NCBI RefSeq assembly: GCF_014904815.1
Contig: NZ_JACZFR010000001.1
Coordinates: 1-64,000 of the forward strand
Length of the DNA: 64,000 nt
Reading direction: 5' to 3'
Origin: Microbulbifer taiwanensis
GTDB taxonomy: Bacteria; Pseudomonadota; Gammaproteobacteria; Pseudomonadales; Cellvibrionaceae
Shown: positions 1 to 64,000 of the stretch, one piece after another
Layout of the letters: each line of letters begins with the position of its first letter
Position numbering within the stretch: position 1 is the stretch's first letter
The notes under the pieces: model-generated
Database searches by the model: none
What the model was told of the DNA's origin: nothing
What the model saw: only the letters and a program-made list of their open reading frames with translations
Program-made: the position numbers and the translations under genes

Positions 1-2
1 AA

Positions 3-806
3 GCCTTCGCTGTGCGCGGCTTTGTGGGCGGAGTCGTCTCTACTCTAGGCGGCGGCAAGTTCGGGCATGGATTTGTGTCGGCAGGAGTCGGAGGAGGTTT
101 CAGCAAGGACACCGGCTTGGTCACGCGGATGCTTGTTTCCGGGGCTATTTCGGATGCGACCGGTGGTAAGTTCATTAGCGGCGCCGCAACGGCTGCGTTT
201 GCTTGGGTAGCACAAAGGGACGGTTCGGGAGGGAGTAACCTTGTTGATGCTAAATCACCTGGTGAAGAAGGTGCTGTTCCATTAGAAGAATCAGGCAGCG
301 ATAACTTAAGTTCTGATGAAACAAAAAATGGTCAATTCGCAACGCCTGATGGTGCCGCGAATGCCGCCAGAAAAGCCTACAACCATCTGTCAATTGAGTC
401 TGACACGGAGTACGGAATCAGAATTTGGCGTAGCTGGTGGACAGGTAAATATGGCTACAGTGTAAACCCAGCTATTGGAGAGGCGCACTCTGTGGAATCG
501 ATGAATGCTTCTAGTCCATTCTTCTCTACGACGGTAGCAGTAATGCATACTCATGGGGCGGATAGCGCTGCGTATGTTGGAGAAAAATTTTCTCAAGCAG
601 ATGTAAATAACGCTAGAACAAGAGCTGCTTCAAGTCGCGGCACAATTAGATACGCTTACTTGGCAACACCGAGTAATCGTTTGCTAAAATATGACACATA
701 CAGTGGGAATTACTCTCTGTTTTCAACTAATTCTCAAAGTTTTAGCATTCAGTTGGAGCGATCTCAGGCAGTCTACATTCCACCAAAACATATAAATAAT
801 ATATAG
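3..806 (+). CDS. C-terminal tip of an RHS/polymorphic-toxin-like protein (5' partial)
   Basis: The reading frame is open to the left edge, so the real start lies outside and the GTG at 12 is not a genuine start. The first 70 or so codons are glycine/alanine-rich (GGGKFGHGFVSAGVGGGF, later SGAATAAFAWV), the style of the segment that follows the RHS-repeat core and leads into a variable toxin tip. The remainder carries a HTHGAD motif, then FSQADV and YLATPSNRLLKYD, resembling the DUF4329 domain found at the ends of RHS and other polymorphic toxins. DNA is visibly AT-richer than the genes after 1.6 kb, as expected for an exchanged tip. A small lipoprotein gene follows after 15 bases. The biochemical activity of the tip is unknown to me. 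Confidence 0.7.
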   Translation, partial: AFAVRGFVGGVVSTLGGGKFGHGFVSAGVGGGFSKDTGLVTRMLVSGAISDATGGKFISGAATAAFAWVAQRDGSGGSNLVDAKSPGEEGAVPLEESGSDNLSSDETKNGQFATPDGAANAARKAYNHLSIESDTEYGIRIWRSWWTGKYGYSVNPAIGEAHSVESMNASSPFFSTTVAVMHTHGADSAAYVGEKFSQADVNNARTRAASSRGTIRYAYLATPSNRLLKYDTYSGNYSLFSTNSQSFSIQLERSQAVYIPPKHINNI

Positions 807-821
807 TTAAGAGTGAACAGT

Positions 822-1232
822 ATGGTCCATAAAAAAATTGCTGCCTTATTTTTAGCTTTAGGTTTGATGCAGGGATGTACACCTTCGTCGGTAGAAGTTG
901 TTCCCTTGGTGAGAGTTATATGCGACCCCTCTCAGTTCCATGGAAAAGAAATAATCGTAAGGGGGTTTCTTAAAGTGAAACATGAAGATATAGCAATCTA
1001 TCTAAGTAAAGACGTTGCTGTGGCAGGTTTGACCGAAAATTCTCTTTGGGTATCTGAGTCTTCAGAGATAAAATTACACTCAAAAGAAGGGGCGAGTTCG
1101 GGTGAGTTGAAGTTAAAAGATTTTGACAGCTCTTATGTAATGATTCGAGGAAAATTTGACTACCACTCTCGTGGGCATATGAGCGGACACTCCGGAACAA
1201 TCCTGGTGGATGAACTATTTACTGTTGAATAG
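822..1232 (+). CDS. small lipoprotein next to the RHS tip, possible immunity partner
   Basis: The ATG at 822 is preferred over GTG 813 because an AAGAG-like ribosome site lies at a better distance. A short hydrophobic signal ends in the lipobox LMQGC, so the product (136 residues) is predicted to be a lipid-anchored periplasmic protein. The mature part has the pattern GKEIIVRGFL, IAIYLSK and ENSLWV, seen in a family of small beta-rich (OB-fold-like) proteins of unknown function. Its position 15 bases behind a toxin tip, with the same AT-rich composition, makes an immunity or accessory role attractive. That role is inference, and a lipoprotein is not the commonest immunity form. Confidence 0.7.
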   Translation: MVHKKIAALFLALGLMQGCTPSSVEVVPLVRVICDPSQFHGKEIIVRGFLKVKHEDIAIYLSKDVAVAGLTENSLWVSESSEIKLHSKEGASSGELKLKDFDSSYVMIRGKFDYHSRGHMSGHSGTILVDELFTVE

Positions 1233-1603
1233 TTTTTGTCTTGATAATCACAATCCGGAATGCAGGGGTCGGGGCCAGACCCGGATTGTACAGTGAGAGT
1301 ATTCACCTAACAGTTGGCTGACTATGGCTATGTCGTGGCAGCAGTCGCTGGTACCTGGGCAGGCTCACCAACAGGGGAAAGAAAAGGGGACGGATCTATT
1401 TTTGGCATCCCTTTAAACAGAGCCCCGGCAGGGTGTAAACTGCCGGGGGCCTGCCGTTCCCCTACAAAAAAGGGGGGGGATCAACAATTCGGCGCTTAGT
1501 TTAACCTGACAGTTGCCCCCTTAGGATCTGTGGACAACTTAGGCTGCTACCGGGGTAGCCATTAGTTGGACTAGTTCAGCGCTATATTTAGCATTCCTCT
1601 TTG
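1233..1603. other. gene-free stretch with inverted repeats, edge of the AT-rich island
   Basis: No convincing gene is present; the 61-codon frame from 1314 uses TTG, lacks a ribosome site and has no family features. The stretch holds a perfect 9-base inverted repeat (ACAATCCGG at 1250-1258, CCGGATTGT at 1281-1289). A second hairpin pairs GCCCCGGCAG at 1422-1431 with its complement at 1440-1450. Between them at 1381 lies GAAAAGGGGACGGATC, a string I have seen near REP-associated transposase remnants; I cannot prove that link here. Confidence 0.4.
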
Positions 1604-1626
1604 AAAAAAGGCCGCACAAGGCGGCC
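1604..1626 (-). terminator. Rho-independent terminator of the DUF2884 gene
   Basis: Read on the minus strand, GGCCGC-CTTGT-GCGGCC forms a perfect 6-bp stem and is followed by six T residues. It lies 28 bases after the stop codon of the minus-strand gene that ends at 1654. Confidence 0.8.
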
Positions 1627-1653
1627 AGACCACTCTGGGGGGTAGTGTTCTTT

Positions 1654-2442
1654 CTATTTCATCTTCACAATATCGTAGGTCGCCAGGGCGGGGACGGACT
1701 GATGTAACTCGCCCTCGATTCGATCGATACTCTCAAGCTGCTGACAGAGCTCATCGGCGCGCCTTTCCAGGCTCTTCGCCCGCTGTTCGACCTCCCGCTC
1801 CACTTCTTCCGCCATCTGCTCCGCGTTCTGTTCGATACTCTGGCCACCGGTAAACACAGCCTTGAGTGCGTGCCAGGCGATAGTGCCGGCCGAATCCCGG
1901 GCCAGTTTTTCGATCTTGGGCTCGAACTCCTGCTCGACCGCCTGCTCGATGTATTCGTCGATATCCGGATCCCCGAGGGTGTAGATTTCCCCTTCGCGGT
2001 TGAGGCGCTCCTCGGTACGGCGCAATATCTCCTCCGACGCCTGTTGCAGTTCGATGTTGTCGGGGTGATCGGCGCCCGCGAGTGCGGTTATCGCGATGGA
2101 CATGCCGTTCAGCGCCACTTCCACGGCTTCCAGGGAAATGAGCAGTATCTCCCTGCCGGTGCCGTGTAGCTGCATTTGATAGTCCCGCAGCAGTTGTTGC
2201 TGGTGCTCGTCGAGTGCCACCGTCTCGCCTGCGACGACGAGCTGTTGCGGGGACTGATAGCGGACCAGCGGTGCGGTGTCGCTGTTGCCATTGCGGACCT
2301 CGTAGAAGTCGGGACCGACGCGGACGGAATAGTCCAGTTCGGCGCTGCAGTGCTGATCGTCCGAGATGGTGAGGTTGATACCTTCGGCCTGCGCCGCGGT
2401 GCTGATGGCGATCAGCGTCGATATTGCGAGTGGTTTCCACAT
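1654..2442 (-). CDS. DUF2884 (YggN-like) periplasmic protein
   Basis: The 262-residue product begins with a cleavable signal peptide (hydrophobic core, AQA cleavage motif near residue 19). The mature N-terminal half contains the short cysteine-containing beta segment followed by the phrase LVVAGETVALDEHQQQLLRDYQ, which parallels E. coli YggN. The C-terminal half is a long charged helical region (about residues 130-250) rich in Glu and Arg, probably coiled coil. DUF2884 proteins are periplasmic and of unknown function. The gene stands alone with its own terminator and is divergent from the metalloprotease gene across a 217-base spacer that should hold both promoters. Confidence 0.8.
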   Translation of the reverse strand: MWKPLAISTLIAISTAAQAEGINLTISDDQHCSAELDYSVRVGPDFYEVRNGNSDTAPLVRYQSPQQLVVAGETVALDEHQQQLLRDYQMQLHGTGREILLISLEAVEVALNGMSIAITALAGADHPDNIELQQASEEILRRTEERLNREGEIYTLGDPDIDEYIEQAVEQEFEPKIEKLARDSAGTIAWHALKAVFTGGQSIEQNAEQMAEEVEREVEQRAKSLERRADELCQQLESIDRIEGELHQSVPALATYDIVKMK

Positions 2443-2659
2443 GAGTCGGGTCTCCGGATTCTTCTTGTTGTGTTAGAGACGGCCCTCAGGCCACTTTTGG
2501 ATGCAGCGATGGATATTTTTTTGACGGATACGTTCAGGATGGACCTCAAGTCAGGTCAGCGCCATTTGGCAGATTAAATGTTAACCTATCCCACTGCCCG
2601 CGGAGACCCTGGGACTACAGCCGGGTCATCCCAGAAATCTAATAACTTGGGGACAGCAT

Positions 2660-5053
2660 ATGTCGATACGCAAGCTACTGTTCGCGGCGGCCCTGGCGCT
2701 GCTCAGCGCGGCCGCGCAGGCCAAGACCATCACCGACTACACCGCCGGCATGCAGAAGCACGCCGGCTATCACGACTTCTACTGGGATGACGAATCCGGC
2801 CGGGTGCTGCTGGAGATCGCCGACTTCGAGCGCGAGTTCCTGCTGCTGACCGGCTTGGCCCAGGGGCTGGGGTCCAATCCGGTGGGGCTGGATCGCAACC
2901 AGGTGGGGGACAACCGGCTGGTGCAGTTCCAGCGGGTGGGCAACCGGGTGCTGCTGCACCAGCTGAACCTGAAGTACCGTGCCCGGTCGGACAATGCTGC
3001 CGAGCGGCGCGCGGTGGCCGAGGCCTTCGCGTCCTCGGTGCTCTGGGGCTTCGAGGTGCTGGCACAGAAAGATGAGCGGGTGCTGGTGGACTTCACCCCC
3101 TTCCTGCTCAGCGACCAGCACGGTATCGCCCAGCGTTTGAAGGATACGGAGCAGGGTAGCTACAGCATTGATGCTTCCAAGTCCGCCATTTACCTGCCGC
3201 GCACGAAAAACTTCCCCGAGAACAGCGAGTTCGAGGCGCAGCTGACCTTTGCCGGCGCTGCGCCGGGCAAATACCTGCGGGAGGTGGTGCCGACCCCGAC
3301 GCTGGTATCCCTGCGCCAGCATATCTCCCTGGTGGCGCTGCCGGACGACGGCTACCAGCCGCGCCCTTTCCACAGCCGCAGCGGCTATTTCCCGTTCGAG
3401 TTCCGCGATTATGCGACTGCCATCGACCAGCCGCTGGACCAGCGCTTTATCTACCGCCACCGATTGCAGAAGAAGCCGGGTAGCGACGAAGTCGTGGAGC
3501 CGATCGTCTACTACGTGGACTCGGGTGTGCCGGAGCCAGTGCGCAGCGCGCTGGTGGAGGGCGCCAGCTGGTGGAACCAGGCCTTCGAGGCGGCCGGCTA
3601 TAAAAATGCCTTCCGCGTGGAGATGCTGCCGGAAGATGTCGACCCGCTGGATGTGCGCTACAACGTGATCAACTGGGTTCACAGGTCCACCCGCGGCTGG
3701 TCCTACGGCTACTCGATCGCGGACCCGCGCACCGGGGAGATCATCAAGGGCAATGTCACCCTGGGTTCGCTACGGGTGCGCCAGGATTTCCTGATCGCCC
3801 AGGGACTGCTGCAACCCTACGGAGATGAGAAGATCGATACGGAAGCTCTGAAGGCGATGGCCCTGGCGCGTATCCGCCAGCTGTCCGCCCACGAGGTGGG
3901 ACACACCCTGGGGCTGGCCCACAACTTCGCCGCCAGCATCGACGGCCGCGCCTCGGTGATGGACTACCCGGCGCCGCTGGTATCACTGCAGGGGGAAGAG
4001 CTGGAGCTGTCCGAAGCCTACGCGACCGGAATCGGTGCCTGGGACAAGCTGGCCATCCGTTACGGATACGGAAACGGTGAAAACGAGCGGCGGTACCTGG
4101 CCGGTGTGATCGCCGAGGCCGAGACGCAGAAGCTGCGCTTTATCTCAGATCCGGATTCCCGCGCAATCAACAATGCCCACGCGGTCTCCCACCTGTGGGA
4201 CAACGGCGCCGACCCGCTGGCGGAGTTCGCGCGCATGGCCGAGCTGCGCCGCCACGCGCTGGATAACTTCTCCGCCGCGGCCAATCCGCAGGGTGCGCCG
4301 CGCTCCTCCCTGGAGGAGACACTGGTGCCCGTCTACTACGGTCACCGCTACCAGGCGGAGGCGGTGGGCAAGCTGATCGGCGGCCTGGACTACGACTATC
4401 TGTACAACGGCGCCGACCAGAACAGCTACACCCTGGTGCCGGCGGAGCGCCAGCAGCGGGCGATAGACGCATTGCTGTCCACGCTGGAGCCGGAATTCCT
4501 GGCACTGCCGGAGCGGGTACTGCAGCTGCTGCCCCCCAAATCCTACGGCTACGGGCGCACCGATGAGAGCTTCCCTTCCTACACCGGCGTCGCTTTCGAT
4601 GCGGTGGCCATGAGTGAGGCCGCCGCTGGCCACACCCTGTCCATACTGCTGGACCCGCAGCGCGCCGCGCGCCTGGGGCAGCAGCACGCGCGCAGCAGCG
4701 AAATCCCCGGCTTCGGTTCGCTGCTCGACAGGCTGACGGAGCGGGCGCTGGCCGCGGACAGCTATTCCGGCCTGCAGGCGGTCATTCACCAGCGCGTCAA
4801 CCACGCCTATATCCAGCGGCTGATGCAGCTGGCCGGCGACAAGAACGCAGCGGAACCGGTGCGCGCCCAGGCCAGTCTGCAACTGGCCAAATTCCGGCAG
4901 GCGCTGGGGGGAATGAAACTCTTCGGTGAGGACCCGGAGGGCTACAGCGCCCACTATTTCTACCAGGCGCAGCGCATCGCCGCCTTTACGGATGGCGAGC
5001 TGAAAATTGAAGCGGGAGATCTGAAGGCGATGCCGCCGGGCTCGCCCATTTAA
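2660..5053 (+). CDS. secreted zinc-dependent metalloprotease (DUF5117/DUF4953 type)
   Basis: A 797-residue exported protein. Residues 1-22 form a signal peptide ending in AQA. The catalytic signature HEVGHTLGLAH begins at residue 411, giving the three zinc-binding histidines and the catalytic Glu of metzincins, and a Met-turn-like SVMDY follows about 20 residues later. The regions before (about 30-330) and after match the layout of the DUF5118-DUF5117-DUF4953 metalloproteases common in Bacteroidetes and marine gammaproteobacteria, which run to roughly 800-850 residues. The start at 2660 has GGGG upstream and is confirmed by the signal peptide. Substrate is unknown; a role in degrading extracellular or periplasmic protein is likely. 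The gene is monocistronic and is followed by a large extragenic hairpin. Confidence 0.9.
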   Translation: MSIRKLLFAAALALLSAAAQAKTITDYTAGMQKHAGYHDFYWDDESGRVLLEIADFEREFLLLTGLAQGLGSNPVGLDRNQVGDNRLVQFQRVGNRVLLHQLNLKYRARSDNAAERRAVAEAFASSVLWGFEVLAQKDERVLVDFTPFLLSDQHGIAQRLKDTEQGSYSIDASKSAIYLPRTKNFPENSEFEAQLTFAGAAPGKYLREVVPTPTLVSLRQHISLVALPDDGYQPRPFHSRSGYFPFEFRDYATAIDQPLDQRFIYRHRLQKKPGSDEVVEPIVYYVDSGVPEPVRSALVEGASWWNQAFEAAGYKNAFRVEMLPEDVDPLDVRYNVINWVHRSTRGWSYGYSIADPRTGEIIKGNVTLGSLRVRQDFLIAQGLLQPYGDEKIDTEALKAMALARIRQLSAHEVGHTLGLAHNFAASIDGRASVMDYPAPLVSLQGEELELSEAYATGIGAWDKLAIRYGYGNGENERRYLAGVIAEAETQKLRFISDPDSRAINNAHAVSHLWDNGADPLAEFARMAELRRHALDNFSAAANPQGAPRSSLEETLVPVYYGHRYQAEAVGKLIGGLDYDYLYNGADQNSYTLVPAERQQRAIDALLSTLEPEFLALPERVLQLLPPKSYGYGRTDESFPSYTGVAFDAVAMSEAAAGHTLSILLDPQRAARLGQQHARSSEIPGFGSLLDRLTERALAADSYSGLQAVIHQRVNHAYIQRLMQLAGDKNAAEPVRAQASLQLAKFRQALGGMKLFGEDPEGYSAHYFYQAQRIAAFTDGELKIEAGDLKAMPPGSPI

Positions 5054-5070
5054 CGCACTTTAAGTGCGCT

Positions 5071-5179
5071 GTGGGAGCCTGCCCTGCAGGCGATAAAGGA
5101 GTGTGGCAGCAGATTCCATCGCCTGCAGGGCAGGCTCCCACAAGATTCGTGCCGTCGCCGTTGGTGCGCACGGCGCACC
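5071..5179. repeat. extragenic palindrome (family C) plus short GGTGCGC hairpin
   Basis: Two perfectly complementary 24-base arms, 5071-5094 (starting GTGGGAGCCTGCCCTGCAGG) and 5118-5141, flank a 23-base centre. A second small inverted repeat GGTGCGC-ACG-GCGCACC occupies 5163-5179. Both sit between the convergent ends of the metalloprotease and transglutaminase genes, the usual place for REP/BIME-like elements. A small hairpin GCACTT-T-AAGTGC at 5056-5068 directly after the metalloprotease stop may act as a terminator stem. Confidence 0.75.
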
Positions 5180-5208
5180 CTACGTATCTTTCGGCTTTAA
5201 GCGCGAAG

Positions 5209-6042
5209 TCAGCTGCGGATAAACTGGGATTTCTTTACCCAGTGGCTGCCGCGATATTTGCGCGTCGGGCTGGCATCCTGCTTGGCCCAGAAGAAATTGC
5301 GGTTGAACTGGAATTCCACCTCGTAGCCCTCGGCCAATGCCGCCAGCGGCATCGCCTGCCAGCTGGACAGGCGCCGCTTGCTGGTAGCCTCCAGCAGATA
5401 TTCCCTGTCATCCACGATTGCCACCACCCAGGCGTGGCCCTGGCCATTGTGGGTGCCGAGCGCGACCCGCGCATCCACGCCCAGATTGATCAGCCAATCC
5501 GCCAGCAGTATCGCGTGGTCCTCGCAGTCGCCGCGTTTCTGGTAAAACGCCTGGCGGGAGGTCTGCCAGATATCGGCGAGGCCAGCGTACTGCAGGTGGT
5601 CGTACTGGTACTCCTTGCGGATCGCCAGGGTGTAGAGGGGCACCCACAGCTGGCGGGTCTTGAAGGGCTGGAAGCCGACCAGGTAGCTGTTGGCAAAGTG
5701 ATGTTTGTTGTCGAGGCCGCGGGCCGAGGCGGTGACCTGGTTTATGCCCTGCCAGTTCCACACAGAGACGTAGGCGCTCTGCTCGACACTGCGCTTGGCG
5801 ACTATCTCCTGGATGGTCTCCTCCGGCAGGGGCCGGCTGCTGCCCTGTACCCGCACCACGCCGTACTGGCGGTCCCTGCGGCTGCTCGGGGAGTCGGCGT
5901 CGCCGTCGAACCGGCGTGCGATGGCGTCGTCCAGCTGCTGTTTGACCGCGCGTGTTTCCCGCCCTTCTTCTCCGGATATGCGCAGCAACTCCGGCAGCAG
6001 CAGCGCCAGGGCAATACCGGTGGGGATCAGCCAGCTGCGCAC
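5209..6042 (-). CDS. membrane-anchored transglutaminase-like cysteine protein
   Basis: 277 residues. A single hydrophobic segment near residues 5-20 should anchor the protein in the inner membrane with the rest outside. The C-terminal half carries the papain/transglutaminase-like triad: Cys in RGDCEDHA, His in GQGHAWV and an acidic residue in YLLEAT, which matches bacterial transglutaminase-like cysteine peptidases. The gene starts 5 bases after the stop of the DUF350 gene, so the two form an operon. The substrate cannot be told. A peptidase or amide-bond role at the envelope is inferred from the fold only. Confidence 0.8.
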   Translation of the reverse strand: MRSWLIPTGIALALLLPELLRISGEEGRETRAVKQQLDDAIARRFDGDADSPSSRRDRQYGVVRVQGSSRPLPEETIQEIVAKRSVEQSAYVSVWNWQGINQVTASARGLDNKHHFANSYLVGFQPFKTRQLWVPLYTLAIRKEYQYDHLQYAGLADIWQTSRQAFYQKRGDCEDHAILLADWLINLGVDARVALGTHNGQGHAWVVAIVDDREYLLEATSKRRLSSWQAMPLAALAEGYEVEFQFNRNFFWAKQDASPTRKYRGSHWVKKSQFIRS

Positions 6043-6047
6043 TGCGT

Positions 6048-6278
6048 TTAACCCTTCAGCCCGAAGGAAATAATCAGTGCGACGAAAATCAGGATCGTCG
6101 AGGCAAAGATGGCCACCGCGATATTGCCGTTCTTCAGTTCACCCTCGATATCCACATGCTTCAGCAGCTTCTTGTCGATGGCGATCAGGGCCACTATGCC
6201 GATGAACAGTGCCAGCAATGTGTACAGCAGGTTGATACCCAGGTTGAACAGGGTCGCGGTGAGAAATTCGAGTTCCAT
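6048..6278 (-). CDS. DUF350 small membrane protein
   Basis: A 76-residue protein with two predicted membrane helices (about 12-35 and 52-73) and a charged KKLLKHVDIEGELKNGNIA loop between them. The polar GNIAVAIF entry into the second helix is characteristic of DUF350 proteins. Full-length family members usually carry two such units; this is the single-unit form. It is the first gene of a two-gene operon with the transglutaminase-like protein, and it is divergent from the SPFH lipoprotein gene. Function is unknown. Confidence 0.8.
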   Translation of the reverse strand: MELEFLTATLFNLGINLLYTLLALFIGIVALIAIDKKLLKHVDIEGELKNGNIAVAIFASTILIFVALIISFGLKG

Positions 6279-6412
6279 ATCTCTGCTTCTTCAATAATCT
6301 GAAAGTTTATTAAACCATATAATGGGCCCCGGACCACCGGCGTCGCGGCTTGCGGCCTATTTTCCGGTGGCATATGGTACGGGAAATCAAAAAGATGAGT
6401 TGGGGAAATTTG

Positions 6413-7306
6413 ATGCGTTTCATTTCAAAGCTGATGGTCGTTCTCGCCGCTTTGGTACTGTCCGCCTGTGCCGACAGGGTCGAGGTGCCACCGGCCCATG
6501 TGGGCAAGATACTGACCAAGAACGGCTACAAGCCGGAGACGGTGCCGCCCTCCAAGTTCCGGCTGGATATGTGCCTCTACTACTGTGACAAGCTGGTCAC
6601 CCTGGCCATAGCGGATTTCGGGCACAGGGAACAGTTCAAGCTGTTTATGCCCAAAGACCAGCTCAATATGAGCTTCGACGTGCGTATGACCGGCGCTATC
6701 AACGGCGAGATGATCGACAACATCTTCGACCGCATACCGCCGTCCAACAGCAATATATCGGTCAGTCATGTCTACAACACCTATGCGCAGCCGGTGATCC
6801 GCGATGTGGTGCGCAGGGTGGTGGCCAAGTATTCGATCAACGAGATCGCCTCCAGCCGCGAGGCATTGAGCCAGGAACTGTTTGCCGAGGTCGACGTGGC
6901 CCTGCGGGGCACGCCCATCGTGGTCAAGCGCCTGGGCCTGGCCGATGTGCAGTTCCCCAAGGTGGTTACCGAAGCCAAGGAGCGCGCCGCCGAGCGCCGC
7001 GAGTTGATAGAGCAGGAGAAGGCCCAGTTCGAGATCCAGAAGATCCAGATGGAGCGGGACCTGGAGCGGGAGAAAATGAACCGCGCCATCGCGCGGGAGA
7101 AGGCCATGGGCCAGAAGGAGGTGAATGACCTGCTGGCGAAATCCGTTACCGACAAGTACCTGGCCTACCGCACCCTGGAAGTGCTGGATCGCATGGCCGA
7201 ATCCGAAAACAAAGTGTTTGTGCCGGTGGAGGCACTGGGCACCATAGGCCTGCAGCAGGCGGTGTTCGGCAGTGAAATAAAACACGTGGCGAAGAAGAGT
7301 CGTTAA
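6413..7306 (+). CDS. SPFH/band-7 domain lipoprotein
   Basis: The internal ATG at 6413 (GGGGA upstream) is preferred because it directly opens a lipoprotein signal with lipobox LSAC; upstream in-frame codons encode no signal. The 297-residue product then shows an SPFH/band-7 fold (about residues 25-190, with the conserved late element VVKRLGLADVQFPK) and a long charged coiled coil (about 190-255, EAKERAAERRELIEQEKA). Band-7 proteins form large membrane-associated oligomers that shelter proteases or organise lipids. A lipid-anchored form replaces the usual N-terminal helix here. The following membrane-protein gene is 12 bases away and is probably co-transcribed. Confidence 0.8.
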   Translation: MRFISKLMVVLAALVLSACADRVEVPPAHVGKILTKNGYKPETVPPSKFRLDMCLYYCDKLVTLAIADFGHREQFKLFMPKDQLNMSFDVRMTGAINGEMIDNIFDRIPPSNSNISVSHVYNTYAQPVIRDVVRRVVAKYSINEIASSREALSQELFAEVDVALRGTPIVVKRLGLADVQFPKVVTEAKERAAERRELIEQEKAQFEIQKIQMERDLEREKMNRAIAREKAMGQKEVNDLLAKSVTDKYLAYRTLEVLDRMAESENKVFVPVEALGTIGLQQAVFGSEIKHVAKKSR

Positions 7307-7318
7307 GGGGAGGCGGTG

Positions 7319-7729
7319 ATGGAACTCAATCTGCAGATTTCCAACTGGCTGGTCGCCGTGCTCGGCGGCCTGGCCACCTGGGTAGTGATCGCCGCCTGTG
7401 TACTGCTGGCCCTGAATGTCTTCTTCCGCGTGCGGCTGCTGCACGCGCGGGGAGAAGGCATGCACTGGCTGCTGGACCGCAGCCTGGTGATTCGCTTCCT
7501 GTGCCTGCTGTTTTTTATCTGGGTGCTGATCGGCTTCAACAGCAATGCGCCCAAGCTGACACTGGCGCCGAACTACAGTGCGGAGCGGCGGGCGACGGAC
7601 AATGCCCTGAAGGAAACCGGTAAAGTGCAGGATTTATCGCCAAAGAAGGAAACCGCTGCGGAGACCAGTGCGCGGTTGCAGGTGTTGCGCGAGGAAGAAA
7701 AGGAGGCGGTGCTGCCCAATAGCGACTGA
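7319..7729 (+). CDS. two-helix membrane protein downstream of the SPFH gene
   Basis: ATG 7319 is chosen over GTG 7316 because the GGGGAGG at 7307-7313 is then correctly spaced. The 136-residue product has two hydrophobic helices (about 10-35 and 58-78) joined by a basic segment (FRVRLLHARGEGMHWLLDR). Its hydrophilic C-terminal tail is rich in Lys and Glu. I do not recognise a family. The close spacing to the SPFH lipoprotein gene and the shared terminator suggest the two work together at the membrane. Confidence 0.65.
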   Translation: MELNLQISNWLVAVLGGLATWVVIAACVLLALNVFFRVRLLHARGEGMHWLLDRSLVIRFLCLLFFIWVLIGFNSNAPKLTLAPNYSAERRATDNALKETGKVQDLSPKKETAAETSARLQVLREEEKEAVLPNSD

Positions 7730-7756
7730 TTGCTGCGACGGATGGAAAACAGGAAA

Positions 7757-7777
7757 GGGGCTCGAGGGCCCCTTTTT
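7757..7777. terminator. terminator between convergent genes
   Basis: GGGGC-TCGAGG-GCCCC followed by TTTTTA on the plus strand ends the SPFH operon. The minus-strand protease gene ends 18 bases further on; the AAA tract before the stem gives only a weak terminator in that direction. Confidence 0.8.
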
Positions 7778-7794
7778 ATTGTGGAGATAAGCGG

Positions 7795-9366
<1,572 letters not shown>

Positions 9367-9764
9367 TATAATGCTCCAGAAAAATACTTTTCTTATTGAA
9401 ATAATTATTTTGGAATAGTTTTCCACCCGGGCTCCGCGGCTTTTATTTTCCCTAAGAGAAGTGCCGGGAGCGCCGACCGCTGGTGGGAAAAGCGATAGTA
9501 ACAGTTGTTACCTTGTCGCCAAGTGGCAATGTCCTACATACACAATGTTTTTCCAGTTTTTTTGATTTATTTTTTATTTCTCGACTTTCTCTTGGGGAAA
9601 TCACTTTCCGGCTCGTCCAATTAATTGGCGCCATCTGAAATTTTTTGCACATCAGTACCGATTGTTGAAATAGAAACCCTGCAGTCAGCGGTAATTACAG
9701 GCGCATTGCCCGAGCCCCGCCGGCGGTTGCACTCTTTCGTTGATAACTGAATGAAGCAAATATT

Positions 9765-9780
9765 GTGACATTTGTGTCAC
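9765..9780. promoter_or_regulatory. perfect GTGACA-N4-TGTCAC dyad
   Basis: GTGACA at 9765-9770 and TGTCAC at 9775-9780 are exact complements around TTTG. The shape suits a dimeric repressor or activator. It resembles a CRP half-site pair (TGTGA/TCAC) but with 8 rather than 6 intervening bases, so CRP itself is doubtful. It lies 400 bases upstream of the S8 protease start. Confidence 0.35.
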
Positions 9781-9937
9781 TGTCGACTGATGGGCGTGGA
9801 AATCTGGCGGGTGAAGGAATGGGGTTCGCGGGAAATTTTTTCCGGGGGCGACTGTGAGTGTGGAATTGAATTGATTTTTCGCTGCCCGAATTTCGCCGGA
9901 TATCGGTAGGTGCTGTGATCCGGCGGATTTCAGCCGG

Positions 9938-9968
9938 CCGCAGCCGCAGGCAATACCTGCGGCTGCGG
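9938..9968 (-). terminator. 13-bp GC hairpin after the M16 peptidase gene
   Basis: CCGCAGCCGCAGG and CCTGCGGCTGCGG pair perfectly around CAATA, 18 bases downstream of the minus-strand M16 stop. There is no T tract, so this is either a Rho-assisted end, a 3' stabilising hairpin or an extragenic repeat. Confidence 0.5.
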
Positions 9969-9985
9969 GTCGGACCCGGGGTTGG

Positions 9986-12847
9986 CTAGTGCCCCCCGGC
10001 TGCGACAGTCTCACCGACGGGTTTGCCGTCGACATTCAGCTCGGCAATCGGGCCTATATCCAGACCGCGAATGCCTTTTTCGATCTTCTTCTTATCGCCG
10101 ACGATCACCCAGATAAACTGTTCAGGCTTGATGGTCTGCCGCGCCAGCTTGTGGATGGTCTTCAAGTCAGCGCCGCGGATCTGCTCGGCGTAGCCGTCCA
10201 TATAATTCAGCGGCCGATCGTAGGTCACCATACTGGATACAGCACCGGAAACCGCGGCGATGGTTTCGAAGCGTCCGGGCAGTTCGTTGATGCGTTTGTC
10301 CTTCACCTTCTGCAGCTCGGCGGCTTCCGCCGGCTCGCCGCCGATATAGGCCCGCAATTCCCGCTGCAGTTCCGCCAGGGAGTCGCTGGTCTTGTCGGTC
10401 TGTACCGGGGCGTACACCAGTAGCGGCTGCTGGCCCTTGGCACCGGTCATGAAGGAGTAGGCACCGTAGGCCCAGTGCTTCTCCTCGCGCAGGTTCATAT
10501 TGATGCGCGCGGTGAAGGTGCCGCCGAGGATGTCGTTCATCATATGCAGGGCTTCGCGCTCGGGAATCTTCTCCGAGGGCGCCAGCAGGCCGCCGATGAT
10601 GATGGACTGTTCGGAATCCGGCTTGTCGATCAGGAAGACACTGGCCTTGTCCGGGTGGGCCACCCGCGCCAGGTTTTTTTGCGGCAGCGGGGCTTCCGGC
10701 GCGGGCCAGTCGGCAAACTGCTGCTCCAGTTTTTGTAGCAGCGTGTCCATGGTGATGTCGCCCACCGCGACCAGGGTGGCGTTGTCCGGGCGCAGCCAGG
10801 TCTGGTGGTAGTCGACCAGATCGTCGCGGGTCAGGGAACCGATGGATTCCTCGGTACCGGTGCCGGTAAAGGGCACGCCGTAGGCGTGGTCGGCGCCGTA
10901 GAGCAGCGGCGGCAGGCTGCGCAGGGCCATCTGTACCGGCCTGGTCTTCTCCTGTTGGATACCGGCGATCCAGCGGCTGCGCTTGCGCTCGATTTCCTCA
11001 TCGGAGAAGGCGGGGATCCGCACGATTTCGGCGAAGAGTTCGATGGACTCGTCCAGGTTGGCGGTCAGCGCATTGAGGCTCACGGTCGCGGTGTCGATAT
11101 CCGCATCCGTGCCGATGCGCGCGCCGAGCATCTCCTCTTTCTCACTGATCTCCAGCGCGCTCATATGCCGGGTGCCCTCCTTCAGCATCGACATGGCGTA
11201 ACTGGCGGTGCCGAGTGTCTTGCCCTGGTCGGCGGCATAGCCGGCGTCAAAAATCAGGCGCATATCGACCACCGGCACCGAGTTGCGCTCCGCCAGTACT
11301 ACCTTCAGGCCGTTGGAGAGTTCCGCGGTCTGCAGCTCCGGGAAGGGAACCGACGGGAATTTGCCGGTGTCCGGCAGTCTGGAGCGGTCGGCGCCGCTGT
11401 CGGCCACCTTGTATTCGGGGAAGGGGTGCACCTCCAGGTTGTAGTCACCGCTGGACAGCCACTTCTGCGCGGCGGCCCTGACCTGTTGCGAGGTCAGTTG
11501 CTGCTTTTCGGCAACGGCGTCCAGGTAGCCGTTGGGGTTGTCCAGGTAGAGTTCGCCGCGGGCCAGTATCACGCCCTTGCCGCTCCAGCCGCCCACCTGT
11601 TCCAGGTCGCGCGCGTAAGCGGCGTATTCGGTCATGTTCACCCGCGCTAGCTCCTCGGCGGTCGGGCCCTCTTTCAGGAAACGCTGCAGCTCTTCCTCGA
11701 TGGCCGCTTCCACCTTGGCCAGCTCGACGCCGGGCTTGGCATCGGCAATGACCTGGAAGATGGAGGACAGCTCGAATTCGTACAGGGCGACATTCACGCT
11801 GGTGGCTATCTGGTCCCTGTACACCAGGCGCTCATACAGGCGCGAGTTCTTGCCATCGCCCAACACCGCGGCCGCCAGGGCCATCGCATTGGCGTCTTCG
11901 TGGCCCAGATTGGGGGCATTCCAGACTTTGTAGATGCGCGACTGGGCGACGCGATCGAACATCTGCTCGCGCTTGGACTCCTCGCGCTTGGCGATCCAGG
12001 CCTTCTTCTTGATCAGCGGCGGCCCGGCGGGGATATCGGCGAAGTATTTACCGACTTTTTCCTTGGCAGCCGCCACGTCGATATCGCCGGCCAATACCAG
12101 CACGGTATTGGCGGCGCCGTAGTAGGTCTTGAACCACTCGTGCACGTCTTCCAGTGCGGCCGCGTCCAGATCCTCCATGGAGCCGATGGTGGTCCAGGAG
12201 TAGGGGTGGCCCTCGGGGAAGATGGAGGCCTGCATTTTTTCCCACACCTTGCCGTAGGGCTGGTTCTGGCCCTGGCGCTTCTCGTTCTGCACCACACCGC
12301 GCTGCTCGTCGAGCTTCTCCTGGGTGATGACGCCGAGCAGGTGGCCCATGCGGTCGGACTCCATCCACAGGGCCATATCCAGCGCATTGCTGGGCACCGT
12401 CTCGAAATAGTTGGTGCGGTCCAGCCATGTTGTGCCGTTCATGCCGGTGGCGCCGGCCAGTTCAAACGGCTTGAAGAATTCGTCGTCGTAGTTTTCCGAG
12501 CCGTTGAACATCAGGTGCTCGAACAGATGGGCGAAACCGGTGCGCCCGGGCTTCTCGTCCTTGGAGCCCACGTGATACCAGACACCCACGGAAACGATCG
12601 GCGCCTTGCGGTCCTCGTGCACGATAACGCGCAGGCCATTGGGCAGGGTGAATTTCTCGTAGGGGATTTGCAGTGCCTGGGCGCTTGTCTGGGTTTCGGA
12701 CCAGTTTTTGGGGGGAGTCTCGACACTCGTTGTCGCGGAGGAATCATTTGCACTGCTTGCGGCGGCGCCGGATTTCGGTGCTTCGCCGCAGCCGGCGATG
12801 GCCAGCGCCAGTGCCGCCGGCAGCCAGAGGGAGTGTGGTGTTTTCAT
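9986..12847 (-). CDS. M16 family zinc peptidase, lipoprotein
   Basis: A 953-residue two-repeat M16 peptidase (pitrilysin/insulinase clan). The N-terminus has a lipoprotein signal with lipobox AIAGC, so it should be anchored in the periplasm or outer membrane. The active repeat shows the inverted zinc motif HLFEH and, about 75 residues later, the third ligand region in GVVQNEKR. The second repeat (after about residue 490, beginning ELSNGLKVVLAERNSVP) lacks the zinc motif, as normal for the clan. It probably degrades peptides released by secreted proteases. It is transcribed alone, with the CPXCG gene upstream on the same strand 231 bases away. Confidence 0.92.
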   Translation of the reverse strand: MKTPHSLWLPAALALAIAGCGEAPKSGAAASSANDSSATTSVETPPKNWSETQTSAQALQIPYEKFTLPNGLRVIVHEDRKAPIVSVGVWYHVGSKDEKPGRTGFAHLFEHLMFNGSENYDDEFFKPFELAGATGMNGTTWLDRTNYFETVPSNALDMALWMESDRMGHLLGVITQEKLDEQRGVVQNEKRQGQNQPYGKVWEKMQASIFPEGHPYSWTTIGSMEDLDAAALEDVHEWFKTYYGAANTVLVLAGDIDVAAAKEKVGKYFADIPAGPPLIKKKAWIAKREESKREQMFDRVAQSRIYKVWNAPNLGHEDANAMALAAAVLGDGKNSRLYERLVYRDQIATSVNVALYEFELSSIFQVIADAKPGVELAKVEAAIEEELQRFLKEGPTAEELARVNMTEYAAYARDLEQVGGWSGKGVILARGELYLDNPNGYLDAVAEKQQLTSQQVRAAAQKWLSSGDYNLEVHPFPEYKVADSGADRSRLPDTGKFPSVPFPELQTAELSNGLKVVLAERNSVPVVDMRLIFDAGYAADQGKTLGTASYAMSMLKEGTRHMSALEISEKEEMLGARIGTDADIDTATVSLNALTANLDESIELFAEIVRIPAFSDEEIERKRSRWIAGIQQEKTRPVQMALRSLPPLLYGADHAYGVPFTGTGTEESIGSLTRDDLVDYHQTWLRPDNATLVAVGDITMDTLLQKLEQQFADWPAPEAPLPQKNLARVAHPDKASVFLIDKPDSEQSIIIGGLLAPSEKIPEREALHMMNDILGGTFTARINMNLREEKHWAYGAYSFMTGAKGQQPLLVYAPVQTDKTSDSLAELQRELRAYIGGEPAEAAELQKVKDKRINELPGRFETIAAVSGAVSSMVTYDRPLNYMDGYAEQIRGADLKTIHKLARQTIKPEQFIWVIVGDKKKIEKGIRGLDIGPIAELNVDGKPVGETVAAGGH

Positions 12848-13078
12848 GGAGCAGGTTCCTTGCTTGTTGTTTTCCGTGGTGTCGGGTCGCAGCGCTGCCG
12901 CGAGAGACTCGATCGAGAATGCGGAAAATCCGGTGAATTTATTGTTTTATCCTGTGTTGCCGGAACTGCCGTGCCATATGCCGCGGCCCACCGGGATCGC
13001 ACAGTGTGTTGAAACTTTATACCGGTGGCCTGCGGCAAAGGCAATTGCGGGCCTGTATCAAGTTGTTGACGGTGGCTG

Positions 13079-13276
13079 TCAGTCGGTTTCGTTCTCGTGG
13101 CGCAGGCTGACGTCGATGGTCCCGTCAGCCGATTCCATCAGGGTGACCACTATTGGCCGGCAGCACACGGGGCAATCCTCTATATAGCTCTGCTCGCCGG
13201 CCGAGTAATCCAGCAGCAGGGCTATGACTTCGCCGCAGTAGGGGCAGGTATCGCGGTGCTCGTCGAGAGGCTGCAT
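13079..13276 (-). CDS. CPXCG-motif cysteine-rich small protein
   Basis: A 65-residue protein with two CxxC pairs, CPYCG near residue 11 and CPVCC near residue 35, and the phrase SYIEDCPVCCRPI typical of the CPXCG cysteine-rich family. It probably binds one zinc ion; the function is unknown. Its ATG shares one base with the TGA of the upstream alpha/beta hydrolase gene, implying translational coupling. Confidence 0.88.
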   Translation of the reverse strand: MQPLDEHRDTCPYCGEVIALLLDYSAGEQSYIEDCPVCCRPIVVTLMESADGTIDVSLRHENETD

Positions 13277-14049
13277 CAGCCGGGCCCGCCGGAGAGATAG
13301 GGCTGGACCCAGGCGGCCAGGGTGTTAGCCACATAGTCCGCATCCTCGCGCCGGGTCAGCAAGTGGTCGGCGTGATCCAGGCTGATAAAGCTCTTCGGGT
13401 GCATGGCGCGGTTGTAGATATCCGCCGCCTCGTCGATGGAGACCGTCTGGTCCACCGGCGAGTGGTAGATCAGCAGGGGTCGCCCCAGCTCGTGGATGTA
13501 GCCCATCCTGTGGCTGTCCAGGTCGTCGAGGAACTGCTTCTTGATAACAAAGGGGCGCCCGGCCAGCTCCACCTCTGCCTGGCCCTGCTGCCGGATGGTA
13601 TCTATGGCGCAGGCGAACTGCCTGATCACATGCTCCGGGTCGGCCGGTGCGGCGATGGTGGCTATGGCCTTCGCCTCCGGGATATCGCCGGCGGCGGCCA
13701 GCACAGCGGCGCCGCCGAGGCTGTGGCCGATCAGCAGGTCCGCCGGGTGGCGTTCGCCGCGCAGGAATTCGGCGGCGCAGAGCAGGTCCCGGACATTGGA
13801 GGAGAAGTTGGTATCGGCAAAGTCGCCCTGGCTGGCGCCGAGGCCGGTGAAGTCGAAGCGCAGCACCGCTATGCCCAGGTCGGCCAGCCGGCGCGCTATG
13901 CGCGACGCCGACAGCACATCCTTGCCACAGGTAAAACAGTGGGCGAAGAGCGCATAGGCCTGCGGCTCACCCCCCTCGGGCATCTCCAGGATTCCCGCCA
14001 GGCGGGCGTCGCTGCCGCCATTGAACTGGACCCTGTGCCTCTTCGACAT
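13276..14049 (-). CDS. alpha/beta hydrolase (stand-alone half of the hydrolase-OsmC family)
   Basis: The start at 14049 is chosen because GAGGAG lies 6 bases upstream; the frame extends further but without signal or homology. The 257-residue product has the nucleophile elbow GHSLGG and the sequence AHCFTCGKD...LRFDFTGLG...NFSSNV. This is the signature of the hydrolase domain that is often fused to an OsmC peroxidase-like domain; here no OsmC domain follows. Asp and His of the triad are likely in SPVDQTVS and DHADH. Cytoplasmic; substrate unknown. It is coupled to the CPXCG gene. Confidence 0.85.
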
Positions 14050-14278
14050 CCGCATCTCCTCGCCGGGTAAAAGCCTCTGCTGGATGGTGCATTGTACTGC
14101 GGTGGCGCGACACTGGAATGATAGCGTTGTCACTACGGGGCGCCGGCCCTGTGGTAATTCAACTACAGCGGGGCTTGATATACTCCGCGCGGGCCATCGC
14201 CCGGTGGGCGAGGCCCGTCGCGTCAGCGTATAATCCGCGCCCACTTTTCACAGTTACGCACAGCAGGGGGAATGGCGA

Positions 14279-15442
14279 ATGGCAGTTAAATTGATGGCGG
14301 ATCTGGACCTGGCGGGCAAGCGCCTGCTGATCCGCGAAGACCTGAATGTTCCGGTCAAAGACGGGGTGGTCACCTCCGATGCGCGCATCCGCGCCGCACT
14401 TCCCACCATTCAGTCCGCCATGAATGCCGGCGCCAGGGTACTGCTGATGTCCCACCTGGGCCGCCCCACCGAGGGCGAGTACGATGAGGAATTCTCCCTG
14501 GCGCCGGTGGCCGCGCACCTGGGCAAGCTGCTCGGCCGCGAGGTGAAGCTGGTCAAGGAGTGGCGCGACGGCGTCGAGCTGGCGGATGGCGACGTGGCCC
14601 TGCTGGAAAACGTGCGTTTCAATCCCGGGGAGAAGAAGGACGACGAGGAACTGGCGAAAGCCTACGCGAGCCTCTGCGACATCTTCGTGATGGACGCCTT
14701 TGGCACCGCGCACCGCGCCCAGGCCTCCACTCACGGTGTGGCCAAATTCGCCCCGACTGCCTGCGCCGGCCCTCTGCTGGCCGCCGAGCTGGACGCACTG
14801 GAGAAGGCCCTGGCCGAGCCGGCGCGACCGATGGTTGCCATCGTCGGCGGCTCCAAGGTGTCCACCAAACTGACGGTGCTGGAGAGCCTGGCCGACAAGG
14901 TGGACCAGTTGATCGTCGGTGGCGGCATCGCCAACACCTTCCTCGCCGCTGCCGGCAAGCCGGTGGGCAAATCCCTGTGTGAGCACGACCTGGTGGGCAC
15001 CGCCAAATCCCTGATGCAGCAGTGCGATATCCCGCTGCCCACGGATGTGGTCACCGGTGTGGAATTCTCTGAATCCGCCGCCGCCGAGACCAAATCCGCG
15101 GATCAGGTGGCCGCCGACGATATGATTTTCGATATAGGCCCGGATTCCTCCGCCAGGCTGGCGGAGATACTGAAGGAAGCCAAGACTATTATCTGGAACG
15201 GCCCTGTGGGGGTGTTCGAGTTCGACCAGTTCGGCGGCGGCACCGAGCAGCTGTCGAAGGCCATCGCCAACAGCGATGCCTTCTCCATCGCCGGCGGCGG
15301 TGACACCCTGGCGGCGGTGGACAAGTACGGTATCGCCGACAAGGTCTCCTATATCTCCACCGGCGGCGGCGCCTTCCTGGAGTATGTGGAGGGCAAGACA
15401 CTGCCGGCGGTGGCGATGCTCGAAAGCCGCGCCGGCGATTGA
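14279..15442 (+). CDS. pgk: phosphoglycerate kinase
   Basis: Catalyses reversible phosphate transfer between 1,3-bisphosphoglycerate and ADP in glycolysis and gluconeogenesis. The 387-residue length is standard. Diagnostic blocks are all present: LIREDLNVP near the N-terminus, SHLGRP for the substrate-binding basic patch, GGSKVSTK in the hinge/nucleotide region, WNGPVGVFE, and the C-terminal [13 protein letters not shown] and [16 protein letters not shown] ribosome site precedes the ATG. The aldolase gene follows on the same strand beyond a REP-like repeat, the usual pgk-fba order in gammaproteobacteria. Confidence 0.97.
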
Positions 15443-15478
15443 GGCGAAAAAAGCCGCGCCGAAGATTGATCATTTCTG

Positions 15479-15548
15479 TCGTTTTTCCGGCGCGGGCCGG
15501 AAACCAGTGCCGAAGAGCCCTGGACCCCGGCCTGCGCCGGGGTGACGA
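15479..15548. repeat. REP-like element, family A
   Basis: Imperfect palindromes TTCCGGCGCGGGCCGGAA and CCCCGGCCTGCGCCGGGG with GTGACG at the outer edge. Lies between pgk and the aldolase gene. The same consensus (GTCATxCCGGCGCxGGCCGG) recurs at six other intergenic sites in this window. Confidence 0.8.
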
Positions 15549-15594
15549 AATAACGACAAAAAGTTTTTACGTTTAGACGAGAAAGGAAAATTTC

Positions 15595-16659
15595 ATGGCC
15601 CTAATCAGCTTGCGTCAAATGCTGGACCACGCCGCCGAACACGGCTACGGCGTGCCGGCGTTCAACGTCAACAACCTGGAACAGATGCGCGCGATCATGG
15701 AGGCGGCGCGGCAGACCGACTCCCCGGTGATCGTGCAGGCCTCCGCCGGCGCGCGCAAATACGCCGGTGCACCCTTCCTGCGCCACCTGATCCTGGCCGC
15801 GATCGAGGAGTTCCCGGAAATCCCGGTGGTGATGCACCAGGATCACGGCACCAGCCCGGCGGTATGCCAGCGCTCCATCCAGCTGGGCTTCAGCTCGGTG
15901 ATGATGGACGGTTCCCTGCAGGAGGACGGCAAGACTCCGGCCTCCTACGACTACAACATCGATGTGACCCGCCGCGCGGTGGACATGGCCCATGCCTGTG
16001 GCGTGTCCGTCGAGGGTGAGCTGGGCTGCCTGGGCTCCCTGGAAACCGGCATGGCCGGCGAGGAAGACGGTGTCGGCGCCGAGGGTGTGCTGTCCCACGA
16101 CCAGCTACTGACCGATCCGGAAGAGGCCGCGGACTTTGTGCAGAAGACCAAGGTGGATGCCCTGGCCATCGCCTGCGGCACCAGCCACGGCGCCTACAAG
16201 TTCACCCGCCCGCCCACCGGCGATATCCTCGCCATCGACCGCATCAAGGAAATTCACGCGCGCATTCCGGGCACCCACCTGGTGATGCACGGTTCCTCTT
16301 CCGTGCCGCAGGAGTGGCTGGCGGTGATCAACGAGTTCGGCGGCGAGATCCCGGAGACCTACGGCGTGCCGGTCGAGCAGATCTGCGAGGGCATCAAGCA
16401 CGGTGTGCGCAAGGTCAATATCGACACCGACCTGCGCCTGGCCTCCACCGGCGCCACCCGTCGCTTCCTGGCCCAGAACCCGTCCGAGTTCGACCCGCGC
16501 AAGTTCTACAAGGTCGCCATGGATGCGATGAAGGATATCTGTATCGCCCGCTACGAGGCCTTCGGCACCGCCGGCAACGCCAGCAAGATACGCCCGATCA
16601 GCCTCGACGCCATGAGCCAGCGCTACGACGCCGGCGAGCTGGAACCGCAGATCAAGTAA
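15595..16659 (+). CDS. fba: class II fructose-1,6-bisphosphate aldolase (Calvin-cycle subtype)
   Basis: Zinc-dependent cleavage of fructose 1,6-bisphosphate to dihydroxyacetone phosphate and glyceraldehyde 3-phosphate. The 354 residues align throughout with the Pseudomonas-type enzyme: [19 protein letters not shown] at the start, MHQDHGTSP with the zinc-binding His, [19 protein letters not shown] in the active-site loop, [13 protein letters not shown] and MHGSSSVP. This is the type B branch rather than the E. coli FbaA branch. AGAAAGGAAAA precedes the ATG. It sits behind pgk and ends with a REP element followed by a terminator. Confidence 0.97.
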
Positions 16660-16670
16660 ACGCTGAATTA

Positions 16671-16764
16671 TCGTCGTTCCGGCGCAGAGCCTGTGCCGGA
16701 CTTGATCCGGTACCTGAACCCAGGTGCCACAAGACTGGATGCCGGCCTTCGCCGGCATGACGAC
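16671..16764. repeat. REP-like element, family A
   Basis: Begins CGTCGTTCCGGCGCAGAGCC and ends GCCGGCCTTCGCCGGCATGA; the two outer GTCGT/ACGAC ends are complementary. It directly follows the aldolase stop codon. Confidence 0.8.
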
Positions 16765-16771
16765 AAACTAT

Positions 16772-16802
16772 AAAAGGGTGGACCCTGTGTCCGCCCTTTT
16801 TT
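16772..16802 (+). terminator. terminator of fba
   Basis: AAAAGGGTGGAC-CCTGT-GTCCGCCC followed by TTTTTT forms a stable stem with one G-T pair and a T tract. Confidence 0.85.
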
Positions 16803-16862
16803 GTAGTCGTCGGTGTTGCCCGGTCGATTCCCCCGCCCCGAAAATGCAGTACCATTGAACCA

Positions 16863-17846
16863 ATGGACCTACTGCAAGATATCACCACCGTCGAACACAG
16901 CCCGGTACTCAAACGCCCGGACTATTCGGCATTGCGCCAACAATTGCCCGAACTGGATTTCAGCGCTGCCGATGAGGGCCCGCTGCTGCCGGCGTTGCAG
17001 GAATACCGCAACTACTACGACCTGCAGTTCCCGCTGGCGAGCAGGACCGGCGTCGGCACCTTCACCGCAGCCGGCTTCGAACTGGTGGCCCAGTACTGGC
17101 TGGTGGAGCAGCCGCGCGGAACCCTGTTTATCTGCCACGGTTATTTCGATCACACCGGCATCTACGGCGCGGCTATCCGCTTCGGCCTGGAGCGCCAACT
17201 CAATGTGGTGATCTTCGACTTCCCCGGTCACGGCCTGTCCAGCGGTGAGCCGGTGGCGATAGATACCTTCCTGCAGTACCGCCAGGTACTCGACAGCCTG
17301 CTGCAGATAGCCCGCGACAAGCTGCCCGGCCCCTGGCATGCGATGGGTCAGAGCACCGGCGGCGCGGCGCTGCTGGCCTACCTGCAGTACAGTTGCTGGC
17401 AGCCGTTCGACAAGGTTTTCCTGCTGGCGCCACTGGTGCGCCCGGCCAAGTGGCACTTGCGCAAATGGCAGTATTACCTGGGGCGCTTCTTTCTGGTGGC
17501 GCCGGATCGCGGCTTCAATATCAACACCCACGACGCCGAGTTTGTACGCCGCCAGGCGCACCGGGATCCGCTGCAGTCGCCGGTGATGTCGATGCGCTGG
17601 CTGGGGGCCATGGTGGACTGGCTGAAGACTTTCCCCAAGACCGCGAAAAACCCCAAGCCGATTCTGGTGGTGCAGGGCACCGGCGACGAGACGGTTTCCT
17701 GGCGCTACAACATGCGCGTCGTGCGCGACCGCTTCCCCAACAGCAAACGCGTCATTATCCGCGGCGCCCGCCACCAGATGATCAATGAGACACAGCCCTA
17801 CCGGCACCAGATTTTGAAGGCGCTGGACGATTGGCTGAACGAATAG
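16863..17846 (+). CDS. alpha/beta hydrolase of the serine aminopeptidase/lysophospholipase type
   Basis: A 327-residue cytoplasmic protein. The hydrolase fold begins near residue 75 (RGTLFICHGYFDHTGIYG, an oxyanion-type HG motif). The nucleophile elbow GQSTGG lies near residue 163. The acid residue is likely in QGTGDETVSW and the histidine in GARHQMINE. This arrangement fits the Hydrolase_4 group, which includes monoacylglycerol lipase and lysophospholipase L2. No signal peptide is visible. It is followed by a family-B palindrome and has no operon partner, so the substrate cannot be deduced from context. Confidence 0.82.
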   Translation: MDLLQDITTVEHSPVLKRPDYSALRQQLPELDFSAADEGPLLPALQEYRNYYDLQFPLASRTGVGTFTAAGFELVAQYWLVEQPRGTLFICHGYFDHTGIYGAAIRFGLERQLNVVIFDFPGHGLSSGEPVAIDTFLQYRQVLDSLLQIARDKLPGPWHAMGQSTGGAALLAYLQYSCWQPFDKVFLLAPLVRPAKWHLRKWQYYLGRFFLVAPDRGFNINTHDAEFVRRQAHRDPLQSPVMSMRWLGAMVDWLKTFPKTAKNPKPILVVQGTGDETVSWRYNMRVVRDRFPNSKRVIIRGARHQMINETQPYRHQILKALDDWLNE

Positions 17847-17863
17847 TCGGAGTGAATATTTTG

Positions 17864-17935
17864 TAGGAGCGGCCCATGGCCGCGATCAGGTCTGGCAGAA
17901 GACGGAAAATTGATCGCGGCCATTGGCCGCTCCTA
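17864..17935. repeat. extragenic palindrome, family B
   Basis: TAGGAGCGGCCcATGGCCGC starts the left arm (17864-17888), and its near-perfect complement occupies 17911-17935. It lies between the convergent ends of the hydrolase and rarD genes. Diverged copies occur at about 18928 and 62011. Confidence 0.8.
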
Positions 17936-17956
17936 AAGGGAATTGGTGAGGGCGGA

Positions 17957-18865
17957 CTAAATCGCGGTCTTCCTCTGCAAGCGCAGCTTTCTGCGCTGTG
18001 CCAGCGCGTCCAGCGTATAGAGCAGCAGACCAAACCATACAAAGGCAAAGGTCAGCAGCGTGTTGCGGTCGAACGGTTCGTGGAACAGCATTACCGCCAC
18101 CAGCAGTTGCAGTGTCGGCGCTATGTACTGCAAAAATCCCACTGTGGACAGGTTCAAGCGCCGCGCGGCGATATTGAACAGCAGCAGCGGCGTCAGCGTA
18201 ATGGGGCCGGCCAGCAACAGCAGGCCGTTCAGTTGCCAGCTGTTGTTGAGCGGATTGCTGCTGGGGCTGGCGCTCCAGGCCAGGTAAGCCAGTGCCAGCG
18301 GCAGCATGTAGAGGGTTTCCACGGCGAGGCCGGTTAGGCTGTCGACGGGCGCGCGTTTGCGCACCAGGCCGTAAAAGCCGAAGGACAGTGCCAGGAACAG
18401 TGCCACCAGGGGTAGCCGTCCGAATTGCCACAGGTACCAGCCGATGCCGACCGCCGCCAGGCCCACGGCAACCCACTGCAGGCGACGCAGCCGCTCGCCC
18501 AGCACCAGTACGCCGAGCAATACAGTGATCAGAGGGTTGATGTAATAGCCGAGGCTCGCATCCAGCAGATGCTGGTTGGTGATGGCCCAGATAAACACCA
18601 GCCAGTTGCTGCCGATCAGCAGCGCCGACAGGGCCAGGGTGCGCATCTTCTTGCCATCGTGCAGGGTGGTGCGAAAGTCCCCCAGTTTGCCGATCAGCGC
18701 AAGGATGATCAGCGCCAGCGCCAGCGCCCAGATACTGCGGTGGGCGAGTATTTCCGTCGATGGAATACCATCCAGCAGTTTGAAATACAGCGGTGCCAGT
18801 CCCCAGAAGAGAAAGGCGGCAATGCCGGCGAGCAGGCCGGTCGCGGCGGAGTCGTGATTGCGCAA
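17957..18865 (-). CDS. rarD: RarD-type EamA family transporter
   Basis: 302 residues with about ten hydrophobic helices in two EamA repeats. The sequence follows the RarD/chloramphenicol-sensitivity subgroup closely: GIAAFLFWGLAPLYFKLL at the start, AHRSIWAL, NWLVFIWAITNQHLLDASLGYYINPL in helix 4, and LQYIAPTLQLLVAVMLFHEPF near the end. Family members are inner-membrane permeases of uncertain substrate. The gene is a single transcription unit flanked by family-B repeats. Confidence 0.9.
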   Translation of the reverse strand: MRNHDSAATGLLAGIAAFLFWGLAPLYFKLLDGIPSTEILAHRSIWALALALIILALIGKLGDFRTTLHDGKKMRTLALSALLIGSNWLVFIWAITNQHLLDASLGYYINPLITVLLGVLVLGERLRRLQWVAVGLAAVGIGWYLWQFGRLPLVALFLALSFGFYGLVRKRAPVDSLTGLAVETLYMLPLALAYLAWSASPSSNPLNNSWQLNGLLLLAGPITLTPLLLFNIAARRLNLSTVGFLQYIAPTLQLLVAVMLFHEPFDRNTLLTFAFVWFGLLLYTLDALAQRRKLRLQRKTAI

Positions 18866-18880
18866 GGGGGTACACCTGAT

Positions 18881-18965
18881 TGTGGGAGCGCGGGCCGCGG
18901 GCCCGCCAGGAGTGAAGCGCAGCTATTGTAGAAGCGGCCGTTGGCCGCGATCAATCTCTATCGCG
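18881..18965. repeat. degenerate extragenic repeats between rarD and serA
   Basis: TGTGGGAGCGCGGGCCGCGG at 18881 and GTAGAAGCGGCCGTTGGCCG at 18928 are half-copies of the family B/C palindromes; a CGCGATCA/TCGCGG end follows. The rarD promoter must lie in or beside this element. Confidence 0.6.
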
Positions 18966-19000
18966 GCAAACGGCGGTTTCAGCAGGGCGAGGGGAAATAT

Positions 19001-20233
19001 TTAGAAAAGCACGCGGCAGCGCAGCGTGTTGGGCACGTTCTTCAATTTCTCCAGCGCCAGGTCCGAGTATTCCGCATCCACGTCGATCACCACATAGCCG
19101 AGGGTCTCGTTGGTCTGCAGGAACTGCGCGGAGATATTGATCTGGTTGTCCGAGAACACCTGGTTGATGGCGCTGAGCACGCCGGGCACATTCTTGTGGA
19201 TGTGCAGCAGCCGGTGTACGTCCACATGGCCCGGCAGGGCCACTTCCGGGAAGTTGACCGAGCTGGTGGTGGTGCCGTTGTCGGAATAATGGGCCAGCTT
19301 CTCTGCCACCTCGGTGCCGATATTCTCCTGCGCCTCCACGGTGGAGCCGCCCACATGGGGCGTCAGCAGCGCATTGTCGATACCGCGCAGCGGCGACAGG
19401 AACTCGTCGTCGTTGCCGCGCGGCTCAGCCGGGAATACATCGATGGCGGCGCCGGCCAGGTGGCCGCTCTTCAGGGCCTCTGCCAGTGGTTCTATCTCCA
19501 CAACGGTGCCGCGGGAGGCATTCAGCAGAATCGTGCCGGGTTTCATCTGTGCTATCTGTCTGGCGCCGATCATCCACTTGGTGGACGGCAGCTCCGGTAC
19601 ATGCAGGGAGACCACATCCGCCTCGGCCAGCAGTTCGTCGAGGGAGTTGATCTGGGTGGCGTTGCCCAGCGGCAACTTGGTGATCACATCGTAGAAGACC
19701 ACGCGCATGCCCATGGCCTCCGCCATCACCGACACCTGGGAACCGATGGCGCCGTAGCCGACGATACCCAGGGTCTTGCCGCGCGCCTCGTAGGAGCCGA
19801 CGGCAGACTTGAGCCAGCCGCCGCGGTGGCAGACCATATTCTTCTCCGGGATGCCGCGCAGCATGAAAATCGCCTCGGCGATGATCAGCTCCGCAACGCT
19901 GCGGGTATTGGAATAGGGTGCATTGAACACCGCGATGCCCAGCTCGGTGGCCGCCTGCAGGTCCACCTGGTTGGTGCCGATACAGAAGCAGCCGACGGCG
20001 ATCAGCTTGGGCGCGCTCTCCAGTACCTTGCGGGTCAGCTGGGTGCGGGAGCGGATACCGATAAAGTGGGCGTCGGCGATTTTCTCGATCAGCTGCTCTT
20101 CCGGCAGCGAAGTCTTCAGGTACTCCACATTGGTGTAGCCGCGGGACGACAGCAGGTCGACGGCGGACTGGTGTACGCCCTCCAGCAGCAGTATGCGAAT
20201 CTTGTCCTTTTGCAGAGAAATTTGTGGAGCCAT
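19001..20233 (-). CDS. serA: D-3-phosphoglycerate dehydrogenase
   Basis: First step of serine biosynthesis, oxidising 3-phosphoglycerate with NAD. The ATG at 20233 gives 410 residues, the same length as E. coli SerA; the longer frame adds 26 residues without homology. Substrate-domain start KIRILLLEGVHQSAVDLL, the nucleotide-binding GIVGYGAIGSQV, the catalytic Arg region NASRGTVVE and the His-containing TPHVGGSTVEAQENIG are visible. The C-terminal 85 residues form an ACT domain (HVDVHRLLHIHKNVPGVLSA) that gives serine feedback inhibition in the E. coli type. Divergent from the FAH-family gene. Confidence 0.96.
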   Translation of the reverse strand: MAPQISLQKDKIRILLLEGVHQSAVDLLSSRGYTNVEYLKTSLPEEQLIEKIADAHFIGIRSRTQLTRKVLESAPKLIAVGCFCIGTNQVDLQAATELGIAVFNAPYSNTRSVAELIIAEAIFMLRGIPEKNMVCHRGGWLKSAVGSYEARGKTLGIVGYGAIGSQVSVMAEAMGMRVVFYDVITKLPLGNATQINSLDELLAEADVVSLHVPELPSTKWMIGARQIAQMKPGTILLNASRGTVVEIEPLAEALKSGHLAGAAIDVFPAEPRGNDDEFLSPLRGIDNALLTPHVGGSTVEAQENIGTEVAEKLAHYSDNGTTTSSVNFPEVALPGHVDVHRLLHIHKNVPGVLSAINQVFSDNQINISAQFLQTNETLGYVVIDVDAEYSDLALEKLKNVPNTLRCRVLF

Positions 20234-20363
20234 AAACACTCTCTTGACGATGGGCGAAGGGAAAATCTGTAGACTGGGCCGGAGTCCGGCGAGGGCGCGA
20301 TCATACCACAAGCGCCCTGTGGCGCTTTATTCGAAATGTCTATCCTAAGTATCTAATTCAGTT

Positions 20364-21026
20364 ATGTACCGACACCAATATACCTGCGGCACCGGGACCA
20401 ACCTGAATCTGGGCAAGATTGTCTGCGTCGGCCGCAACTATGCCGATCACGCCGCCGAACTGAACAACCCGGTGCCGGAGAACCCGCTGCTGTTTATCAA
20501 GCCGGCCACCGCTGCCGTGCCCATGGCCGAGCCGGTCCACCTGCCGGCGGGCCGCGGCGGCTGCCACTTCGAGGGGGAGCTGGCGCTACTGATCGGCGCT
20601 CCCCTGACCGGCGCCAACGCGGCCGAGGTGCCCGCCGCCATCGCCGGCCTGGGCCTGGCGCTGGACCTTACCCTGCGCGAGCTGCAGTCACAGCTGAAGA
20701 AGGACGGCCACCCCTGGGAGATAGCCAAGGGCTTCGACGGCGCCTGCCCCCTGTCGCCCTTCGTGAAGCTGGACTGGGCGCCGGACTGGGATGGCCTCAC
20801 CTACTCCCTGTGGCTGAACGGCGAGCTGCGCCAGCGCGGCAAGACGGCCCATATGCTGACGCCGATCCTCGACCTGGTGGCCTATATCAGCGGCCATTTC
20901 ACCCTGCAGCCCGGCGATGTGGTGCTCACCGGCACTCCGGCCGGCGTCGGCGAGCTGCTGCACGGCGACCACATCGCCATGCAGCTGGAGGACGACTGGC
21001 TGCGGGTGGAGACGAGTGTGGCCTGA
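20364..21026 (+). CDS. fumarylacetoacetate hydrolase family protein (YcgM/FAHD1-like)
   Basis: 220 residues, the length of the single-domain YcgM/FAHD1 branch. The core begins KIVCVGRNYADHAAEL and includes metal ligands in CHFEGELALLIG and LALDLTLRELQ. Further family blocks are KGFDGACPLSPFV and the C-terminal PGDVVLTGTPAGVG. Members hydrolyse acylpyruvates or act on oxaloacetate, using magnesium. The exact substrate is not decided by the sequence. It is divergent from serA, and a family-A repeat follows. Confidence 0.88.
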   Translation: MYRHQYTCGTGTNLNLGKIVCVGRNYADHAAELNNPVPENPLLFIKPATAAVPMAEPVHLPAGRGGCHFEGELALLIGAPLTGANAAEVPAAIAGLGLALDLTLRELQSQLKKDGHPWEIAKGFDGACPLSPFVKLDWAPDWDGLTYSLWLNGELRQRGKTAHMLTPILDLVAYISGHFTLQPGDVVLTGTPAGVGELLHGDHIAMQLEDDWLRVETSVA

Positions 21027-21337
21027 TAGAAGGTCGAGCTGCAGCGTCGTACCGGCAATGAATGCAATCAGGCAGCTACTCTGTACCAGAACAAACTTTC
21101 ATTGATCCGTCATACCGGCGCGGGCCGGTATCCAGTGCGGTGGTTCCCGGGTTCCGGTACCGGTTCAAGTCCGGCACAGGCTCTGCGCCGGAATGACGAG
21201 AGAACCTTGTAGAGGCGAACCTTGTGGTCGCCCGGCGGAGCCTGGCGGTGGCGACAAGACTTCTGATATTCTTTGATTTGTGATCACATTTTCGGTATAA
21301 ACCGAACAATAATTCAATTTTCAAGAAGAGGTGTGCC
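21027..21337. other. 311-base spacer before the aldehyde dehydrogenase gene
   Basis: Contains the family-A repeat at 21108-21200 and a short GTAGAGGCGA/TCGCC element at about 21211-21233. From 21260 to 21330 it is AT-rich and should hold the promoter of the downstream gene; an AGAGG ribosome site lies just before the ATG. No gene is seen. Confidence 0.5.
21108..21200. repeat. REP-like element, family A
   Basis: CGTCATACCGGCGCGGGCCG at the left and GCGCCGGAATGACGAG at the right, with an internal ACCGGTTCAAGTCCGGCA block. This is the same composite as at 60501 and 62767. Confidence 0.85.
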
Positions 21338-22861
21338 ATGTCAGCGCAACAGTCATCTCCACAACAGGAGACTCCCCAAACCCTGCAGGAGTGGCAGGCC
21401 CTGGCGGCCGGCCTCGAGATAGAGGGCCGCGCCTTTATCAACGGCGAGTATGTGGACGCCCTGTCCGGCGATACCCGCCCGACCACCAATCCGGCGGACG
21501 GTCGGGAGCTGGCGCAGATCGCCAGCTGTGGTCCCGAGGACGCCGAACTGGCGGTCAAGGTGGCCCGCGAGACCTTTGAGTCCGGCGTCTGGTCCAACAT
21601 GCCGCCGATGGAGCGCAAGAAGGTCATGGTGCGCTTCGCCGAGCTGATCGAACAGAACAAGGTGGAAATTGCCCTGCTCGAGAGCCTGGATGCCGGCAAG
21701 CCGATCAGCGACACCATGAATGTGGACGTCCCCGGTGCCGTCACCACCATCCGCTGGACCGGCGAGGCCATCGACAAGGTCTACGACGAGGTCGCCCCCA
21801 CTGGCCCGAACGAGCTGGCGCTGGTGCAGCGCATGCCCCTGGGCGTGGTCGCCGCAATCGTGCCCTGGAACTTTCCCCTGTCCACCACCGCCTGGAAACT
21901 GGGCCCGGCACTGGCCACCGGCAACAGCGTGATCCTGAAGCCCGCCTCCAACACCCCGCTGACCGCTATTAAGCTGGCCGGCCTGGCAAAGGAGGCTGGA
22001 CTGCCGGACGGCGTCCTGAACGTATTGCCGGGACCGGGCTCCAGCCTGGGCAAGGCCCTGGGCCTGCATATGGATATCGACTGCCTGACCTTCACCGGTT
22101 CCACCGAGGTGGGCAAGACCCTGACCGAGTACGCCGGCCAGTCCAACCTGAAGCGCACCTTCCTCGAGCTGGGCGGCAAGAGCCCCAATATCGTGTTCGC
22201 CGATGCGGACCTGGCCAAGGCCGCCGAGGCCGCGGCCCTGGCCGTCTTCTACAACCAGGGCGAGACCTGCACTGCCGGTACCCGCCTGCTGGTGGAGAAA
22301 GGCATAGCGGCAGAGTTTATCGAGAAGGTGAAAAAGGCCACCGAGCGCTTTGTGCCCGGCCACCCGCAGGACCCCAGCACTGTCATGGGGGCGCTGATCG
22401 ACCAGAGCCAGTTCGACACCGTCGAGTTCTACGTGGCCAAGGGCCTGGAGCAGGGCGCGCAGCTGGTGTGCGGCGGCGCGCCGGCGGACGCGGTGGCAGG
22501 CGGTCACTATTACGAGCCCACCATCTTCCGCGGTGTCACCGGTGAGATGACCATCGCCCGCGAGGAGATCTTCGGCCCTGTGCTGTCGGTGATCGAATTC
22601 GACAGCGAAGAGGATGCGCTGCGTATCGCCAACGATTCCATCTACGGCCTCGCCGCCGGCATCTGGACCAAAGACATCAACCGCGCTCACCGCATGGCTC
22701 GCAATGTCCGCGCCGGCTCCGTGTGGGTGAACAACTACTTCGGCGGCGACATCACCGTGCCCTTCGGCGGCTTCAAACAGTCCGGCAACGGTCGCGACAA
22801 GTCCCTGCACGCGCTGGACAAGTACTGTGAACTGAAGTCCACCTGGATCGATTTGAGCTGA
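21338..22861 (+). CDS. NAD(P)-dependent aldehyde dehydrogenase, PuuC/KauB-like
   Basis: 507 residues of the aldehyde dehydrogenase superfamily. The nearest family I recognise is PuuC (gamma-glutamyl-aminobutyraldehyde dehydrogenase) and KauB: ALLESLDAGKPISD, GEAIDKVYDEVAPTG, VPWNFPLSTTAWKLGPALATGNS and the ending FGGFKQSGNGRDKSLHALDKY. Catalytic Cys is in NQGETCTAGTR and the general-base Glu in FLELGGKSPN. It probably oxidises omega-amino or other aliphatic aldehydes in polyamine or amine catabolism, but no polyamine gene is adjacent, so the assignment rests on sequence alone. Confidence 0.88.
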   Translation: MSAQQSSPQQETPQTLQEWQALAAGLEIEGRAFINGEYVDALSGDTRPTTNPADGRELAQIASCGPEDAELAVKVARETFESGVWSNMPPMERKKVMVRFAELIEQNKVEIALLESLDAGKPISDTMNVDVPGAVTTIRWTGEAIDKVYDEVAPTGPNELALVQRMPLGVVAAIVPWNFPLSTTAWKLGPALATGNSVILKPASNTPLTAIKLAGLAKEAGLPDGVLNVLPGPGSSLGKALGLHMDIDCLTFTGSTEVGKTLTEYAGQSNLKRTFLELGGKSPNIVFADADLAKAAEAAALAVFYNQGETCTAGTRLLVEKGIAAEFIEKVKKATERFVPGHPQDPSTVMGALIDQSQFDTVEFYVAKGLEQGAQLVCGGAPADAVAGGHYYEPTIFRGVTGEMTIAREEIFGPVLSVIEFDSEEDALRIANDSIYGLAAGIWTKDINRAHRMARNVRAGSVWVNNYFGGDITVPFGGFKQSGNGRDKSLHALDKYCELKSTWIDLS

Positions 22862-23060
22862 TTACAGCTACTGCGCCGGCGCCTGGCGGCGTCCGGCGGT
22901 GCGCGGCGGTGCGCGGCGTCCTCACGTACTAAAGTACGCTCCGGCGCCTGTGCTCCGGCGGCCACCACCAGCCACCCGCTCGCTACACTGTAACCAACTC
23001 AAATACCGCTGATCGAAATATTGCTCTAGGGCTGCGCTGCAGCCCGGACTCCTGTGACTT

Positions 23061-23086
23061 GGGCCGCAATTGCGGCCCCTTTTTTA
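23061..23086 (+). terminator. terminator after the aldehyde dehydrogenase gene
   Basis: GGGCCGC-AATT-GCGGCCC is followed by CTTTTTTATT, a strong stem with T tract. A weaker GGGCTGC-GCT-GCAGCCC stem lies just upstream at about 23029-23045. The remaining 200 bases after the gene are GC-rich with no gene. Confidence 0.88.
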
Positions 23087-23117
23087 TTCTCCAGCCCCAA
23101 TTTTTTCGCGCTCCCGG

Positions 23118-23220
23118 TTGGCGCGGATTTTTGTTCTCGTCTATACCTAAATCATTATTGTCCTGGAATGAATCTGGCGACATGCTCACCTTGGCGGGCA
23201 GCCCTGCCCGCCGTTTTTTT
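23118..23220 (+). promoter_or_regulatory. possible promoter and terminated leader before the small secreted protein
   Basis: TTGGCG at 23118-23123 and TATACC at 23142-23147 are 18 bases apart and could form a sigma-70 promoter. About 45-65 bases later GGCGGGCAG-CC-CTGCCCGCC plus seven T residues (23193-23220) forms a textbook terminator, 23 bases before the GTG of the next gene. The arrangement suits a short regulatory RNA or a leader that is attenuated. Confidence 0.45.
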
Positions 23221-23242
23221 GATTGCCCAGGAGAGACGTCGC

Positions 23243-23605
23243 GTGAAGTGCGTTTGCCTGTTTCTGCTGATACTGCCGTTTGCCGGTGCTGCCTGGGCCA
23301 ATAACACAAGCCCGCAGCCACTGGGTAAAATCGGCGCTTTGCTGGATATAGAGTCGGTCCGGGCGGGAGATTGGATCCAGTTATTCGTCTGTCGCGGTGA
23401 ACGGGTCGAAGCCGGGCAGAGACTGGCCGTGCAGAGAAATGGTTCCGGCAGGGTGGTGCAGGAATACATCGCCGGCAGCAGTGGCAGGGCGACGGTCGCC
23501 GGGCGTGTCGGCCTGGGGGCCATCGACACCACTGTGGAAATCGGTACCGTCAGCACCGGCGACAGTTGCGCGGGCAGGGACTGTTCCATGGCCGATAAAG
23601 ATTGA
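23243..23605 (+). CDS. small exported protein of unknown family
   Basis: The GTG at 23243 is chosen because AGGAGA precedes it by 8 bases and the codons that follow spell a signal peptide (VKCVCLFLLILPFAGAAWA). The longer open frame upstream runs through two terminator hairpins and cannot be coding. The 120-residue product is predicted to be secreted. Its mature part has a repeating beta-like composition (Gly, Val, Thr) and two cysteines near the end (SCAGRDC). I do not recognise a family. Confidence 0.6.
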   Translation: MKCVCLFLLILPFAGAAWANNTSPQPLGKIGALLDIESVRAGDWIQLFVCRGERVEAGQRLAVQRNGSGRVVQEYIAGSSGRATVAGRVGLGAIDTTVEIGTVSTGDSCAGRDCSMADKD

Positions 23606-23650
23606 TTGGCTATAAAAGATTTGAGTTGCCGATAGGGGCTGTTACTCTCG

Positions 23651-23674
23651 GGGTCGCACAAGCGGCCCTTTTTT
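23651..23674 (+). terminator. terminator hairpin immediately before the DUF2007 start codon
   Basis: GGGTCGC-ACAA-GCGGCCC followed by TTTTTT. It ends the transcript of the small secreted protein, but its T tract stops only 4 bases before the next ATG at 23679. Confidence 0.75.
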
Positions 23675-23678
23675 ATTG

Positions 23679-23990
23679 ATGAAATTAATTTACACCCACG
23701 AAAACCGCCTGCTGGTAGAACTGGCCAGGAGCAGGCTGGAAGTCGCCGGCATAGCGGTTTTCCTGAAGAACGAGTTCGCCCAGGGCGCATCCGGCGACCT
23801 GGCGCCACACCAGTCCTGGCCGGAACTGTGGCTCGAACGGGAGCGGGACTACGAGCGCGCGCGCCAGCTGCTCGCCGACGCCGAGGCAGAGCTCGAGTCC
23901 TGGCGCTGTCGCGACTGCGGTGAGGAGAATGGCGCGGCTTTCGATTATTGCTGGAACTGCCAGCAGTCGCGGCCCGCTTCCGAAGGGTGA
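23679..23990 (+). CDS. DUF2007 protein with C-terminal zinc ribbon
   Basis: ATG 23679 fits the family start (MKLIYTHENRLLVELARSRLEVAGI). The N-terminal about 70 residues are a DUF2007 putative signal-transducing domain. The C-terminus adds WRCRDCGEENGAAFDYCWNC, two CxxC pairs of a RanBP2-like zinc ribbon, which suggests protein or RNA binding. There is no ribosome site because a terminator stem lies directly upstream, so expression may be leaderless or by read-through. The VOC gene follows after 7 bases. Confidence 0.85.
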   Translation: MKLIYTHENRLLVELARSRLEVAGIAVFLKNEFAQGASGDLAPHQSWPELWLERERDYERARQLLADAEAELESWRCRDCGEENGAAFDYCWNCQQSRPASEG

Positions 23991-23997
23991 AAATGCC

Positions 23998-24402
23998 ATG
24001 CAATTCCTGATCAATATCGATGTCGACGACCTGGAGCGCGCGATCGCTTTCTATCGCGATGCCTTCGGCCTGCATATAGGCCGCCGTTTCGGTACCGGTG
24101 GAGTGGAAATGCTCGGCGGCAATGCGCCCCTCTACCTGCTGGTCAAGGAGACCGGTTCAAGGGTCGCGGAACCGCTGGCGCAGACGCGCCGCTACGAGCG
24201 CCACTGGACGCCGGTGCATCTGGATATGGTGGTGGAGGATGTGGAGGCCGCGGTGGCGCGCGCCCTGGCCGCCGGCGCGAAACTGGAGAGCGAAATCCGG
24301 GTCAATAAGTGGGGCGCTATCGCCGGCCTGTCGGACCTCTTCGGCCACGGCTTCTGCCTGCTGGAGTTTCGCGGGCGCGGTTACGACGAGATCTGTCTCT
24401 GA
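23998..24402 (+). CDS. VOC/glyoxalase-fold protein
   Basis: The internal ATG at 23998, 7 bases behind the DUF2007 stop, gives a 134-residue protein that starts MQFLINIDVDDLERAIAFYR, the normal opening of a VOC domain. Paired beta-alpha-beta modules are visible; His in PVHLDMVV and Glu in CLLEFRG are the expected metal ligands of the second module. These proteins include glyoxalases, dioxygenases and antibiotic-binding proteins. Which one applies here is not determinable. Confidence 0.85.
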   Translation: MQFLINIDVDDLERAIAFYRDAFGLHIGRRFGTGGVEMLGGNAPLYLLVKETGSRVAEPLAQTRRYERHWTPVHLDMVVEDVEAAVARALAAGAKLESEIRVNKWGAIAGLSDLFGHGFCLLEFRGRGYDEICL

Positions 24403-24480
24403 TTCAGTCTCGATTCAGCGTTCAGGGGCGATCTTTGTGGTCGCCTTTTGCGAGCGCCCGACATTCTTTTGGAATCGACC

Positions 24481-25200
24481 ATGAAAACACAAAGCATCAC
24501 TCCCGCCCTTCTCCTCGGCGCCGGCATACTGCTGGGGCTGGCATCGCTCGGCTACCTGCTCGGCACCGCCGTGGAGAAGTTCAAGGGCTACGAGCGCACT
24601 GTCACCGTCAAGGGGCTGGCGGAGCGCGAGGTGCCGGCGGACATCGTTATCTGGCCTATCCAGTTCACCGCCGCCAGCAATGACCTGCCCTCCCTCTACC
24701 AGGGCGTCGCCGCCAACAGCGAGCGCATCGAGAAATTCCTCGGCGAGCAGGGTATAGCGCCGCAGGCGGTGTCCGTATCCCTGCCGGCCATTACCGACAA
24801 GTCCGCGCAACAGTACGGCGGCGGCCAGAGGCCCGAGTTCCGCTACACGGCGCTGCAGACGGTAACCGTTTATTCCGAACAGGTGGACAAGGTGCGCGCG
24901 GCCATGGACAAACTGGCGGACCTGGGCAGGGAGGGCATCGCCTTCTCCAGCAACAACTACCAGGGGCAGATCGAATACATCTTTACCGGATTGAACGATA
25001 TCAAGCCGCAGATGGTGGAACAGGCCACCGTCGAGGCGCGACAGGTCGCACAGAAGTTTGCCGAGGACTCCGATAGCCTGCTGGGCAAGATCAAGCGCGC
25101 CTCCCAGGGGCAGTTCAGCATCAGCGACCGCGACAAGAACAACCCCCATATCAAGAAGGTGCGCGTCGTATCCACGGTCGAATACTACCTTTCTGATTGA
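24481..25200 (+). CDS. SIMPL (DUF541) domain protein
   Basis: ATG 24481 opens on a single hydrophobic N-terminal helix (about 8-30, LLLGAGILLGLASLGYLLG) that acts as a membrane anchor or uncleaved signal. The remaining residues form a SIMPL domain: RTVTVKGLAEREVPADI, the central SLPAITDK segment, QTVTVYSEQVDKVRAAM and the end RVVSTVEYYLSD. The 239-residue length is typical of the periplasmic bacterial members, whose function is linked to stress tolerance but not defined. The next small gene follows after 10 bases. Confidence 0.88.
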   Translation: MKTQSITPALLLGAGILLGLASLGYLLGTAVEKFKGYERTVTVKGLAEREVPADIVIWPIQFTAASNDLPSLYQGVAANSERIEKFLGEQGIAPQAVSVSLPAITDKSAQQYGGGQRPEFRYTALQTVTVYSEQVDKVRAAMDKLADLGREGIAFSSNNYQGQIEYIFTGLNDIKPQMVEQATVEARQVAQKFAEDSDSLLGKIKRASQGQFSISDRDKNNPHIKKVRVVSTVEYYLSD

Positions 25201-25210
25201 GGGCAAACCC

Positions 25211-25516
25211 ATGTTCAGATCCGCAATCGCCGCAGGGCTCAGTGCCCTGTTGCTACTGCCGGCCGCCGGCGCGCTGGCCAAGCCCAACAAGGAGCTGCCG
25301 CCGGGTCTGCAGAAAAAGGTCGAGCGCGGCGACGAGCTGCCCCCGGGCTGGCAGAAGAAGCTGCAGGTGGGCGCTATCCTGGAGCATGAAATCTACCAGC
25401 ACGGTGTGGTGGTCAGGCCGGTCGACAAGCACGGCGTGGTGACCATCAGCATCGAGGGCGAGATAGTGCGCCTGATGCACCACACCCGCGAGATAGTCGA
25501 GATTCTCAGCCACTGA
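25211..25516 (+). CDS. small exported protein with PPGxxKK repeats (RcnB/CigR-like)
   Basis: 101 residues from ATG 25211. A signal peptide (ALLLLPAAGALA) is followed by two related turns, ELPPGLQKKVERGDELPPGW and QKKLQVG, that resemble the proline-rich segment of RcnB/CigR-type periplasmic proteins. The C-terminal half (VRPVDKHGVVTISIEGEIVR) is a short beta-rich domain with an acidic/histidine end. It probably forms one unit with the SIMPL gene. The family assignment is tentative. Confidence 0.65.
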   Translation: MFRSAIAAGLSALLLLPAAGALAKPNKELPPGLQKKVERGDELPPGWQKKLQVGAILEHEIYQHGVVVRPVDKHGVVTISIEGEIVRLMHHTREIVEILSH

Positions 25517-25615
25517 TTCCCCCGCGCCCGCCCTTGTGCGGGCCACCTGTTGCTGCGCCTCCCAATACGGACTTCGCCACACTATAAATGCCACACGGAG
25601 TAGCGGGAGCCGCTT

Positions 25616-26002
25616 ATGAGTGTGCAACGTCACGGCGTTTCGATCGGCCTCGAGCGCACCGACGGTGAGTTTTTTCTCACCATGCATGTGCGCGGCAAGC
25701 TGACCCACGACGACTACCAGTCCCTGGTGCCCATGCTCGAGTCCGCCATCGAGGGGGTGGCGCACCCGAAGATCAACGTCTTCTTCGACGCGACGGAGAT
25801 GGAGGGCTGGGAGCCGCGCGCGGCCTGGGACGATCTCAAGCTGGGAGTGAAGCACGGGCGCCAGTTCAATCGTATCGCCATGCTCGGCAACCGCCGCTGG
25901 CAGGAGATGGCGGCCAGGGTGGGCAGTTGGTTTATCGGCGGTGAGGCGCGCTACTTCGAAGACGAAACGGAGGCCATGGCCTGGCTGGGTGAAGACGCAT
26001 AG
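25616..26002 (+). CDS. SpoIIAA-like STAS/SEC14-type protein
   Basis: 128 residues. The pattern FFLTMHVRGKLTHDDYQSLVPMLESAI, INVFFDATEMEGWEPRAAWDDLK and RIAMLGNRRWQEMAARVGSWF matches the SpoIIAA-like family, small cytoplasmic proteins with a STAS-like fold and unknown ligand. GGGAG lies 8 bases before the ATG. The gene is about 50 bases upstream of the terC-like gene on the same strand and may share its transcript. Confidence 0.85.
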   Translation: MSVQRHGVSIGLERTDGEFFLTMHVRGKLTHDDYQSLVPMLESAIEGVAHPKINVFFDATEMEGWEPRAAWDDLKLGVKHGRQFNRIAMLGNRRWQEMAARVGSWFIGGEARYFEDETEAMAWLGEDA

Positions 26003-26052
26003 AATAGCCCGCTCAAATCATTCCCCCCTTTGTACTGAAAAGGAATTCCTAA

Positions 26053-26811
26053 ATGTTTGAATGGGTGGCCAACCCCGAGGCCTGGGTGGCACTGGCGACA
26101 CTGGCGGCGCTGGAAATCGTCCTGGGCATCGACAATATCATCTTTATTTCCATCCTCGTCGGCCGCCTGCCGGAAAAGCAGCGCGAACCGGCGCGCTTTA
26201 TCGGCCTGACCCTGGCGATGGTCACGCGCCTGGCGCTGCTGTTTTCCATCGTCTGGATCATGGGGCTGGTGGAGCCCTGGTTTACGGTATTCGGCATGGA
26301 AATATCCGGCCGCGACGTCATCCTGATCGGCGGCGGCCTCTTCCTGCTCGTCAAAGCCGTCCACGAGATTCACGGCAGCCTGGAGGGCGCCGAGCAGACC
26401 GTCAGCACCGCAACCGCATCCTTCGGCGTGGTGCTGGTACAGATCGCGATCCTGGATATCGTTTTCTCACTGGACTCGGTGATCACCGCCGTGGGTCTGG
26501 TGGACCAGATCTCGATTATGGCCATCGCCATTATCCTGGCGGTACTGGTCATGCTGATAGCCGCCAAGCCCATCGGCGACTTCGTCGACCGCCACCCGAC
26601 GGTAAAAATGCTCGCGCTGGCGTTCCTGATACTGGTGGGTTTCACCCTGATTATCGAGGGCTTTGATGTGCACGTGCCCAAGGGCTATATCTACTTCGCC
26701 ATGGCCTTCTCGGTTGCGGTGGAAATGCTCAACCTGCGCCTGCGCAGGAAACAGGCGCCGCCGGTGGAACTGCACAAACCCTACCGCGAGGAAAACGCGG
26801 AGCCGGGCTGA
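26053..26811 (+). CDS. TerC family integral membrane protein
   Basis: 252 residues with about seven membrane helices. The two family motifs with acidic residues inside the membrane are clear: LEIVLGIDNIIF near residue 20 and ILDIVFSLDSVITAVG near residue 137. Proteins of this group (YgdQ/YoaE/Alx type) export manganese or aid metallation of secreted proteins; a tellurium role applies only to a few. The cytoplasmic tail is short and charged. A family-A repeat follows. Confidence 0.9.
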   Translation: MFEWVANPEAWVALATLAALEIVLGIDNIIFISILVGRLPEKQREPARFIGLTLAMVTRLALLFSIVWIMGLVEPWFTVFGMEISGRDVILIGGGLFLLVKAVHEIHGSLEGAEQTVSTATASFGVVLVQIAILDIVFSLDSVITAVGLVDQISIMAIAIILAVLVMLIAAKPIGDFVDRHPTVKMLALAFLILVGFTLIIEGFDVHVPKGYIYFAMAFSVAVEMLNLRLRRKQAPPVELHKPYREENAEPG

Positions 26812-26871
26812 ATCCGGTCGATCACCGTATCGGATCCGTAGATACCCTGTTTCAATCCGAGCCATCACTGG

Positions 26872-26903
26872 CTCGTCATACCGGCGCAGGGCGGTATGAC
26901 GAG
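26872..26903. repeat. REP-like element, family A (minimal form)
   Basis: CTCGTCATACCG and CGGTATGACGAG are perfect 12-base complements around GCGCAGGG. This is the simplest copy of the family-A palindrome. Confidence 0.85.
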
Positions 26904-27089
26904 AAAGCCGACCTGAAGGAGCCGCCACCGGAAACACCCCGCGAACGCGCCGCAAACAGCAATTGCGGCCCTGGCATTTGAGCGCCCGCGACAAAATCCG
27001 TCATTGGGCGGCTGCTATAATTCCTGCCGGAAGCGGGTCGCCCAGGGAACCGGAATTGCCACCCGCCCGTAAAAATGGGAGTTGGGTTC

Positions 27090-28208
27090 ATGGACGCACC
27101 CGAGAACAATCGCCGCGCCTCCGATCCCAGTGCGCTGGTGGATGTCGCGGTGCGCCTGGCCCTGTTGGCGCTGCTGGCCTGGCTGGCCGCGCGCGCCTTC
27201 GCACCTTTCCTCTCTTTCATGATGTGGGCCCTGGTGCTGGCCATCTCCCTGTATCCGCTGAATCAGATGCTGGTCTCAAAAACGGGCACCTCAAAGGGCC
27301 GCGCCGCCTGCCTGTTGGTCCTGTTGATGTTGTTGTTGCTCGGTGTGCCCACCGTGCTGCTCGGCATTTCCTTTGTCGATCATATGCTGGAGATCTACCG
27401 GGAGTTCTCTCGGGGAAGCCTGGCCGTCCCCCCGCCGAAACCGGAGGTGGAAGAGTGGCCGCTGGTCGGCGACAAGCTGTATGCGGCCTGGCAGAGCGCT
27501 TCCGGCAACCTCGACGCCTTTATCAAAAGTTACGAACAACAGCTGCGCACCATCTCGCGGGAAGCGGCCACCGCCGTGGGCGGCATGCTGGCCAAGTTGC
27601 TCGCTTTCATCGGCGCGTTCATCGTCGCTGGAATCATGTTGGCTTACGCCGCACCCGGCGAGGAATCCTCGCGTCGCATATTCAGCCGTATCTGCGGCCC
27701 CAGATTCGGCCCGGAGCTGCTCGACCTCTCCGTCGCCACCGTGCGTTCGGTGACCTCGGGGGTGATCGGGGTGGCGTTTATCCAGGCGGTATTGCTGGGT
27801 ATCGGCTTCCTGCTGGGCGGGGTACCCGCCGCCGGCCTGCTGGCACTTGTCGCGCTGCTGCTCGGTATTGCCCAGGTTCCGGCGATAGTGCTCGTCGTCC
27901 CCGTGCTGGCCTGGATATGGGGGAAGGGCGATGGCTCCACCGGGGCGAACACGCTGGTCACCATCTACCTGGTACTGGCCGGCCTGGCGGACAATGTGCT
28001 CAAGCCGCTGATGCTCGGCCGCGGCCTGGCCGTGCCCATGCCGGTGATTCTGCTCGGCGCCATCGGCGGCATGATTTCCGCCGGCCTGATCGGCCTGTTC
28101 ATCGGCGCCGTCACCCTCGCACTGGCTTACCAGATCTTCTGGGCCTGGGTACATGGTGCTGAGCCAGAGCGCACCCCCGACCCCGGCGCCGACCCGGGCG
28201 GCGAATGA
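27090..28208 (+). CDS. AI-2E family (PerM/YdiK-like) membrane protein
   Basis: ATG 27090 is chosen over 27075 because GGGAG is then properly spaced. The 372-residue protein has the AI-2E transporter family layout: two N-terminal helices, another helix pair, a soluble central part (about 105-180), then four C-terminal helices with the conserved GMISAGLIGLFIGAVTLALAYQ-type end. Family members include quorum-signal exporters, Na/H antiporters and YdiK, so the substrate is open. Its stop overlaps the start of the NodT gene by 4 bases (ATGA), making it the first gene of a five-gene efflux operon. Confidence 0.85.
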   Translation: MDAPENNRRASDPSALVDVAVRLALLALLAWLAARAFAPFLSFMMWALVLAISLYPLNQMLVSKTGTSKGRAACLLVLLMLLLLGVPTVLLGISFVDHMLEIYREFSRGSLAVPPPKPEVEEWPLVGDKLYAAWQSASGNLDAFIKSYEQQLRTISREAATAVGGMLAKLLAFIGAFIVAGIMLAYAAPGEESSRRIFSRICGPRFGPELLDLSVATVRSVTSGVIGVAFIQAVLLGIGFLLGGVPAAGLLALVALLLGIAQVPAIVLVVPVLAWIWGKGDGSTGANTLVTIYLVLAGLADNVLKPLMLGRGLAVPMPVILLGAIGGMISAGLIGLFIGAVTLALAYQIFWAWVHGAEPERTPDPGADPGGE

Positions 28209-29749
28209 TTCGAGCGGCCAGTGCCCACGCCGTTTCCCGCCCGCTGGGTGCCCTGCTGCTGGCGAGCGCGGCCGCCTGCGCGCCGCTTGGCCCCAACTTC
28301 AGTGAGCCCGATATCGCCTGGCTTGCGGCATGGCAGCCGCAACTCTACGGCCAGGTGAGCTGGGACCCGCAGGCCGACAATATCAGCCAGTGGTGGCGGC
28401 GCTTCGGCGACCCGGTGCTCGACGACCTGCTGGCGCAGGCGCGCTTCGAGAACCCCGACCTGCGCATCGCCGGCCTGCGCATTCTCGAGAGCCGCGCCTT
28501 ATTGGGGATAGCCACCGGCCTGAAGTATCCACAGCTGCAGCAGATCAATGCGTCCGGGGCCTACGTCTCCGAATACATTGACGGTGGACCCAGTGACGGC
28601 CACCGGGATTACCGCACCGGTGACGCCGCCTTCGATATCCAGTGGGAGATGGATTTCTGGGGGCGTTTCCGTCGCGGTATTGAATCTGCCGACGCGGCCT
28701 ATTTTGCCTCGGTGGCCAACCAGCGCGACGTGCAGGTGCTGCTGATGGCACAGGTCGCTATCCTCTATTACGGCTACAAGACCACCCTGCAGCGCATCGA
28801 TATAGCGCGCGACAACGTCGCCCTGCAGGAGCGCAGCCTGGAGATCACCCGCAAACTGTTCGAGAGTGGCCAGGAATCCGAACTCGATCTGCAGCAGGCG
28901 CGCACCCAGTACCTCGCCACCCTGGCCAGTATCCCCGACCTGGAGCTGGATCTGGTCCGGCAGCGCAACGCGCTCTGCGCACTGCTGGGGCGGGCGCCGG
29001 GAGATCTGCCGGAACTGGCAAATGTCGATGGCCGGTTACCGGCACCGGGACAGATTCTCCTGCGCGAGATGCCCGCGAACCTGCTGCTGCGGCGCCCGGA
29101 TGTGCGCCGGGCGGCCTGGCAGGCGGCGTCGCAGTCGGCGCAGGTGGGGGTGGCGCTGACGGATCTCTACCCGGCCATTTCCCTGTTCGGCACCGTCGGC
29201 TGGTCCGGCAACAGCCTGGACTCGGTGGGAGATGTGTCCCGGCTGGTGGCGGGGCCGGCCCTGACCTGGAACATCTTCAGTTACGGGCGCCTCGAAAACA
29301 ATGTGCGGGTCCAGGATGCGCGCCTGCAGCAGGCACTGGAAAGTTTTCGCGCCACAGTCTTCGGTGCAGCGCGCGAAATCGATGACGCCGCCAGCCGCAT
29401 CGACCAGACCGGGGCCCGTCAGAATATTCTCGACGAGTCCCTGGTGTCGGCGGAGCGTTCGCTGGAGATAGCCACCCGCCAGTACCAGGAGGGCTATGCC
29501 GACTTCCAGCGCGTGCTCGATGCCCAGGCGGCGGTCTTCTCCCAGTCCGACCTGGTCGCCCTCAACCGCGGTGAGCATGTAGCTGCCATTATTGATCTGT
29601 ACACATCACTGGGAGGCGGCTGGCGCGAGGTGACCATCGACGACGTGATTCCGCCGGAAGTGCGCGAGCAGATGCGCGAGCGCACCGACTGGGGCGATCT
29701 GCTGGAGGCGCCATTGCCGCTGCCGCCCGACGGGGGGCAGGCGCCGTGA
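28205..29749 (+). CDS. outer-membrane efflux lipoprotein of the NodT type
   Basis: 514 residues. The lipobox ASAAAC in the signal region predicts lipid attachment in the outer membrane. The body has two OEP repeats (about 60-270 and 275-480) with the typical WWRRFGDPVLDDLLAQA opening, WEMDFWGRFRRGIESADA, LLRRPDVRRAAWQAASQSAQVG and YQEGYADFQRVLDAQ. Such proteins are the TolC-like exit duct of tripartite pumps. It overlaps the preceding gene by ATGA and the next by GTGA, so expression is tightly coupled to its adaptor. Confidence 0.92.
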   Translation: MIRAASAHAVSRPLGALLLASAAACAPLGPNFSEPDIAWLAAWQPQLYGQVSWDPQADNISQWWRRFGDPVLDDLLAQARFENPDLRIAGLRILESRALLGIATGLKYPQLQQINASGAYVSEYIDGGPSDGHRDYRTGDAAFDIQWEMDFWGRFRRGIESADAAYFASVANQRDVQVLLMAQVAILYYGYKTTLQRIDIARDNVALQERSLEITRKLFESGQESELDLQQARTQYLATLASIPDLELDLVRQRNALCALLGRAPGDLPELANVDGRLPAPGQILLREMPANLLLRRPDVRRAAWQAASQSAQVGVALTDLYPAISLFGTVGWSGNSLDSVGDVSRLVAGPALTWNIFSYGRLENNVRVQDARLQQALESFRATVFGAAREIDDAASRIDQTGARQNILDESLVSAERSLEIATRQYQEGYADFQRVLDAQAAVFSQSDLVALNRGEHVAAIIDLYTSLGGGWREVTIDDVIPPEVREQMRERTDWGDLLEAPLPLPPDGGQAP

Positions 29750-30915
29750 GCCGGGAGAGTGTCGAGACCGAGCGGGATGCGCCGACTGCGGAAGAGACCG
29801 CGGTTGCGCCACCGCCGGAATCGACCGAATCCGCCCCGGCACGGGCAGTGGGGCGGGGTGTGAAGATACTGCTCGCGCTGATCCTGGTCTCGCTGTTCTG
29901 GTACCTGCTCGCCGACCGCTTCACTCCCTATACCGACCAGGCCAGGATCCAGGGTTATGTGGTGGGTGTGGCGCCCAAGGTCGCCGGTGTCGTCACCAAA
30001 GTGTGGGTGACCAACAACCAGCGGGTACAGGCCGGGGACAAGCTGTTCGCGATCGATGACGCTGAGTACCAGGTGGCGCTGGTGCGCGCCCGCGCCAACC
30101 TCGACAACACCTGGCAGCAGGTGGCGGCCGGGGATGCTGCGGTGGCGCAGGCGAGAGCCAACCTGCGCGTCGCTGTGGCCGGGCAGCGGGAATCGGAGCA
30201 GGACTACACGCGCCTGAAGCGCCTGTGGGAGGACGATCCAGGCACCATCTCCGTGCGTCGCCTGGAGATTTCCCGCGCCAACCTGGAACAGGCCCGCGCC
30301 CGGGTCGCGGCGGCGGAAGCGGCCATCCAGGAAGCCATCGACCAGATGGGTGGCGCCAGTGAGGAGACCAACACCCGCCTGCAGCTGGCCCGCGCCGAGA
30401 TGGCCCAGGCACAGCTGGACCTCGACAATACTGTCGTGGTCGCGGAGGCCGGCGGTGTTATTACCGACCTGCGTACTGAGATTGGCCTCTATGCCGGTGC
30501 CGGCAGTCCGGTGCTGACACTGATTGCGCTGGAGGACCTGTGGATCAGCGCGGATTTCACCGAGAACAACCTGGGCCACCTGCAGCAGGGAACGCCGGTG
30601 GAGATACTGCTGGATGCCCTGCCGGGACAGGTGCTGAAGGGGCGTGTGCGCGATATAGGCCTGGGGGTCAGCGTCGGCAGTGCACCGCCGCCCGGCAGAT
30701 TGCCCAGCGTGGACAACAATCGCGACTGGCTGCGCCAGGCGCAGCGCTTCCCGGTGCGGGTGGAGTTCAACGAGCCGCCGCCGCCGGAGCTGCTGCACCA
30801 GTTGCGCATCGGCGGCCAGGCATCGGTCATCGCCTACACCGAGGGCCACGGCCTGTTGCGGCTGCTCGGCAAACTGTATATCCGCGTGCTCAGCTACCTC
30901 TCCTACGCCTATTGA
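29746..30915 (+). CDS. HlyD/EmrA-type membrane fusion protein
   Basis: The GTG at 29746 overlaps the TGA of the NodT gene. The 389-residue adaptor has a proline/glutamate-rich cytoplasmic start and one membrane helix (about 45-62). The lipoyl-like half motif is GYVVGVAPKVAGVVTKVWV, followed by an alpha-hairpin of about 100 residues rich in Ala/Arg, the second half motif TVVVAEAGGVITDL and a C-terminal beta domain. It bridges the inner-membrane component and the outer-membrane duct. The arrangement resembles AaeA/EmrA systems exporting aromatic acids or drugs. Confidence 0.9.
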   Translation: MSRESVETERDAPTAEETAVAPPPESTESAPARAVGRGVKILLALILVSLFWYLLADRFTPYTDQARIQGYVVGVAPKVAGVVTKVWVTNNQRVQAGDKLFAIDDAEYQVALVRARANLDNTWQQVAAGDAAVAQARANLRVAVAGQRESEQDYTRLKRLWEDDPGTISVRRLEISRANLEQARARVAAAEAAIQEAIDQMGGASEETNTRLQLARAEMAQAQLDLDNTVVVAEAGGVITDLRTEIGLYAGAGSPVLTLIALEDLWISADFTENNLGHLQQGTPVEILLDALPGQVLKGRVRDIGLGVSVGSAPPPGRLPSVDNNRDWLRQAQRFPVRVEFNEPPPPELLHQLRIGGQASVIAYTEGHGLLRLLGKLYIRVLSYLSYAY

Positions 30916-32010
30916 ATGGAAAACGAGATGGAGGCCTCCGACGACAGGACACCAGTCACCACGCAGCGCAAAGACCGCGGCCCCATGCCGCTGGCCGCGC
31001 GCCGCTGTTACCGGCTGGCTTGCAGCACCGGCTTGGCGCTGGCCCTGTGCTATGGCTTTGACCTGGGGGTGCCCTTTGTCGCGCCCCTGTTCGCCGTCCT
31101 GCTGGCGGCCAAGCCGGCGCCGCCCCCGGGAGCCAGGCAGTCCGCCGGCTTGCTGCTGTTTATGGCCCTGGCACTTGGCATCGGTGTGCTGCTGGGCCCG
31201 CCGTTACAGCAGGCGCCCTTCTCGACGTTGCTGTTGATCGCGCTGGGGGTCTTCTTCTGCAATCGGCTGGCCATCGTCGGTGGCAAGGAGCTGCCCGCCA
31301 CCCTGCTCGCCCTCGGCTTTACGGTTATTCCCGCCGCAAACAGCGCCAGTCCGGCGCTGGCAACTGCCCTGGTCCAGGCGATGGTGCTCGGGCTCGCCGT
31401 GGCCATCGCCAGCCTGTGGTTGGTATATCCGCTGTTTCCGGAGGACCCGGGCGCTGTCCCGCCACAACCGCCGGCAGCGACACCGGCGCAGGGCAACTGG
31501 CTGTCCCTGCGCGCGACATTGATAGTGCTGCCGGCATTTGCCTTCACTCTGACCAATCCCACCACCAACCTGCCGTTCCTGGTGAAGAGCATCCTGCTGG
31601 GGCGGGAGGCGAGCGAAATGCAGTTGCGCGGTGCCAGCCGCGAGCTGGTGGGATCCACCCTGCTCGGCGGCCTCTGCGCTGTCGGTGTCTGGTGGTGCCT
31701 GAGCCTCGCCGTGGAGCTGTGGTTCTTTACCGGCTGGGTGCTGCTCGTCAGCCTGCTGTTGGCTGCCGGCAGCTACCAGGTGTTTCGCAACCGGCTGACA
31801 CCGGGGTTCTGGGTCAACACGCTGTTGAACATGCTGATCCTGCTCGGCGCCGCGGTGCAGGACAGCGCCCAGGGCAAGGATGTCTACCAGGCCTTCGTCG
31901 TGCGTATGGCACTGTTCCTGGGCGTCGCCGTTTACGCCCTGGCCGCCATGGCCCTGCTCGATTGGTGGCGCGGGCGGACAGTACAGAGATCCCCGGGGGA
32001 GGTGGACTGA
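30916..32010 (+). CDS. DUF2955 inner-membrane efflux protein (FUSC/AaeB-like)
   Basis: ATG 30916 follows the stop of the adaptor gene without a gap. The 364-residue protein is almost entirely hydrophobic, with about ten helices in two halves separated by a Pro/Ala-rich linker near 175-190. The start LPLAARRCYRLACSTGLALALCYG and the whole arrangement correspond to DUF2955, relatives of the aromatic-acid exporter AaeB that work with an HlyD adaptor. It should be the energised component of the pump. Its TGA overlaps the ATG of the channel gene. Confidence 0.88.
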   Translation: MENEMEASDDRTPVTTQRKDRGPMPLAARRCYRLACSTGLALALCYGFDLGVPFVAPLFAVLLAAKPAPPPGARQSAGLLLFMALALGIGVLLGPPLQQAPFSTLLLIALGVFFCNRLAIVGGKELPATLLALGFTVIPAANSASPALATALVQAMVLGLAVAIASLWLVYPLFPEDPGAVPPQPPAATPAQGNWLSLRATLIVLPAFAFTLTNPTTNLPFLVKSILLGREASEMQLRGASRELVGSTLLGGLCAVGVWWCLSLAVELWFFTGWVLLVSLLLAAGSYQVFRNRLTPGFWVNTLLNMLILLGAAVQDSAQGKDVYQAFVVRMALFLGVAVYALAAMALLDWWRGRTVQRSPGEVD

Positions 32011-32459
32011 TGCTGCTCAATCTGCTGCTCGGCCTGGCCACCACGGCGGTGTGCCTGCTGCTCCAGAGCCTGCTGGTAGTGGCCGCGCTGCGCTACTTCG
32101 TGCGCAGGGAGTACAGGGTATATTCGACCTTCCTCCGAGCGGAGGGGGTGGTCATCGGGCTGATGCTGATCCTGATTTTCGCGAGCCTCGCCCAGATCGC
32201 GGTCTGGGCGCTGCTGTTTTACCTGTTGGGCGAGTTTGAGACCCTGGAGCAGGCCTTCTATCACTCGGGGGTGAACTTCGCCACCCTCGGTTACGGGGAT
32301 ATCGTGATGTCGGAGAAGCACCGGCTGCTCGGGCCGCTGGAGGCGATCAACGGGGTGCTGATGATCGGTGTCTCTACCGGTGCCCTGTCGCGGGCGCTCA
32401 CTGAAGTGGTCAAGGGCCGGGTCCTGCCAGTGCGCGACGAGAAGCCGTCAGAGCGCTGA
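32010..32459 (+). CDS. two-helix potassium channel-type protein
   Basis: 149 residues from an ATG that overlaps the previous stop (TGATG). Three hydrophobic stretches are visible: an N-terminal helix (5-30), a helix at 45-75, and a pore loop with selectivity filter TLGYGD at residues 92-97 followed by a third helix. This is the Ion_trans_2 arrangement of small potassium channels. It has no RCK or other regulatory domain. Finding a channel as the last gene of an efflux operon is unusual; it may offset charge movement of the pump, which is inference. Confidence 0.85.
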   Translation: MLLNLLLGLATTAVCLLLQSLLVVAALRYFVRREYRVYSTFLRAEGVVIGLMLILIFASLAQIAVWALLFYLLGEFETLEQAFYHSGVNFATLGYGDIVMSEKHRLLGPLEAINGVLMIGVSTGALSRALTEVVKGRVLPVRDEKPSER

Positions 32460-32604
32460 TATCTGTTGAACGGGATAGGCCATCAGCTTCCTCGCGTTTC
32501 GGATTTTGACGCTCTGCCTATCCCTGACTTGCTTCCCTTGTCCGATGCCCAGCGAAGCGGGTGGATGACGGTGGGTGCGTCGGCCCTCAATCTGGCGGGG
32601 CGAA

Positions 32605-33615
32605 TCAGCCGGATTTCTTTATATGCCTGGCGCGCCACTCGGCCGGGGAGGCGCCGAACTGGGCCTTGAACCAGCGCGTGAAGGAACTCGGCACCGAGTA
32701 GCCCAATAGTTCGGCCACCCGGCCCAGGCTGTGCCCGGGGTTTTCGATATGGCGCATGACCAGTTCGCGCCGCACGCTGTTTACCAGGTCGGAAAATGCC
32801 GAATCGGATTCATCGAGGCGCCGCTGCAATGTGCGCACGTTCATGCCCAGGGTCATCGCCACCTGGTCGATGGTCGCGCGCCCGGTCGGCAGCAACAGTA
32901 CGATCATCTTGCGCGCGTCCAGCTCGACGGAGTGCCTGGCCTTTCCCGGCAGGGATTCCACATAGCGCGCGGCAATCTGGGCCAGCGAGGGATCGGCGGT
33001 GGGATTGGGGTAATCGAGACTGTCTGCCGGGCAGGTGAAGCCGTTGAACTCGGCGGAAAAATTCAACTTGCAGCGGAAGACGCGACGGTGCACCTGCAGG
33101 TCCTCCGGTGCTTCGTGGGTGAAGTTGACGCCGTACGGCTGCCAGTGGGCGCCGAGCAGGGCGCTGCACAGGCGGAAGAGGGCGCCGACGGCGAGCTCCG
33201 TCGCCTGCCGCGAAGCCATCGGCGGATCGGTCACCACCTCGTCGCGCACTATCACCGTTTTTCCCGCCTCCTCGATGCTGATCGCCAGGCCCTCATTGAG
33301 CAGGTGCTCGTACTGCACCACCGCCTGTAACGCATTGCGCAGGGTGGGCTGGTGGGTCAGCAACAGGCTCACCGCGCCGAAGTCCGCCAGCTGGCGCGAC
33401 TCCGCCATGCGCAGTCCGAAGGCAATGCAGTTGCTCTCGCGGGCCGATTCCTCCAGCAGTGCGATGGCCGCCGCCGCCGGGATGCGCTGCTCGGGATCGG
33501 CCAGTTGCGAGCGGCTGAAGCCGAATTTGCTGAGCAGCGGCTGGGGATTGAGCCCCAGGTGTTCCGCCACCTCGAAATAGTTGGTCAGTGCCGCGGCCCG
33601 AAAGAGTGTCGCCAT
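32605..33615 (-). CDS. AraC family transcriptional regulator of the adjacent catabolic cluster
   Basis: 336 residues. The N-terminal about 210 residues are the Arabinose_bd-type sensor found in OruR/ArgR-like AraC regulators (AAALTNYFEVAEHLGLNP, FGLRMAESRQLADFG). The C-terminal about 100 residues hold two helix-turn-helix motifs (VAMTLGMNVRTLQRRLDE and VAELLGYSVPSSFTRWFKAQFG). The gene is divergent from the quinone oxidoreductase gene across 310 bases that contain two copies of the TGTCG direct repeat, with a third copy before the TonB receptor gene. It is therefore the obvious activator of the cluster. Confidence 0.9.
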   Translation of the reverse strand: MATLFRAAALTNYFEVAEHLGLNPQPLLSKFGFSRSQLADPEQRIPAAAAIALLEESARESNCIAFGLRMAESRQLADFGAVSLLLTHQPTLRNALQAVVQYEHLLNEGLAISIEEAGKTVIVRDEVVTDPPMASRQATELAVGALFRLCSALLGAHWQPYGVNFTHEAPEDLQVHRRVFRCKLNFSAEFNGFTCPADSLDYPNPTADPSLAQIAARYVESLPGKARHSVELDARKMIVLLLPTGRATIDQVAMTLGMNVRTLQRRLDESDSAFSDLVNSVRRELVMRHIENPGHSLGRVAELLGYSVPSSFTRWFKAQFGASPAEWRARHIKKSG

Positions 33616-33693
33616 AGCTTGAACCCCGCCATTAGTGTCTGTCGCCGGCCGCCCTCAGCGCGCGGGGCAGCCCGGTAAATCCAACAGCGCCAT

Positions 33694-33719
33694 TGTCGTG
33701 AAAAGGAAGCTGCATGGCG
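33694..33719 (+). promoter_or_regulatory. operator-like repeat, copy nearest araC
   Basis: TGTCGTGAAAAGGAAG then, 21 bases from the first TGTCG, TGGCG, one mismatch from TGTCG. Same register as the two stronger copies. Its place close to araC suggests autoregulation. Confidence 0.55.
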
Positions 33720-33794
33720 TGCATTGCGGTTCCTTACACTCGGTGCCTGGCTATTTTAGCGCGTAATTTCCCGGTTTATTGCCGCATTTACCAA

Positions 33795-33858
33795 TGTCGT
33801 GAAAAGAAAAGTGCCTGTCGCGCAGAGAAAAGAGATATCCGCTCCGGTTGCCTAAAGT
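33795..33858 (+). promoter_or_regulatory. operator-like direct repeat and promoter box of the catabolic cluster
   Basis: TGTCGTGAA at 33795 and TGTCGCGCAG at 33816 are direct repeats exactly 21 bases (two helical turns) apart, the spacing AraC-family dimers use. CCTAAAGT starts at 33851; the included TAAAGT is a fair -10 element. The same two repeats and the same box recur before the TonB receptor gene with identical spacing. Confidence 0.65.
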
Positions 33859-33925
33859 AGGGACGAACAGGGTGTGCCGCTGGGCTAGCCCGGCAAAAAA
33901 CCGAGTTTGCAGACAGGTGATCAGA

Positions 33926-34906
33926 ATGGCAAAAGCCGTGCGCATTTACGAAAAGGGTGGCCCCGAGATGCTTCGCTATGAGGACGTCGAAGTGCCCGAG
34001 CCGGGCCCCGGCCAGGTACACATCCGCCACGTGGCGGTCGGCCTGAATTACGCCGATACCTATTTCCGCAACGGCACCTATCCGTTGCCGATGCCCAACG
34101 GTATGGGGGTGGAGGCCTCGGGTGTGGTGCTGTCCGTCGGCGAGGGTGTCACCAATGTGAAGCCCGGCGATCGCGTCACCTACACCGGTTTTATCAACAC
34201 ACTGGGCGCCTACAGCACCGAGCGCCTTGTGCCGGCCGCGCCGCTGATAAAGCTGCCGGAAACCATTGCCTTTGAAACCGCCGCGGCCATGACCATGCGC
34301 GGCCTGACTTCGGCCTACCTGATGCGCCGCATCTACCCGTTCCAGCCCGGCGACACCATTCTGCTACACGCTGCCGCGGGCGGCGTCGGCCTGATTATCT
34401 CCCAATGGGCGAAACTGCTTGGCCTGAATGTGATCGGCACAGTGTCCACCGACGCCAAGGCGGAGATAGCGCGCGCGCACGGTTGCGATTACACGATCAA
34501 CTACAGCTGTGAGGATGTTCCCACACGTGTGCGCGAAATCACCGGTGGCGGAGGGGTTGCGGTGGTGTTCGACAGTGTCGGCCGCGACACCTTTATGGGA
34601 TCCCTGGACTCGCTAAAACGCCGCGGCCTGATGGTCTGCGTCGGCACCGCATCCGGCACTATTCCGCCGTTTGATCCGCAACTGCTGGCGATGAAGGGCT
34701 CGCTGTATATGACGCGCCCGGCGCTGGCGGACTATATCGCCGATCCGGCAGAGAAGGCCGATCTGGCCGGGGAGATTTTCGACCACATCGCCGCCGGGCG
34801 CATCCGCATCGAGATCAACCAGCACTATGCATTGCAGGATGCGGTGCAGGCGCACCGGGATCTCGAAGCGCGCAAGACCACCGGCTCCTCGATTTTCATC
34901 ATCTGA
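33926..34906 (+). CDS. quinone oxidoreductase-like medium-chain dehydrogenase/reductase
   Basis: ATG 33926 is set by AGGTGA 5 bases upstream. The 326-residue product is a zinc-free MDR protein of the Qor/zeta-crystallin group: MAKAVRIYEKGGPEMLRYED, LNYADTYFRNGTYPLP, MTMRGLTSAYLMRRIY, the NADPH-binding LLHAAAGGVGLIISQWAKLLG and a C-terminal HYALQDAVQAHRDLEARKTTG. It reduces quinones or enoyl-type double bonds with NADPH. As first gene of the AraC-controlled cluster it may act on an unsaturated or quinoid intermediate; the substrate is unknown. Confidence 0.88.
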   Translation: MAKAVRIYEKGGPEMLRYEDVEVPEPGPGQVHIRHVAVGLNYADTYFRNGTYPLPMPNGMGVEASGVVLSVGEGVTNVKPGDRVTYTGFINTLGAYSTERLVPAAPLIKLPETIAFETAAAMTMRGLTSAYLMRRIYPFQPGDTILLHAAAGGVGLIISQWAKLLGLNVIGTVSTDAKAEIARAHGCDYTINYSCEDVPTRVREITGGGGVAVVFDSVGRDTFMGSLDSLKRRGLMVCVGTASGTIPPFDPQLLAMKGSLYMTRPALADYIADPAEKADLAGEIFDHIAAGRIRIEINQHYALQDAVQAHRDLEARKTTGSSIFII

Positions 34907-34918
34907 GGAGGTGTGACC

Positions 34919-35767
34919 ATGCGCGTAGAGCCATTGACCTGCAGTATCGGCGCCGAGCTGGGTGGTGTGAGTCTCGCCGATGCGGTGCGCGACGACGGAC
35001 TCTTTGCCGACATCCGTGCGCTGCTACTGCAACACAAGGTGTTGTTCCTGCGCGACCAGGAGTTCAGTCGCGCCGAGCATGTGGCCTTCGCGCGCGGCTT
35101 CGGTGAACTGGAGGACCATCCGGTAGCCGGCAGTGATCCCGAGCACCCGGGCCTGGTGCAGATTTACAAGTCGCCGGAGCAGCTGGCGGATCGCTACGAA
35201 AACGCCTGGCACACCGATGCCACCTGGCGCGAGGCGCCGCCGATGGGCTGTGTATTGCGCTGCGTCGAGTGCCCCCCGGTCGGCGGCGACACCATGTGGG
35301 CGAATATGGCGCTGGCCTATGAAAAGCTGCCGGCGCACATCAAGGAACAGATCGCCGGCCTGCGCGCCCGTCACAGCATCGAGGCGAGTTTCGGCGCGGC
35401 CATGCCAGTGGAAAAACGCCTCGCGCTCAAGGCCCAGTACCCGGATGCGGAACACCCGGTGGTGCGCATCCACCCGGAAACCGGCGAGAAGATTCTGTTC
35501 GTCAACGCCTTCACCACCCACTTCACCAATTACCACACGCCCGAGCGGGTGCGTTTCGGCCAGGATGCCAACCCCGGCGCCAGCCAGCTGCTCAACTACC
35601 TGATCAGCCAGGCGTACATCCCCGAGTACCAGGTGCGCTGGCGCTGGCAGAAAAACAGTGTGGCCATCTGGGACAACCGCAGCACCCAGCACTATGCGGT
35701 GATGGACTACCCGCCCTGCCATCGCAAGATGGAGCGGGCCGGGATCATCGGCGACCAACCCTACTGA
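34919..35767 (+). CDS. TauD/TfdA family Fe(II)/2-oxoglutarate dioxygenase
   Basis: ATG 34919 is 7 bases after GAGGAGG; the GTG at 34913 is too close. The 282-residue enzyme has the iron-binding facial triad His98-x-Asp100 (WHTD) and His258 (STQHYAVMDY), with the 2-oxoglutarate-binding Arg about 11 residues later (CHRKMERAG). The HTDATWREAPPMG phrase is typical of the family, which hydroxylates carbons next to sulfonate, sulfate ester or aryl ether groups so that sulfite, aldehyde or phenol is released. The YeiH exporter four genes downstream makes an organosulfur substrate plausible. Confidence 0.9.
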   Translation: MRVEPLTCSIGAELGGVSLADAVRDDGLFADIRALLLQHKVLFLRDQEFSRAEHVAFARGFGELEDHPVAGSDPEHPGLVQIYKSPEQLADRYENAWHTDATWREAPPMGCVLRCVECPPVGGDTMWANMALAYEKLPAHIKEQIAGLRARHSIEASFGAAMPVEKRLALKAQYPDAEHPVVRIHPETGEKILFVNAFTTHFTNYHTPERVRFGQDANPGASQLLNYLISQAYIPEYQVRWRWQKNSVAIWDNRSTQHYAVMDYPPCHRKMERAGIIGDQPY

Positions 35768-35808
35768 CCGGCAACACTGTCCGCTTCCAATAATTTGAGG
35801 AAACAGCC

Positions 35809-36858
35809 ATGAACTTTTTAGACGGCGCACTCTTCCCTGAAAACCAGGACAAGCTCGTTATCACCGCGGCCCCCTACGGCCCCGAATGGTTCCCGTCCGA
35901 CTACCCGGAAGACATCCCGGTGACCATGGAAGAGCAGATCCAGAAGGCCGTGGACTGCTACGAAGCCGGCGCCGCGGTACTGCACCTGCACGTGCGCGAA
36001 CTGGACGGCAAGGGCTCCAAGCGCCTGGAAAAGTTCAACGAACTGATCGCCGGTGTGCGCGAAGCGGTACCGGAGATGGTGATCCAGGTCGGCGGTTCCA
36101 TCTCCTTCGCGCCCCCGGAAGACGGCGCGGCCGCCAAGTGGCTGCACGACGACACCCGCCACATGCTCGCCGAGTTGGACCCCAAGCCCGATCAGGTCAC
36201 CGTAACGGTCAACACCACCCAGATGAACGTCATCGAGCAGATGGATGTGCGCGACTACGCCGGCACTTCCATGGGCGACGAAACTTACGATGCCTACCGC
36301 GAAATGATCGTGCCATCAGGCCCCGGCTTCATCGAAGAGCACGTCAAGCGCCTGAGCGACGCCGGTATCCAGAGTGCTTTCCAGTTCTACAACATCAACA
36401 GCTACGAGACGGTCGAGCGCCTGATCCGTCGCGGTGTCTACAAGGGCCCGCTGGTGTGCAACTGGGTCGCCATCGGCGGCGGTATGGATCAGCCGCACAT
36501 CTACAGCATGGCCAACTTCCTGCGCGCCATCCCCGACGGCACCATGCTGACCGTGGAGAGCACCATGCTCAACGTGCTGCCGATCAACATGATGGGTATG
36601 GCGATGGGCCTGCACGTGCGCTGCGGTATCGAGGACAACCTCTGGGCCCAGGACCGCTCGCGCAAGGTGACCACCGTTGAGCAGATCCAGCAGCTGGTGC
36701 GCATTGCCAAAGAGTTCGGTCGCCCGGTTGCCAACGGCCCGGAAGCGCGCGAGATCCTCAAGATCGGCATTTTCTACGACACCGTCGAAGAGACTCTGGC
36801 GGCCAACGGCTTCGCGCCGAACCCGAAGGGCGGCATGCAGGGCTTCCTGCAAAAGTAA
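35809..36858 (+). CDS. BKACE (beta-keto acid cleavage, DUF849) family enzyme
   Basis: 349 residues, longer than the usual 270-310 for this family. BKACE enzymes condense a beta-keto acid with acetyl-CoA and release acetoacetate plus a new CoA thioester, using zinc. The signature LHLHVRELDGKGS (His59, His61) provides two zinc ligands, and VITAAPYG near residue 17 and the late VESTMLNVLP segment belong to the active-site barrel. The extended middle (about 105-200) is unusual. It is strongly translated (AGGAAACAGCC before ATG) and sits between the dioxygenase and a transporter, so it should act on the dioxygenase product or a later keto acid. Confidence 0.88.
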   Translation: MNFLDGALFPENQDKLVITAAPYGPEWFPSDYPEDIPVTMEEQIQKAVDCYEAGAAVLHLHVRELDGKGSKRLEKFNELIAGVREAVPEMVIQVGGSISFAPPEDGAAAKWLHDDTRHMLAELDPKPDQVTVTVNTTQMNVIEQMDVRDYAGTSMGDETYDAYREMIVPSGPGFIEEHVKRLSDAGIQSAFQFYNINSYETVERLIRRGVYKGPLVCNWVAIGGGMDQPHIYSMANFLRAIPDGTMLTVESTMLNVLPINMMGMAMGLHVRCGIEDNLWAQDRSRKVTTVEQIQQLVRIAKEFGRPVANGPEAREILKIGIFYDTVEETLAANGFAPNPKGGMQGFLQK

Positions 36859-36873
36859 TGCACCGGTGGTGCC

Positions 36874-36900
36874 GGGCGAGCAGCTGATGCAGGCTCGCCC
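36874..36900 (+). terminator. intra-operon hairpin between BKACE and MFS genes
   Basis: GGGCGAGC and GCTCGCCC are perfect 8-base complements around an 11-base loop. There is no T tract, so it may reduce transcription into the transporter genes or stabilise the upstream message. Confidence 0.5.
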
Positions 36901-36921
36901 AGTCTTCGACGAGGAAGCTCC

Positions 36922-38232
36922 ATGGCCCAATTCCATCACAGCGAAACAGCAGCCAGCGATGTTCCGCGTCGCTATGCCTGGATTGTGTTCGCGCTTACCT
37001 TTGGCCTGCTGATTTCCGACTATATGTCGCGGCAGGTGCTCAATGCCGTGTTTCCAATGCTCAAGGAAGAGTGGGCACTGTCCGACGCCCAGCTGGGCCT
37101 GCTGGCCGGCATAGTCGCGCTGATGGTCGGCCTGCTGACCTTTCCGCTGTCGCTGCTCGCGGACCGCTGGGGGCGTGTGCGCAGCCTGACGCTGATGGCG
37201 ATCCTGTGGAGCCTCGCAACACTTATGTGCGCGCTGTCGGAGAGCTTCGAGCAGATGCTGACCGCGCGCTTCTTCGTCGGCATCGGCGAGGCCGCCTACG
37301 GCAGTGTCGGCATCGCGGTGGTGCTGTCGGTATTTCCGGCACGCCTGCGCGCCACCCTGACCGGTGCCTTTATGGCCGGCGGCATGTTCGGCTCGGTACT
37401 CGGCATGGGTCTCGGCGGCGTCATCGCCACGGCACTGAGCTGGCGCTGGGCCTTCGCCGCCATGGCACTGTTCGGCCTGGCGTTGGCCTTTATCTACCCA
37501 CTGATAGTGCGGGAGGCGAAAATTGCCCCGCGCAAGGCGCGCAGCGATGCCGGGTCGACGCCACCGCTGCGTCGGCGGCTGGCGGGGCTGGTTTCCAGCC
37601 GCTCGGTCGTCTGCGCCTACGTCGGTAGCGGCCTGCAGCTGTTTATCGGCGGCGCCATGATCGCCTGGATACCCAGTTATCTGAACCGCTACTACGATAT
37701 GTCGCCGGACAAGGCGGGTGGCCTCGCCGCCGTGTTTGTCCTGATCAGCGGGGCCGGCATGGTGTTGTGCGGCATATTGAGCGACCGCCTCAGCCAGAAT
37801 TTACCGCAACGCAAATTTGTGCTCGCCTGCGCCTACAGCCTGGCGACCTTCCTGTTGCTGTCACTGGCCTTCCAGCTTCCCGCCGGACTGCCGCAGCTGC
37901 TGCTGATCGGCGCCGGCATGTTTGTCGCCGCGGGCACCTCCGGGCCGGCCGGCGCCATGGTGGCCAACCTCACCCACGCCAGCATCCACGGCACCGCCTT
38001 CGCTACGCTGACGCTGGTCAACAACCTGCTGGGCCTCGCCCCCGGCCCCCTGGTCACCGGTCGTCTCGCCGATGTGCTCGGCCTCAACGGCGCCTTTCAG
38101 CTGATCCCACTGGTGTGTCTGCTGGCCGCACTGGTGTTTTACATGGGCAAGCGCCGCTATCTGCAGGATCTGCAGCGACTGCACGGCTCCGCAGGCGACA
38201 GCGGCAACGCACCAAATGAGGCTCGAGCCTGA
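36922..38232 (+). CDS. MFS transporter
   Basis: 436 residues with about twelve helices. The cytoplasmic loop motif LLADRWGRVRSLTLMAILWS between helices 2 and 3 is the major-facilitator signature, and GIGEAAYGSVGIAVVLSVFP matches the spinster/hexuronate-type branch. It most likely imports the substrate of the cluster across the inner membrane after uptake by the TonB receptor, or exports a product. GAGGAAG lies before the ATG, and the stop overlaps the start of the DsbA-like gene (TGATG). Confidence 0.85.
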   Translation: MAQFHHSETAASDVPRRYAWIVFALTFGLLISDYMSRQVLNAVFPMLKEEWALSDAQLGLLAGIVALMVGLLTFPLSLLADRWGRVRSLTLMAILWSLATLMCALSESFEQMLTARFFVGIGEAAYGSVGIAVVLSVFPARLRATLTGAFMAGGMFGSVLGMGLGGVIATALSWRWAFAAMALFGLALAFIYPLIVREAKIAPRKARSDAGSTPPLRRRLAGLVSSRSVVCAYVGSGLQLFIGGAMIAWIPSYLNRYYDMSPDKAGGLAAVFVLISGAGMVLCGILSDRLSQNLPQRKFVLACAYSLATFLLLSLAFQLPAGLPQLLLIGAGMFVAAGTSGPAGAMVANLTHASIHGTAFATLTLVNNLLGLAPGPLVTGRLADVLGLNGAFQLIPLVCLLAALVFYMGKRRYLQDLQRLHGSAGDSGNAPNEARA

Positions 38233-38903
38233 TGCCTACAATGCGTATCGATATTTACTTTGACCTTATCTGTCCCTGGTGCCTGATCGGCAAGCGCAAC
38301 CTCGAGTCCGCACTGGAGATCCTGGCCAGACAGCATGCGCAAATCCGGCCGGAACTGCACTGGCAGCCGGTGCAGTTGTTGGCAGACATTCCAGGGCAGG
38401 GGCTACCCTTCAACGAATTCTACCAGCGCCGCCTCGGCGGCCCCGAGGCCGTGCGCCTGCGCCAGGCACAGGTGCGGCGAGCAGCCGAGGGTGCCGCTGT
38501 CGAAATCGCCTTCGAGCGTATATCGGTGATGCCCAATACCGCGCGCGCGCATCGCCTGCTCGCGATTGCCGGGCAACAGAATGGTGCGGCGCAGCACGCC
38601 GACCTGCTCGAGCACCTGTTCTGCGCTTATTTCCAGCAGGGAGAGGACATCGGTGATACAGACACGTTGCGGCGCATCGCCCGCGGCGTCGGCCTGGACG
38701 CAAAGGGCATCGAGCGGGCATTGAATTCCGCCGCACCGCTCTCGCGGCGAGAGTCGCAGCGGGCGGCACAGGGTGTGCCCTATTTCGTTTTCGACAACCG
38801 CGGCACCGTCGCCGGTGCGGTGGATGCCGATACGCTGGTCGCGGTAATGCGCAGGACCCTGGCCCTACCCGTCGATGCCGCTTGTGAGGAACTGTCGGCA
38901 TGA
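38232..38903 (+). CDS. DsbA-family (FrnE/HCCA isomerase-like) thioredoxin-fold protein
   Basis: 223 residues without a signal peptide, so cytoplasmic. The active-site CPWC lies at residues 14-17 within YFDLICPWCLIGKRNLE, typical of FrnE-type DsbA-like oxidoreductases, and the cis-Pro region is GVPYFVFD. Family members act as disulfide oxidoreductases or as glutathione-dependent isomerases of aromatic degradation (2-hydroxychromene-2-carboxylate isomerase). The CxxC points to redox rather than isomerase chemistry. It overlaps both neighbours by 1-4 bases, so it is part of the MFS-YeiH unit. Confidence 0.85.
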   Translation: MPTMRIDIYFDLICPWCLIGKRNLESALEILARQHAQIRPELHWQPVQLLADIPGQGLPFNEFYQRRLGGPEAVRLRQAQVRRAAEGAAVEIAFERISVMPNTARAHRLLAIAGQQNGAAQHADLLEHLFCAYFQQGEDIGDTDTLRRIARGVGLDAKGIERALNSAAPLSRRESQRAAQGVPYFVFDNRGTVAGAVDADTLVAVMRRTLALPVDAACEELSA

Positions 38904-39919
38904 CCAGTGTCGCTGTGACCGGCATCGCCGCCATCCGCGAGCGCGGTCGCGCACTGTTTCCCGGAATCGTCGCCAGTGTGATAGTGGCGACGGCGGCAAG
39001 CTTCCTTTCCGAGCATTACGATGCACCGGTCATGCTGTTCGCGCTGCTGCTCGGCATGACAATGAATTTTCTCGCCGCCGACGGGCCCTGCAGGGCCGGT
39101 ATCGAATTCACCGCGCGCCAGGTGCTGCGTATCGGCGTGGCACTGCTCGGCCTGCGCTTCACCTTCGCGCAGATCGCCGCACTGGGTTGGGAGCCGGTGT
39201 TGATCGTAGTGGTGTCGGTGGTGGCCACCATCCTGGTCTCGGTGGCCGCGGCCCGGGCGCTGGGATTCCAGCCGCTGTTTGGCCTGCTTACCGGCGGCGC
39301 CACGGCCATTTGCGGCGCGTCCGCGGCGCTGGCACTGTCCGCGGCCCTGCCGTCGCACCCGGGCAAGGAGCGCGCAACGCTGTTTACCGTGATCGGGGTT
39401 TCGGCGCTCTCCACCATCGCGATGATCGCCTACCCGATGGTCGTGCAGCTGCTCGACCTCAGGCCCGTGGATGCCGGTATCTTCCTCGGCGGCACCATTC
39501 ACGATGTGGCCCAGGTGGTTGGGGCCGGCTACAGCCTGTCGCAGGAAACCGGGGACACGGCCACGGTCGTCAAGCTGATGCGCATCGCCATGCTGCTGCC
39601 GGTCATCGTCTGTGCGGCCATGATCACCCGTGCCCGGGGCGCGGCCGAGGGCGGCGAGCGCCCGCCGCTGTTGCCCTGGTTCGCCGTCGCCTTCGTCGCG
39701 CTCGCCGCCGTCAACAGCACCGGTTGGGTGGCTCCGGGCCTGCAGCAATTGGGCAGCGATCTGTCGAGCTGGTGCCTGGTTGCGGCAATCAGCGCGATCG
39801 GCATGAAGACGCAGCTGAAGGAAGTGACTTCTGTCGGCTTCAGGCCCATTGCCCTGATGATTGGCGAGACAGTTTTTCTCGCCGGCCTGGTGCTGTTGCT
39901 ACTGCGTTTCGCCGGCTGA
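38900..39919 (+). CDS. YeiH family putative sulfate/sulfite exporter (UPF0324)
   Basis: 339 residues with about ten helices. Diagnostic segments are FALLLGMTMNFLAAD, GVALLGLRFTFAQI, LTGGATAICGASAALALSA, FLGGTIHDVAQVVGAGYSLS and IGMKTQLKEVTSVGFRP. YeiH proteins are putative exporters, repeatedly found beside genes that release sulfite or sulfate from organosulfur compounds. The ATGA overlap with the DsbA-like gene shows one transcript. With the TauD-type dioxygenase upstream this supports, but does not prove, desulfonation by the cluster. Confidence 0.88.
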   Translation: MTSVAVTGIAAIRERGRALFPGIVASVIVATAASFLSEHYDAPVMLFALLLGMTMNFLAADGPCRAGIEFTARQVLRIGVALLGLRFTFAQIAALGWEPVLIVVVSVVATILVSVAAARALGFQPLFGLLTGGATAICGASAALALSAALPSHPGKERATLFTVIGVSALSTIAMIAYPMVVQLLDLRPVDAGIFLGGTIHDVAQVVGAGYSLSQETGDTATVVKLMRIAMLLPVIVCAAMITRARGAAEGGERPPLLPWFAVAFVALAAVNSTGWVAPGLQQLGSDLSSWCLVAAISAIGMKTQLKEVTSVGFRPIALMIGETVFLAGLVLLLLRFAG

Positions 39920-40298
39920 TCGACAGGCGTCTTTCAGGCGAAATCCGCAGCCGGTTTCCGCCAGGCAAATCCGCTGCTCTGTTCTCGCTCCGCGATAGCT
40001 CCCTCGCGGTTTTCCACTTCCCTGTACCGGCTATCTGGCCGGTGCGTGCAAGCTCCTGTGTATGAACCGCATTGCGCTGGCAGTTCCCAAATACTGCCTG
40101 TCGTGAATTGAGAAGCGGCTGTCGCTGCAGGATAAGTGCGCGCCGGACCCCTCACCTAAAGTGACATCTCCGCTATTGCGAAAGCCTTGAAAGGGCGCAG
40201 CGTTTGGCGGAGCAAACAGGATAAGCCGGGCAATAAAGATCCGGCGTCTGCACCACAGTGTGTCTGTCCAGTTCGACAGCCAGCAGAGGACAATAATA
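39920..40298. other. 379-base spacer and control region before the TonB receptor gene
   Basis: No gene is supported; the frames here lack ribosome sites and family features. The operator-like direct repeat and CCTAAAGT box at 40099-40162 lie in the middle, and AGAGGA at 40285-40290 is the ribosome site of the receptor gene. A terminator for the preceding operon was not evident. Confidence 0.55.
40099..40162 (+). promoter_or_regulatory. operator-like direct repeat and promoter box of the TonB receptor gene
   Basis: TGTCGTGAA at 40099 and TGTCGCTGCAG at 40120 are 21 bases apart, and CCTAAAGT begins at 40155. The distance from the first repeat to the box equals that in the region before the quinone oxidoreductase gene. 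Between them about two thirds of the 26-base repeat block is also conserved. Confidence 0.65.
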
Positions 40299-42641
40299 AT
40301 GAAGTGCATCAACATCGAATCCGAACTGAGTCTCCGCCCTCTCGCCCGGGCCATCCTTCACTCAATCGGTCTTATTACCATCACCAGCCCGTCAGTCGTC
40401 TTTGCGCAGTCCGACGGGCCCGCGCTCGAGGAAGTAACGGTTACCGCGCAGAAGCGTACCGAAAGCATGCAGGATGTTCCGGTGGCTGTCAGTGCCATCA
40501 CCGGCGATGACCTGGCCAATACCGGCTTCCGCGATGTCAGCGACATTGCTGCACAGGTGCCATCGCTGATCGTCACTACAAACATATCGCCGATCAACGC
40601 CAGCTTCCGTACGCGCCGTATCGGCAACGAGGGCAATATCCCCACCTTCGAACCGGACACCGCACTGATCATCGACGGCGCCTTCCGCTCGCGCTCCGGC
40701 CTGGGTCTCGGCGACCTGGTCGGCGTCAACTCGGTAGAAGTACTGAAAGGCCCGCAGAGTACCCTGTATGGAAAAAATGCCGGTGCCGGTGTGGTCAGCA
40801 TCACCACCGCGGCGCCGCACGATCAGTTCGAGGCGATGGCGGAAGTGAACCTGGGCACCGAGGGCTACCGCCAATTGCGCGGGGACGTGAACTCGCCGCT
40901 GACAGAAAGCCTCAGTGGCCGCATCAGCTTTACCGACACCCAGCGCGATCCATTGATCGACAACCTGGTGGCGGGTGCCGGTGACAGTCTCGATGGCCGG
41001 GCGCTGCGCGGCCAGCTGCTGTACGATTTCAGCGATGATTTCTCGGCGCGCCTGATCGTCGGCGCCGCGCAGCGGAATATGCGCCCAATGATGGCCGATG
41101 TGCACTTCAGCCAGATGCAGCTCGCCATCATCGGCCAGGCGGGTCACACGGTGACCAACAACGACCCCTCCGACCGCATTATCGAGAGCGACGATCACTC
41201 CGACTTCGAGCAGGATTCGGTGGACGGTGTACTGACGCTCGAATACCGGGGCGAGGGTTACACCCTGACCTCGATCAGCGGCTTCGAAGACTACAGTGCG
41301 GACCTCCGCTTCGGCGGCGCCGAGGAGATGCCGCTGCACCTGGTCGAGTTCAACGATCTGCAGGCTGGTCGCTCCCTGTCCCAGGAACTGCGCCTGGCCT
41401 CGGATTCCGATGGCGACTGGGACTGGATGCTCGGGGCCTTTTACTACACCAACGAACTCACCCGCGGCGACGAGCAGCGAGCCGAGTTTGTGCTGGAAGA
41501 GGATATCGGGGCCTACGGCGGTGTCATCGGCAATGCGTTGCTGGGTGTCCCCGCGCCGGTATTCGGTATCGAGGGCGATCGCGGCGACTTTCTCGCCGAG
41601 CAGGACAGCAGCGCCCTGGGTCTCTTCTCGCAGGTCGGCACCCAGCTGAGCGAAGACCTCAAGCTCGATGTGGGCCTGCGCTATTCCCGCGAGGAAAAAT
41701 CCGGCTCCATAGTACAGGGCAACCAGATTGCGGCTCCGGCCTGTGGCTTTAACCTGGTGTGCAGCCTGACCCCGGAAGGGCTCGACTTCGACGAGTCCGA
41801 TACCTGGTCTGCGGTGACCGGCAACGTCAACCTGAGTTACTTCCTGTCCGACGACACCATGGTCTACGCGCTTTACTCGCGTGGCTTCAAGGCCGGCGGT
41901 TACAGCCTGCAGTATGGCCAGTCATCGCTGGAATCCCGTCCCTTCGACCAGGAAGACATCACCAACCTGGAAGCGGGCTGGAAAACCGAATTCTGGAGTC
42001 GCCGCGCCCGTGTCAATGCGGCGCTCTTCCACACCGAGTACAAAGACTTCCAGAATGCGAGCTTCGTCAGCCTGGGCTTCACGGTCAACAACGCCGAAAA
42101 AGTCGTCGTCGACGGTGTCGAAATCGACTCCGAGTGGTTGCTGAGTGAGAAGCTGACCGCCAACGCCAGCCTGGCCTACATCGAGGCGGTCTACGATCGC
42201 TATAGCGGCGGCCAGTGCTATCACGGCCGGACCCCCGACAACGCGCTGGGGCAGTGTGACCTGAGCGGTGAAGTCCTGCCCTTTGCGCCCAAGCTGACCG
42301 GTAATGTCGCGCTGCAATGGGAGCAACCGCTGTTCAGCGGCGATCTCTATGCGCGCCTCGACTATCGCTATACCGGCGCTGCCAACTACAGCTCCGAGCT
42401 GGACCCGCGCCACCAGCAGGATGCCTACGCGGTGGGCAACTTCCGCCTGGGATGGCGCGATGCCAGTTACGACATTTCCGCCTGGGTGCAGAACCTCGCG
42501 GATGAGAGCTACTACACGCAGAAGCTGCCGGCCAACGTCTCTTCCAATGTCGACAAGATCGTGAGCCCGCAGGAGGGTTCCTACCAGGCTTTCACCGGGA
42601 CGCCCCGCACAGCCGGTGTCACTTTCCGCATGAATTTCTAA
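40299..42641 (+). CDS. TonB-dependent outer-membrane receptor
   Basis: ATG 40299 has AGAGGA 8 bases upstream and opens a 780-residue preprotein with a long signal region ending near VVFA-QSDG. The TonB-box-like EEVTVTAQKR is followed by a plug domain (VAVSAITGDDLANTGFRDVS, VEVLKGPQSTLYGKNAGAGVVSI). The beta-barrel runs to a terminal aromatic residue (TFRMNF). This subgroup, common in sphingomonads and marine gammaproteobacteria, imports diverse organic molecules rather than only siderophores. Its promoter shares the cluster operator, so it probably brings the substrate of the cluster across the outer membrane. Confidence 0.92.
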   Translation: MKCINIESELSLRPLARAILHSIGLITITSPSVVFAQSDGPALEEVTVTAQKRTESMQDVPVAVSAITGDDLANTGFRDVSDIAAQVPSLIVTTNISPINASFRTRRIGNEGNIPTFEPDTALIIDGAFRSRSGLGLGDLVGVNSVEVLKGPQSTLYGKNAGAGVVSITTAAPHDQFEAMAEVNLGTEGYRQLRGDVNSPLTESLSGRISFTDTQRDPLIDNLVAGAGDSLDGRALRGQLLYDFSDDFSARLIVGAAQRNMRPMMADVHFSQMQLAIIGQAGHTVTNNDPSDRIIESDDHSDFEQDSVDGVLTLEYRGEGYTLTSISGFEDYSADLRFGGAEEMPLHLVEFNDLQAGRSLSQELRLASDSDGDWDWMLGAFYYTNELTRGDEQRAEFVLEEDIGAYGGVIGNALLGVPAPVFGIEGDRGDFLAEQDSSALGLFSQVGTQLSEDLKLDVGLRYSREEKSGSIVQGNQIAAPACGFNLVCSLTPEGLDFDESDTWSAVTGNVNLSYFLSDDTMVYALYSRGFKAGGYSLQYGQSSLESRPFDQEDITNLEAGWKTEFWSRRARVNAALFHTEYKDFQNASFVSLGFTVNNAEKVVVDGVEIDSEWLLSEKLTANASLAYIEAVYDRYSGGQCYHGRTPDNALGQCDLSGEVLPFAPKLTGNVALQWEQPLFSGDLYARLDYRYTGAANYSSELDPRHQQDAYAVGNFRLGWRDASYDISAWVQNLADESYYTQKLPANVSSNVDKIVSPQEGSYQAFTGTPRTAGVTFRMNF

Positions 42642-42652
42642 TGCGGAATTTT

Positions 42653-42684
42653 GCGGGCGCCCTGGTGCCCGCGTATTAATTTTT
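42653..42684 (+). terminator. terminator after the TonB receptor gene
   Basis: GCGGGC-GCCCTGGT-GCCCGC is followed by GTATTAATTTTT. Directly behind it lies a second perfect stem, CCTGTGGGCT-CCA-AGCCCACAGG (42685-42707), without T tract. Confidence 0.7.
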
Positions 42685-42736
42685 CCTGTGGGCTCCAAGC
42701 CCACAGGGTCGATGACAAACGTCAGAGGTAAATACT

Positions 42737-44368
<1,632 letters not shown>

Positions 44369-44397
44369 TGGTCCGTTGAATTTGCAGAGGTAGCAAA

Positions 44398-44961
44398 ATG
44401 GCCAATAGTGAAAACCCGACCGTCCTGATCGTTCCAGGGCTGCGCGACCATGTCGCCGAGCACTGGCAGACGCTGCTGGCCGAGCGGCTCAGCAAGGTGC
44501 ATACGGTGCCGCCGCTGGAAGTGGACAGGCTCAGCTGTGCGGCGCGGGTCGAAGCGCTGCAGTGCGCACTGGATGCCATCGACGGGCCGGTCATCCTGGT
44601 GGCACACAGCGCCGGTGTCATGATGGTGGCGCACTGGGCGCAGAGATACAGTCGCCCGATCGTGGGCGCGCTATTGGCAGCCCCCGCCGATGTGGAATCA
44701 CCCTTTCCCGAGGGCTACCCAGGCACGGCGGTGCTGGAAGAGAACGGCTGGCTGCCGATCCCGCGCCGGCCACTGCCGTTCCCGAGTATCGTCGCCGCCA
44801 GCAGCAACGACCCCCTGGGGGATTTCGAGCGCGTGGCGCAGATGGCTCGGGACTGGGGCAGTGTGCTGGTCAACGAAGGGCAGGTCGGCCACCTGAATCC
44901 CGCCTCGGGCTACGGCGAGTGGCCGCGGGCCATGGAGCTGATTACCCAGCTGGCGGAGTGA
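44398..44961 (+). CDS. RBBP9/YdeN-type serine hydrolase
   Basis: 187 residues, the normal size of this compact alpha/beta hydrolase family. The start [20 protein letters not shown], the nucleophile elbow AHSAG with Ser71, the acid residue in [12 protein letters not shown] and the histidine in [13 protein letters not shown] are all in place. The family contains esterases and amidases with small substrates. It lies directly behind the acyl-CoA ligase gene and should be co-transcribed, perhaps releasing the acid that the ligase activates; this is inference. Confidence 0.88.
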
Positions 44962-45019
44962 ATAATTCGCTTTCATTTGCGGCGCCCTGCGCGGGCGCCG
45001 ATTCAGGCAGTTTGCGGAA

Positions 45020-47248
45020 TTACTGGCAGGCGCTGCGAATTCCGTGTGCCTCCTGCACCGCCTCCAGCCAGTAGTAGGTATCGTTGTCGCTGAAGTAGTA
45101 GTAGACGCTGTCGTTCGGCAGCAGCACTACGGTGATGCCGCCGTATCCGGACAGGAAGGGAATCCACTGGGCGCCGTTGCAACCGCTCAGGTTACCGGCC
45201 ACATCGTGCGCCCAGAACCCATTGTTATAGCGGTAGTCCGCCAGCGGCACAGTGCCGATATCGGAAACTGATCTCTGCAGTGCCGCATCCAGCTGCGCCG
45301 CGTTCAGCATCTGCTGCCCATTAATTTTGCCATCGTCGATAGCGACAAAGCTGGCGATCTTGGCGATATCGTCCGGCAGCCACATCAGCCCCCAGCCGGC
45401 GAACGGCTGTTCGACCGCATCGTAGGTGCGGCGCGTGTACTGGCCGGTGGGGCCGACGCCGATCGGTTTCCACAGGTCCTCGACGACAGTATCGGCAAAG
45501 ATATCCGCGGAGCTGCCCTGCTGATTCTGCAGGTAGGCGTTCATCACCGCACCGGCGATATAGGTATCGGAGGTGTGGTAGACCCACTGGCTGCCCGGCG
45601 TCGCCTTGCGCGAATACTGGGTGCAGCTGTAATTGATCTTGCTCGCGTGACTATCCACCAGGAAGAGATTGTCGGTGTGCGTCGCGCCCTCGTCTTCCAT
45701 ATAGGTGCTGCTGCCGTAGTTGCCGGTGGCCATATCCAGCACATTGTTCAGCGTCACATCACTCCAGTTGCCGTTGCTGGCACAGTCGCCCACATGGCTG
45801 GCGACGATGCTGTTGCGCACACCCGGATACTGCTGTTCCAGGCGCATCATGGCCACGCCGGCGAACAGTGACTTGGCGGTGGAGTAGGAAGGTACCACCA
45901 GGGATTCGCAGTAGGGGTAGTCGCCGTTGCGGGTCACACAGTCGCCGCGGTAGTGGGTGCCGTCGATGACGAAGCCGGCGGTGCTGATATGGCTGGCGTC
46001 GGTACTGTTGGGCGCAGCGAAGGCGCTGTAGTCCGTGCCCGGGTAGTCGCTCGCCAGTGCGGACAGCGGCTTCACCGGCAGCCGCGCGGCGATTTCGTCC
46101 TGGTAATCCTGGATCAGCTGGCTCTGGCCGGCAATCGTCTGCGGCGTGTAGGTCGCACTCAGCAGTCCCCACCAGTCCGCCTTGAAATAGAGACAGGTCT
46201 CGCTGCTGATCTGGTAGGCGACTTTGGACACCGAACCATCCTCCTTGAACAGGAAGGACATAATCCCGTTGTGCATACAGTTGGCATTGCGCTGCTGCAG
46301 TGCGAAGGGAATGGTCGCGCGGCTGTAGCCGTTGTCACCGTTCTCCTGCCACACCCGTCCCGGTGTCAGCACATATTCCCAATTCGGATGCGAGCTCGGA
46401 ATGGAGCCGCGGGCTAGTGGGAAGATATGGCTGCCGGTCTGCACAAACTGGAAATCGAATTCCGGCAGGTGCTTGCGGGTATTGTCGCCGGGACCTGTGT
46501 AATTGTAGGTGTCCTCGTGCTCGGCGAAGCTGCCGCCGCTGGCCTCGCCGCTCAGGGTCAGCTTGCCGGCAAAGGCGTGCTGCGGATGCGCTGCGTCAAC
46601 CGGCAGCGCATAGCCGCTCAGATCGATGCGCGCACCGGGATCGCTGCCGCTCATCAGTGTGCCGTAGCTGAGCAGGGTGCGGTTCACATTGCCATTGCCG
46701 CTCAGCTCATCGTAGTAGTCGTCATTGCTACCGCCGCCACTGCTGCCACCGCCGCTGTCCACATCGCCGGTGACGAGAATATTGTCGCCGTAGCAGTAGT
46801 CGTAATACTGGTTCACGCTGGTGCGGTAGCGGATCAGCATCGAAGGCTTGTTGTCTGCATCGATGGCGACGCTGCTGGCCGTGTAGAGCGCGCTGTTGTC
46901 CTGGCCATTGACCAGGGTGATGGCATTGACCCAGGTATTGCCGCCGTCGTTGGACACCTCGGCGATACAGCTGTCGCCGAACTCCAGCGCATAGGCGGAA
47001 ATATCCAGGGAGATATTCACGTTGACATAGCCCTGGGTGGAGAAGGCCAGGCTGGCGCTGCTACCGACGCCCTGAATACCGATCGAATAGTTGCCGTAAT
47101 AGTAATTGGGATAGACGGTGCCGCTGGTGCTCCAGCCGTTCAGGTTGCCGTCCTGGAAATCGTCCGACACCAGAGTGTCTGCCTTCAGTTGCGACGAGGC
47201 GCAGGCACAGAGTGCCGCGGCCACCGCGAGGTGTTTGATTATTTTCAT
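45020..47248 (-). CDS. secreted SxxK serine hydrolase (beta-lactamase/esterase-like), short paralogue
   Basis: 742 residues with a signal peptide (a lipoprotein-like CACASS lies in it, but the spacing also fits ordinary cleavage after LKA). An N-terminal beta-sandwich (about 25-165) carries DDFQDGNLNGWSTSG, and a Gly/Ser linker GGGSSGGGS follows. The catalytic region contains SYSTAKS near residue 453, an SxxK nucleophile as in class C beta-lactamases and esterases, and YHTSDTY as a possible Tyr motif. It pairs with the longer paralogue immediately upstream on the same strand. Probably a secreted esterase or peptidase; substrate unknown. Confidence 0.75.
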   Translation of the reverse strand: MKIIKHLAVAAALCACASSQLKADTLVSDDFQDGNLNGWSTSGTVYPNYYYGNYSIGIQGVGSSASLAFSTQGYVNVNISLDISAYALEFGDSCIAEVSNDGGNTWVNAITLVNGQDNSALYTASSVAIDADNKPSMLIRYRTSVNQYYDYCYGDNILVTGDVDSGGGSSGGGSNDDYYDELSGNGNVNRTLLSYGTLMSGSDPGARIDLSGYALPVDAAHPQHAFAGKLTLSGEASGGSFAEHEDTYNYTGPGDNTRKHLPEFDFQFVQTGSHIFPLARGSIPSSHPNWEYVLTPGRVWQENGDNGYSRATIPFALQQRNANCMHNGIMSFLFKEDGSVSKVAYQISSETCLYFKADWWGLLSATYTPQTIAGQSQLIQDYQDEIAARLPVKPLSALASDYPGTDYSAFAAPNSTDASHISTAGFVIDGTHYRGDCVTRNGDYPYCESLVVPSYSTAKSLFAGVAMMRLEQQYPGVRNSIVASHVGDCASNGNWSDVTLNNVLDMATGNYGSSTYMEDEGATHTDNLFLVDSHASKINYSCTQYSRKATPGSQWVYHTSDTYIAGAVMNAYLQNQQGSSADIFADTVVEDLWKPIGVGPTGQYTRRTYDAVEQPFAGWGLMWLPDDIAKIASFVAIDDGKINGQQMLNAAQLDAALQRSVSDIGTVPLADYRYNNGFWAHDVAGNLSGCNGAQWIPFLSGYGGITVVLLPNDSVYYYFSDNDTYYWLEAVQEAHGIRSACQ

Positions 47249-47298
47249 AGTTCTATGTTCTTTCTGTGAAAAACTGTTGCAAATAAAGCCGTCACTGG

Positions 47299-47330
47299 CT
47301 CGTCATTCCGGCCTGTGCCGGAATGACGAG
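47299..47330. repeat. REP-like element, family A (perfect hairpin)
   Basis: CTCGTCATTCCGGC and GCCGGAATGACGAG pair perfectly over 14 bases around CTGT. It separates the two paralogous hydrolase genes. Confidence 0.85.
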
Positions 47331-47351
47331 AAGGCTGATCTGTAGGGATTT

Positions 47352-49853
47352 TCAGTTACAGAGACTGCGAATCGAGTGGGCCTCCACCGCCGCATCCATC
47401 CACACATACTCGTCGTCATCGGAGAAGTAGTAGTAGACGCTGTCGTTCGGCAGTATCAGCACCGAGATACCGCCGTAGCCGGACATGAACGGCAGCCACA
47501 GGTCACTGCTGCAGCCGGACAGGTTGCCGCTGATCTCATGGGCCCAGAAGCCGTTGTTGTACTTGTAGTCGGCGAGTGGATCAGTGCCGCGGTCGGATGG
47601 GTTCCTCTGCATGGCCGCGTCCAGCTCCGACTGATCGAGTAGTGTCTGGCTGGCACCAGAGAAGAAGCTGCCGATCTTGGCCACGTCGTCGCGCAGCCAC
47701 ATCAGCCCCCAGCCGGTAAACGGCTGCGCGGTGGCGTCGTAGGTGCGGCGGGTGAATTCCGCCGTCAGGCTGACACCCAGCGGTGACAGTACTTCGTCGA
47801 CCAGGATATCGGTGAAAATATCCGTACCGCTGCCCTCGATACCCTGCACATAGGCGTTCATCGCCGTGCCGAGAATATAGGTATCGGAGGTGTGATAGAC
47901 CCACTGGGTGCCCGGCGTCGCCTTGCGTGGATATTCGGTGCAGCTGTAACCGATCTTGGACGCGTGGTCTTCCGGCAGGAAGAGGTCGTTGGTGTGGCTG
48001 GCACCCTCGTCGCTCATATAGCCGGCCAGATTGTAATTGCCGGTGGCCATATCCAGCGCATTTTCGAAGGTCACGTCGTCCCAGTTTCCACTGCTTGCAC
48101 AGTCCGGCACATAGTTGCCGACAATCTGGTTGAAGCTGCCGGAGTATTTCTGCTCCAGGCGCATCAGGGTGCTGCCGGCAAATACCGACTTGGCGCTGGA
48201 GTAGGAGGGCACTGCCAGGGATTCGCAGTAGGGGTAATCGCCCCGGCGCGACGCACAGCCACCTACATAGTGAGTGCCGTCGATCACAAAGCCCACCAGG
48301 GAGATATGGGCCGGGTCCTTACCGCCGGGCGCGGTGAACTTGCCCGCGTCCGTACCCGGATAATCCGTGGCCAGGTCGGACAGCGGCTTCACCGGCATGC
48401 GCCCGTTCACTTCCGCCTGGTAGCCGGCAATCAGGTCGGCGGCATTGCTGACACTGTGCGGTGTATAGCTTGCGGAAAGCTGGCCCCACATATCCACCTT
48501 GAAATAGAGGCAGGTCTCGCCGGCAATTTGGTAGGCAACGTCGGACACCGAGCCGTCGTCCTTGAACAGGAAGGTCAGTACGCCGTTGTGCATACAGTTG
48601 GCGTTTTTCTGCTGCAGCGCAAACGGCAGGGCCGCGCGGCTGTAGCCGCCGTCACCGTTCTCGTTCCATACGCGCCCGGGTGTCAGCACATATTCCCACT
48701 CCGGGTGCGCGCTGGGAATAGAGCCACGCTGCACCGGGAATAGATGGCTGCCGGTCTGTATGAATTCGAAATCGAACTCGGGCAGGTGCTTGCGCGTCGT
48801 GTCCTGGGAACCCGTATAGCGGAAAGTATCCACATGTTCATCGAAGGCACCGCCGCCGGCCTCGCCAAACAGTTCCAGGCTGCCCTCGAAGTTGTTCGTC
48901 GGCATGGCCGCGTTGGCCGGCAGCGCGTAGTGGCTGTAGTCCACCAGCGAGCTCGGGTCACTGCCGTTGATCAGCGTATTGAACGTCAGCTGGCCGCGGC
49001 TGACATTGCCACTGCCGGTGAGCGGATCGAAATCCTCGACGCTGCCGCCGCCCTCGGTTGAGCTGCCGGAGAGACTGATAACAAAGCTGCCCTCGTCCGG
49101 ATCGTTGGAGCTGACGGTGATAGAGCCGTTGAAGCTGCCCTCGGAGGCGGGTGCAAACTCGACGCCGATCTGGCAGCTGCCGGCGGGTGCTACAGTGGTG
49201 CAGTTGTTGGAAGCGATGCTGAAGGGCGCCGCCGGGCTGCTGACATTGGAAATCACCAGGTCGGCGCTGCCGGCATTGGAGATAGCCGCGTTCAGGGTAT
49301 TGCTGCCGCCGGGGGCAATATTGCCGAAATTGAGAGCGGAGGGACCGTCGATATCCGGATCCGTCGGCGCGCCGCCGCTGCCGGTCACCGCCACCGACTG
49401 GCCGTAGCAGTAGTCGCCGGTGGTGGCGCCGGTACCGCGAAAGCGCACTTGCACCTGTGGGTTGTTGTCGATACCGGCGGGCGAACTGCTGGCGCTGTAG
49501 TGGGTGCCGCTGTCCTGGCCGTTGGCGACAGTCAGCGCGGTGATCCAGTTGTTGCCGCCGTCGGTGGAAATCTCCGCGTAGCAGTATTCATTGTTCTCCA
49601 GCGACGTCGCGGACATGACAAGATCCACCGACACAGAGGAAAAGCCGGCGGTGGAAACCGCGCGGGTCGCCGTGGCCGTGGCGCGCAGGCGGATGGATTC
49701 ATTGTTGTAGGCGTCCACATTGCCGGAAGTGGACCAGCCATCGATATCGCCATCGGAAAAATCGTCGGAAAAAACCGTGGCCGCATTTGCGGCCAGCGGC
49801 AAAACGAGGGCGGGCGCCAGCAGCGCCCAGCGCAGTTTGGGGAAGGGTTTCAT
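47352..49853 (-). CDS. secreted SxxK serine hydrolase, long paralogue with choice-of-anchor-type domain
   Basis: 833 residues. A signal peptide ending ANAA is followed by the same N-terminal beta-sandwich as its neighbour (DDFSDGDIDGWSTSG). Next comes an additional domain (about 170-265, LNFGNIAPGGSNTLNAAISN, GVEFAPASEGSFNGSITVSS) of the choice-of-anchor D/ASH type that the shorter paralogue lacks. The catalytic region is closely related to the paralogue: SYSSAKS near residue 549, YHTSDTY and a conserved ending with SGYGGISVLILPNDSVYYYFS. The pair reflects tandem duplication with gain or loss of one module. Confidence 0.75.
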   Translation of the reverse strand: MKPFPKLRWALLAPALVLPLAANAATVFSDDFSDGDIDGWSTSGNVDAYNNESIRLRATATATRAVSTAGFSSVSVDLVMSATSLENNEYCYAEISTDGGNNWITALTVANGQDSGTHYSASSSPAGIDNNPQVQVRFRGTGATTGDYCYGQSVAVTGSGGAPTDPDIDGPSALNFGNIAPGGSNTLNAAISNAGSADLVISNVSSPAAPFSIASNNCTTVAPAGSCQIGVEFAPASEGSFNGSITVSSNDPDEGSFVISLSGSSTEGGGSVEDFDPLTGSGNVSRGQLTFNTLINGSDPSSLVDYSHYALPANAAMPTNNFEGSLELFGEAGGGAFDEHVDTFRYTGSQDTTRKHLPEFDFEFIQTGSHLFPVQRGSIPSAHPEWEYVLTPGRVWNENGDGGYSRAALPFALQQKNANCMHNGVLTFLFKDDGSVSDVAYQIAGETCLYFKVDMWGQLSASYTPHSVSNAADLIAGYQAEVNGRMPVKPLSDLATDYPGTDAGKFTAPGGKDPAHISLVGFVIDGTHYVGGCASRRGDYPYCESLAVPSYSSAKSVFAGSTLMRLEQKYSGSFNQIVGNYVPDCASSGNWDDVTFENALDMATGNYNLAGYMSDEGASHTNDLFLPEDHASKIGYSCTEYPRKATPGTQWVYHTSDTYILGTAMNAYVQGIEGSGTDIFTDILVDEVLSPLGVSLTAEFTRRTYDATAQPFTGWGLMWLRDDVAKIGSFFSGASQTLLDQSELDAAMQRNPSDRGTDPLADYKYNNGFWAHEISGNLSGCSSDLWLPFMSGYGGISVLILPNDSVYYYFSDDDEYVWMDAAVEAHSIRSLCN

Positions 49854-49895
49854 AGTCGCACCTGGTTTTTATAGGAATTCTTGTCTTGAGCGATG

Positions 49896-49932
49896 CGGTC
49901 TCCCGCCGCAAACGGCGGGCAGCATGAGACCG
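49896..49932. terminator. nested hairpin between ATP-grasp and hydrolase genes
   Basis: CCCGCCG-CAAA-CGGCGGG (49902-49919) is enclosed by CGGTCTC and GAGACCG. It lies about 120 bases after the minus-strand ATP-grasp stop and about 45 bases upstream of the hydrolase start. No T tract follows. Confidence 0.45.
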
Positions 49933-50051
49933 GTTAACACAGAGCGAATCTAAGATGCGATTGAACGGGCTGCGGTGTTAGCACCACCTGTGGGGCATTG
50001 ATGGGACCAGAGGAGTGAATGGGGTGCCGGGATTTCCCGGCAGCCTCGGCA

Positions 50052-50882
50052 TCAGGCCGCCTGTCTGAGGCGCCGGCGCGGCGACGTGGGCCGGCTGGGG
50101 AAGTTGGGCCCGGTCGGCACAGACTGCTGCAACAGGTAGTCGAGTATCGCCTCGCGCAGGCGGGCGTCGCCGCCCTCAATGCCCTGGTTGCCGAACAGCC
50201 GGTTGAACTCCAGCACATAGGGGTGGCCGCCGACCATGGCGATATCGAAGCCCGCGTGATTGATCTCCAGGGCCTGCGCCAGGTGCAGGGCCAGGTCCAC
50301 AGCCGCCCGTGGCACCGGGCTGCGGTCGACGAATCCGCCCCTGGCCACATTGTTGTAGAAGCCCTGCGCCGCCTGCAGGCGCCAGTAGGCGGCAATCACC
50401 TGGTCGCCGATGATCACTATGCGGATATCCCGGTCGATCGGCAGCAGCTCCTGTACATAGAGCACATCGGTCCCGGCCAAATAGTCCCGCCAGTCCTGCA
50501 GCGACTCGATCAGCCAGACGCCGTTGCCCTGGGAGGCCTTGGGCAGCTTGGCCACGAAGGGGTGATCCATCTGCTCCCACAACCCGGTGGCATTCTCCGG
50601 CGTATTGGCGGCGATCCGGGTAACGGGGGTGTTGGCCGGCGCCACCAGCTCGAAGGCGCGAGTCATCTCTATCTTGTTGTGGCCCAGGCGGTAGCTGGCC
50701 TCGCTGGGAAATACCCGCGCCTTCAGGCCATAGACCAGCGCGTTCAGCTGCCAGTACTCGGGGAACAGTACCCAGTCGGCCGCGCCGATATCGGCCCTGT
50801 ACCTGAAGACCTCCCCGGGTTTTAACTGCAGGGTGTCCGCGAACCCCAGGGTGCGGAATACGTTAAAGGAGACCCACGACAT
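50052..50882 (-). CDS. RimK-like ATP-grasp protein
   Basis: 276 residues with ATP-grasp features. There is a Lys in PFVAKLPKASQGNGVWLI of the ATP-binding lid and YVQELLPIDRDIRIVIIGDQVIAAYWR, which is the RimK/LysX style. The metal-binding HAGFDIAMVGGHPYVLEFNRLFGNQG lies near the end. These enzymes join amino acids or peptides to a carboxylate at the cost of ATP. The N-terminal pre-ATP-grasp domain (about 1-75) is present but diverged. No neighbouring substrate protein or partner enzyme is evident, so the acceptor is unknown. The C-terminal tail is Pro/Arg-rich. Confidence 0.82.
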   Translation of the reverse strand: MSWVSFNVFRTLGFADTLQLKPGEVFRYRADIGAADWVLFPEYWQLNALVYGLKARVFPSEASYRLGHNKIEMTRAFELVAPANTPVTRIAANTPENATGLWEQMDHPFVAKLPKASQGNGVWLIESLQDWRDYLAGTDVLYVQELLPIDRDIRIVIIGDQVIAAYWRLQAAQGFYNNVARGGFVDRSPVPRAAVDLALHLAQALEINHAGFDIAMVGGHPYVLEFNRLFGNQGIEGGDARLREAILDYLLQQSVPTGPNFPSRPTSPRRRLRQAA

Positions 50883-51052
50883 CTTGTGATCAGGCGTAAA
50901 TTGCGACGCGCGTTTTTAAGGCAGCTGGCGTCGGGCGTCAAGCAGTTTGATGCCGGTTTCGGGTGAGCTGGCGCGGGGCGGGGTGACATATTTCGCGCTG
51001 TAATCATTAGAGCCATAACCGCTTGCAGAGCGGCGTAAGCTGCGGCCGGGCA

Positions 51053-51649
51053 CTACCGCAAAGCGTCGCTCAACTCCGCACTGACGGTCGCAATCACCGC
51101 CCTGTCCTCGGGCATCCAGCGGTGCAACTTGACCGGAAACTGGTAGTGCCTGCCAATCGGCAGCAGGGCGCTGGAGTGTGGCACTATGGTCGCGTCGTAG
51201 GGCGTCCAGATGGACACCGGCTCGGTGCAGGCGAGGCTGTCTATCTCCCGATTGAGTTCCGCCAGGAAGCGGCTGCCGATACCCAGCTGCCGACCGCCCC
51301 GGTAGGGCAGCAGGTTGGCCCAGAAGCTGCCGAAATGGGGGCTGGAGATGGAGATGAATTTGTGCACCCGCGCCAATCCACCCAGCGACTGCAAGTAGTG
51401 GCGCGCCACTATGCCACCCATACTGAACCCCACCAGCGCACAGGTGCTTTCCTTCCCGCAGTGTGTCTCCGACTGCTCCTTCAATTGTTGCGACAGGTGC
51501 TCCATGCCGTGCCAGCCGGAGTTGTATTTCAGGTGGATGTAGTGGGCTGTGAATCCCGCGGAGGCCAGGGATTTCTGCATGCGCTGCATCGACCATCCGT
51601 AGTCGAAAATGCCGGGAATCAGCAGTACCGTGCGACTCTTTTCAGGCAT
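51053..51649 (-). CDS. lipase-like alpha/beta hydrolase
   Basis: 198 residues from ATG 51649; the frame extends six codons to a TTG at 51667, but neither start has a strong ribosome site. The opening RTVLLIPGIFDYGWSMQRMQ and the elbow GFSMGGIVARHYLQ resemble triacylglycerol lipase and PGAP1-like hydrolases. Asp is likely in TPYDATIVP and His near the end, in the KLHRW region. No signal peptide is visible. It is on the same strand as the GNAT gene, 29 bases behind it, so the two are probably co-transcribed. Confidence 0.8.
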   Translation of the reverse strand: MPEKSRTVLLIPGIFDYGWSMQRMQKSLASAGFTAHYIHLKYNSGWHGMEHLSQQLKEQSETHCGKESTCALVGFSMGGIVARHYLQSLGGLARVHKFISISSPHFGSFWANLLPYRGGRQLGIGSRFLAELNREIDSLACTEPVSIWTPYDATIVPHSSALLPIGRHYQFPVKLHRWMPEDRAVIATVSAELSDALR

Positions 51650-51678
51650 GGTGTGAATACTCGTCAATAACCGCGCAC

Positions 51679-52179
51679 CTACTCCCGCTCGGTGCGGTAA
51701 ACCTCCATACCGCGGGCGCGATAGTTGTCCAGCGCGCCCGGGTGGTCCAGGGTGCAGGTGTGCACCCAGACCTCTTTGGTGTCCCCCCAGCTCCAGGCGG
51801 ATTCCAGCGCGTGGGTCAGCAGGTAGCCGCCGTAACCCCTGCCGATAAACTTCGGCGCCAGGCCGAAATAGGCGATCTGCACATCGCCGCCCGCCTGTTG
51901 TTCCAGTTCGTAGTAGCCGGCGATGGAGCCCCGGTGGTAGGCCACCCAGGTGCGCAGCTGCTCCCGCTCTGCGTAGCGCTGCCAGTCAGCGTCGGGCAGT
52001 TTCAATCGGTCGGCCCACTGCCAGGCCTCGCCCACCAGCTGGTAGAGATAGCGGTTAAAGCGGAACTCCTTCACCTCCGCCTCCATGACCTCCAGCCCCT
52101 CGGGGCGCGGCTTACCGCGAATCTGCTCCGGTGAGGTCATTTGCAGATAGTAGATGGTTACCGGATCTTTTTGGCTCAA
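51679..52179 (-). CDS. GNAT family N-acetyltransferase
   Basis: The acetyl-CoA-binding core is AYFGLAPKFIGRGYGGYLLTHALESAWSWG, followed by VWVHTCTLDHPGALDNYRARGMEVYRTE, the standard GNAT end. Family homologues begin just before VTIYYLQMTSP, so the TTG at 52179 (GGAGCAG upstream) is the best start, giving 166 residues. A start at 52284 would extend the frame across the divergent promoter of the DUF899 gene and is unlikely; ATG 52140 is the other option. Acceptor substrate unknown. Confidence 0.8.
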   Translation of the reverse strand: MSQKDPVTIYYLQMTSPEQIRGKPRPEGLEVMEAEVKEFRFNRYLYQLVGEAWQWADRLKLPDADWQRYAEREQLRTWVAYHRGSIAGYYELEQQAGGDVQIAYFGLAPKFIGRGYGGYLLTHALESAWSWGDTKEVWVHTCTLDHPGALDNYRARGMEVYRTERE

Positions 52180-52282
52180 ACCTGCTGCTCCAAGTTCGTG
52201 TGCGGAAATGTTCAACCAGGGCTTGTGGTTGCGGTTAACTATACTCTGGACCAGATCCACCATCGACCGGGAATCCTCCGCC

Positions 52283-52969
52283 ATGACAGAACCCCGCTAC
52301 CCCAATGAAAGCCCCGAATATAGAGAAGCCAGGGACAGGCTGCTCGAAGAGGAAAAGGCCCTGATCGAACAGGTCGGGCGGGTCGCCGAGCTGCGCCGGC
52401 AGTTGCCGCCCGGCGGACGCCTGAAGGAAGACTACCAGTTCCAGTGGGCGAATGAAGGCAGGGTCGGCCAGCCGGTCAGGCTCTCCGAACTGTTCGGCGA
52501 CAAGCCCACCCTGTTGCTCTACAACTTTATGTACGGCCCTGGTTGGGACAAGCCCTGCCTGTCCTGTACGTCATTGATGGACGGCTTCGACCGCACCGCC
52601 TACCAGGTCTCCCAGGATGCCGCCTTCTGCGGTATCGCCAAGGCCCCGGCGGAGAAGATCAACGCCTGGGCGCGAACCCGCGGCTGGAGCCAGATCAATC
52701 TGGTGTCGGGTTTCGGCACCAACTACCAGGCCGACTATCGGTGCCAGGGGGAAAACGACGAAATGCAATTGCCCGTGCTGCACGTGTTCAGGAAGCGGGA
52801 CGGCGACATCTACCATTTTTGGGGAACCGAGCTGCCGAGCAACCACGTCGACACCGTCTGGCCCTACTGGAACCTGATGGACTTTACCCCGGAGGGTCGC
52901 CCGGACCGGGATATGCCGCCGCAGAATTTCCGCTCCGAGTTTCTGGAGAAACACTACCTGGATCAGTAG
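52283..52969 (+). CDS. DUF899 thioredoxin-like protein
   Basis: ATG 52283 starts a 228-residue protein with the DUF899 layout. There is a helical start (YREARDRLLEEEKALIEQVGRVAELRRQLPPGG), FGDKPTLLLYNFMYGP and a Cys pair in KPCLSCTSLMDGF, a thioredoxin-like peroxidase or dehydrogenase motif. The end is DIYHFWGTELPSNHVDTVWPYWNLMDFTPEGR. These proteins are thioredoxin-fold and often annotated as thioredoxin family; no enzyme activity is established here. It is divergent from the GNAT gene and convergent with the cupin gene. Confidence 0.87.
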   Translation: MTEPRYPNESPEYREARDRLLEEEKALIEQVGRVAELRRQLPPGGRLKEDYQFQWANEGRVGQPVRLSELFGDKPTLLLYNFMYGPGWDKPCLSCTSLMDGFDRTAYQVSQDAAFCGIAKAPAEKINAWARTRGWSQINLVSGFGTNYQADYRCQGENDEMQLPVLHVFRKRDGDIYHFWGTELPSNHVDTVWPYWNLMDFTPEGRPDRDMPPQNFRSEFLEKHYLDQ

Positions 52970-52996
52970 TGCGCGGCCAAAGGGCGGACAGGGCGG

Positions 52997-53311
52997 CTAT
53001 CGATAAAACACCGCCAGCCAGATGGTGGTGTTGTGCGGATCCGTCCAGCTGACCCTGTGCCTGCTGTGAGCGGGAATATTGATAAAGTCCCCGACTTCCA
53101 GCTTCACCTCGTGCCCGCTATCAAATGCCAGCTCTGCCGCCCCCTGCAGGACCATCACCCACTCATTCTCCTCCTGGTCGTACCAGCCCTGTTCCGGGGA
53201 TGCCTGGCCCTTCGAGATGATGCGCTCTATCCGCATGGACTCGCTGCGGACCAGGTCCTCGAATACTTCCTCGCCGAGCTCGTCCGGCAGTGATGAAAAT
53301 ATATTGTTCAT
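52997..53311 (-). CDS. small cupin protein
   Basis: 104 residues of a single cupin barrel: WVMVLQGAAELAFDSGHEVKLEVGDFINIPAHSRHRVSW contains the two conserved cupin motifs with Glu and His positions for metal binding. The phrase ASPEQGWYDQEENEWVMVL is typical of a stand-alone cupin group linked to small ligands or phosphomannose-isomerase-like folds. Function not determinable. It lies 33 bases behind the NIPSNAP gene on the same strand. Confidence 0.85.
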   Translation of the reverse strand: MNNIFSSLPDELGEEVFEDLVRSESMRIERIISKGQASPEQGWYDQEENEWVMVLQGAAELAFDSGHEVKLEVGDFINIPAHSRHRVSWTDPHNTTIWLAVFYR

Positions 53312-53344
53312 GGATTCTGAGCCATGGAGGGTGTTGGCCGGTCG

Positions 53345-53650
53345 CTACTCGAACACCGGTCTGAAGAAGCTGCGCTCATAGCTGAGAATACACTGTGTTT
53401 CCTCGGCATACTCGAAGGCAGCAATACAGCCGGCATCCTTAAACGAATCCAGGCGATATTTCTCGTACTCCGCGAGACTTGGGAAAGTGAACAGTGCCAA
53501 TGCTATATTGCTGGCTCCCTCAGAAGGCAGGAAGTAGCCGTTGTGGCTGCCGCCGAACCTGTTTACCAGAGGAATCCACAGCTTTGCATAGTGCTCGAAC
53601 TCAGGGATTTTATAGGGGTCAATGACGTATTTCAGATAGCAGGTTACCAC
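53345..53650 (-). CDS. NIPSNAP family protein
   Basis: 101 residues of a dimeric alpha-beta barrel fold. Features are YLKYVIDPYKIPEFEHYAKLWIPLVNRFGGSHNGYFLPSEGASN and ALFTFPSLAEYEKYRLDSFKD, the classic bacterial NIPSNAP signature. The function in bacteria is unknown. The gene probably shares a transcript with the cupin gene that follows it. Confidence 0.88.
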   Translation of the reverse strand: MVTCYLKYVIDPYKIPEFEHYAKLWIPLVNRFGGSHNGYFLPSEGASNIALALFTFPSLAEYEKYRLDSFKDAGCIAAFEYAEETQCILSYERSFFRPVFE

Positions 53651-53748
53651 TGAGAGCTCCTTGTTGTTCAGAATGGATGGTCAACCGATCGTCGCAGGCA
53701 GACGGGGCCAGATAGCCGGGGCGTCTGCCGGATACCGGGTTTTCGTAT

Positions 53749-54384
53749 TCAATCACCACCACATCCTCCTCCGCAACCAGACGAGTCGCCGCCGCAACCG
53801 CCGCCGCAGCCAGAGCCGCAACCAATATGGCCTGCACAGTAGTCGTTACTCCCCGGGCGAGAGCAGTTCAGGGAGTATTTGAATCCGTCCGGGATATTCA
53901 GCTTTGCATCCATGGCAAACAATAGCGGCAGTTTCTTTGCAGAGTCCGGGGAAATTTTCTCCCGGTAGCAGGAAATTCTCCAGGCTGTCTTGATGCCCGC
54001 CTGCGCGACGGTTGGCGATCGCATCGCTTCGGCAGGTGTATGGTGCAGGAAGCGGCCCAGCGCCCTATTGCAGAAGTAATAATACTTACGGGTAAAAAGT
54101 ATGAACTCATGCCAGGCCAGGTCCACGACTTGTGACGGCATGGAAACCATACGGTTGCCGGCAATATTGCAGAGCTGGAAGTACTCCCGGAGGCCATTCA
54201 CTACACGATCGGCATCGCGTCTGCTCAAGTGCGGGTACTTCTCGATCACTTTCTGAGGGATCGCGTCGGGAAACTGAAAGGAGTCAATAAGCCTCTCTCG
54301 CTTGGAAAGCACTGCCTTGCGGTGGCTCCGATAGGCGATAAGCGCAAAAGCTGCAAGGAAAGCTATAAGAATAATATTGGCCAT
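53749..54384 (-). CDS. membrane-anchored protein with Gly/Cys-rich tail
   Basis: The ATG at 54384 (AAGAGAA upstream) gives 211 residues that open with a membrane helix (MANIILIAFLAAFALIAYRS). The body carries MVSMPSQVVDLAWHEFILFTRKYYYFCNRALGRFLHHTPAEAM, a segment shared by a family annotated as glycine-rich domain proteins. The last about 28 residues are GCGSGCGGGCGGDSSGCGGG repeats with many cysteines, plausible as a metal-binding or crosslinked tail. Function unknown. The coding sequence is AT-richer than the housekeeping genes. Confidence 0.8.
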   Translation of the reverse strand: MANIILIAFLAAFALIAYRSHRKAVLSKRERLIDSFQFPDAIPQKVIEKYPHLSRRDADRVVNGLREYFQLCNIAGNRMVSMPSQVVDLAWHEFILFTRKYYYFCNRALGRFLHHTPAEAMRSPTVAQAGIKTAWRISCYREKISPDSAKKLPLLFAMDAKLNIPDGFKYSLNCSRPGSNDYCAGHIGCGSGCGGGCGGDSSGCGGGCGGD

Positions 54385-54581
54385 AATTCTCTTGGTAAAC
54401 TTCTTGTTGGTTTCCTGAGAAGGGGGCAGAGTCAGCAGCCCCAAAGTAGCGGAAGTGTTCGAGGATTATACAGACCAATGGTTCACACTGGTGACGACGC
54501 CATGTTCAGGGTGGATGCACACCTATCGCAGCACCTTCGTTACACGGAAAAAGCACACAAAATAAGCCATAGATTACACCG

Positions 54582-55037
54582 TTAGCAATCTGGCAGCGGC
54601 TTGGTCTCCATATACTCTTCAAAAATGGCCAGGTTCCCATCATCCCCATTTTTTAGAATCATATAGTAACCTGTATCTGTATAGCATTTTCGTTCAGAGT
54701 ATCTGTTTGCCTTTATCTTGTACCCGCCTTCAACTTCCAGGATATTTATGTCAGAAAATGTACTTTTATCATTCTTGGCCCTTGCTATGGGCATTAGCTT
54801 TTTTACGAGCTCTTTCCATTGAGCTCCGCTAAGTTCCATATTTCGCTCTAACCCATGAGGATACACACGGTACGCATGAATTTTTGCGCTGTCGTCGTAA
54901 AGGTTTGCCACGTTGGCGTCGAAGCTTTCTCCCAATTGCATATAGATCTGAAAAAATTTTCCTGGATTATCTTCAGCAATTACATCCGCGCTGAAAGATA
55001 CAAGTAGTGTGATGAAATATTTTACGAGGTTCTTCAT
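54582..55037 (-). CDS. small exported protein of unknown family
   Basis: ATG 55037 has AGGAG 6 bases upstream and begins a signal peptide (KNLVKYFITLLVSFSADVIA) cleaved near AEDNPG. The 151-residue product (YMQLGESFDANVANLYDDSAKIHAYRVYPHG) recalls the SnoaL/NTF2-like fold, where a helix is followed by YDDSAKI, but I cannot assign a family. Strong AT bias suggests foreign origin, in line with the cassette array that begins about 200 bases upstream. Confidence 0.6.
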   Translation of the reverse strand: MKNLVKYFITLLVSFSADVIAEDNPGKFFQIYMQLGESFDANVANLYDDSAKIHAYRVYPHGLERNMELSGAQWKELVKKLMPIARAKNDKSTFSDINILEVEGGYKIKANRYSERKCYTDTGYYMILKNGDDGNLAIFEEYMETKPLPDC

Positions 55038-55220
55038 TTTCTTCTCCTGAAATTGCATGCGAGGCCGTGGAATGGTTCCTGCCTCTCCATTTTTGCGTTG
55101 TTTGTCCGATAAGTCGCGATTCTATGCTAAATATCGGTCTGTTTCACGCAGATAGTGGTAGATTAATACGATCTCCACACGGAATTTATCCTTTAAATAT
55201 TCACTCGAGATTCTCTGCCA

Positions 55221-55275
55221 GCTGAACGCTCCCGGATTACAGTTCGGCTCTACATTGATAGACAGACTGTTATGG
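55221..55275 (-). other. degenerate attC-like site after the DUF5655 cassette
   Basis: The stop codon TAA of the upstream gene lies within CCATAAC, an R''-like heptamer (55269-55275). The far end, GTTCAGC (55221-55227 on the minus strand), approaches the R' consensus GTTRRRY. The intervening palindrome is poor, so this is a decayed site or the edge of the array. The remaining bases from about 55040 to 55220 hold no gene. Confidence 0.35.
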
Positions 55276-55671
55276 CTGAGAAAACTTATAAGCCTCCTCT
55301 ATTAATGGTTCTATTTCTCTTAGTTCACCAATGCTTCCAATTTTGGCCACATGGGTAACTTGTTTTCCATCGTCAACGATCTTAGTAAAAACAGGATTTT
55401 TGACTCTTCGACCAATATGAATGGCAATGCGAACTGCATCTTTCATTATGGAGAGGTCGACAAATATCCTGGAGCTCCGGAAAAGGACATATCTTTCTCT
55501 CGCAACGATTTCGACTTTGCCTAAATCTCTAACGAATTTTTCTATCGCATTATATACTTCGACCACTGACTGTGGTCTATCTCGTACCACATCGGCTCGA
55601 TTTCCTGTGCCACAGGCGTGTCTCTGGTTCTTACGTGTAAACTCTCTATCGCACTTTGGGCATAGCCACAT
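55270..55671 (-). CDS. cassette 5: DUF5655 protein with zinc-finger-like start
   Basis: ATG 55671 follows GGAGA and lies shortly after the cassette boundary G-TTAGAGC, as usual for integron cassettes; the longer frame would begin inside the attC. The 133-residue protein opens with WLCPKCDREFTRKNQRHACG (CxxC...HxC, a likely zinc site) and continues with a DUF5655 domain (VRDLGKVEIVARERYVLFRSSRIFVDLSI). DUF5655 domains are small and occur in toxin-associated and mobile-gene settings; function unknown. Confidence 0.78.
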   Translation of the reverse strand: MWLCPKCDREFTRKNQRHACGTGNRADVVRDRPQSVVEVYNAIEKFVRDLGKVEIVARERYVLFRSSRIFVDLSIMKDAVRIAIHIGRRVKNPVFTKIVDDGKQVTHVAKIGSIGELREIEPLIEEAYKFSQP

Positions 55672-55689
55672 TCTCGAATCTCCTATGGG

Positions 55690-55777
55690 CTCTAACGCTC
55701 GGTTAGGTGCGGCTGGAGCCCAACGTAAGTCGCCCAAACCGTATATTCTGCATGGATTGTACAGTCACTTGTTAGCC
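55690..55777 (-). other. attC-like recombination site (88 bp)
   Basis: Minus-strand reading: R''-like GGCTAAC at 55777-55771, just before the end of the gene ending at 55765, and R'-like GTTAGAG at 55696-55690. GGTTTGGGCG and CGCACCTAACC inside can pair. Position between two small same-strand genes supports an integron site. Confidence 0.6.
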
Positions 55778-56154
55778 ATTTCTTGGAGCTGCGCCAGCCC
55801 CTCTTTACCGATATCCCCGAGCGAGCTAATGTTTGAACAAGAACTAATTTCTGGAATCGAACCAGTTTTCCCAAAAACTACATACTTGTACCCTACCACC
55901 ATGTGAGAAGCACACATATCTTTAGGAAACAATGTATTTCTGACAGTTTTAGTATCTGCTACGCCCTTAATTTTTTCTAATACAACTAACTCGTTTGTGA
56001 CTACGCCATTGTCACCAAGCGTTGAAGAGTGAACCTGACCGAGATAAACATAGTCAGACTCAAAGTATCTCTTCTCAAGAGGAGTATCTACGCAGTAGCA
56101 GCCGAACGCTAACTGAGAAGTAAAAAGCATTAAAAATAATATGAAGATCTTCAT
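55765..56154 (-). CDS. cassette 4: exported NTR/TIMP-like small protein
   Basis: 129 residues with a signal peptide (KIFILFLMLFTSQLAFG) and the mature start CYCVDTPLEKRYFESDYVYLGQV. This is the C-x-C...ADxVFxGxV pattern of bacterial netrin/TIMP-like domains. Further cysteines (MCASH, SSCSN) could form disulfides. The start codon is 17 bases behind the cassette boundary G-TTAGCC. Secreted; biochemical role unknown. Confidence 0.7.
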   Translation of the reverse strand: MKIFILFLMLFTSQLAFGCYCVDTPLEKRYFESDYVYLGQVHSSTLGDNGVVTNELVVLEKIKGVADTKTVRNTLFPKDMCASHMVVGYKYVVFGKTGSIPEISSCSNISSLGDIGKEGLAQLQEMANK

Positions 56155-56170
56155 TCTAAGACGACCTTAT

Positions 56171-56230
56171 GGCTAACGCCCGCAGCAAGCGCGCCGCTTT
56201 TTGGCGTCGCTTTGCTTGCGATTGTTAGGC
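56171..56230 (-). other. attC site (60 bp)
   Basis: Minus-strand: R'' GCCTAAC (56230-56224), then two arms CGCAAGCAAAGCGACGCC and GGCGCGCTTGCTGCG that pair except for extrahelical bases around an AAAAAGC loop, and R' GTTAGCC (56177-56171). Length and the unpaired bases are those of a normal integron attC. Confidence 0.85.
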
Positions 56231-56239
56231 GAATATGAG

Positions 56240-56776
56240 CTACGATGCCGCTTTTTCATACTCCGCCTCTGCCATTGAAAGCCTGCATGCATAGAAAGAG
56301 CCAAGCTCCGAGTAGGCATACATTTCCTGCATCATTGGTTGCTCTTCGCAAAGCTTGGAATAGAAAAACATTGTGGACTTTATAGCCATATCCAAACAGG
56401 GGTAAACAATCTGTAGATCTCCTACTAGATACTTATCTCTATGTGCCACCCTTTTGTCTCGATACAGGCGCATACAAGAAATGTAATCTTCAAACTCTTC
56501 AGAACTGCATTTTAGATGTGAAAGCAATAGTTCCATGAATTTATCGTGATCCGGAATTATCTCTTGCCATCTAAACTCAGCACGCTTGTCCCCAAACAGA
56601 AAACACCACGACAAAACTGCGATATCTAAGAAATTTCCAACTAAATTTACCCAGAAATCAGAGTCTTCGTGCTTTTGCTTTCCATTTGATTCCCATCCGG
56701 CGCTGTAATAAGCAGCGTTCCGTATTATTTCGCAGGATAGATCTGCGTAAACTCTGAGGCGTGATTCGAGGTCCAT
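56240..56776 (-). CDS. cassette 3: HEPN-like protein (AbiU2-type)
   Basis: 178 residues, mostly helical. The segment CMRLYRDKRVAHRDK contains R-x5-H (Arg then His six positions later), the catalytic motif of HEPN RNases. The placement after WCFLFG...FRWQEI matches AbiU2-like HEPN proteins. The ATG is 12 bases behind the cassette boundary G-TTAGGCGATAG. HEPN proteins act as RNases in toxin-antitoxin and phage-defence systems; no antitoxin (MNT) gene is adjacent in this cassette. Activity is inference from the motif. Confidence 0.6.
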   Translation of the reverse strand: MDLESRLRVYADLSCEIIRNAAYYSAGWESNGKQKHEDSDFWVNLVGNFLDIAVLSWCFLFGDKRAEFRWQEIIPDHDKFMELLLSHLKCSSEEFEDYISCMRLYRDKRVAHRDKYLVGDLQIVYPCLDMAIKSTMFFYSKLCEEQPMMQEMYAYSELGSFYACRLSMAEAEYEKAAS

Positions 56777-56787
56777 ATTCTTCTATC

Positions 56788-56907
56788 GCCTAACGCCCAG
56801 CGCAGGCGCAGCCAGCGCGGAGCGCATTTTGTGTTAATGTTTGAGCGACAGCGAGTAACACAAAAGGTGCGTAGCGTTGGCTGTCGCTCTGCCGCTGTTT
56901 GTTATGT
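56788..56907 (-). other. attC site (120 bp, VCR-like)
   Basis: Minus-strand: R'' ACATAAC (overlapping the TAA stop of cassette 2), then an imperfect palindrome of two about 40-base arms (CAGCGGCAGAGCGACAGCC... and its near complement). A central TAACACAAAA/TTTTGTGTTA pairing follows, and the perfect R' GTTAGGC closes the site at 56794-56788. The length and the AACAAAC start resemble Vibrio-type repeats. Confidence 0.88.
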
Positions 56908-57246
56908 GTGGACTGTGAATAACTGCTCATTAGCTGGCCAGTCACCACCATATGTAAAACACTCTAAGGTATCCAGGTAGCCAGAATTTAACCATAGTAT
57001 GACACCTGCGCCCGCCTCTAAAGCAGGATGGGTAAGGTAAGCCCCTGGAAAATCTTCGAGCTTTAGTCTCTCTTTACCTAATTTTTCTGCGGACTCACTC
57101 ACCTTAAATTTCGTGAATACTCCTACGCCGCTATAACTACGCTCTAGAATCTCTACTTGAGAAATCTGGCTTTTAAGGATTTCTTTTTCAGGATCTTCTT
57201 GAATCAACAGATCGAATATTTTTTGTTCTAGAGGACTTAAATTCAT
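56902..57246 (-). CDS. cassette 2: hypothetical protein
   Basis: The longest frame starts at 57267, but that ATG lies inside the preceding attC. ATG 57246, just behind the cassette boundary G-TTATGTGTCAGT, is the likely start. The 114-residue product has a helical acidic N-terminal half (SPLEQKIFDLLIQEDPEKEIL) and a beta-rich C-terminal half with VILWLNSGYLDTLECFTYGG. I do not recognise the family. AT-rich, typical of cassette genes. Confidence 0.65.
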   Translation of the reverse strand: MNLSPLEQKIFDLLIQEDPEKEILKSQISQVEILERSYSGVGVFTKFKVSESAEKLGKERLKLEDFPGAYLTHPALEAGAGVILWLNSGYLDTLECFTYGGDWPANEQLFTVHT

Positions 57247-57252
57247 ACTGAC

Positions 57253-57336
57253 ACATAACGTTGCCATAACCGGCAGCCGGAGCGCAGCGTAGGCTGTCCG
57301 GCGCCGTCAGGCGAGAAGTTCATGGCCTTGTTAAGC
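57253..57336 (-). other. attC site (84 bp)
   Basis: Minus-strand: R'' GCTTAAC (57336-57330) overlapping the TAA stop of cassette 1, arms AACAAGGCCATGAAC and a partner containing CCGGTTATGGCAACGTT, and R' GTTATGT (57259-57253). The AAC...GCCAT and ATGGC...GTT ends pair. Confidence 0.8.
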
Positions 57337-57684
57337 ATTTGCCAAGACTCCTGAAAGCCAGAAAATACCAGAATACATTGCAACAGCGAGACATAGAACA
57401 AATATTACCTGCTGCCAAGAAAGCTTAGATTCAAAGCCAAAACTTAGAAAGTTGTAGATTTTTGGATGGAAATAGGATTTCACTCCAAGAATGGCTGCTA
57501 TAAGTGCTAAGCCCGTATAAACTAAGACAGTGCCCCAGAATCTTTCCGGATCATCTAAAACACTAATAGCTTCAGATCCAGCACGCTGAAATGAAATCAC
57601 TTCTCCTAAAGCAGCAGAAATTACCGCGTAACCGGCGGTTAATGCTGCAAAAACTATGTAACTTAACTCAATTTTTCTCGGCAT
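57331..57684 (-). CDS. cassette 1: small three-helix membrane protein
   Basis: 117 residues with three hydrophobic segments (about 8-28, 48-66 and 90-112) and short charged loops; the end FWLSGVLANA runs into the attC. The ATG follows the cassette boundary G-TTAAGCATAAATACGGAA. I recognise no family; membrane proteins of this size are common in integron cassettes. Confidence 0.65.
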   Translation of the reverse strand: MPRKIELSYIVFAALTAGYAVISAALGEVISFQRAGSEAISVLDDPERFWGTVLVYTGLALIAAILGVKSYFHPKIYNFLSFGFESKLSWQQVIFVLCLAVAMYSGIFWLSGVLANA

Positions 57685-57696
57685 TTCCGTATTTAT

Positions 57697-57774
57697 GCTT
57701 AACAGTTTTATTCATAGGCATGGGCATATATAGGCATATGGGCATACCTGACCGTGTATACCCATATATAGCCA
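57697..57774 (-). other. array edge: R'-type core followed by direct and inverted repeats
   Basis: GTTAAGC on the minus strand (57703-57697) fits GTTRRRY and starts cassette 1. Beyond it, TAGGCATGGGCATATA (57715-57730) and TAGGCATATGGGCATA (57731-57746) are direct repeats. GTATACCCATATATAGCC (57755-57772) is their imperfect complement. This may be an attI-like site, a deleted attC or promoter DNA; no integrase gene adjoins it. Confidence 0.4.
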
Positions 57775-57846
57775 TAAATCACCAGATATAGCCACGCCGG
57801 AAACCCACCAAGCTGGCACGATGGTTCTGATATCGGGAAGGCTAAC

Positions 57847-58767
57847 TCAGTCTCTAACCACCAATGATTCCAGGAACAACCGCAGCGCCGGATGCTCCGC
57901 CGCACTCCGCTTATAGGTCGCCGCATTCTGAATCCGATACCGAAACCGCTCCGGGTGCAGCGCCAGCAGTTCTCCGCTCTGCACATAGCGCTCCGCCAGG
58001 TATTCCGGTAGAAAGCCGACAAACTGCCCCGACAATATCATCGCCAGTCGTGCGGCCATATGGTTGGCGGTGGATCTGTGCGGGAACAGTCGATACAGGT
58101 GCGCCGCTCCGGACAGCACCGCGTGGCTGGGAGCGGCCAGTTCCTGTTGGGTTAGCAATTCCTCACTTACCTGCTGTTCGCCGGCCAGTGGGTGTTGGCT
58201 GCCACAGTAGAGCAGCGACTGATGGTGGAATAGCGGCCGGTAGTCGAGGCCGGGGCGGCGGGAGTGGAGGGGGTTGATACCGACGTCGGCGCGGCCGGCG
58301 AGGATTTCCAGCTCCAGTTCCTGCGGCGCGGCCAGTTGCAGGTCCAGCTGCAGCTGCGGGGCCCGGTCGCGGATGCGGGCCAGGGTGGCGGGCAGGTCCA
58401 GTTGGGGGATTTCCAGTACGTCGTCCGGCAGCACTATGCGCAGCTGGCCGGTGAGGCTGGACTGGATGGCGTTGACCTGGCTTTTGAAGGCCTCCAGGTG
58501 GCCGTCGAGCTCGGTGATGGCCTGGTAGACGGCCTCGCCTTCCTGGGTCAGCTTGAAGTCGGCGCGGCCGCGGGACCGGAGGCACAACTGCATGCCCAGG
58601 CGCGCCTCCAGGTCGGAGAGGTGGGTGCTGATGGTGGAGCGGCTGATATTCAGGGCTACCTCGGCGGGAGCCAGGCCGCCGGCGCGGACTACCTCGCGGA
58701 AGACGCGCAGCAGGCGCAGGTCTATATCACTCAGGCGTCCGGTCAGGGTGGATTTTGGTTTGCTCAT
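57847..58767 (-). CDS. LysR family transcriptional regulator
   Basis: ATG 58767 gives 306 residues, a normal LysR length; the longer frame adds 31 residues before the helix-turn-helix. The DNA-binding domain DLRLLRVFREVVRAGGLAPAEVALNISRSTISTHLSDLEARLG is clear. The remainder is a substrate-binding-type effector domain (RADVGINPLHSRRPGLDYRPL, HQSLLYCGSQHPL). It is divergent from the aldehyde dehydrogenase-aminotransferase pair over 276 bases and is the likely regulator of that pair. The cassette array lies downstream of its stop codon. Confidence 0.9.
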   Translation of the reverse strand: MSKPKSTLTGRLSDIDLRLLRVFREVVRAGGLAPAEVALNISRSTISTHLSDLEARLGMQLCLRSRGRADFKLTQEGEAVYQAITELDGHLEAFKSQVNAIQSSLTGQLRIVLPDDVLEIPQLDLPATLARIRDRAPQLQLDLQLAAPQELELEILAGRADVGINPLHSRRPGLDYRPLFHHQSLLYCGSQHPLAGEQQVSEELLTQQELAAPSHAVLSGAAHLYRLFPHRSTANHMAARLAMILSGQFVGFLPEYLAERYVQSGELLALHPERFRYRIQNAATYKRSAAEHPALRLFLESLVVRD

Positions 58768-59043
58768 GGTGATGTCTTCGGGGATTGGTGCACTCTTCAC
58801 TTCACCTGTAATCAGGGCCCTGCGAGGGGGCGTAGGATGGGCAAAGCGCAGTGTGCCCATCGTGCTGAAAGATGGGCACGTCGCTGCGCTCCTTTGTCCA
58901 TCCTGCAGGAGGCTCGACTAGCTTAGGGGAAAGTTTGATAAAGGTAAATTTTAGTTGGAAAAATACTACTATTCGCCACTGCCCAGTCACGCCAGAATTG
59001 CTAAAACAGCTGTTCTAGACCAATAATTGCAAGGAGATACGCG

Positions 59044-60489
59044 GTGCAACTGGCCAATAGTGATTTGTTGAAGCTTCAGAACTATATCGACGGCGAATGG
59101 CGTGACGGGGCGTCCACCATTGAGGTGCGGGACCCGGCCAACGGCGAGTTGCTGGCCCGGGTGGCCGATGGCAGTGCCGCAGATGCCGAGGCGGCCGTGG
59201 CCGCGGCCAGTGCGGCCTTCCCGGCCTGGAAGCGCAAGACTGCCGGCGAGCGCGCGGCGGTGCTGAAGCGCTGGCACCAGCTGATTATGGATAACGCCGA
59301 CGACCTGGCGCGTATCCTGACCCTGGAGCAGGGCAAGCCGCTGGCAGAGGCGAAGGGCGAGATTATCTATGGCGCCTCCTTTATAGAGTGGTTCGCCGAG
59401 GAGTGTCGCCGCGCCTACGGCCAGACAATTCCCACCCACAACCCGGCCATGCGCCTGAATACCATCCGCCAGCCGGTGGGTGTGGTCACCTGTATCACCC
59501 CGTGGAACTTCCCCAATGCCATGATCACCCGCAAGGCGGCGCCAGCGCTGGCGGCCGGCTGCACGGTCGTGATCAAGCCCCCGGTGGAGACGCCCCTGTC
59601 CGCCCTGGCCCTGTGCCAGCTGGCCGAGCAGGCTGGCCTGCCCAAGGGCACCATCAATATGGTGGTGGGATCCGACGCCCCCGGTATCGGCAGGGTCTTG
59701 ACCGAAGATGCGCGGGTGGCCAAGTTCACCTTCACCGGTTCCACCGCCGTGGGCAAGCTGCTGATGGCCCAGTGCGCCAGTGGCGTGAAGAAGATGTCCA
59801 TGGAGCTGGGTGGCAATGCGCCCTTTATCGTCTTCGACGACGCGGACCTGGACACCGCGGTGAGCGCCTGTGTGGCCACCAAGATGCGCAACGCCGGCCA
59901 GACCTGCGTGTCCACCAACCGTATCTATGTGCACGAGGCGGTACACGACCAGTTTGTCGAAAAGCTGCGCGCAGCCGTCGCGGAACTGAAAATCGGCCAT
60001 GGCTGCGACGAGGGTGTGGCCGTGGGCCCGCTGATCCACCGCCGTGCCGCGGAGCGGGTAAACGACCTGGTGCAGGACGCCATCGCATCCGGCGCCAAGG
60101 TGGAGCTGGGCGGCGACTTCCTGTCACACGGCGAAAACTACTTTGCACCTACACTGATTACCGGTGTCACCGACGAGATGCGTATCGCCCGGGAAGAGAT
60201 CTTCGGCCCGCTGGCGCCGGTGCAGAAATTCACCGATGAGGACGATGTCATCCGCCGCGCCAACGCCACACCCTACGGACTCGCCGCCTATGTGATGAGC
60301 GAGAATATCCGCCGCGCCAACCGCGTGGTGGAAGCGCTGGACTACGGCATGGTGGCCTGTAATACCGGCGTCTTCTCCACGGCGGTAGCGCCCTTTGGCG
60401 GCTGCAAGGAATCCGGTATCGGCCGCGAGGGCGGTGTCGAGGGGATGGCAGAATTTTACGAGACCAAGTACTGCTGTTTTGGTGCCTGA
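59044..60489 (+). CDS. succinate-semialdehyde dehydrogenase-type aldehyde dehydrogenase
   Basis: The GTG start at 59044 has AAGGAG 8 bases upstream. The 481-residue enzyme is GabD-like: LILTLEQGKPLAEAKGEI-type helix, ITPWNFPNAMITRKAAPALAAGC, FTGSTAVGKLLMAQCA, general-base Glu in MELGGNAPFIVFDD and catalytic Cys in NAGQTCVSTNR. It oxidises omega-keto aldehydes such as succinate semialdehyde with NAD(P). The aminotransferase gene 180 bases downstream would supply the semialdehyde. LysR gene divergent. Confidence 0.9.
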   Translation: MQLANSDLLKLQNYIDGEWRDGASTIEVRDPANGELLARVADGSAADAEAAVAAASAAFPAWKRKTAGERAAVLKRWHQLIMDNADDLARILTLEQGKPLAEAKGEIIYGASFIEWFAEECRRAYGQTIPTHNPAMRLNTIRQPVGVVTCITPWNFPNAMITRKAAPALAAGCTVVIKPPVETPLSALALCQLAEQAGLPKGTINMVVGSDAPGIGRVLTEDARVAKFTFTGSTAVGKLLMAQCASGVKKMSMELGGNAPFIVFDDADLDTAVSACVATKMRNAGQTCVSTNRIYVHEAVHDQFVEKLRAAVAELKIGHGCDEGVAVGPLIHRRAAERVNDLVQDAIASGAKVELGGDFLSHGENYFAPTLITGVTDEMRIAREEIFGPLAPVQKFTDEDDVIRRANATPYGLAAYVMSENIRRANRVVEALDYGMVACNTGVFSTAVAPFGGCKESGIGREGGVEGMAEFYETKYCCFGA

Positions 60490-60500
60490 TTGGGCGCTAT

Positions 60501-60611
60501 CGTCATACCGGGCAGGGCCTGTGCCGGACTTGATCCGGTACCGGTATCCAGGAATCTCCGGGGTTAAACCTGACCTCCGGAGCTGGATCCCGGATCGAGT
60601 TCGGGATGACG
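60501..60611. repeat. REP-like element, family A (long composite)
   Basis: CGTCATACCGGGCAGGGCCT at the left, GATCCGGTACCGGTATCCAG in the middle and GATCCCGGATCGAGTTCGGG near the right end, closing with ATGACG. Located between the dehydrogenase and aminotransferase genes, so it may lie inside their shared transcript. Confidence 0.8.
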
Positions 60612-60667
60612 ATTGGAATTGATCAGAAAATTTAACCGAATTCACAGGGAAACCGCGGAGCAAAAAA

Positions 60668-61978
60668 ATGTCCGAACTGAAAACCGAAGCCTTCTGGATG
60701 CCCTTTACCCCCAATCGCACTTTCAAGTCCGCGCCGCGGATTGTCGAGCGCGCCGAGGGTATCTACCTGACCGAAAAGGGCGGCCGCCAGATTATCGATG
60801 CCACCGCCGGCCTATGGTGTTCCAACGCCGGTCACTGCCGCGCGGAAATCGCCGAGGCCATTCACCAGCAGGCGAAGACGCTGGATTACAGCTCCATCTT
60901 CAACTTCGGCCACGAGCTGAGTTTTGAGTACGCCGAGCGCCTGGTAAAGCATACCCCGGATGGCATCGACCATGTGTTCTTCGGCAACTCCGGTTCCGAG
61001 GCGGTGGAGAGTGCACTGAAAATTGCCCTGCAATACCAGCGCGCCCGCGGCAAGGGTACCCGCACCATGTTTATCGGCCGCGAGAAGGGGTACCACGGGG
61101 TGAACTTCGGCGGTATCTCCGTCGGCGGCCTGCCGCCCAACTACCAGACCTTCGGCCAGCCGGTGAAATCCAACCATATGCGCCACACGCTGGATATAGA
61201 GCGCAATGCCTTCAGCCGCGGCCTGCCGGAGCACGGCGTGGAACTGGCGGAAGACCTGGAGCGTCTTGTCGCTTTCCATGGCGCCGACCAGATTGCAGCG
61301 GTGATTGTCGAGCCCTTCGCCGGTGCCGGTGGTGTGATACTGCCGCCGAAAGGCTACCTGCAGCGCCTGCGCGAAATCTGCGACAAGCACGACCTGCTGT
61401 TGATCTTCGACGAGGTGATTTCCGGCTGGGGGCGCACCGGTTCCGCCTTTGCCTCCACCGAATTCGGCGTGACCCCGGATATGATCACCTCCGCCAAGGG
61501 CATCACCAACGCGGCGGTACCGCTGGGTGCCGTGTTCGTGAAGGATGAAATCTACAAGACGGTGATGAACGCGGCTCCGGAAGGCATGGTGGAGTTTTTC
61601 CATGGCTACACCTACTCCGCGCACCCGGTGGCCTGCGCCGCGGGTATGGCGACACTGGATATCTACGAGCGCGAGGGCCTGCTGACCCGCGCCAGTGGCG
61701 ATATCGGCAAGCACTGGGAAAATGCCCTGCACAGCCTCGCCGACCTGGGCAATGTGATCGACGTGCGCAACTACGGTCTTGTCGGCGCTATCGAATTGCG
61801 CGCGCCGGACGAGCTGAAAGGCAAGTTCGGTGGCAAGGTCTCCGGCATGGCCTGGGACGCCGGTGTTATGGCGCGCGGTATCGGCGATGCCCTGTGCATG
61901 TCGCCGCCGCTGATTATCGAGGCGCACGAGATAGATGCAATCGTCGACAAGCTGCGCGGCGTCATCAGTTCGCTATAA
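60668..61978 (+). CDS. omega-amino acid (beta-alanine):pyruvate aminotransferase-type enzyme
   Basis: 436 residues of the class III PLP aminotransferases, close to BauA/AptA. Sequence marks are FWMPFTPNRTFKSAPRIVERAEGIYL, DATAGLWCSNAGHCRAEIAEAI, FFGNSGSEAVESALKIALQY, the PLP-binding DEVISGWGRTGS, the Lys in SAKGITNAAVPLGAVF and HGYTYSAHPVACAA. It transfers an amino group from beta-alanine, GABA-like or taurine-like donors to pyruvate. With the semialdehyde dehydrogenase before it, the pair turns an omega-amino acid into a dicarboxylate. Confidence 0.9.
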   Translation: MSELKTEAFWMPFTPNRTFKSAPRIVERAEGIYLTEKGGRQIIDATAGLWCSNAGHCRAEIAEAIHQQAKTLDYSSIFNFGHELSFEYAERLVKHTPDGIDHVFFGNSGSEAVESALKIALQYQRARGKGTRTMFIGREKGYHGVNFGGISVGGLPPNYQTFGQPVKSNHMRHTLDIERNAFSRGLPEHGVELAEDLERLVAFHGADQIAAVIVEPFAGAGGVILPPKGYLQRLREICDKHDLLLIFDEVISGWGRTGSAFASTEFGVTPDMITSAKGITNAAVPLGAVFVKDEIYKTVMNAAPEGMVEFFHGYTYSAHPVACAAGMATLDIYEREGLLTRASGDIGKHWENALHSLADLGNVIDVRNYGLVGAIELRAPDELKGKFGGKVSGMAWDAGVMARGIGDALCMSPPLIIEAHEIDAIVDKLRGVISSL

Positions 61979-61982
61979 GCAG

Positions 61983-62009
61983 AAGTGTAATTATATAACT
62001 ACACTTTTA
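61983..62009 (+). terminator. AT-rich hairpin after the aminotransferase gene
   Basis: AAGTGTA and TACACTT pair around an AT-rich centre and are followed by TTTTAT. Lies 5 bases after the stop codon. Confidence 0.7.
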
Positions 62010-62010
62010 T

Positions 62011-62080
62011 GAAGCGGCCCAGGGCCGCGACCACAGTCTTTGCAGAGTCGACTGTCAGGTCGCGTCCATGGGCCGCTCTC
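62011..62080. repeat. extragenic palindrome, family B (diverged)
   Basis: GAAGCGGCCCAGGGCCGCGA at the left and GGTCGCGTCCATGGGCCGCT at the right are imperfect complements, related to the copy at 17864. Confidence 0.7.
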
Positions 62081-62178
62081 TGTTCGGATATTTGTTATTG
62101 GGAAAAATTCCCAAAAAATTGGTTTTCCGTGGCCGGCGACACTTAAATAAATGGAGCTGTGCAACCGGGGACCGATGT

Positions 62179-62757
62179 ATGTCTGCCGAGACCAATCTCT
62201 CCACCCGCCCGATTCTCCGAGTGCTCACCGACAACTGGTGGCTGCTGCTGCTGCGCGGCATCTGCGCGGTGATCTTCGGCCTACTCACGTTTATCTGGCC
62301 GGGTCTCTCGCTGCTGACCCTGGTACTGCTCTTCGGTATCTACGTCCTGCTCGACGGCTTCCTGTCCCTGGTCGCGGCGGTACTCGGTCGACACAAGTCC
62401 ACGCCGCTGTGGTGGCTGATTGTCGCCGGGCTGGTCAGTGTCGCCGCCGGTATAGTGACCTTTATGTATCCGCAGGTCACCGCGCTGGTGCTGGTCATCT
62501 TTATCGGCGTCTGGGCCCTGGTGCGCGGACTCTTCGAAATAGCCGGCGCCATGATGCTGCGCAAGGAAATCAGGAACGAGTGGCTGCTGATCGCCGCCGG
62601 GCTGCTGTCGGTGATATTCGGCTTGGCGATACTCTTCAATCCCGGCGCCGGTGCACTGGCGCTGGTGTGGCTGATCGGCGCCTATGTGATGCTGCTCGGC
62701 TTTGCGATGATCTGGTTGGCATTGCGGTTGCGCAAGCACCACGAGACCAGTTCCTAA
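62179..62757 (+). CDS. HdeD-like DUF308 membrane protein
   Basis: The internal ATG at 62179 (GGGGAC upstream) opens a 192-residue protein; the longer frame runs through a repeat. About six hydrophobic helices in three related pairs are seen: NWWLLLLRGICAVIFGLLTFIWPGLSLLTLVLLFGIYVLLDG, then VAGLVSVAAGIVTFMYPQVTAL, then AAGLLSVIFGLAILFNPGAGAL. This is the DUF308 repeat of HdeD, an E. coli acid-resistance membrane protein. Function in this organism is presumed similar but unproven. Confidence 0.88.
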   Translation: MSAETNLSTRPILRVLTDNWWLLLLRGICAVIFGLLTFIWPGLSLLTLVLLFGIYVLLDGFLSLVAAVLGRHKSTPLWWLIVAGLVSVAAGIVTFMYPQVTALVLVIFIGVWALVRGLFEIAGAMMLRKEIRNEWLLIAAGLLSVIFGLAILFNPGAGALALVWLIGAYVMLLGFAMIWLALRLRKHHETSS

Positions 62758-62766
62758 ATCCTCTAT

Positions 62767-62858
62767 CGTCATTCCGGCGAAGGCCGCAATCCAGGTGCCT
62801 CGAAACTGGATACCGGTACCGGATCAAGTCCGGCACAGGCTCTTCGCCGGTATGACGA
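62767..62858. repeat. REP-like element, family A
   Basis: CGTCATTCCGGCGAAGGCCG at the left and CTTCGCCGGTATGACG at the right, with the central GATACCGGTACCGGATCAAG block also found at 60501. Confidence 0.82.
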
Positions 62859-62989
62859 AAAATCTGCTGAGGGATAACCCTGTGTTCGCCCTCAGCCCCG
62901 CGGCCTCCTACGCGCTTGATTTGCGCGCATCACCGGGGGCATTATTCTTGCAACCATAACAATAAGTGCGTAACAGCAACGGCTCTACC

Positions 62990-64000
62990 ATGGCAGAATC
63001 ACTGATCGTACTGGACCCGCAGGCGGACAAGAGCCTGCAGACACAGATACGGGAAAAAATCATCCAGGGCATTCTGTCCGGCAGCATCCCCGCCGGCCAC
63101 AAGATGCCGTCCTCGCGCCGCATGGCGGAACAGCTGGGGGTCGCGCGCAATACCGTAGTGCTCGCCTATCAGCAGCTGGTGGACGACAGCTTCCTGGTCA
63201 CCCGCGAGCGCAGTGGTTTCTATGTCAACGAGGCGATTCTGCAGCAGGGAGTGATCAGCCACACGGGCGCCGCCGCGGTGGCGAGCAGCGGCGATGTGGA
63301 CCGGGCCTTCTGGCGCGGGCACTGCAATCCGGTTTCCGTCAGCCGCCGCGCACTGCAATCGCGCCCGGCCAACTGGCTGCAGTATCCGTTTCCATTTGTC
63401 AGCAACGAATACGATCCGCGCCTTTACCCCGGGGCTGAGTGGCGCGAGTGCACCCGGGATATCTACGCCGGGCGCGAAGTGGCCCAGTGGGCCACCCTCG
63501 GCGCCAACGAGGACGACCGCCAGCTGGTGGAACAGATCTGTACCCGCCTGCTGCCGCGCCGCGGCATCTATGTGGAGCCGGGGCAGATACTGCTGACCAG
63601 CGGCCTGCAGCAGGCCTGCTATCTGCTCGGGCAATTACTGCTCAACAGCAATCGCGCAGTGGGACTGGTGCAGCCTGCCTGCACGGAAACCGAGGAGATT
63701 TTCCGCCGCACCGGGGCCCGGCTCGCATCGCTGCCCCAGGATGGCGACGGCCCGCTGCTCGGAGAGGAATTGCAAAACAGCGATTGCTGTTTCCTGCAAC
63801 CCAACGCCCACAACCCCACCGCGGTGACTACCAGCCTGGAGCGCCGCCGCCAGCTTTTGCAGTGGGCGCTGGCGCAGGGCTCGGTGATTATCGAGAACGA
63901 CTGCGATCACGAATTCTGCTACCACGGTAACCCGCTGCCGCCGATCAAGAGTATGAGCGGTGGCGACTCGGTGATTTATCTCTACCAGTTCCCGAAGGTG
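62990..64000 (+). CDS. MocR-type GntR/aminotransferase regulator (3' partial)
   Basis: From ATG 62990 the frame is open to the right edge (337 codons visible; the family is usually 450-500). Residues 10-80 are a GntR-type winged helix (LQTQIREKIIQGILSGSIPAG, MPSSRRMAEQLGVARNTVVLAYQQLVDDSFLVT). After a linker an aminotransferase-fold domain begins near residue 175 (GQILLTSGLQQACYLLGQLLL, NAHNPTAVTTSLERRRQLL). MocR/GabR/TauR regulators bind PLP and control genes of amino-compound or vitamin B6 metabolism. Its target cannot be seen because the window ends. Confidence 0.88.
   Translation, partial: MAESLIVLDPQADKSLQTQIREKIIQGILSGSIPAGHKMPSSRRMAEQLGVARNTVVLAYQQLVDDSFLVTRERSGFYVNEAILQQGVISHTGAAAVASSGDVDRAFWRGHCNPVSVSRRALQSRPANWLQYPFPFVSNEYDPRLYPGAEWRECTRDIYAGREVAQWATLGANEDDRQLVEQICTRLLPRRGIYVEPGQILLTSGLQQACYLLGQLLLNSNRAVGLVQPACTETEEIFRRTGARLASLPQDGDGPLLGEELQNSDCCFLQPNAHNPTAVTTSLERRRQLLQWALAQGSVIIENDCDHEFCYHGNPLPPIKSMSGGDSVIYLYQFPKV

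Follow-up and report, generated by a model that had tools for sequence, protein, structure and literature searches.

The window analysed here, a 64,000-nucleotide stretch of a Microbulbifer taiwanensis contig, contains a presumed catabolic operon (33926-39919), a gene for a TonB-dependent receptor (40299-42641) and, on the reverse strand, a gene for an AraC-family regulator (32605-33615). All other genes considered lie on the forward strand. The operon presumably begins with an NADPH:quinone reductase-like gene (33926-34906) and continues with genes for a TauD/TfdA-type dioxygenase (34922-35767), a beta-keto acid cleavage enzyme (BKACE; 35809-36858), an MFS transporter (36922-38232), a DsbA-like thioredoxin-fold protein (38232-38903) and a PF03601 membrane protein (38900-39919). 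An acyl-CoA synthetase gene (42737-44368) and a PF06821 serine hydrolase gene (44398-44961) lie 3' of the receptor gene. Among the matches listed, NCBIfam cut-offs were reached only for a quinone reductase subfamily and a broad acyl-CoA ligase subfamily; the nearest models for the dioxygenase (taurine dioxygenase) and the membrane protein (YeiH-type putative sulfate exporter) scored below theirs. The sulfur-related look of the cluster genes is only a lead.

The operon and the receptor gene are preceded by closely similar operator-promoters. On direct reading, TGTCGTGAA starts at both 33795 and 40099, TGTCGC follows 21 bases after each copy (33816 and 40120), and CCTAAAGT occurs at 33851 and 40155, in each case 55 bases past the first GTCGTG, matching to the base the direct-repeat composite that the initial annotation had placed at 33795-33858 and 40099-40162. 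Both promoters carry a direct pair of half-sites of the form TGTC[G/A]YN5GNNAA with a period of 21 bp, the fifth base of the first half-site being G or A. On the forward strand, the operon promoter comprises a distal half-site (33795-33810), a proximal half-site (33816-33831) and a -10-like TAAAGT (33853-33858); the corresponding elements of the receptor promoter lie at 40099-40114, 40120-40135 and 40157-40162. The -10-like hexamer is 58 bases from the first operator base at both, and a 1- or 2-base change in half-site spacing cost both sites at least 21 bits. The proximal half-site overlaps the place where a -35 box would be expected, and a consensus -35 is absent from both promoters. A search with spacers of 16-18 across 23 aligned sites found no usable -35, the matches to TTGACA being three of six bases at most.

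The same arrangement was found in all six Microbulbifer genomes that hold the cluster, before the quinone reductase gene in 6/6 and before the TonB receptor gene in 6/6. In each of these 12 sites the half-sites repeat at 21 bp and TAnAGT stands at offset 58. Between clades, the half-sites and -10 were 67-94% identical and the flanks 21-28%, most of the spacer having likewise diverged towards background identity. Direct half-sites with a 21-bp period, of which the proximal falls at -35, together with these conserved islands amid background-identity flanks, support the reading of the sites as AraC-type operators. Operator conservation ends at the -10, and an Rfam scan of 33500-40400 returned no family at the gathering threshold; an RNA element was rejected on both grounds. 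A held-out operator model, trained on five other genomes of the genus with M. taiwanensis excluded, found exactly these two sites in the M. taiwanensis genome at E<=1 (E 1.3e-9 and 2.2e-8). Because both are orthologous to sites used in training, their E-values reflect common descent as well as constraint; the claim of constraint rests on the diverged flanks.

Of 48 genus genomes, the same 6 have the araC orthologue, the TonB receptor and strong operators. Operator matches with E<1e-3 were confined to genomes holding the araC orthologue; across the 42 without it, the best match was no better than E 0.068. The regulator has a PF12625 (Arabinose_bd) domain and a C-terminal AraC double helix-turn-helix domain (HTH_18; PF12833, 8.3e-15; PF00165, 3.6e-9), and a Pfam scan of 10 cluster proteins showed a DNA-binding domain in this one only. 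Its nearest named relatives by sequence are QhpR, GliR and CypR (NCBIfam equivalogs), all under curated cut-offs (QhpR 193.9 vs 250), and mycobacterial VirS.

A second family bearing the araC orthologue gave a view from outside the genus. Here an operator precedes the gene divergent from araC in 4/4 genomes, and an operator predicted before the quinone reductase gene was then found in 4/4, scoring 46.9-55.4 where the next-best score was at most 2.6 in each stretch. Model R2, trained on genus sites only, recovered all eight second-family operators, the reductase sites at E 2.3e-12 to 4.5e-10 and the hydrolase sites at E 3.2e-5 to 0.0042. The hydrolase is the orthologue of the PF06821 protein described above, and its gene is followed by DUF1302, DUF1329 and MMPL-type genes. 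In G399, the spacer of the hydrolase operator is one base longer. For G230, tblastn on an 11.5-kb contig recovered araC alone from the cluster. Alignment A3 combines 23 sites, omitting the G399 hydrolase site, a weak G230 site and the third sites of M. taiwanensis and M. harenosus (G001) considered below; a -10-like TAnnnT stands at offset 58 in 23/23 of them and at offset 59 in the G399 hydrolase site. The shared 6/48 distribution and the recurrence in a second family support the AraC protein as cognate regulator, as the initial annotation had proposed, and the operators are very probably its docking site.

It is highly likely, in our view, that both sites serve the AraC protein encoded at 32605-33615 as class II activator operators, through which it would co-induce the operon and the receptor gene. 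We infer from the promoter layout that an AraC-family dimer would occupy the two 21-bp direct half-sites, of which the proximal one extends to where the missing -35 box would lie. Because that half-site occupies the -35 position and a -10-like TAnAGT lies at a fixed distance, RNA polymerase would need the activator. Inducer-bound AraC protein would then turn on the operon and the receptor gene jointly, coupling uptake to the breakdown of one substrate. A coding-strand terminator between the upstream operon and the receptor operator was found in only one of the six genomes scanned (G025), so that transcription may also read through from the operon into the receptor gene. A terminator-like stem at 42652-42673 separates the receptor and acyl-CoA synthetase genes, and co-transcription of the two is uncertain.

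Another DNA-binding protein, such as an AraC paralogue encoded elsewhere in the genome, might use these operators instead. The AraC protein had 11 matches in its own genome at E<=0.001, 10 besides itself, and half-sites within the family can be alike, as the ARG box illustrates. Against this stand the confinement of strong genus matches to araC-bearing genomes, the presence of the operator with the araC orthologue, beside the gene itself, in a second family, and the lack of any other DNA-binding domain among the scanned cluster proteins; we judge use by a paralogue improbable. There is a similarly slight chance that the AraC protein represses at both sites, or activates at one and represses at the other. 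The araC-reductase gap is 156-168 bp in the four other genus clusters, which brings the operator near the araC start, where it may also block araC; however, where a promoter lacks a -35 box and a proximal half-site takes up that position, the arrangement is that of an activator. That the two sites are alike through a recent, now functionless promoter duplication, or through chance, is negligibly probable and already contradicted: although the loose core motif occurs at the genome chance level, the half-sites and -10 were kept amid diverged flanks and a mostly diverged spacer, both sites recur in 6/6 clusters, the held-out E-values are low, and chance is rejected by the pattern controls, held-out model scan and shuffles.

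In a genome-wide scan of the kind suggested in the initial annotation, the loose TGTCG-N16-TGTCG gave 47 matches vs 53 in a reversed control; by itself this form carries no meaning, and it does not pass the test that the annotation had set for its motif. Both a 37-base pattern and a composite including CTAAAGT matched without mismatch at the two operators only. With mismatches allowed, these fell to control levels or below (37-base pattern, <=2 mismatches, 15 vs 15; composite, <=3 mismatches, 9 vs 17). A 27-base form with <=3 mismatches was weakly over-represented in the window (17 matches vs 10.05 expected; 4/100 shuffles reached 17).

The weaker third repeat reported at 33694 is present with the same geometry and has an M. 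harenosus counterpart. This site (33694-33757, forward strand) is oriented toward the quinone reductase gene and carries TGTCGTGAA, a second half TGGCG and TATTTT at offset 58 (33752-33757). With a matrix of half-site and -10 columns that excluded its own genome, it ranked 3 of 127,874 window positions, a score reached by 1/100 shuffles, and its counterpart ranked 3 of 39,874. The full 64-column model gave it 4 bits and E 5, which is not separable from noise. In model R3, trained on A3 and independent in its E-values only for sites outside A3, it was the third-best match of its own genome (E 0.76); the M. harenosus counterpart was fourth (E 1.03), behind an unrelated match at 0.31. The 33694 site is probably a real operator, and the genome's tally, two strong sites plus a weak one, agrees with the small regulon that had been predicted.

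Operators also precede an OmpR-type response regulator gene in four genus genomes, two clear and two degenerate, among nine upstream stretches examined. No site was found by pattern before the second regulator copies in G025, G021 and G027 or before those in G002 and G001. The G025 and G021 sites were first spotted by eye and afterwards scored with the 12-site matrix (36.3 and 26.9), each ranking top of its own locus; R2 matched G025 weakly (E 0.31-0.36) and gave no match for G021 at E<=5. Tentatively, and with somewhat less than even confidence, the operator may mark an as yet undescribed regulon for substrate uptake and breakdown that extends over two families. Its core enzymes would have retained the operator, its partner unit would have been exchanged (a TonB receptor in Microbulbifer vs a hydrolase with DUF1302, DUF1329 and MMPL-type genes), and an OmpR-type response regulator would have been captured in one Microbulbifer lineage. 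If true, this capture would place a second circuit of regulation under the same signal. For the cluster itself, previously unlinked annotations become one testable regulon and an orphan TonB receptor is tied to a specific catabolic operon; the precise 64 bp operator gives a route to the substrate through the compound that induces a reporter.

Judged by its sequence, the operator layout is that of AraC/XylS class II. The repeats of the XylS-dependent Pm promoter have a 6-bp gap, giving a 21-bp period. Each repeat unit, TGCAN6GGNTA, is described as 15 bp long; the two copies are direct, and the second shares two bases with the -35 box (PMC4225500, PMC5481539). The direct-repeat layout with the second repeat at -35 is like that of our operators (PMC4225500). 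The half-site sequence differs, two distant promoters are involved here, and the regulator has a PF12625 N-terminal domain, a point on which only the protein from this cluster was scanned. The Pseudomonas ArgR ARG box, in the account cited, is a tandem TGTCGCN6GNAA with 5-bp separation, hence a 21-bp period, and a usually less conserved second copy (PMC10963909); its half-site resembles ours and the period is shared (PMC10963909). An ARG-box half-site proper was rejected, since the conserved G falls one position earlier here (N5GNNAA; invariant at unit position 12, not 13, A3 columns 12 and 33) and the fifth base is G or A. No ArgR-named model was among the NCBIfam matches of the AraC protein, the best being QhpR, GliR and CypR. 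GliR has a site overlapping a -35, as here, and the motifs given in the passages cited are unlike our operators (PMC8151288). No report of this motif or regulon was among the matches listed in the open-access literature. We regard the regulon as probably new, and the kind of gene switch as one already known, here in a clean and conserved form.

The genome containing the window is 4.82 Mb. The window holds the araC gene (32605-33615, minus strand) divergent from a close-packed run (33926-39919) encoding, in order, a quinone reductase, a TauD-type dioxygenase, BKACE, an MFS transporter, a DsbA-like protein and a PF03601 (YeiH-type) membrane protein. The TonB receptor gene (40299-42641) follows, and after it come genes for an acyl-CoA synthetase and a serine hydrolase. 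The sole named relative found for the regulator was in Microbulbifer harenosus (86% identity, NZ_VANI01000010.1). A terminator-like stem (42652-42673) lies between the receptor and synthetase genes, which may therefore be only partly co-transcribed. Two adjacent, similar large genes of 742 and 833 aa (45020-49853, minus strand; ~63% identity across the 219-residue stretch compared) look like a tandem duplication.

The initial annotation had described a shared direct-repeat operator before the quinone reductase gene (33795-33858) and before the receptor gene (40099-40162). This observation is right, and the bases and distances it gave for the two sites were correct on direct reading. The whole operator comprises two half-sites, TGTC[G/A]YN5GNNAA, repeating every 21 bp; the second 21-bp unit is followed by 16 mostly free bases and a -10-like TAnAGT, which starts 58 bases from the operator's first base. 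In a genome scan, the core of the proposed motif alone, TGTCG-N16-TGTCG, occurred at chance frequency (47 matches vs 53 in the reversed control), whereas fuller patterns at zero mismatches matched nothing but the two main sites. The distinctive feature is the complete composite rather than the core motif alone. With a position matrix built from 21 sites of other genomes, the main sites scored 57.0 and 51.1. Both scores fell by at least 21 bits when the half-site distance was changed by 1 or 2 bases, and by 12-22 bits when only the -10 distance was changed.

The AraC orthologue (E<=1e-60) was present in six of the 48 genus genomes, and the TonB receptor (E<=1e-100) in the identical six. Gene order was alike in all six clusters except for the terminal hydrolase and synthetase, which swap places; tblastn found no DsbA in the cluster of one genome (G021), and in another (G065) the synthetase is cut off by the contig end. 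The plain composite pattern gave exactly two sites per 14-20 kb cluster region (12/12 over six genomes). The quinone reductase and the receptor gene each have one of them upstream, correctly oriented and with equal spacing. Aligning these 12 sites left 23 of 64 columns invariant, every one in the half-sites or the -10. The clusters fall into two clades; across 8 between-clade pairs compared at fixed offsets, identity in the reductase operator was 0.94 and 0.68 for the half-sites and 0.90 for the -10, and in the receptor operator 0.67 and 0.73 for the half-sites and 0.83 for the -10, whereas the flanks had 0.21-0.28 and the spacer 0.29-0.42. A held-out model, R2, trained on 10 sites from five other genus genomes, was run on all 48 genomes with stricter filters that may lose weak matches. 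Matches with E<1e-3 were confined to the six araC-bearing genomes, the best elsewhere having E 0.068 (42 genomes). At E<=1 the model returned only the two main sites in this genome (1.3e-9, 2.2e-8), in line with the small regulon anticipated earlier. Taken together, a small regulon under a predicted operator of the cluster AraC protein is well supported.

A third repeat, at 33694, has the same orientation as the reductase promoter, TGGCG as its second half and TATTTT at offset 58. It ranked third of 127,874 window positions, behind the two main sites, with a matrix excluding this genome, and scored 15.9 with the 21-site matrix, against -5.4 for the next position; 1 of 100 shuffles reached 15.9. 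Full models placed it at noise or almost so (E 5, and E 0.76 as third in the genome). Its counterpart in genus genome G001 is better (TGTCG-N16-TGTCG, TATATT at offset 58), lying 102 bases upstream of the reductase operator vs 101 here; a matrix built on the four other genomes placed it third of 39,874 positions, and a full model placed it fourth in G001 (E 1.03). The 33694 site may act as an upstream promoter, a helper site or in araC control.

Two further good R2 matches, in G065 (E 3.8e-5; L115:10518-10581) and G027 (E 4.5e-4; L114:13109-13172), lie at separate loci before OmpR-type response regulator genes with an adjoining subtilase gene. Homologous genes at separate loci in G025 (L131:17092-17155) and G021 (L132:2697-2760) are preceded by degenerate operators that keep the geometry, with second half-sites TGACG and TGGCG; R2 matched the former weakly (E 0.31-0.36) and the latter not at all. 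TA[A/G]AAT stands at offset 58 in all four sites. Nine upstream stretches of such regulators were examined, and these four contain the site. Unexpectedly, a response regulator appears, from these predicted sites, to have joined the regulon in four genomes. This genome gave no match to it at E<=1e-35. In G001 a 45% homologue directly adjoins araC (L093:3472-4155); no operator was found before it, nor a counterpart in the matching region of this genome. Near the G027 response regulator, L114:6595-11298 encodes another TonB receptor, a paralogue with 43-46% identity, together with an acyl-CoA synthetase 67% identical to the window's.

Across 390 genomes of the order, with at most five candidates scored per genome, the orthologue (E<=1e-60) occurred in seven, five of them outside the genus. 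Four of the five belong to one family and have an operator before the serine hydrolase gene, which is divergent from araC (matrix scores 40.0, 38.3, 33.2, and 20.2 with a one-base-longer spacer; next best per stretch <=-0.3). There the MFS, DsbA and YeiH-type genes lie on the opposite side of araC, and another, more distant operator was therefore predicted upstream of the quinone reductase; 4/4 genomes proved to have it (46.9, 55.2, 46.9, 55.4; next best <=2.6). When 12 stretches were searched with R2, trained on the genus only, all eight sites were recovered (E 2.3e-12, 1.8e-10, 3.9e-10 and 4.5e-10 for the reductase; E 3.2e-5, 1.5e-4, 3e-4 and 0.0042 for the hydrolase). By tblastn, no receptor or acyl-CoA synthetase homologues were found in these stretches; the genes downstream of the hydrolase encode DUF1302 (checked in G168), DUF1329 and MMPL proteins (the last two checked in G399). 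The partner unit, unexpectedly, appears to be swapped between the families, judging from gene content and predicted sites. Lone extra half-site-like words, TGTCACGAAATGA and TGTCATGAAATGAAAAA, occur between araC and the hydrolase operator (L144 from 5100 in G168; L142:13990-14007, minus, in G399). In the fifth outside genome, G230, the site is weak (matrix 11.9, R2 E 0.0018).

The regulon appears undescribed in the open-access literature searched, where no description was found, and the switch belongs to a known type. The end of the proximal half-site falls where a -35 box would be; all 23 sites match TTGACA at no more than three of six bases with 16-18 bp spacers, and the -10 at 3-5 of six. 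XylS at Pm has the same layout: there the second repeat and the -35 share two bases, an overlap described as essential (PMC4225500). This layout, a half-site in place of a poor -35, suggests that the AraC protein of the cluster would activate both promoters as a dimer. The half-site also resembles the ARG box, given as TGTCGCN6GNAA in tandem with 5-bp separation and a generally less conserved second copy (PMC10963909), but the conserved G sits one base earlier here. The nearest named NCBIfam models of the AraC protein are QhpR, GliR and CypR, with scores below cut-off; among solved structures, VirS (8rcx) is its best relative.
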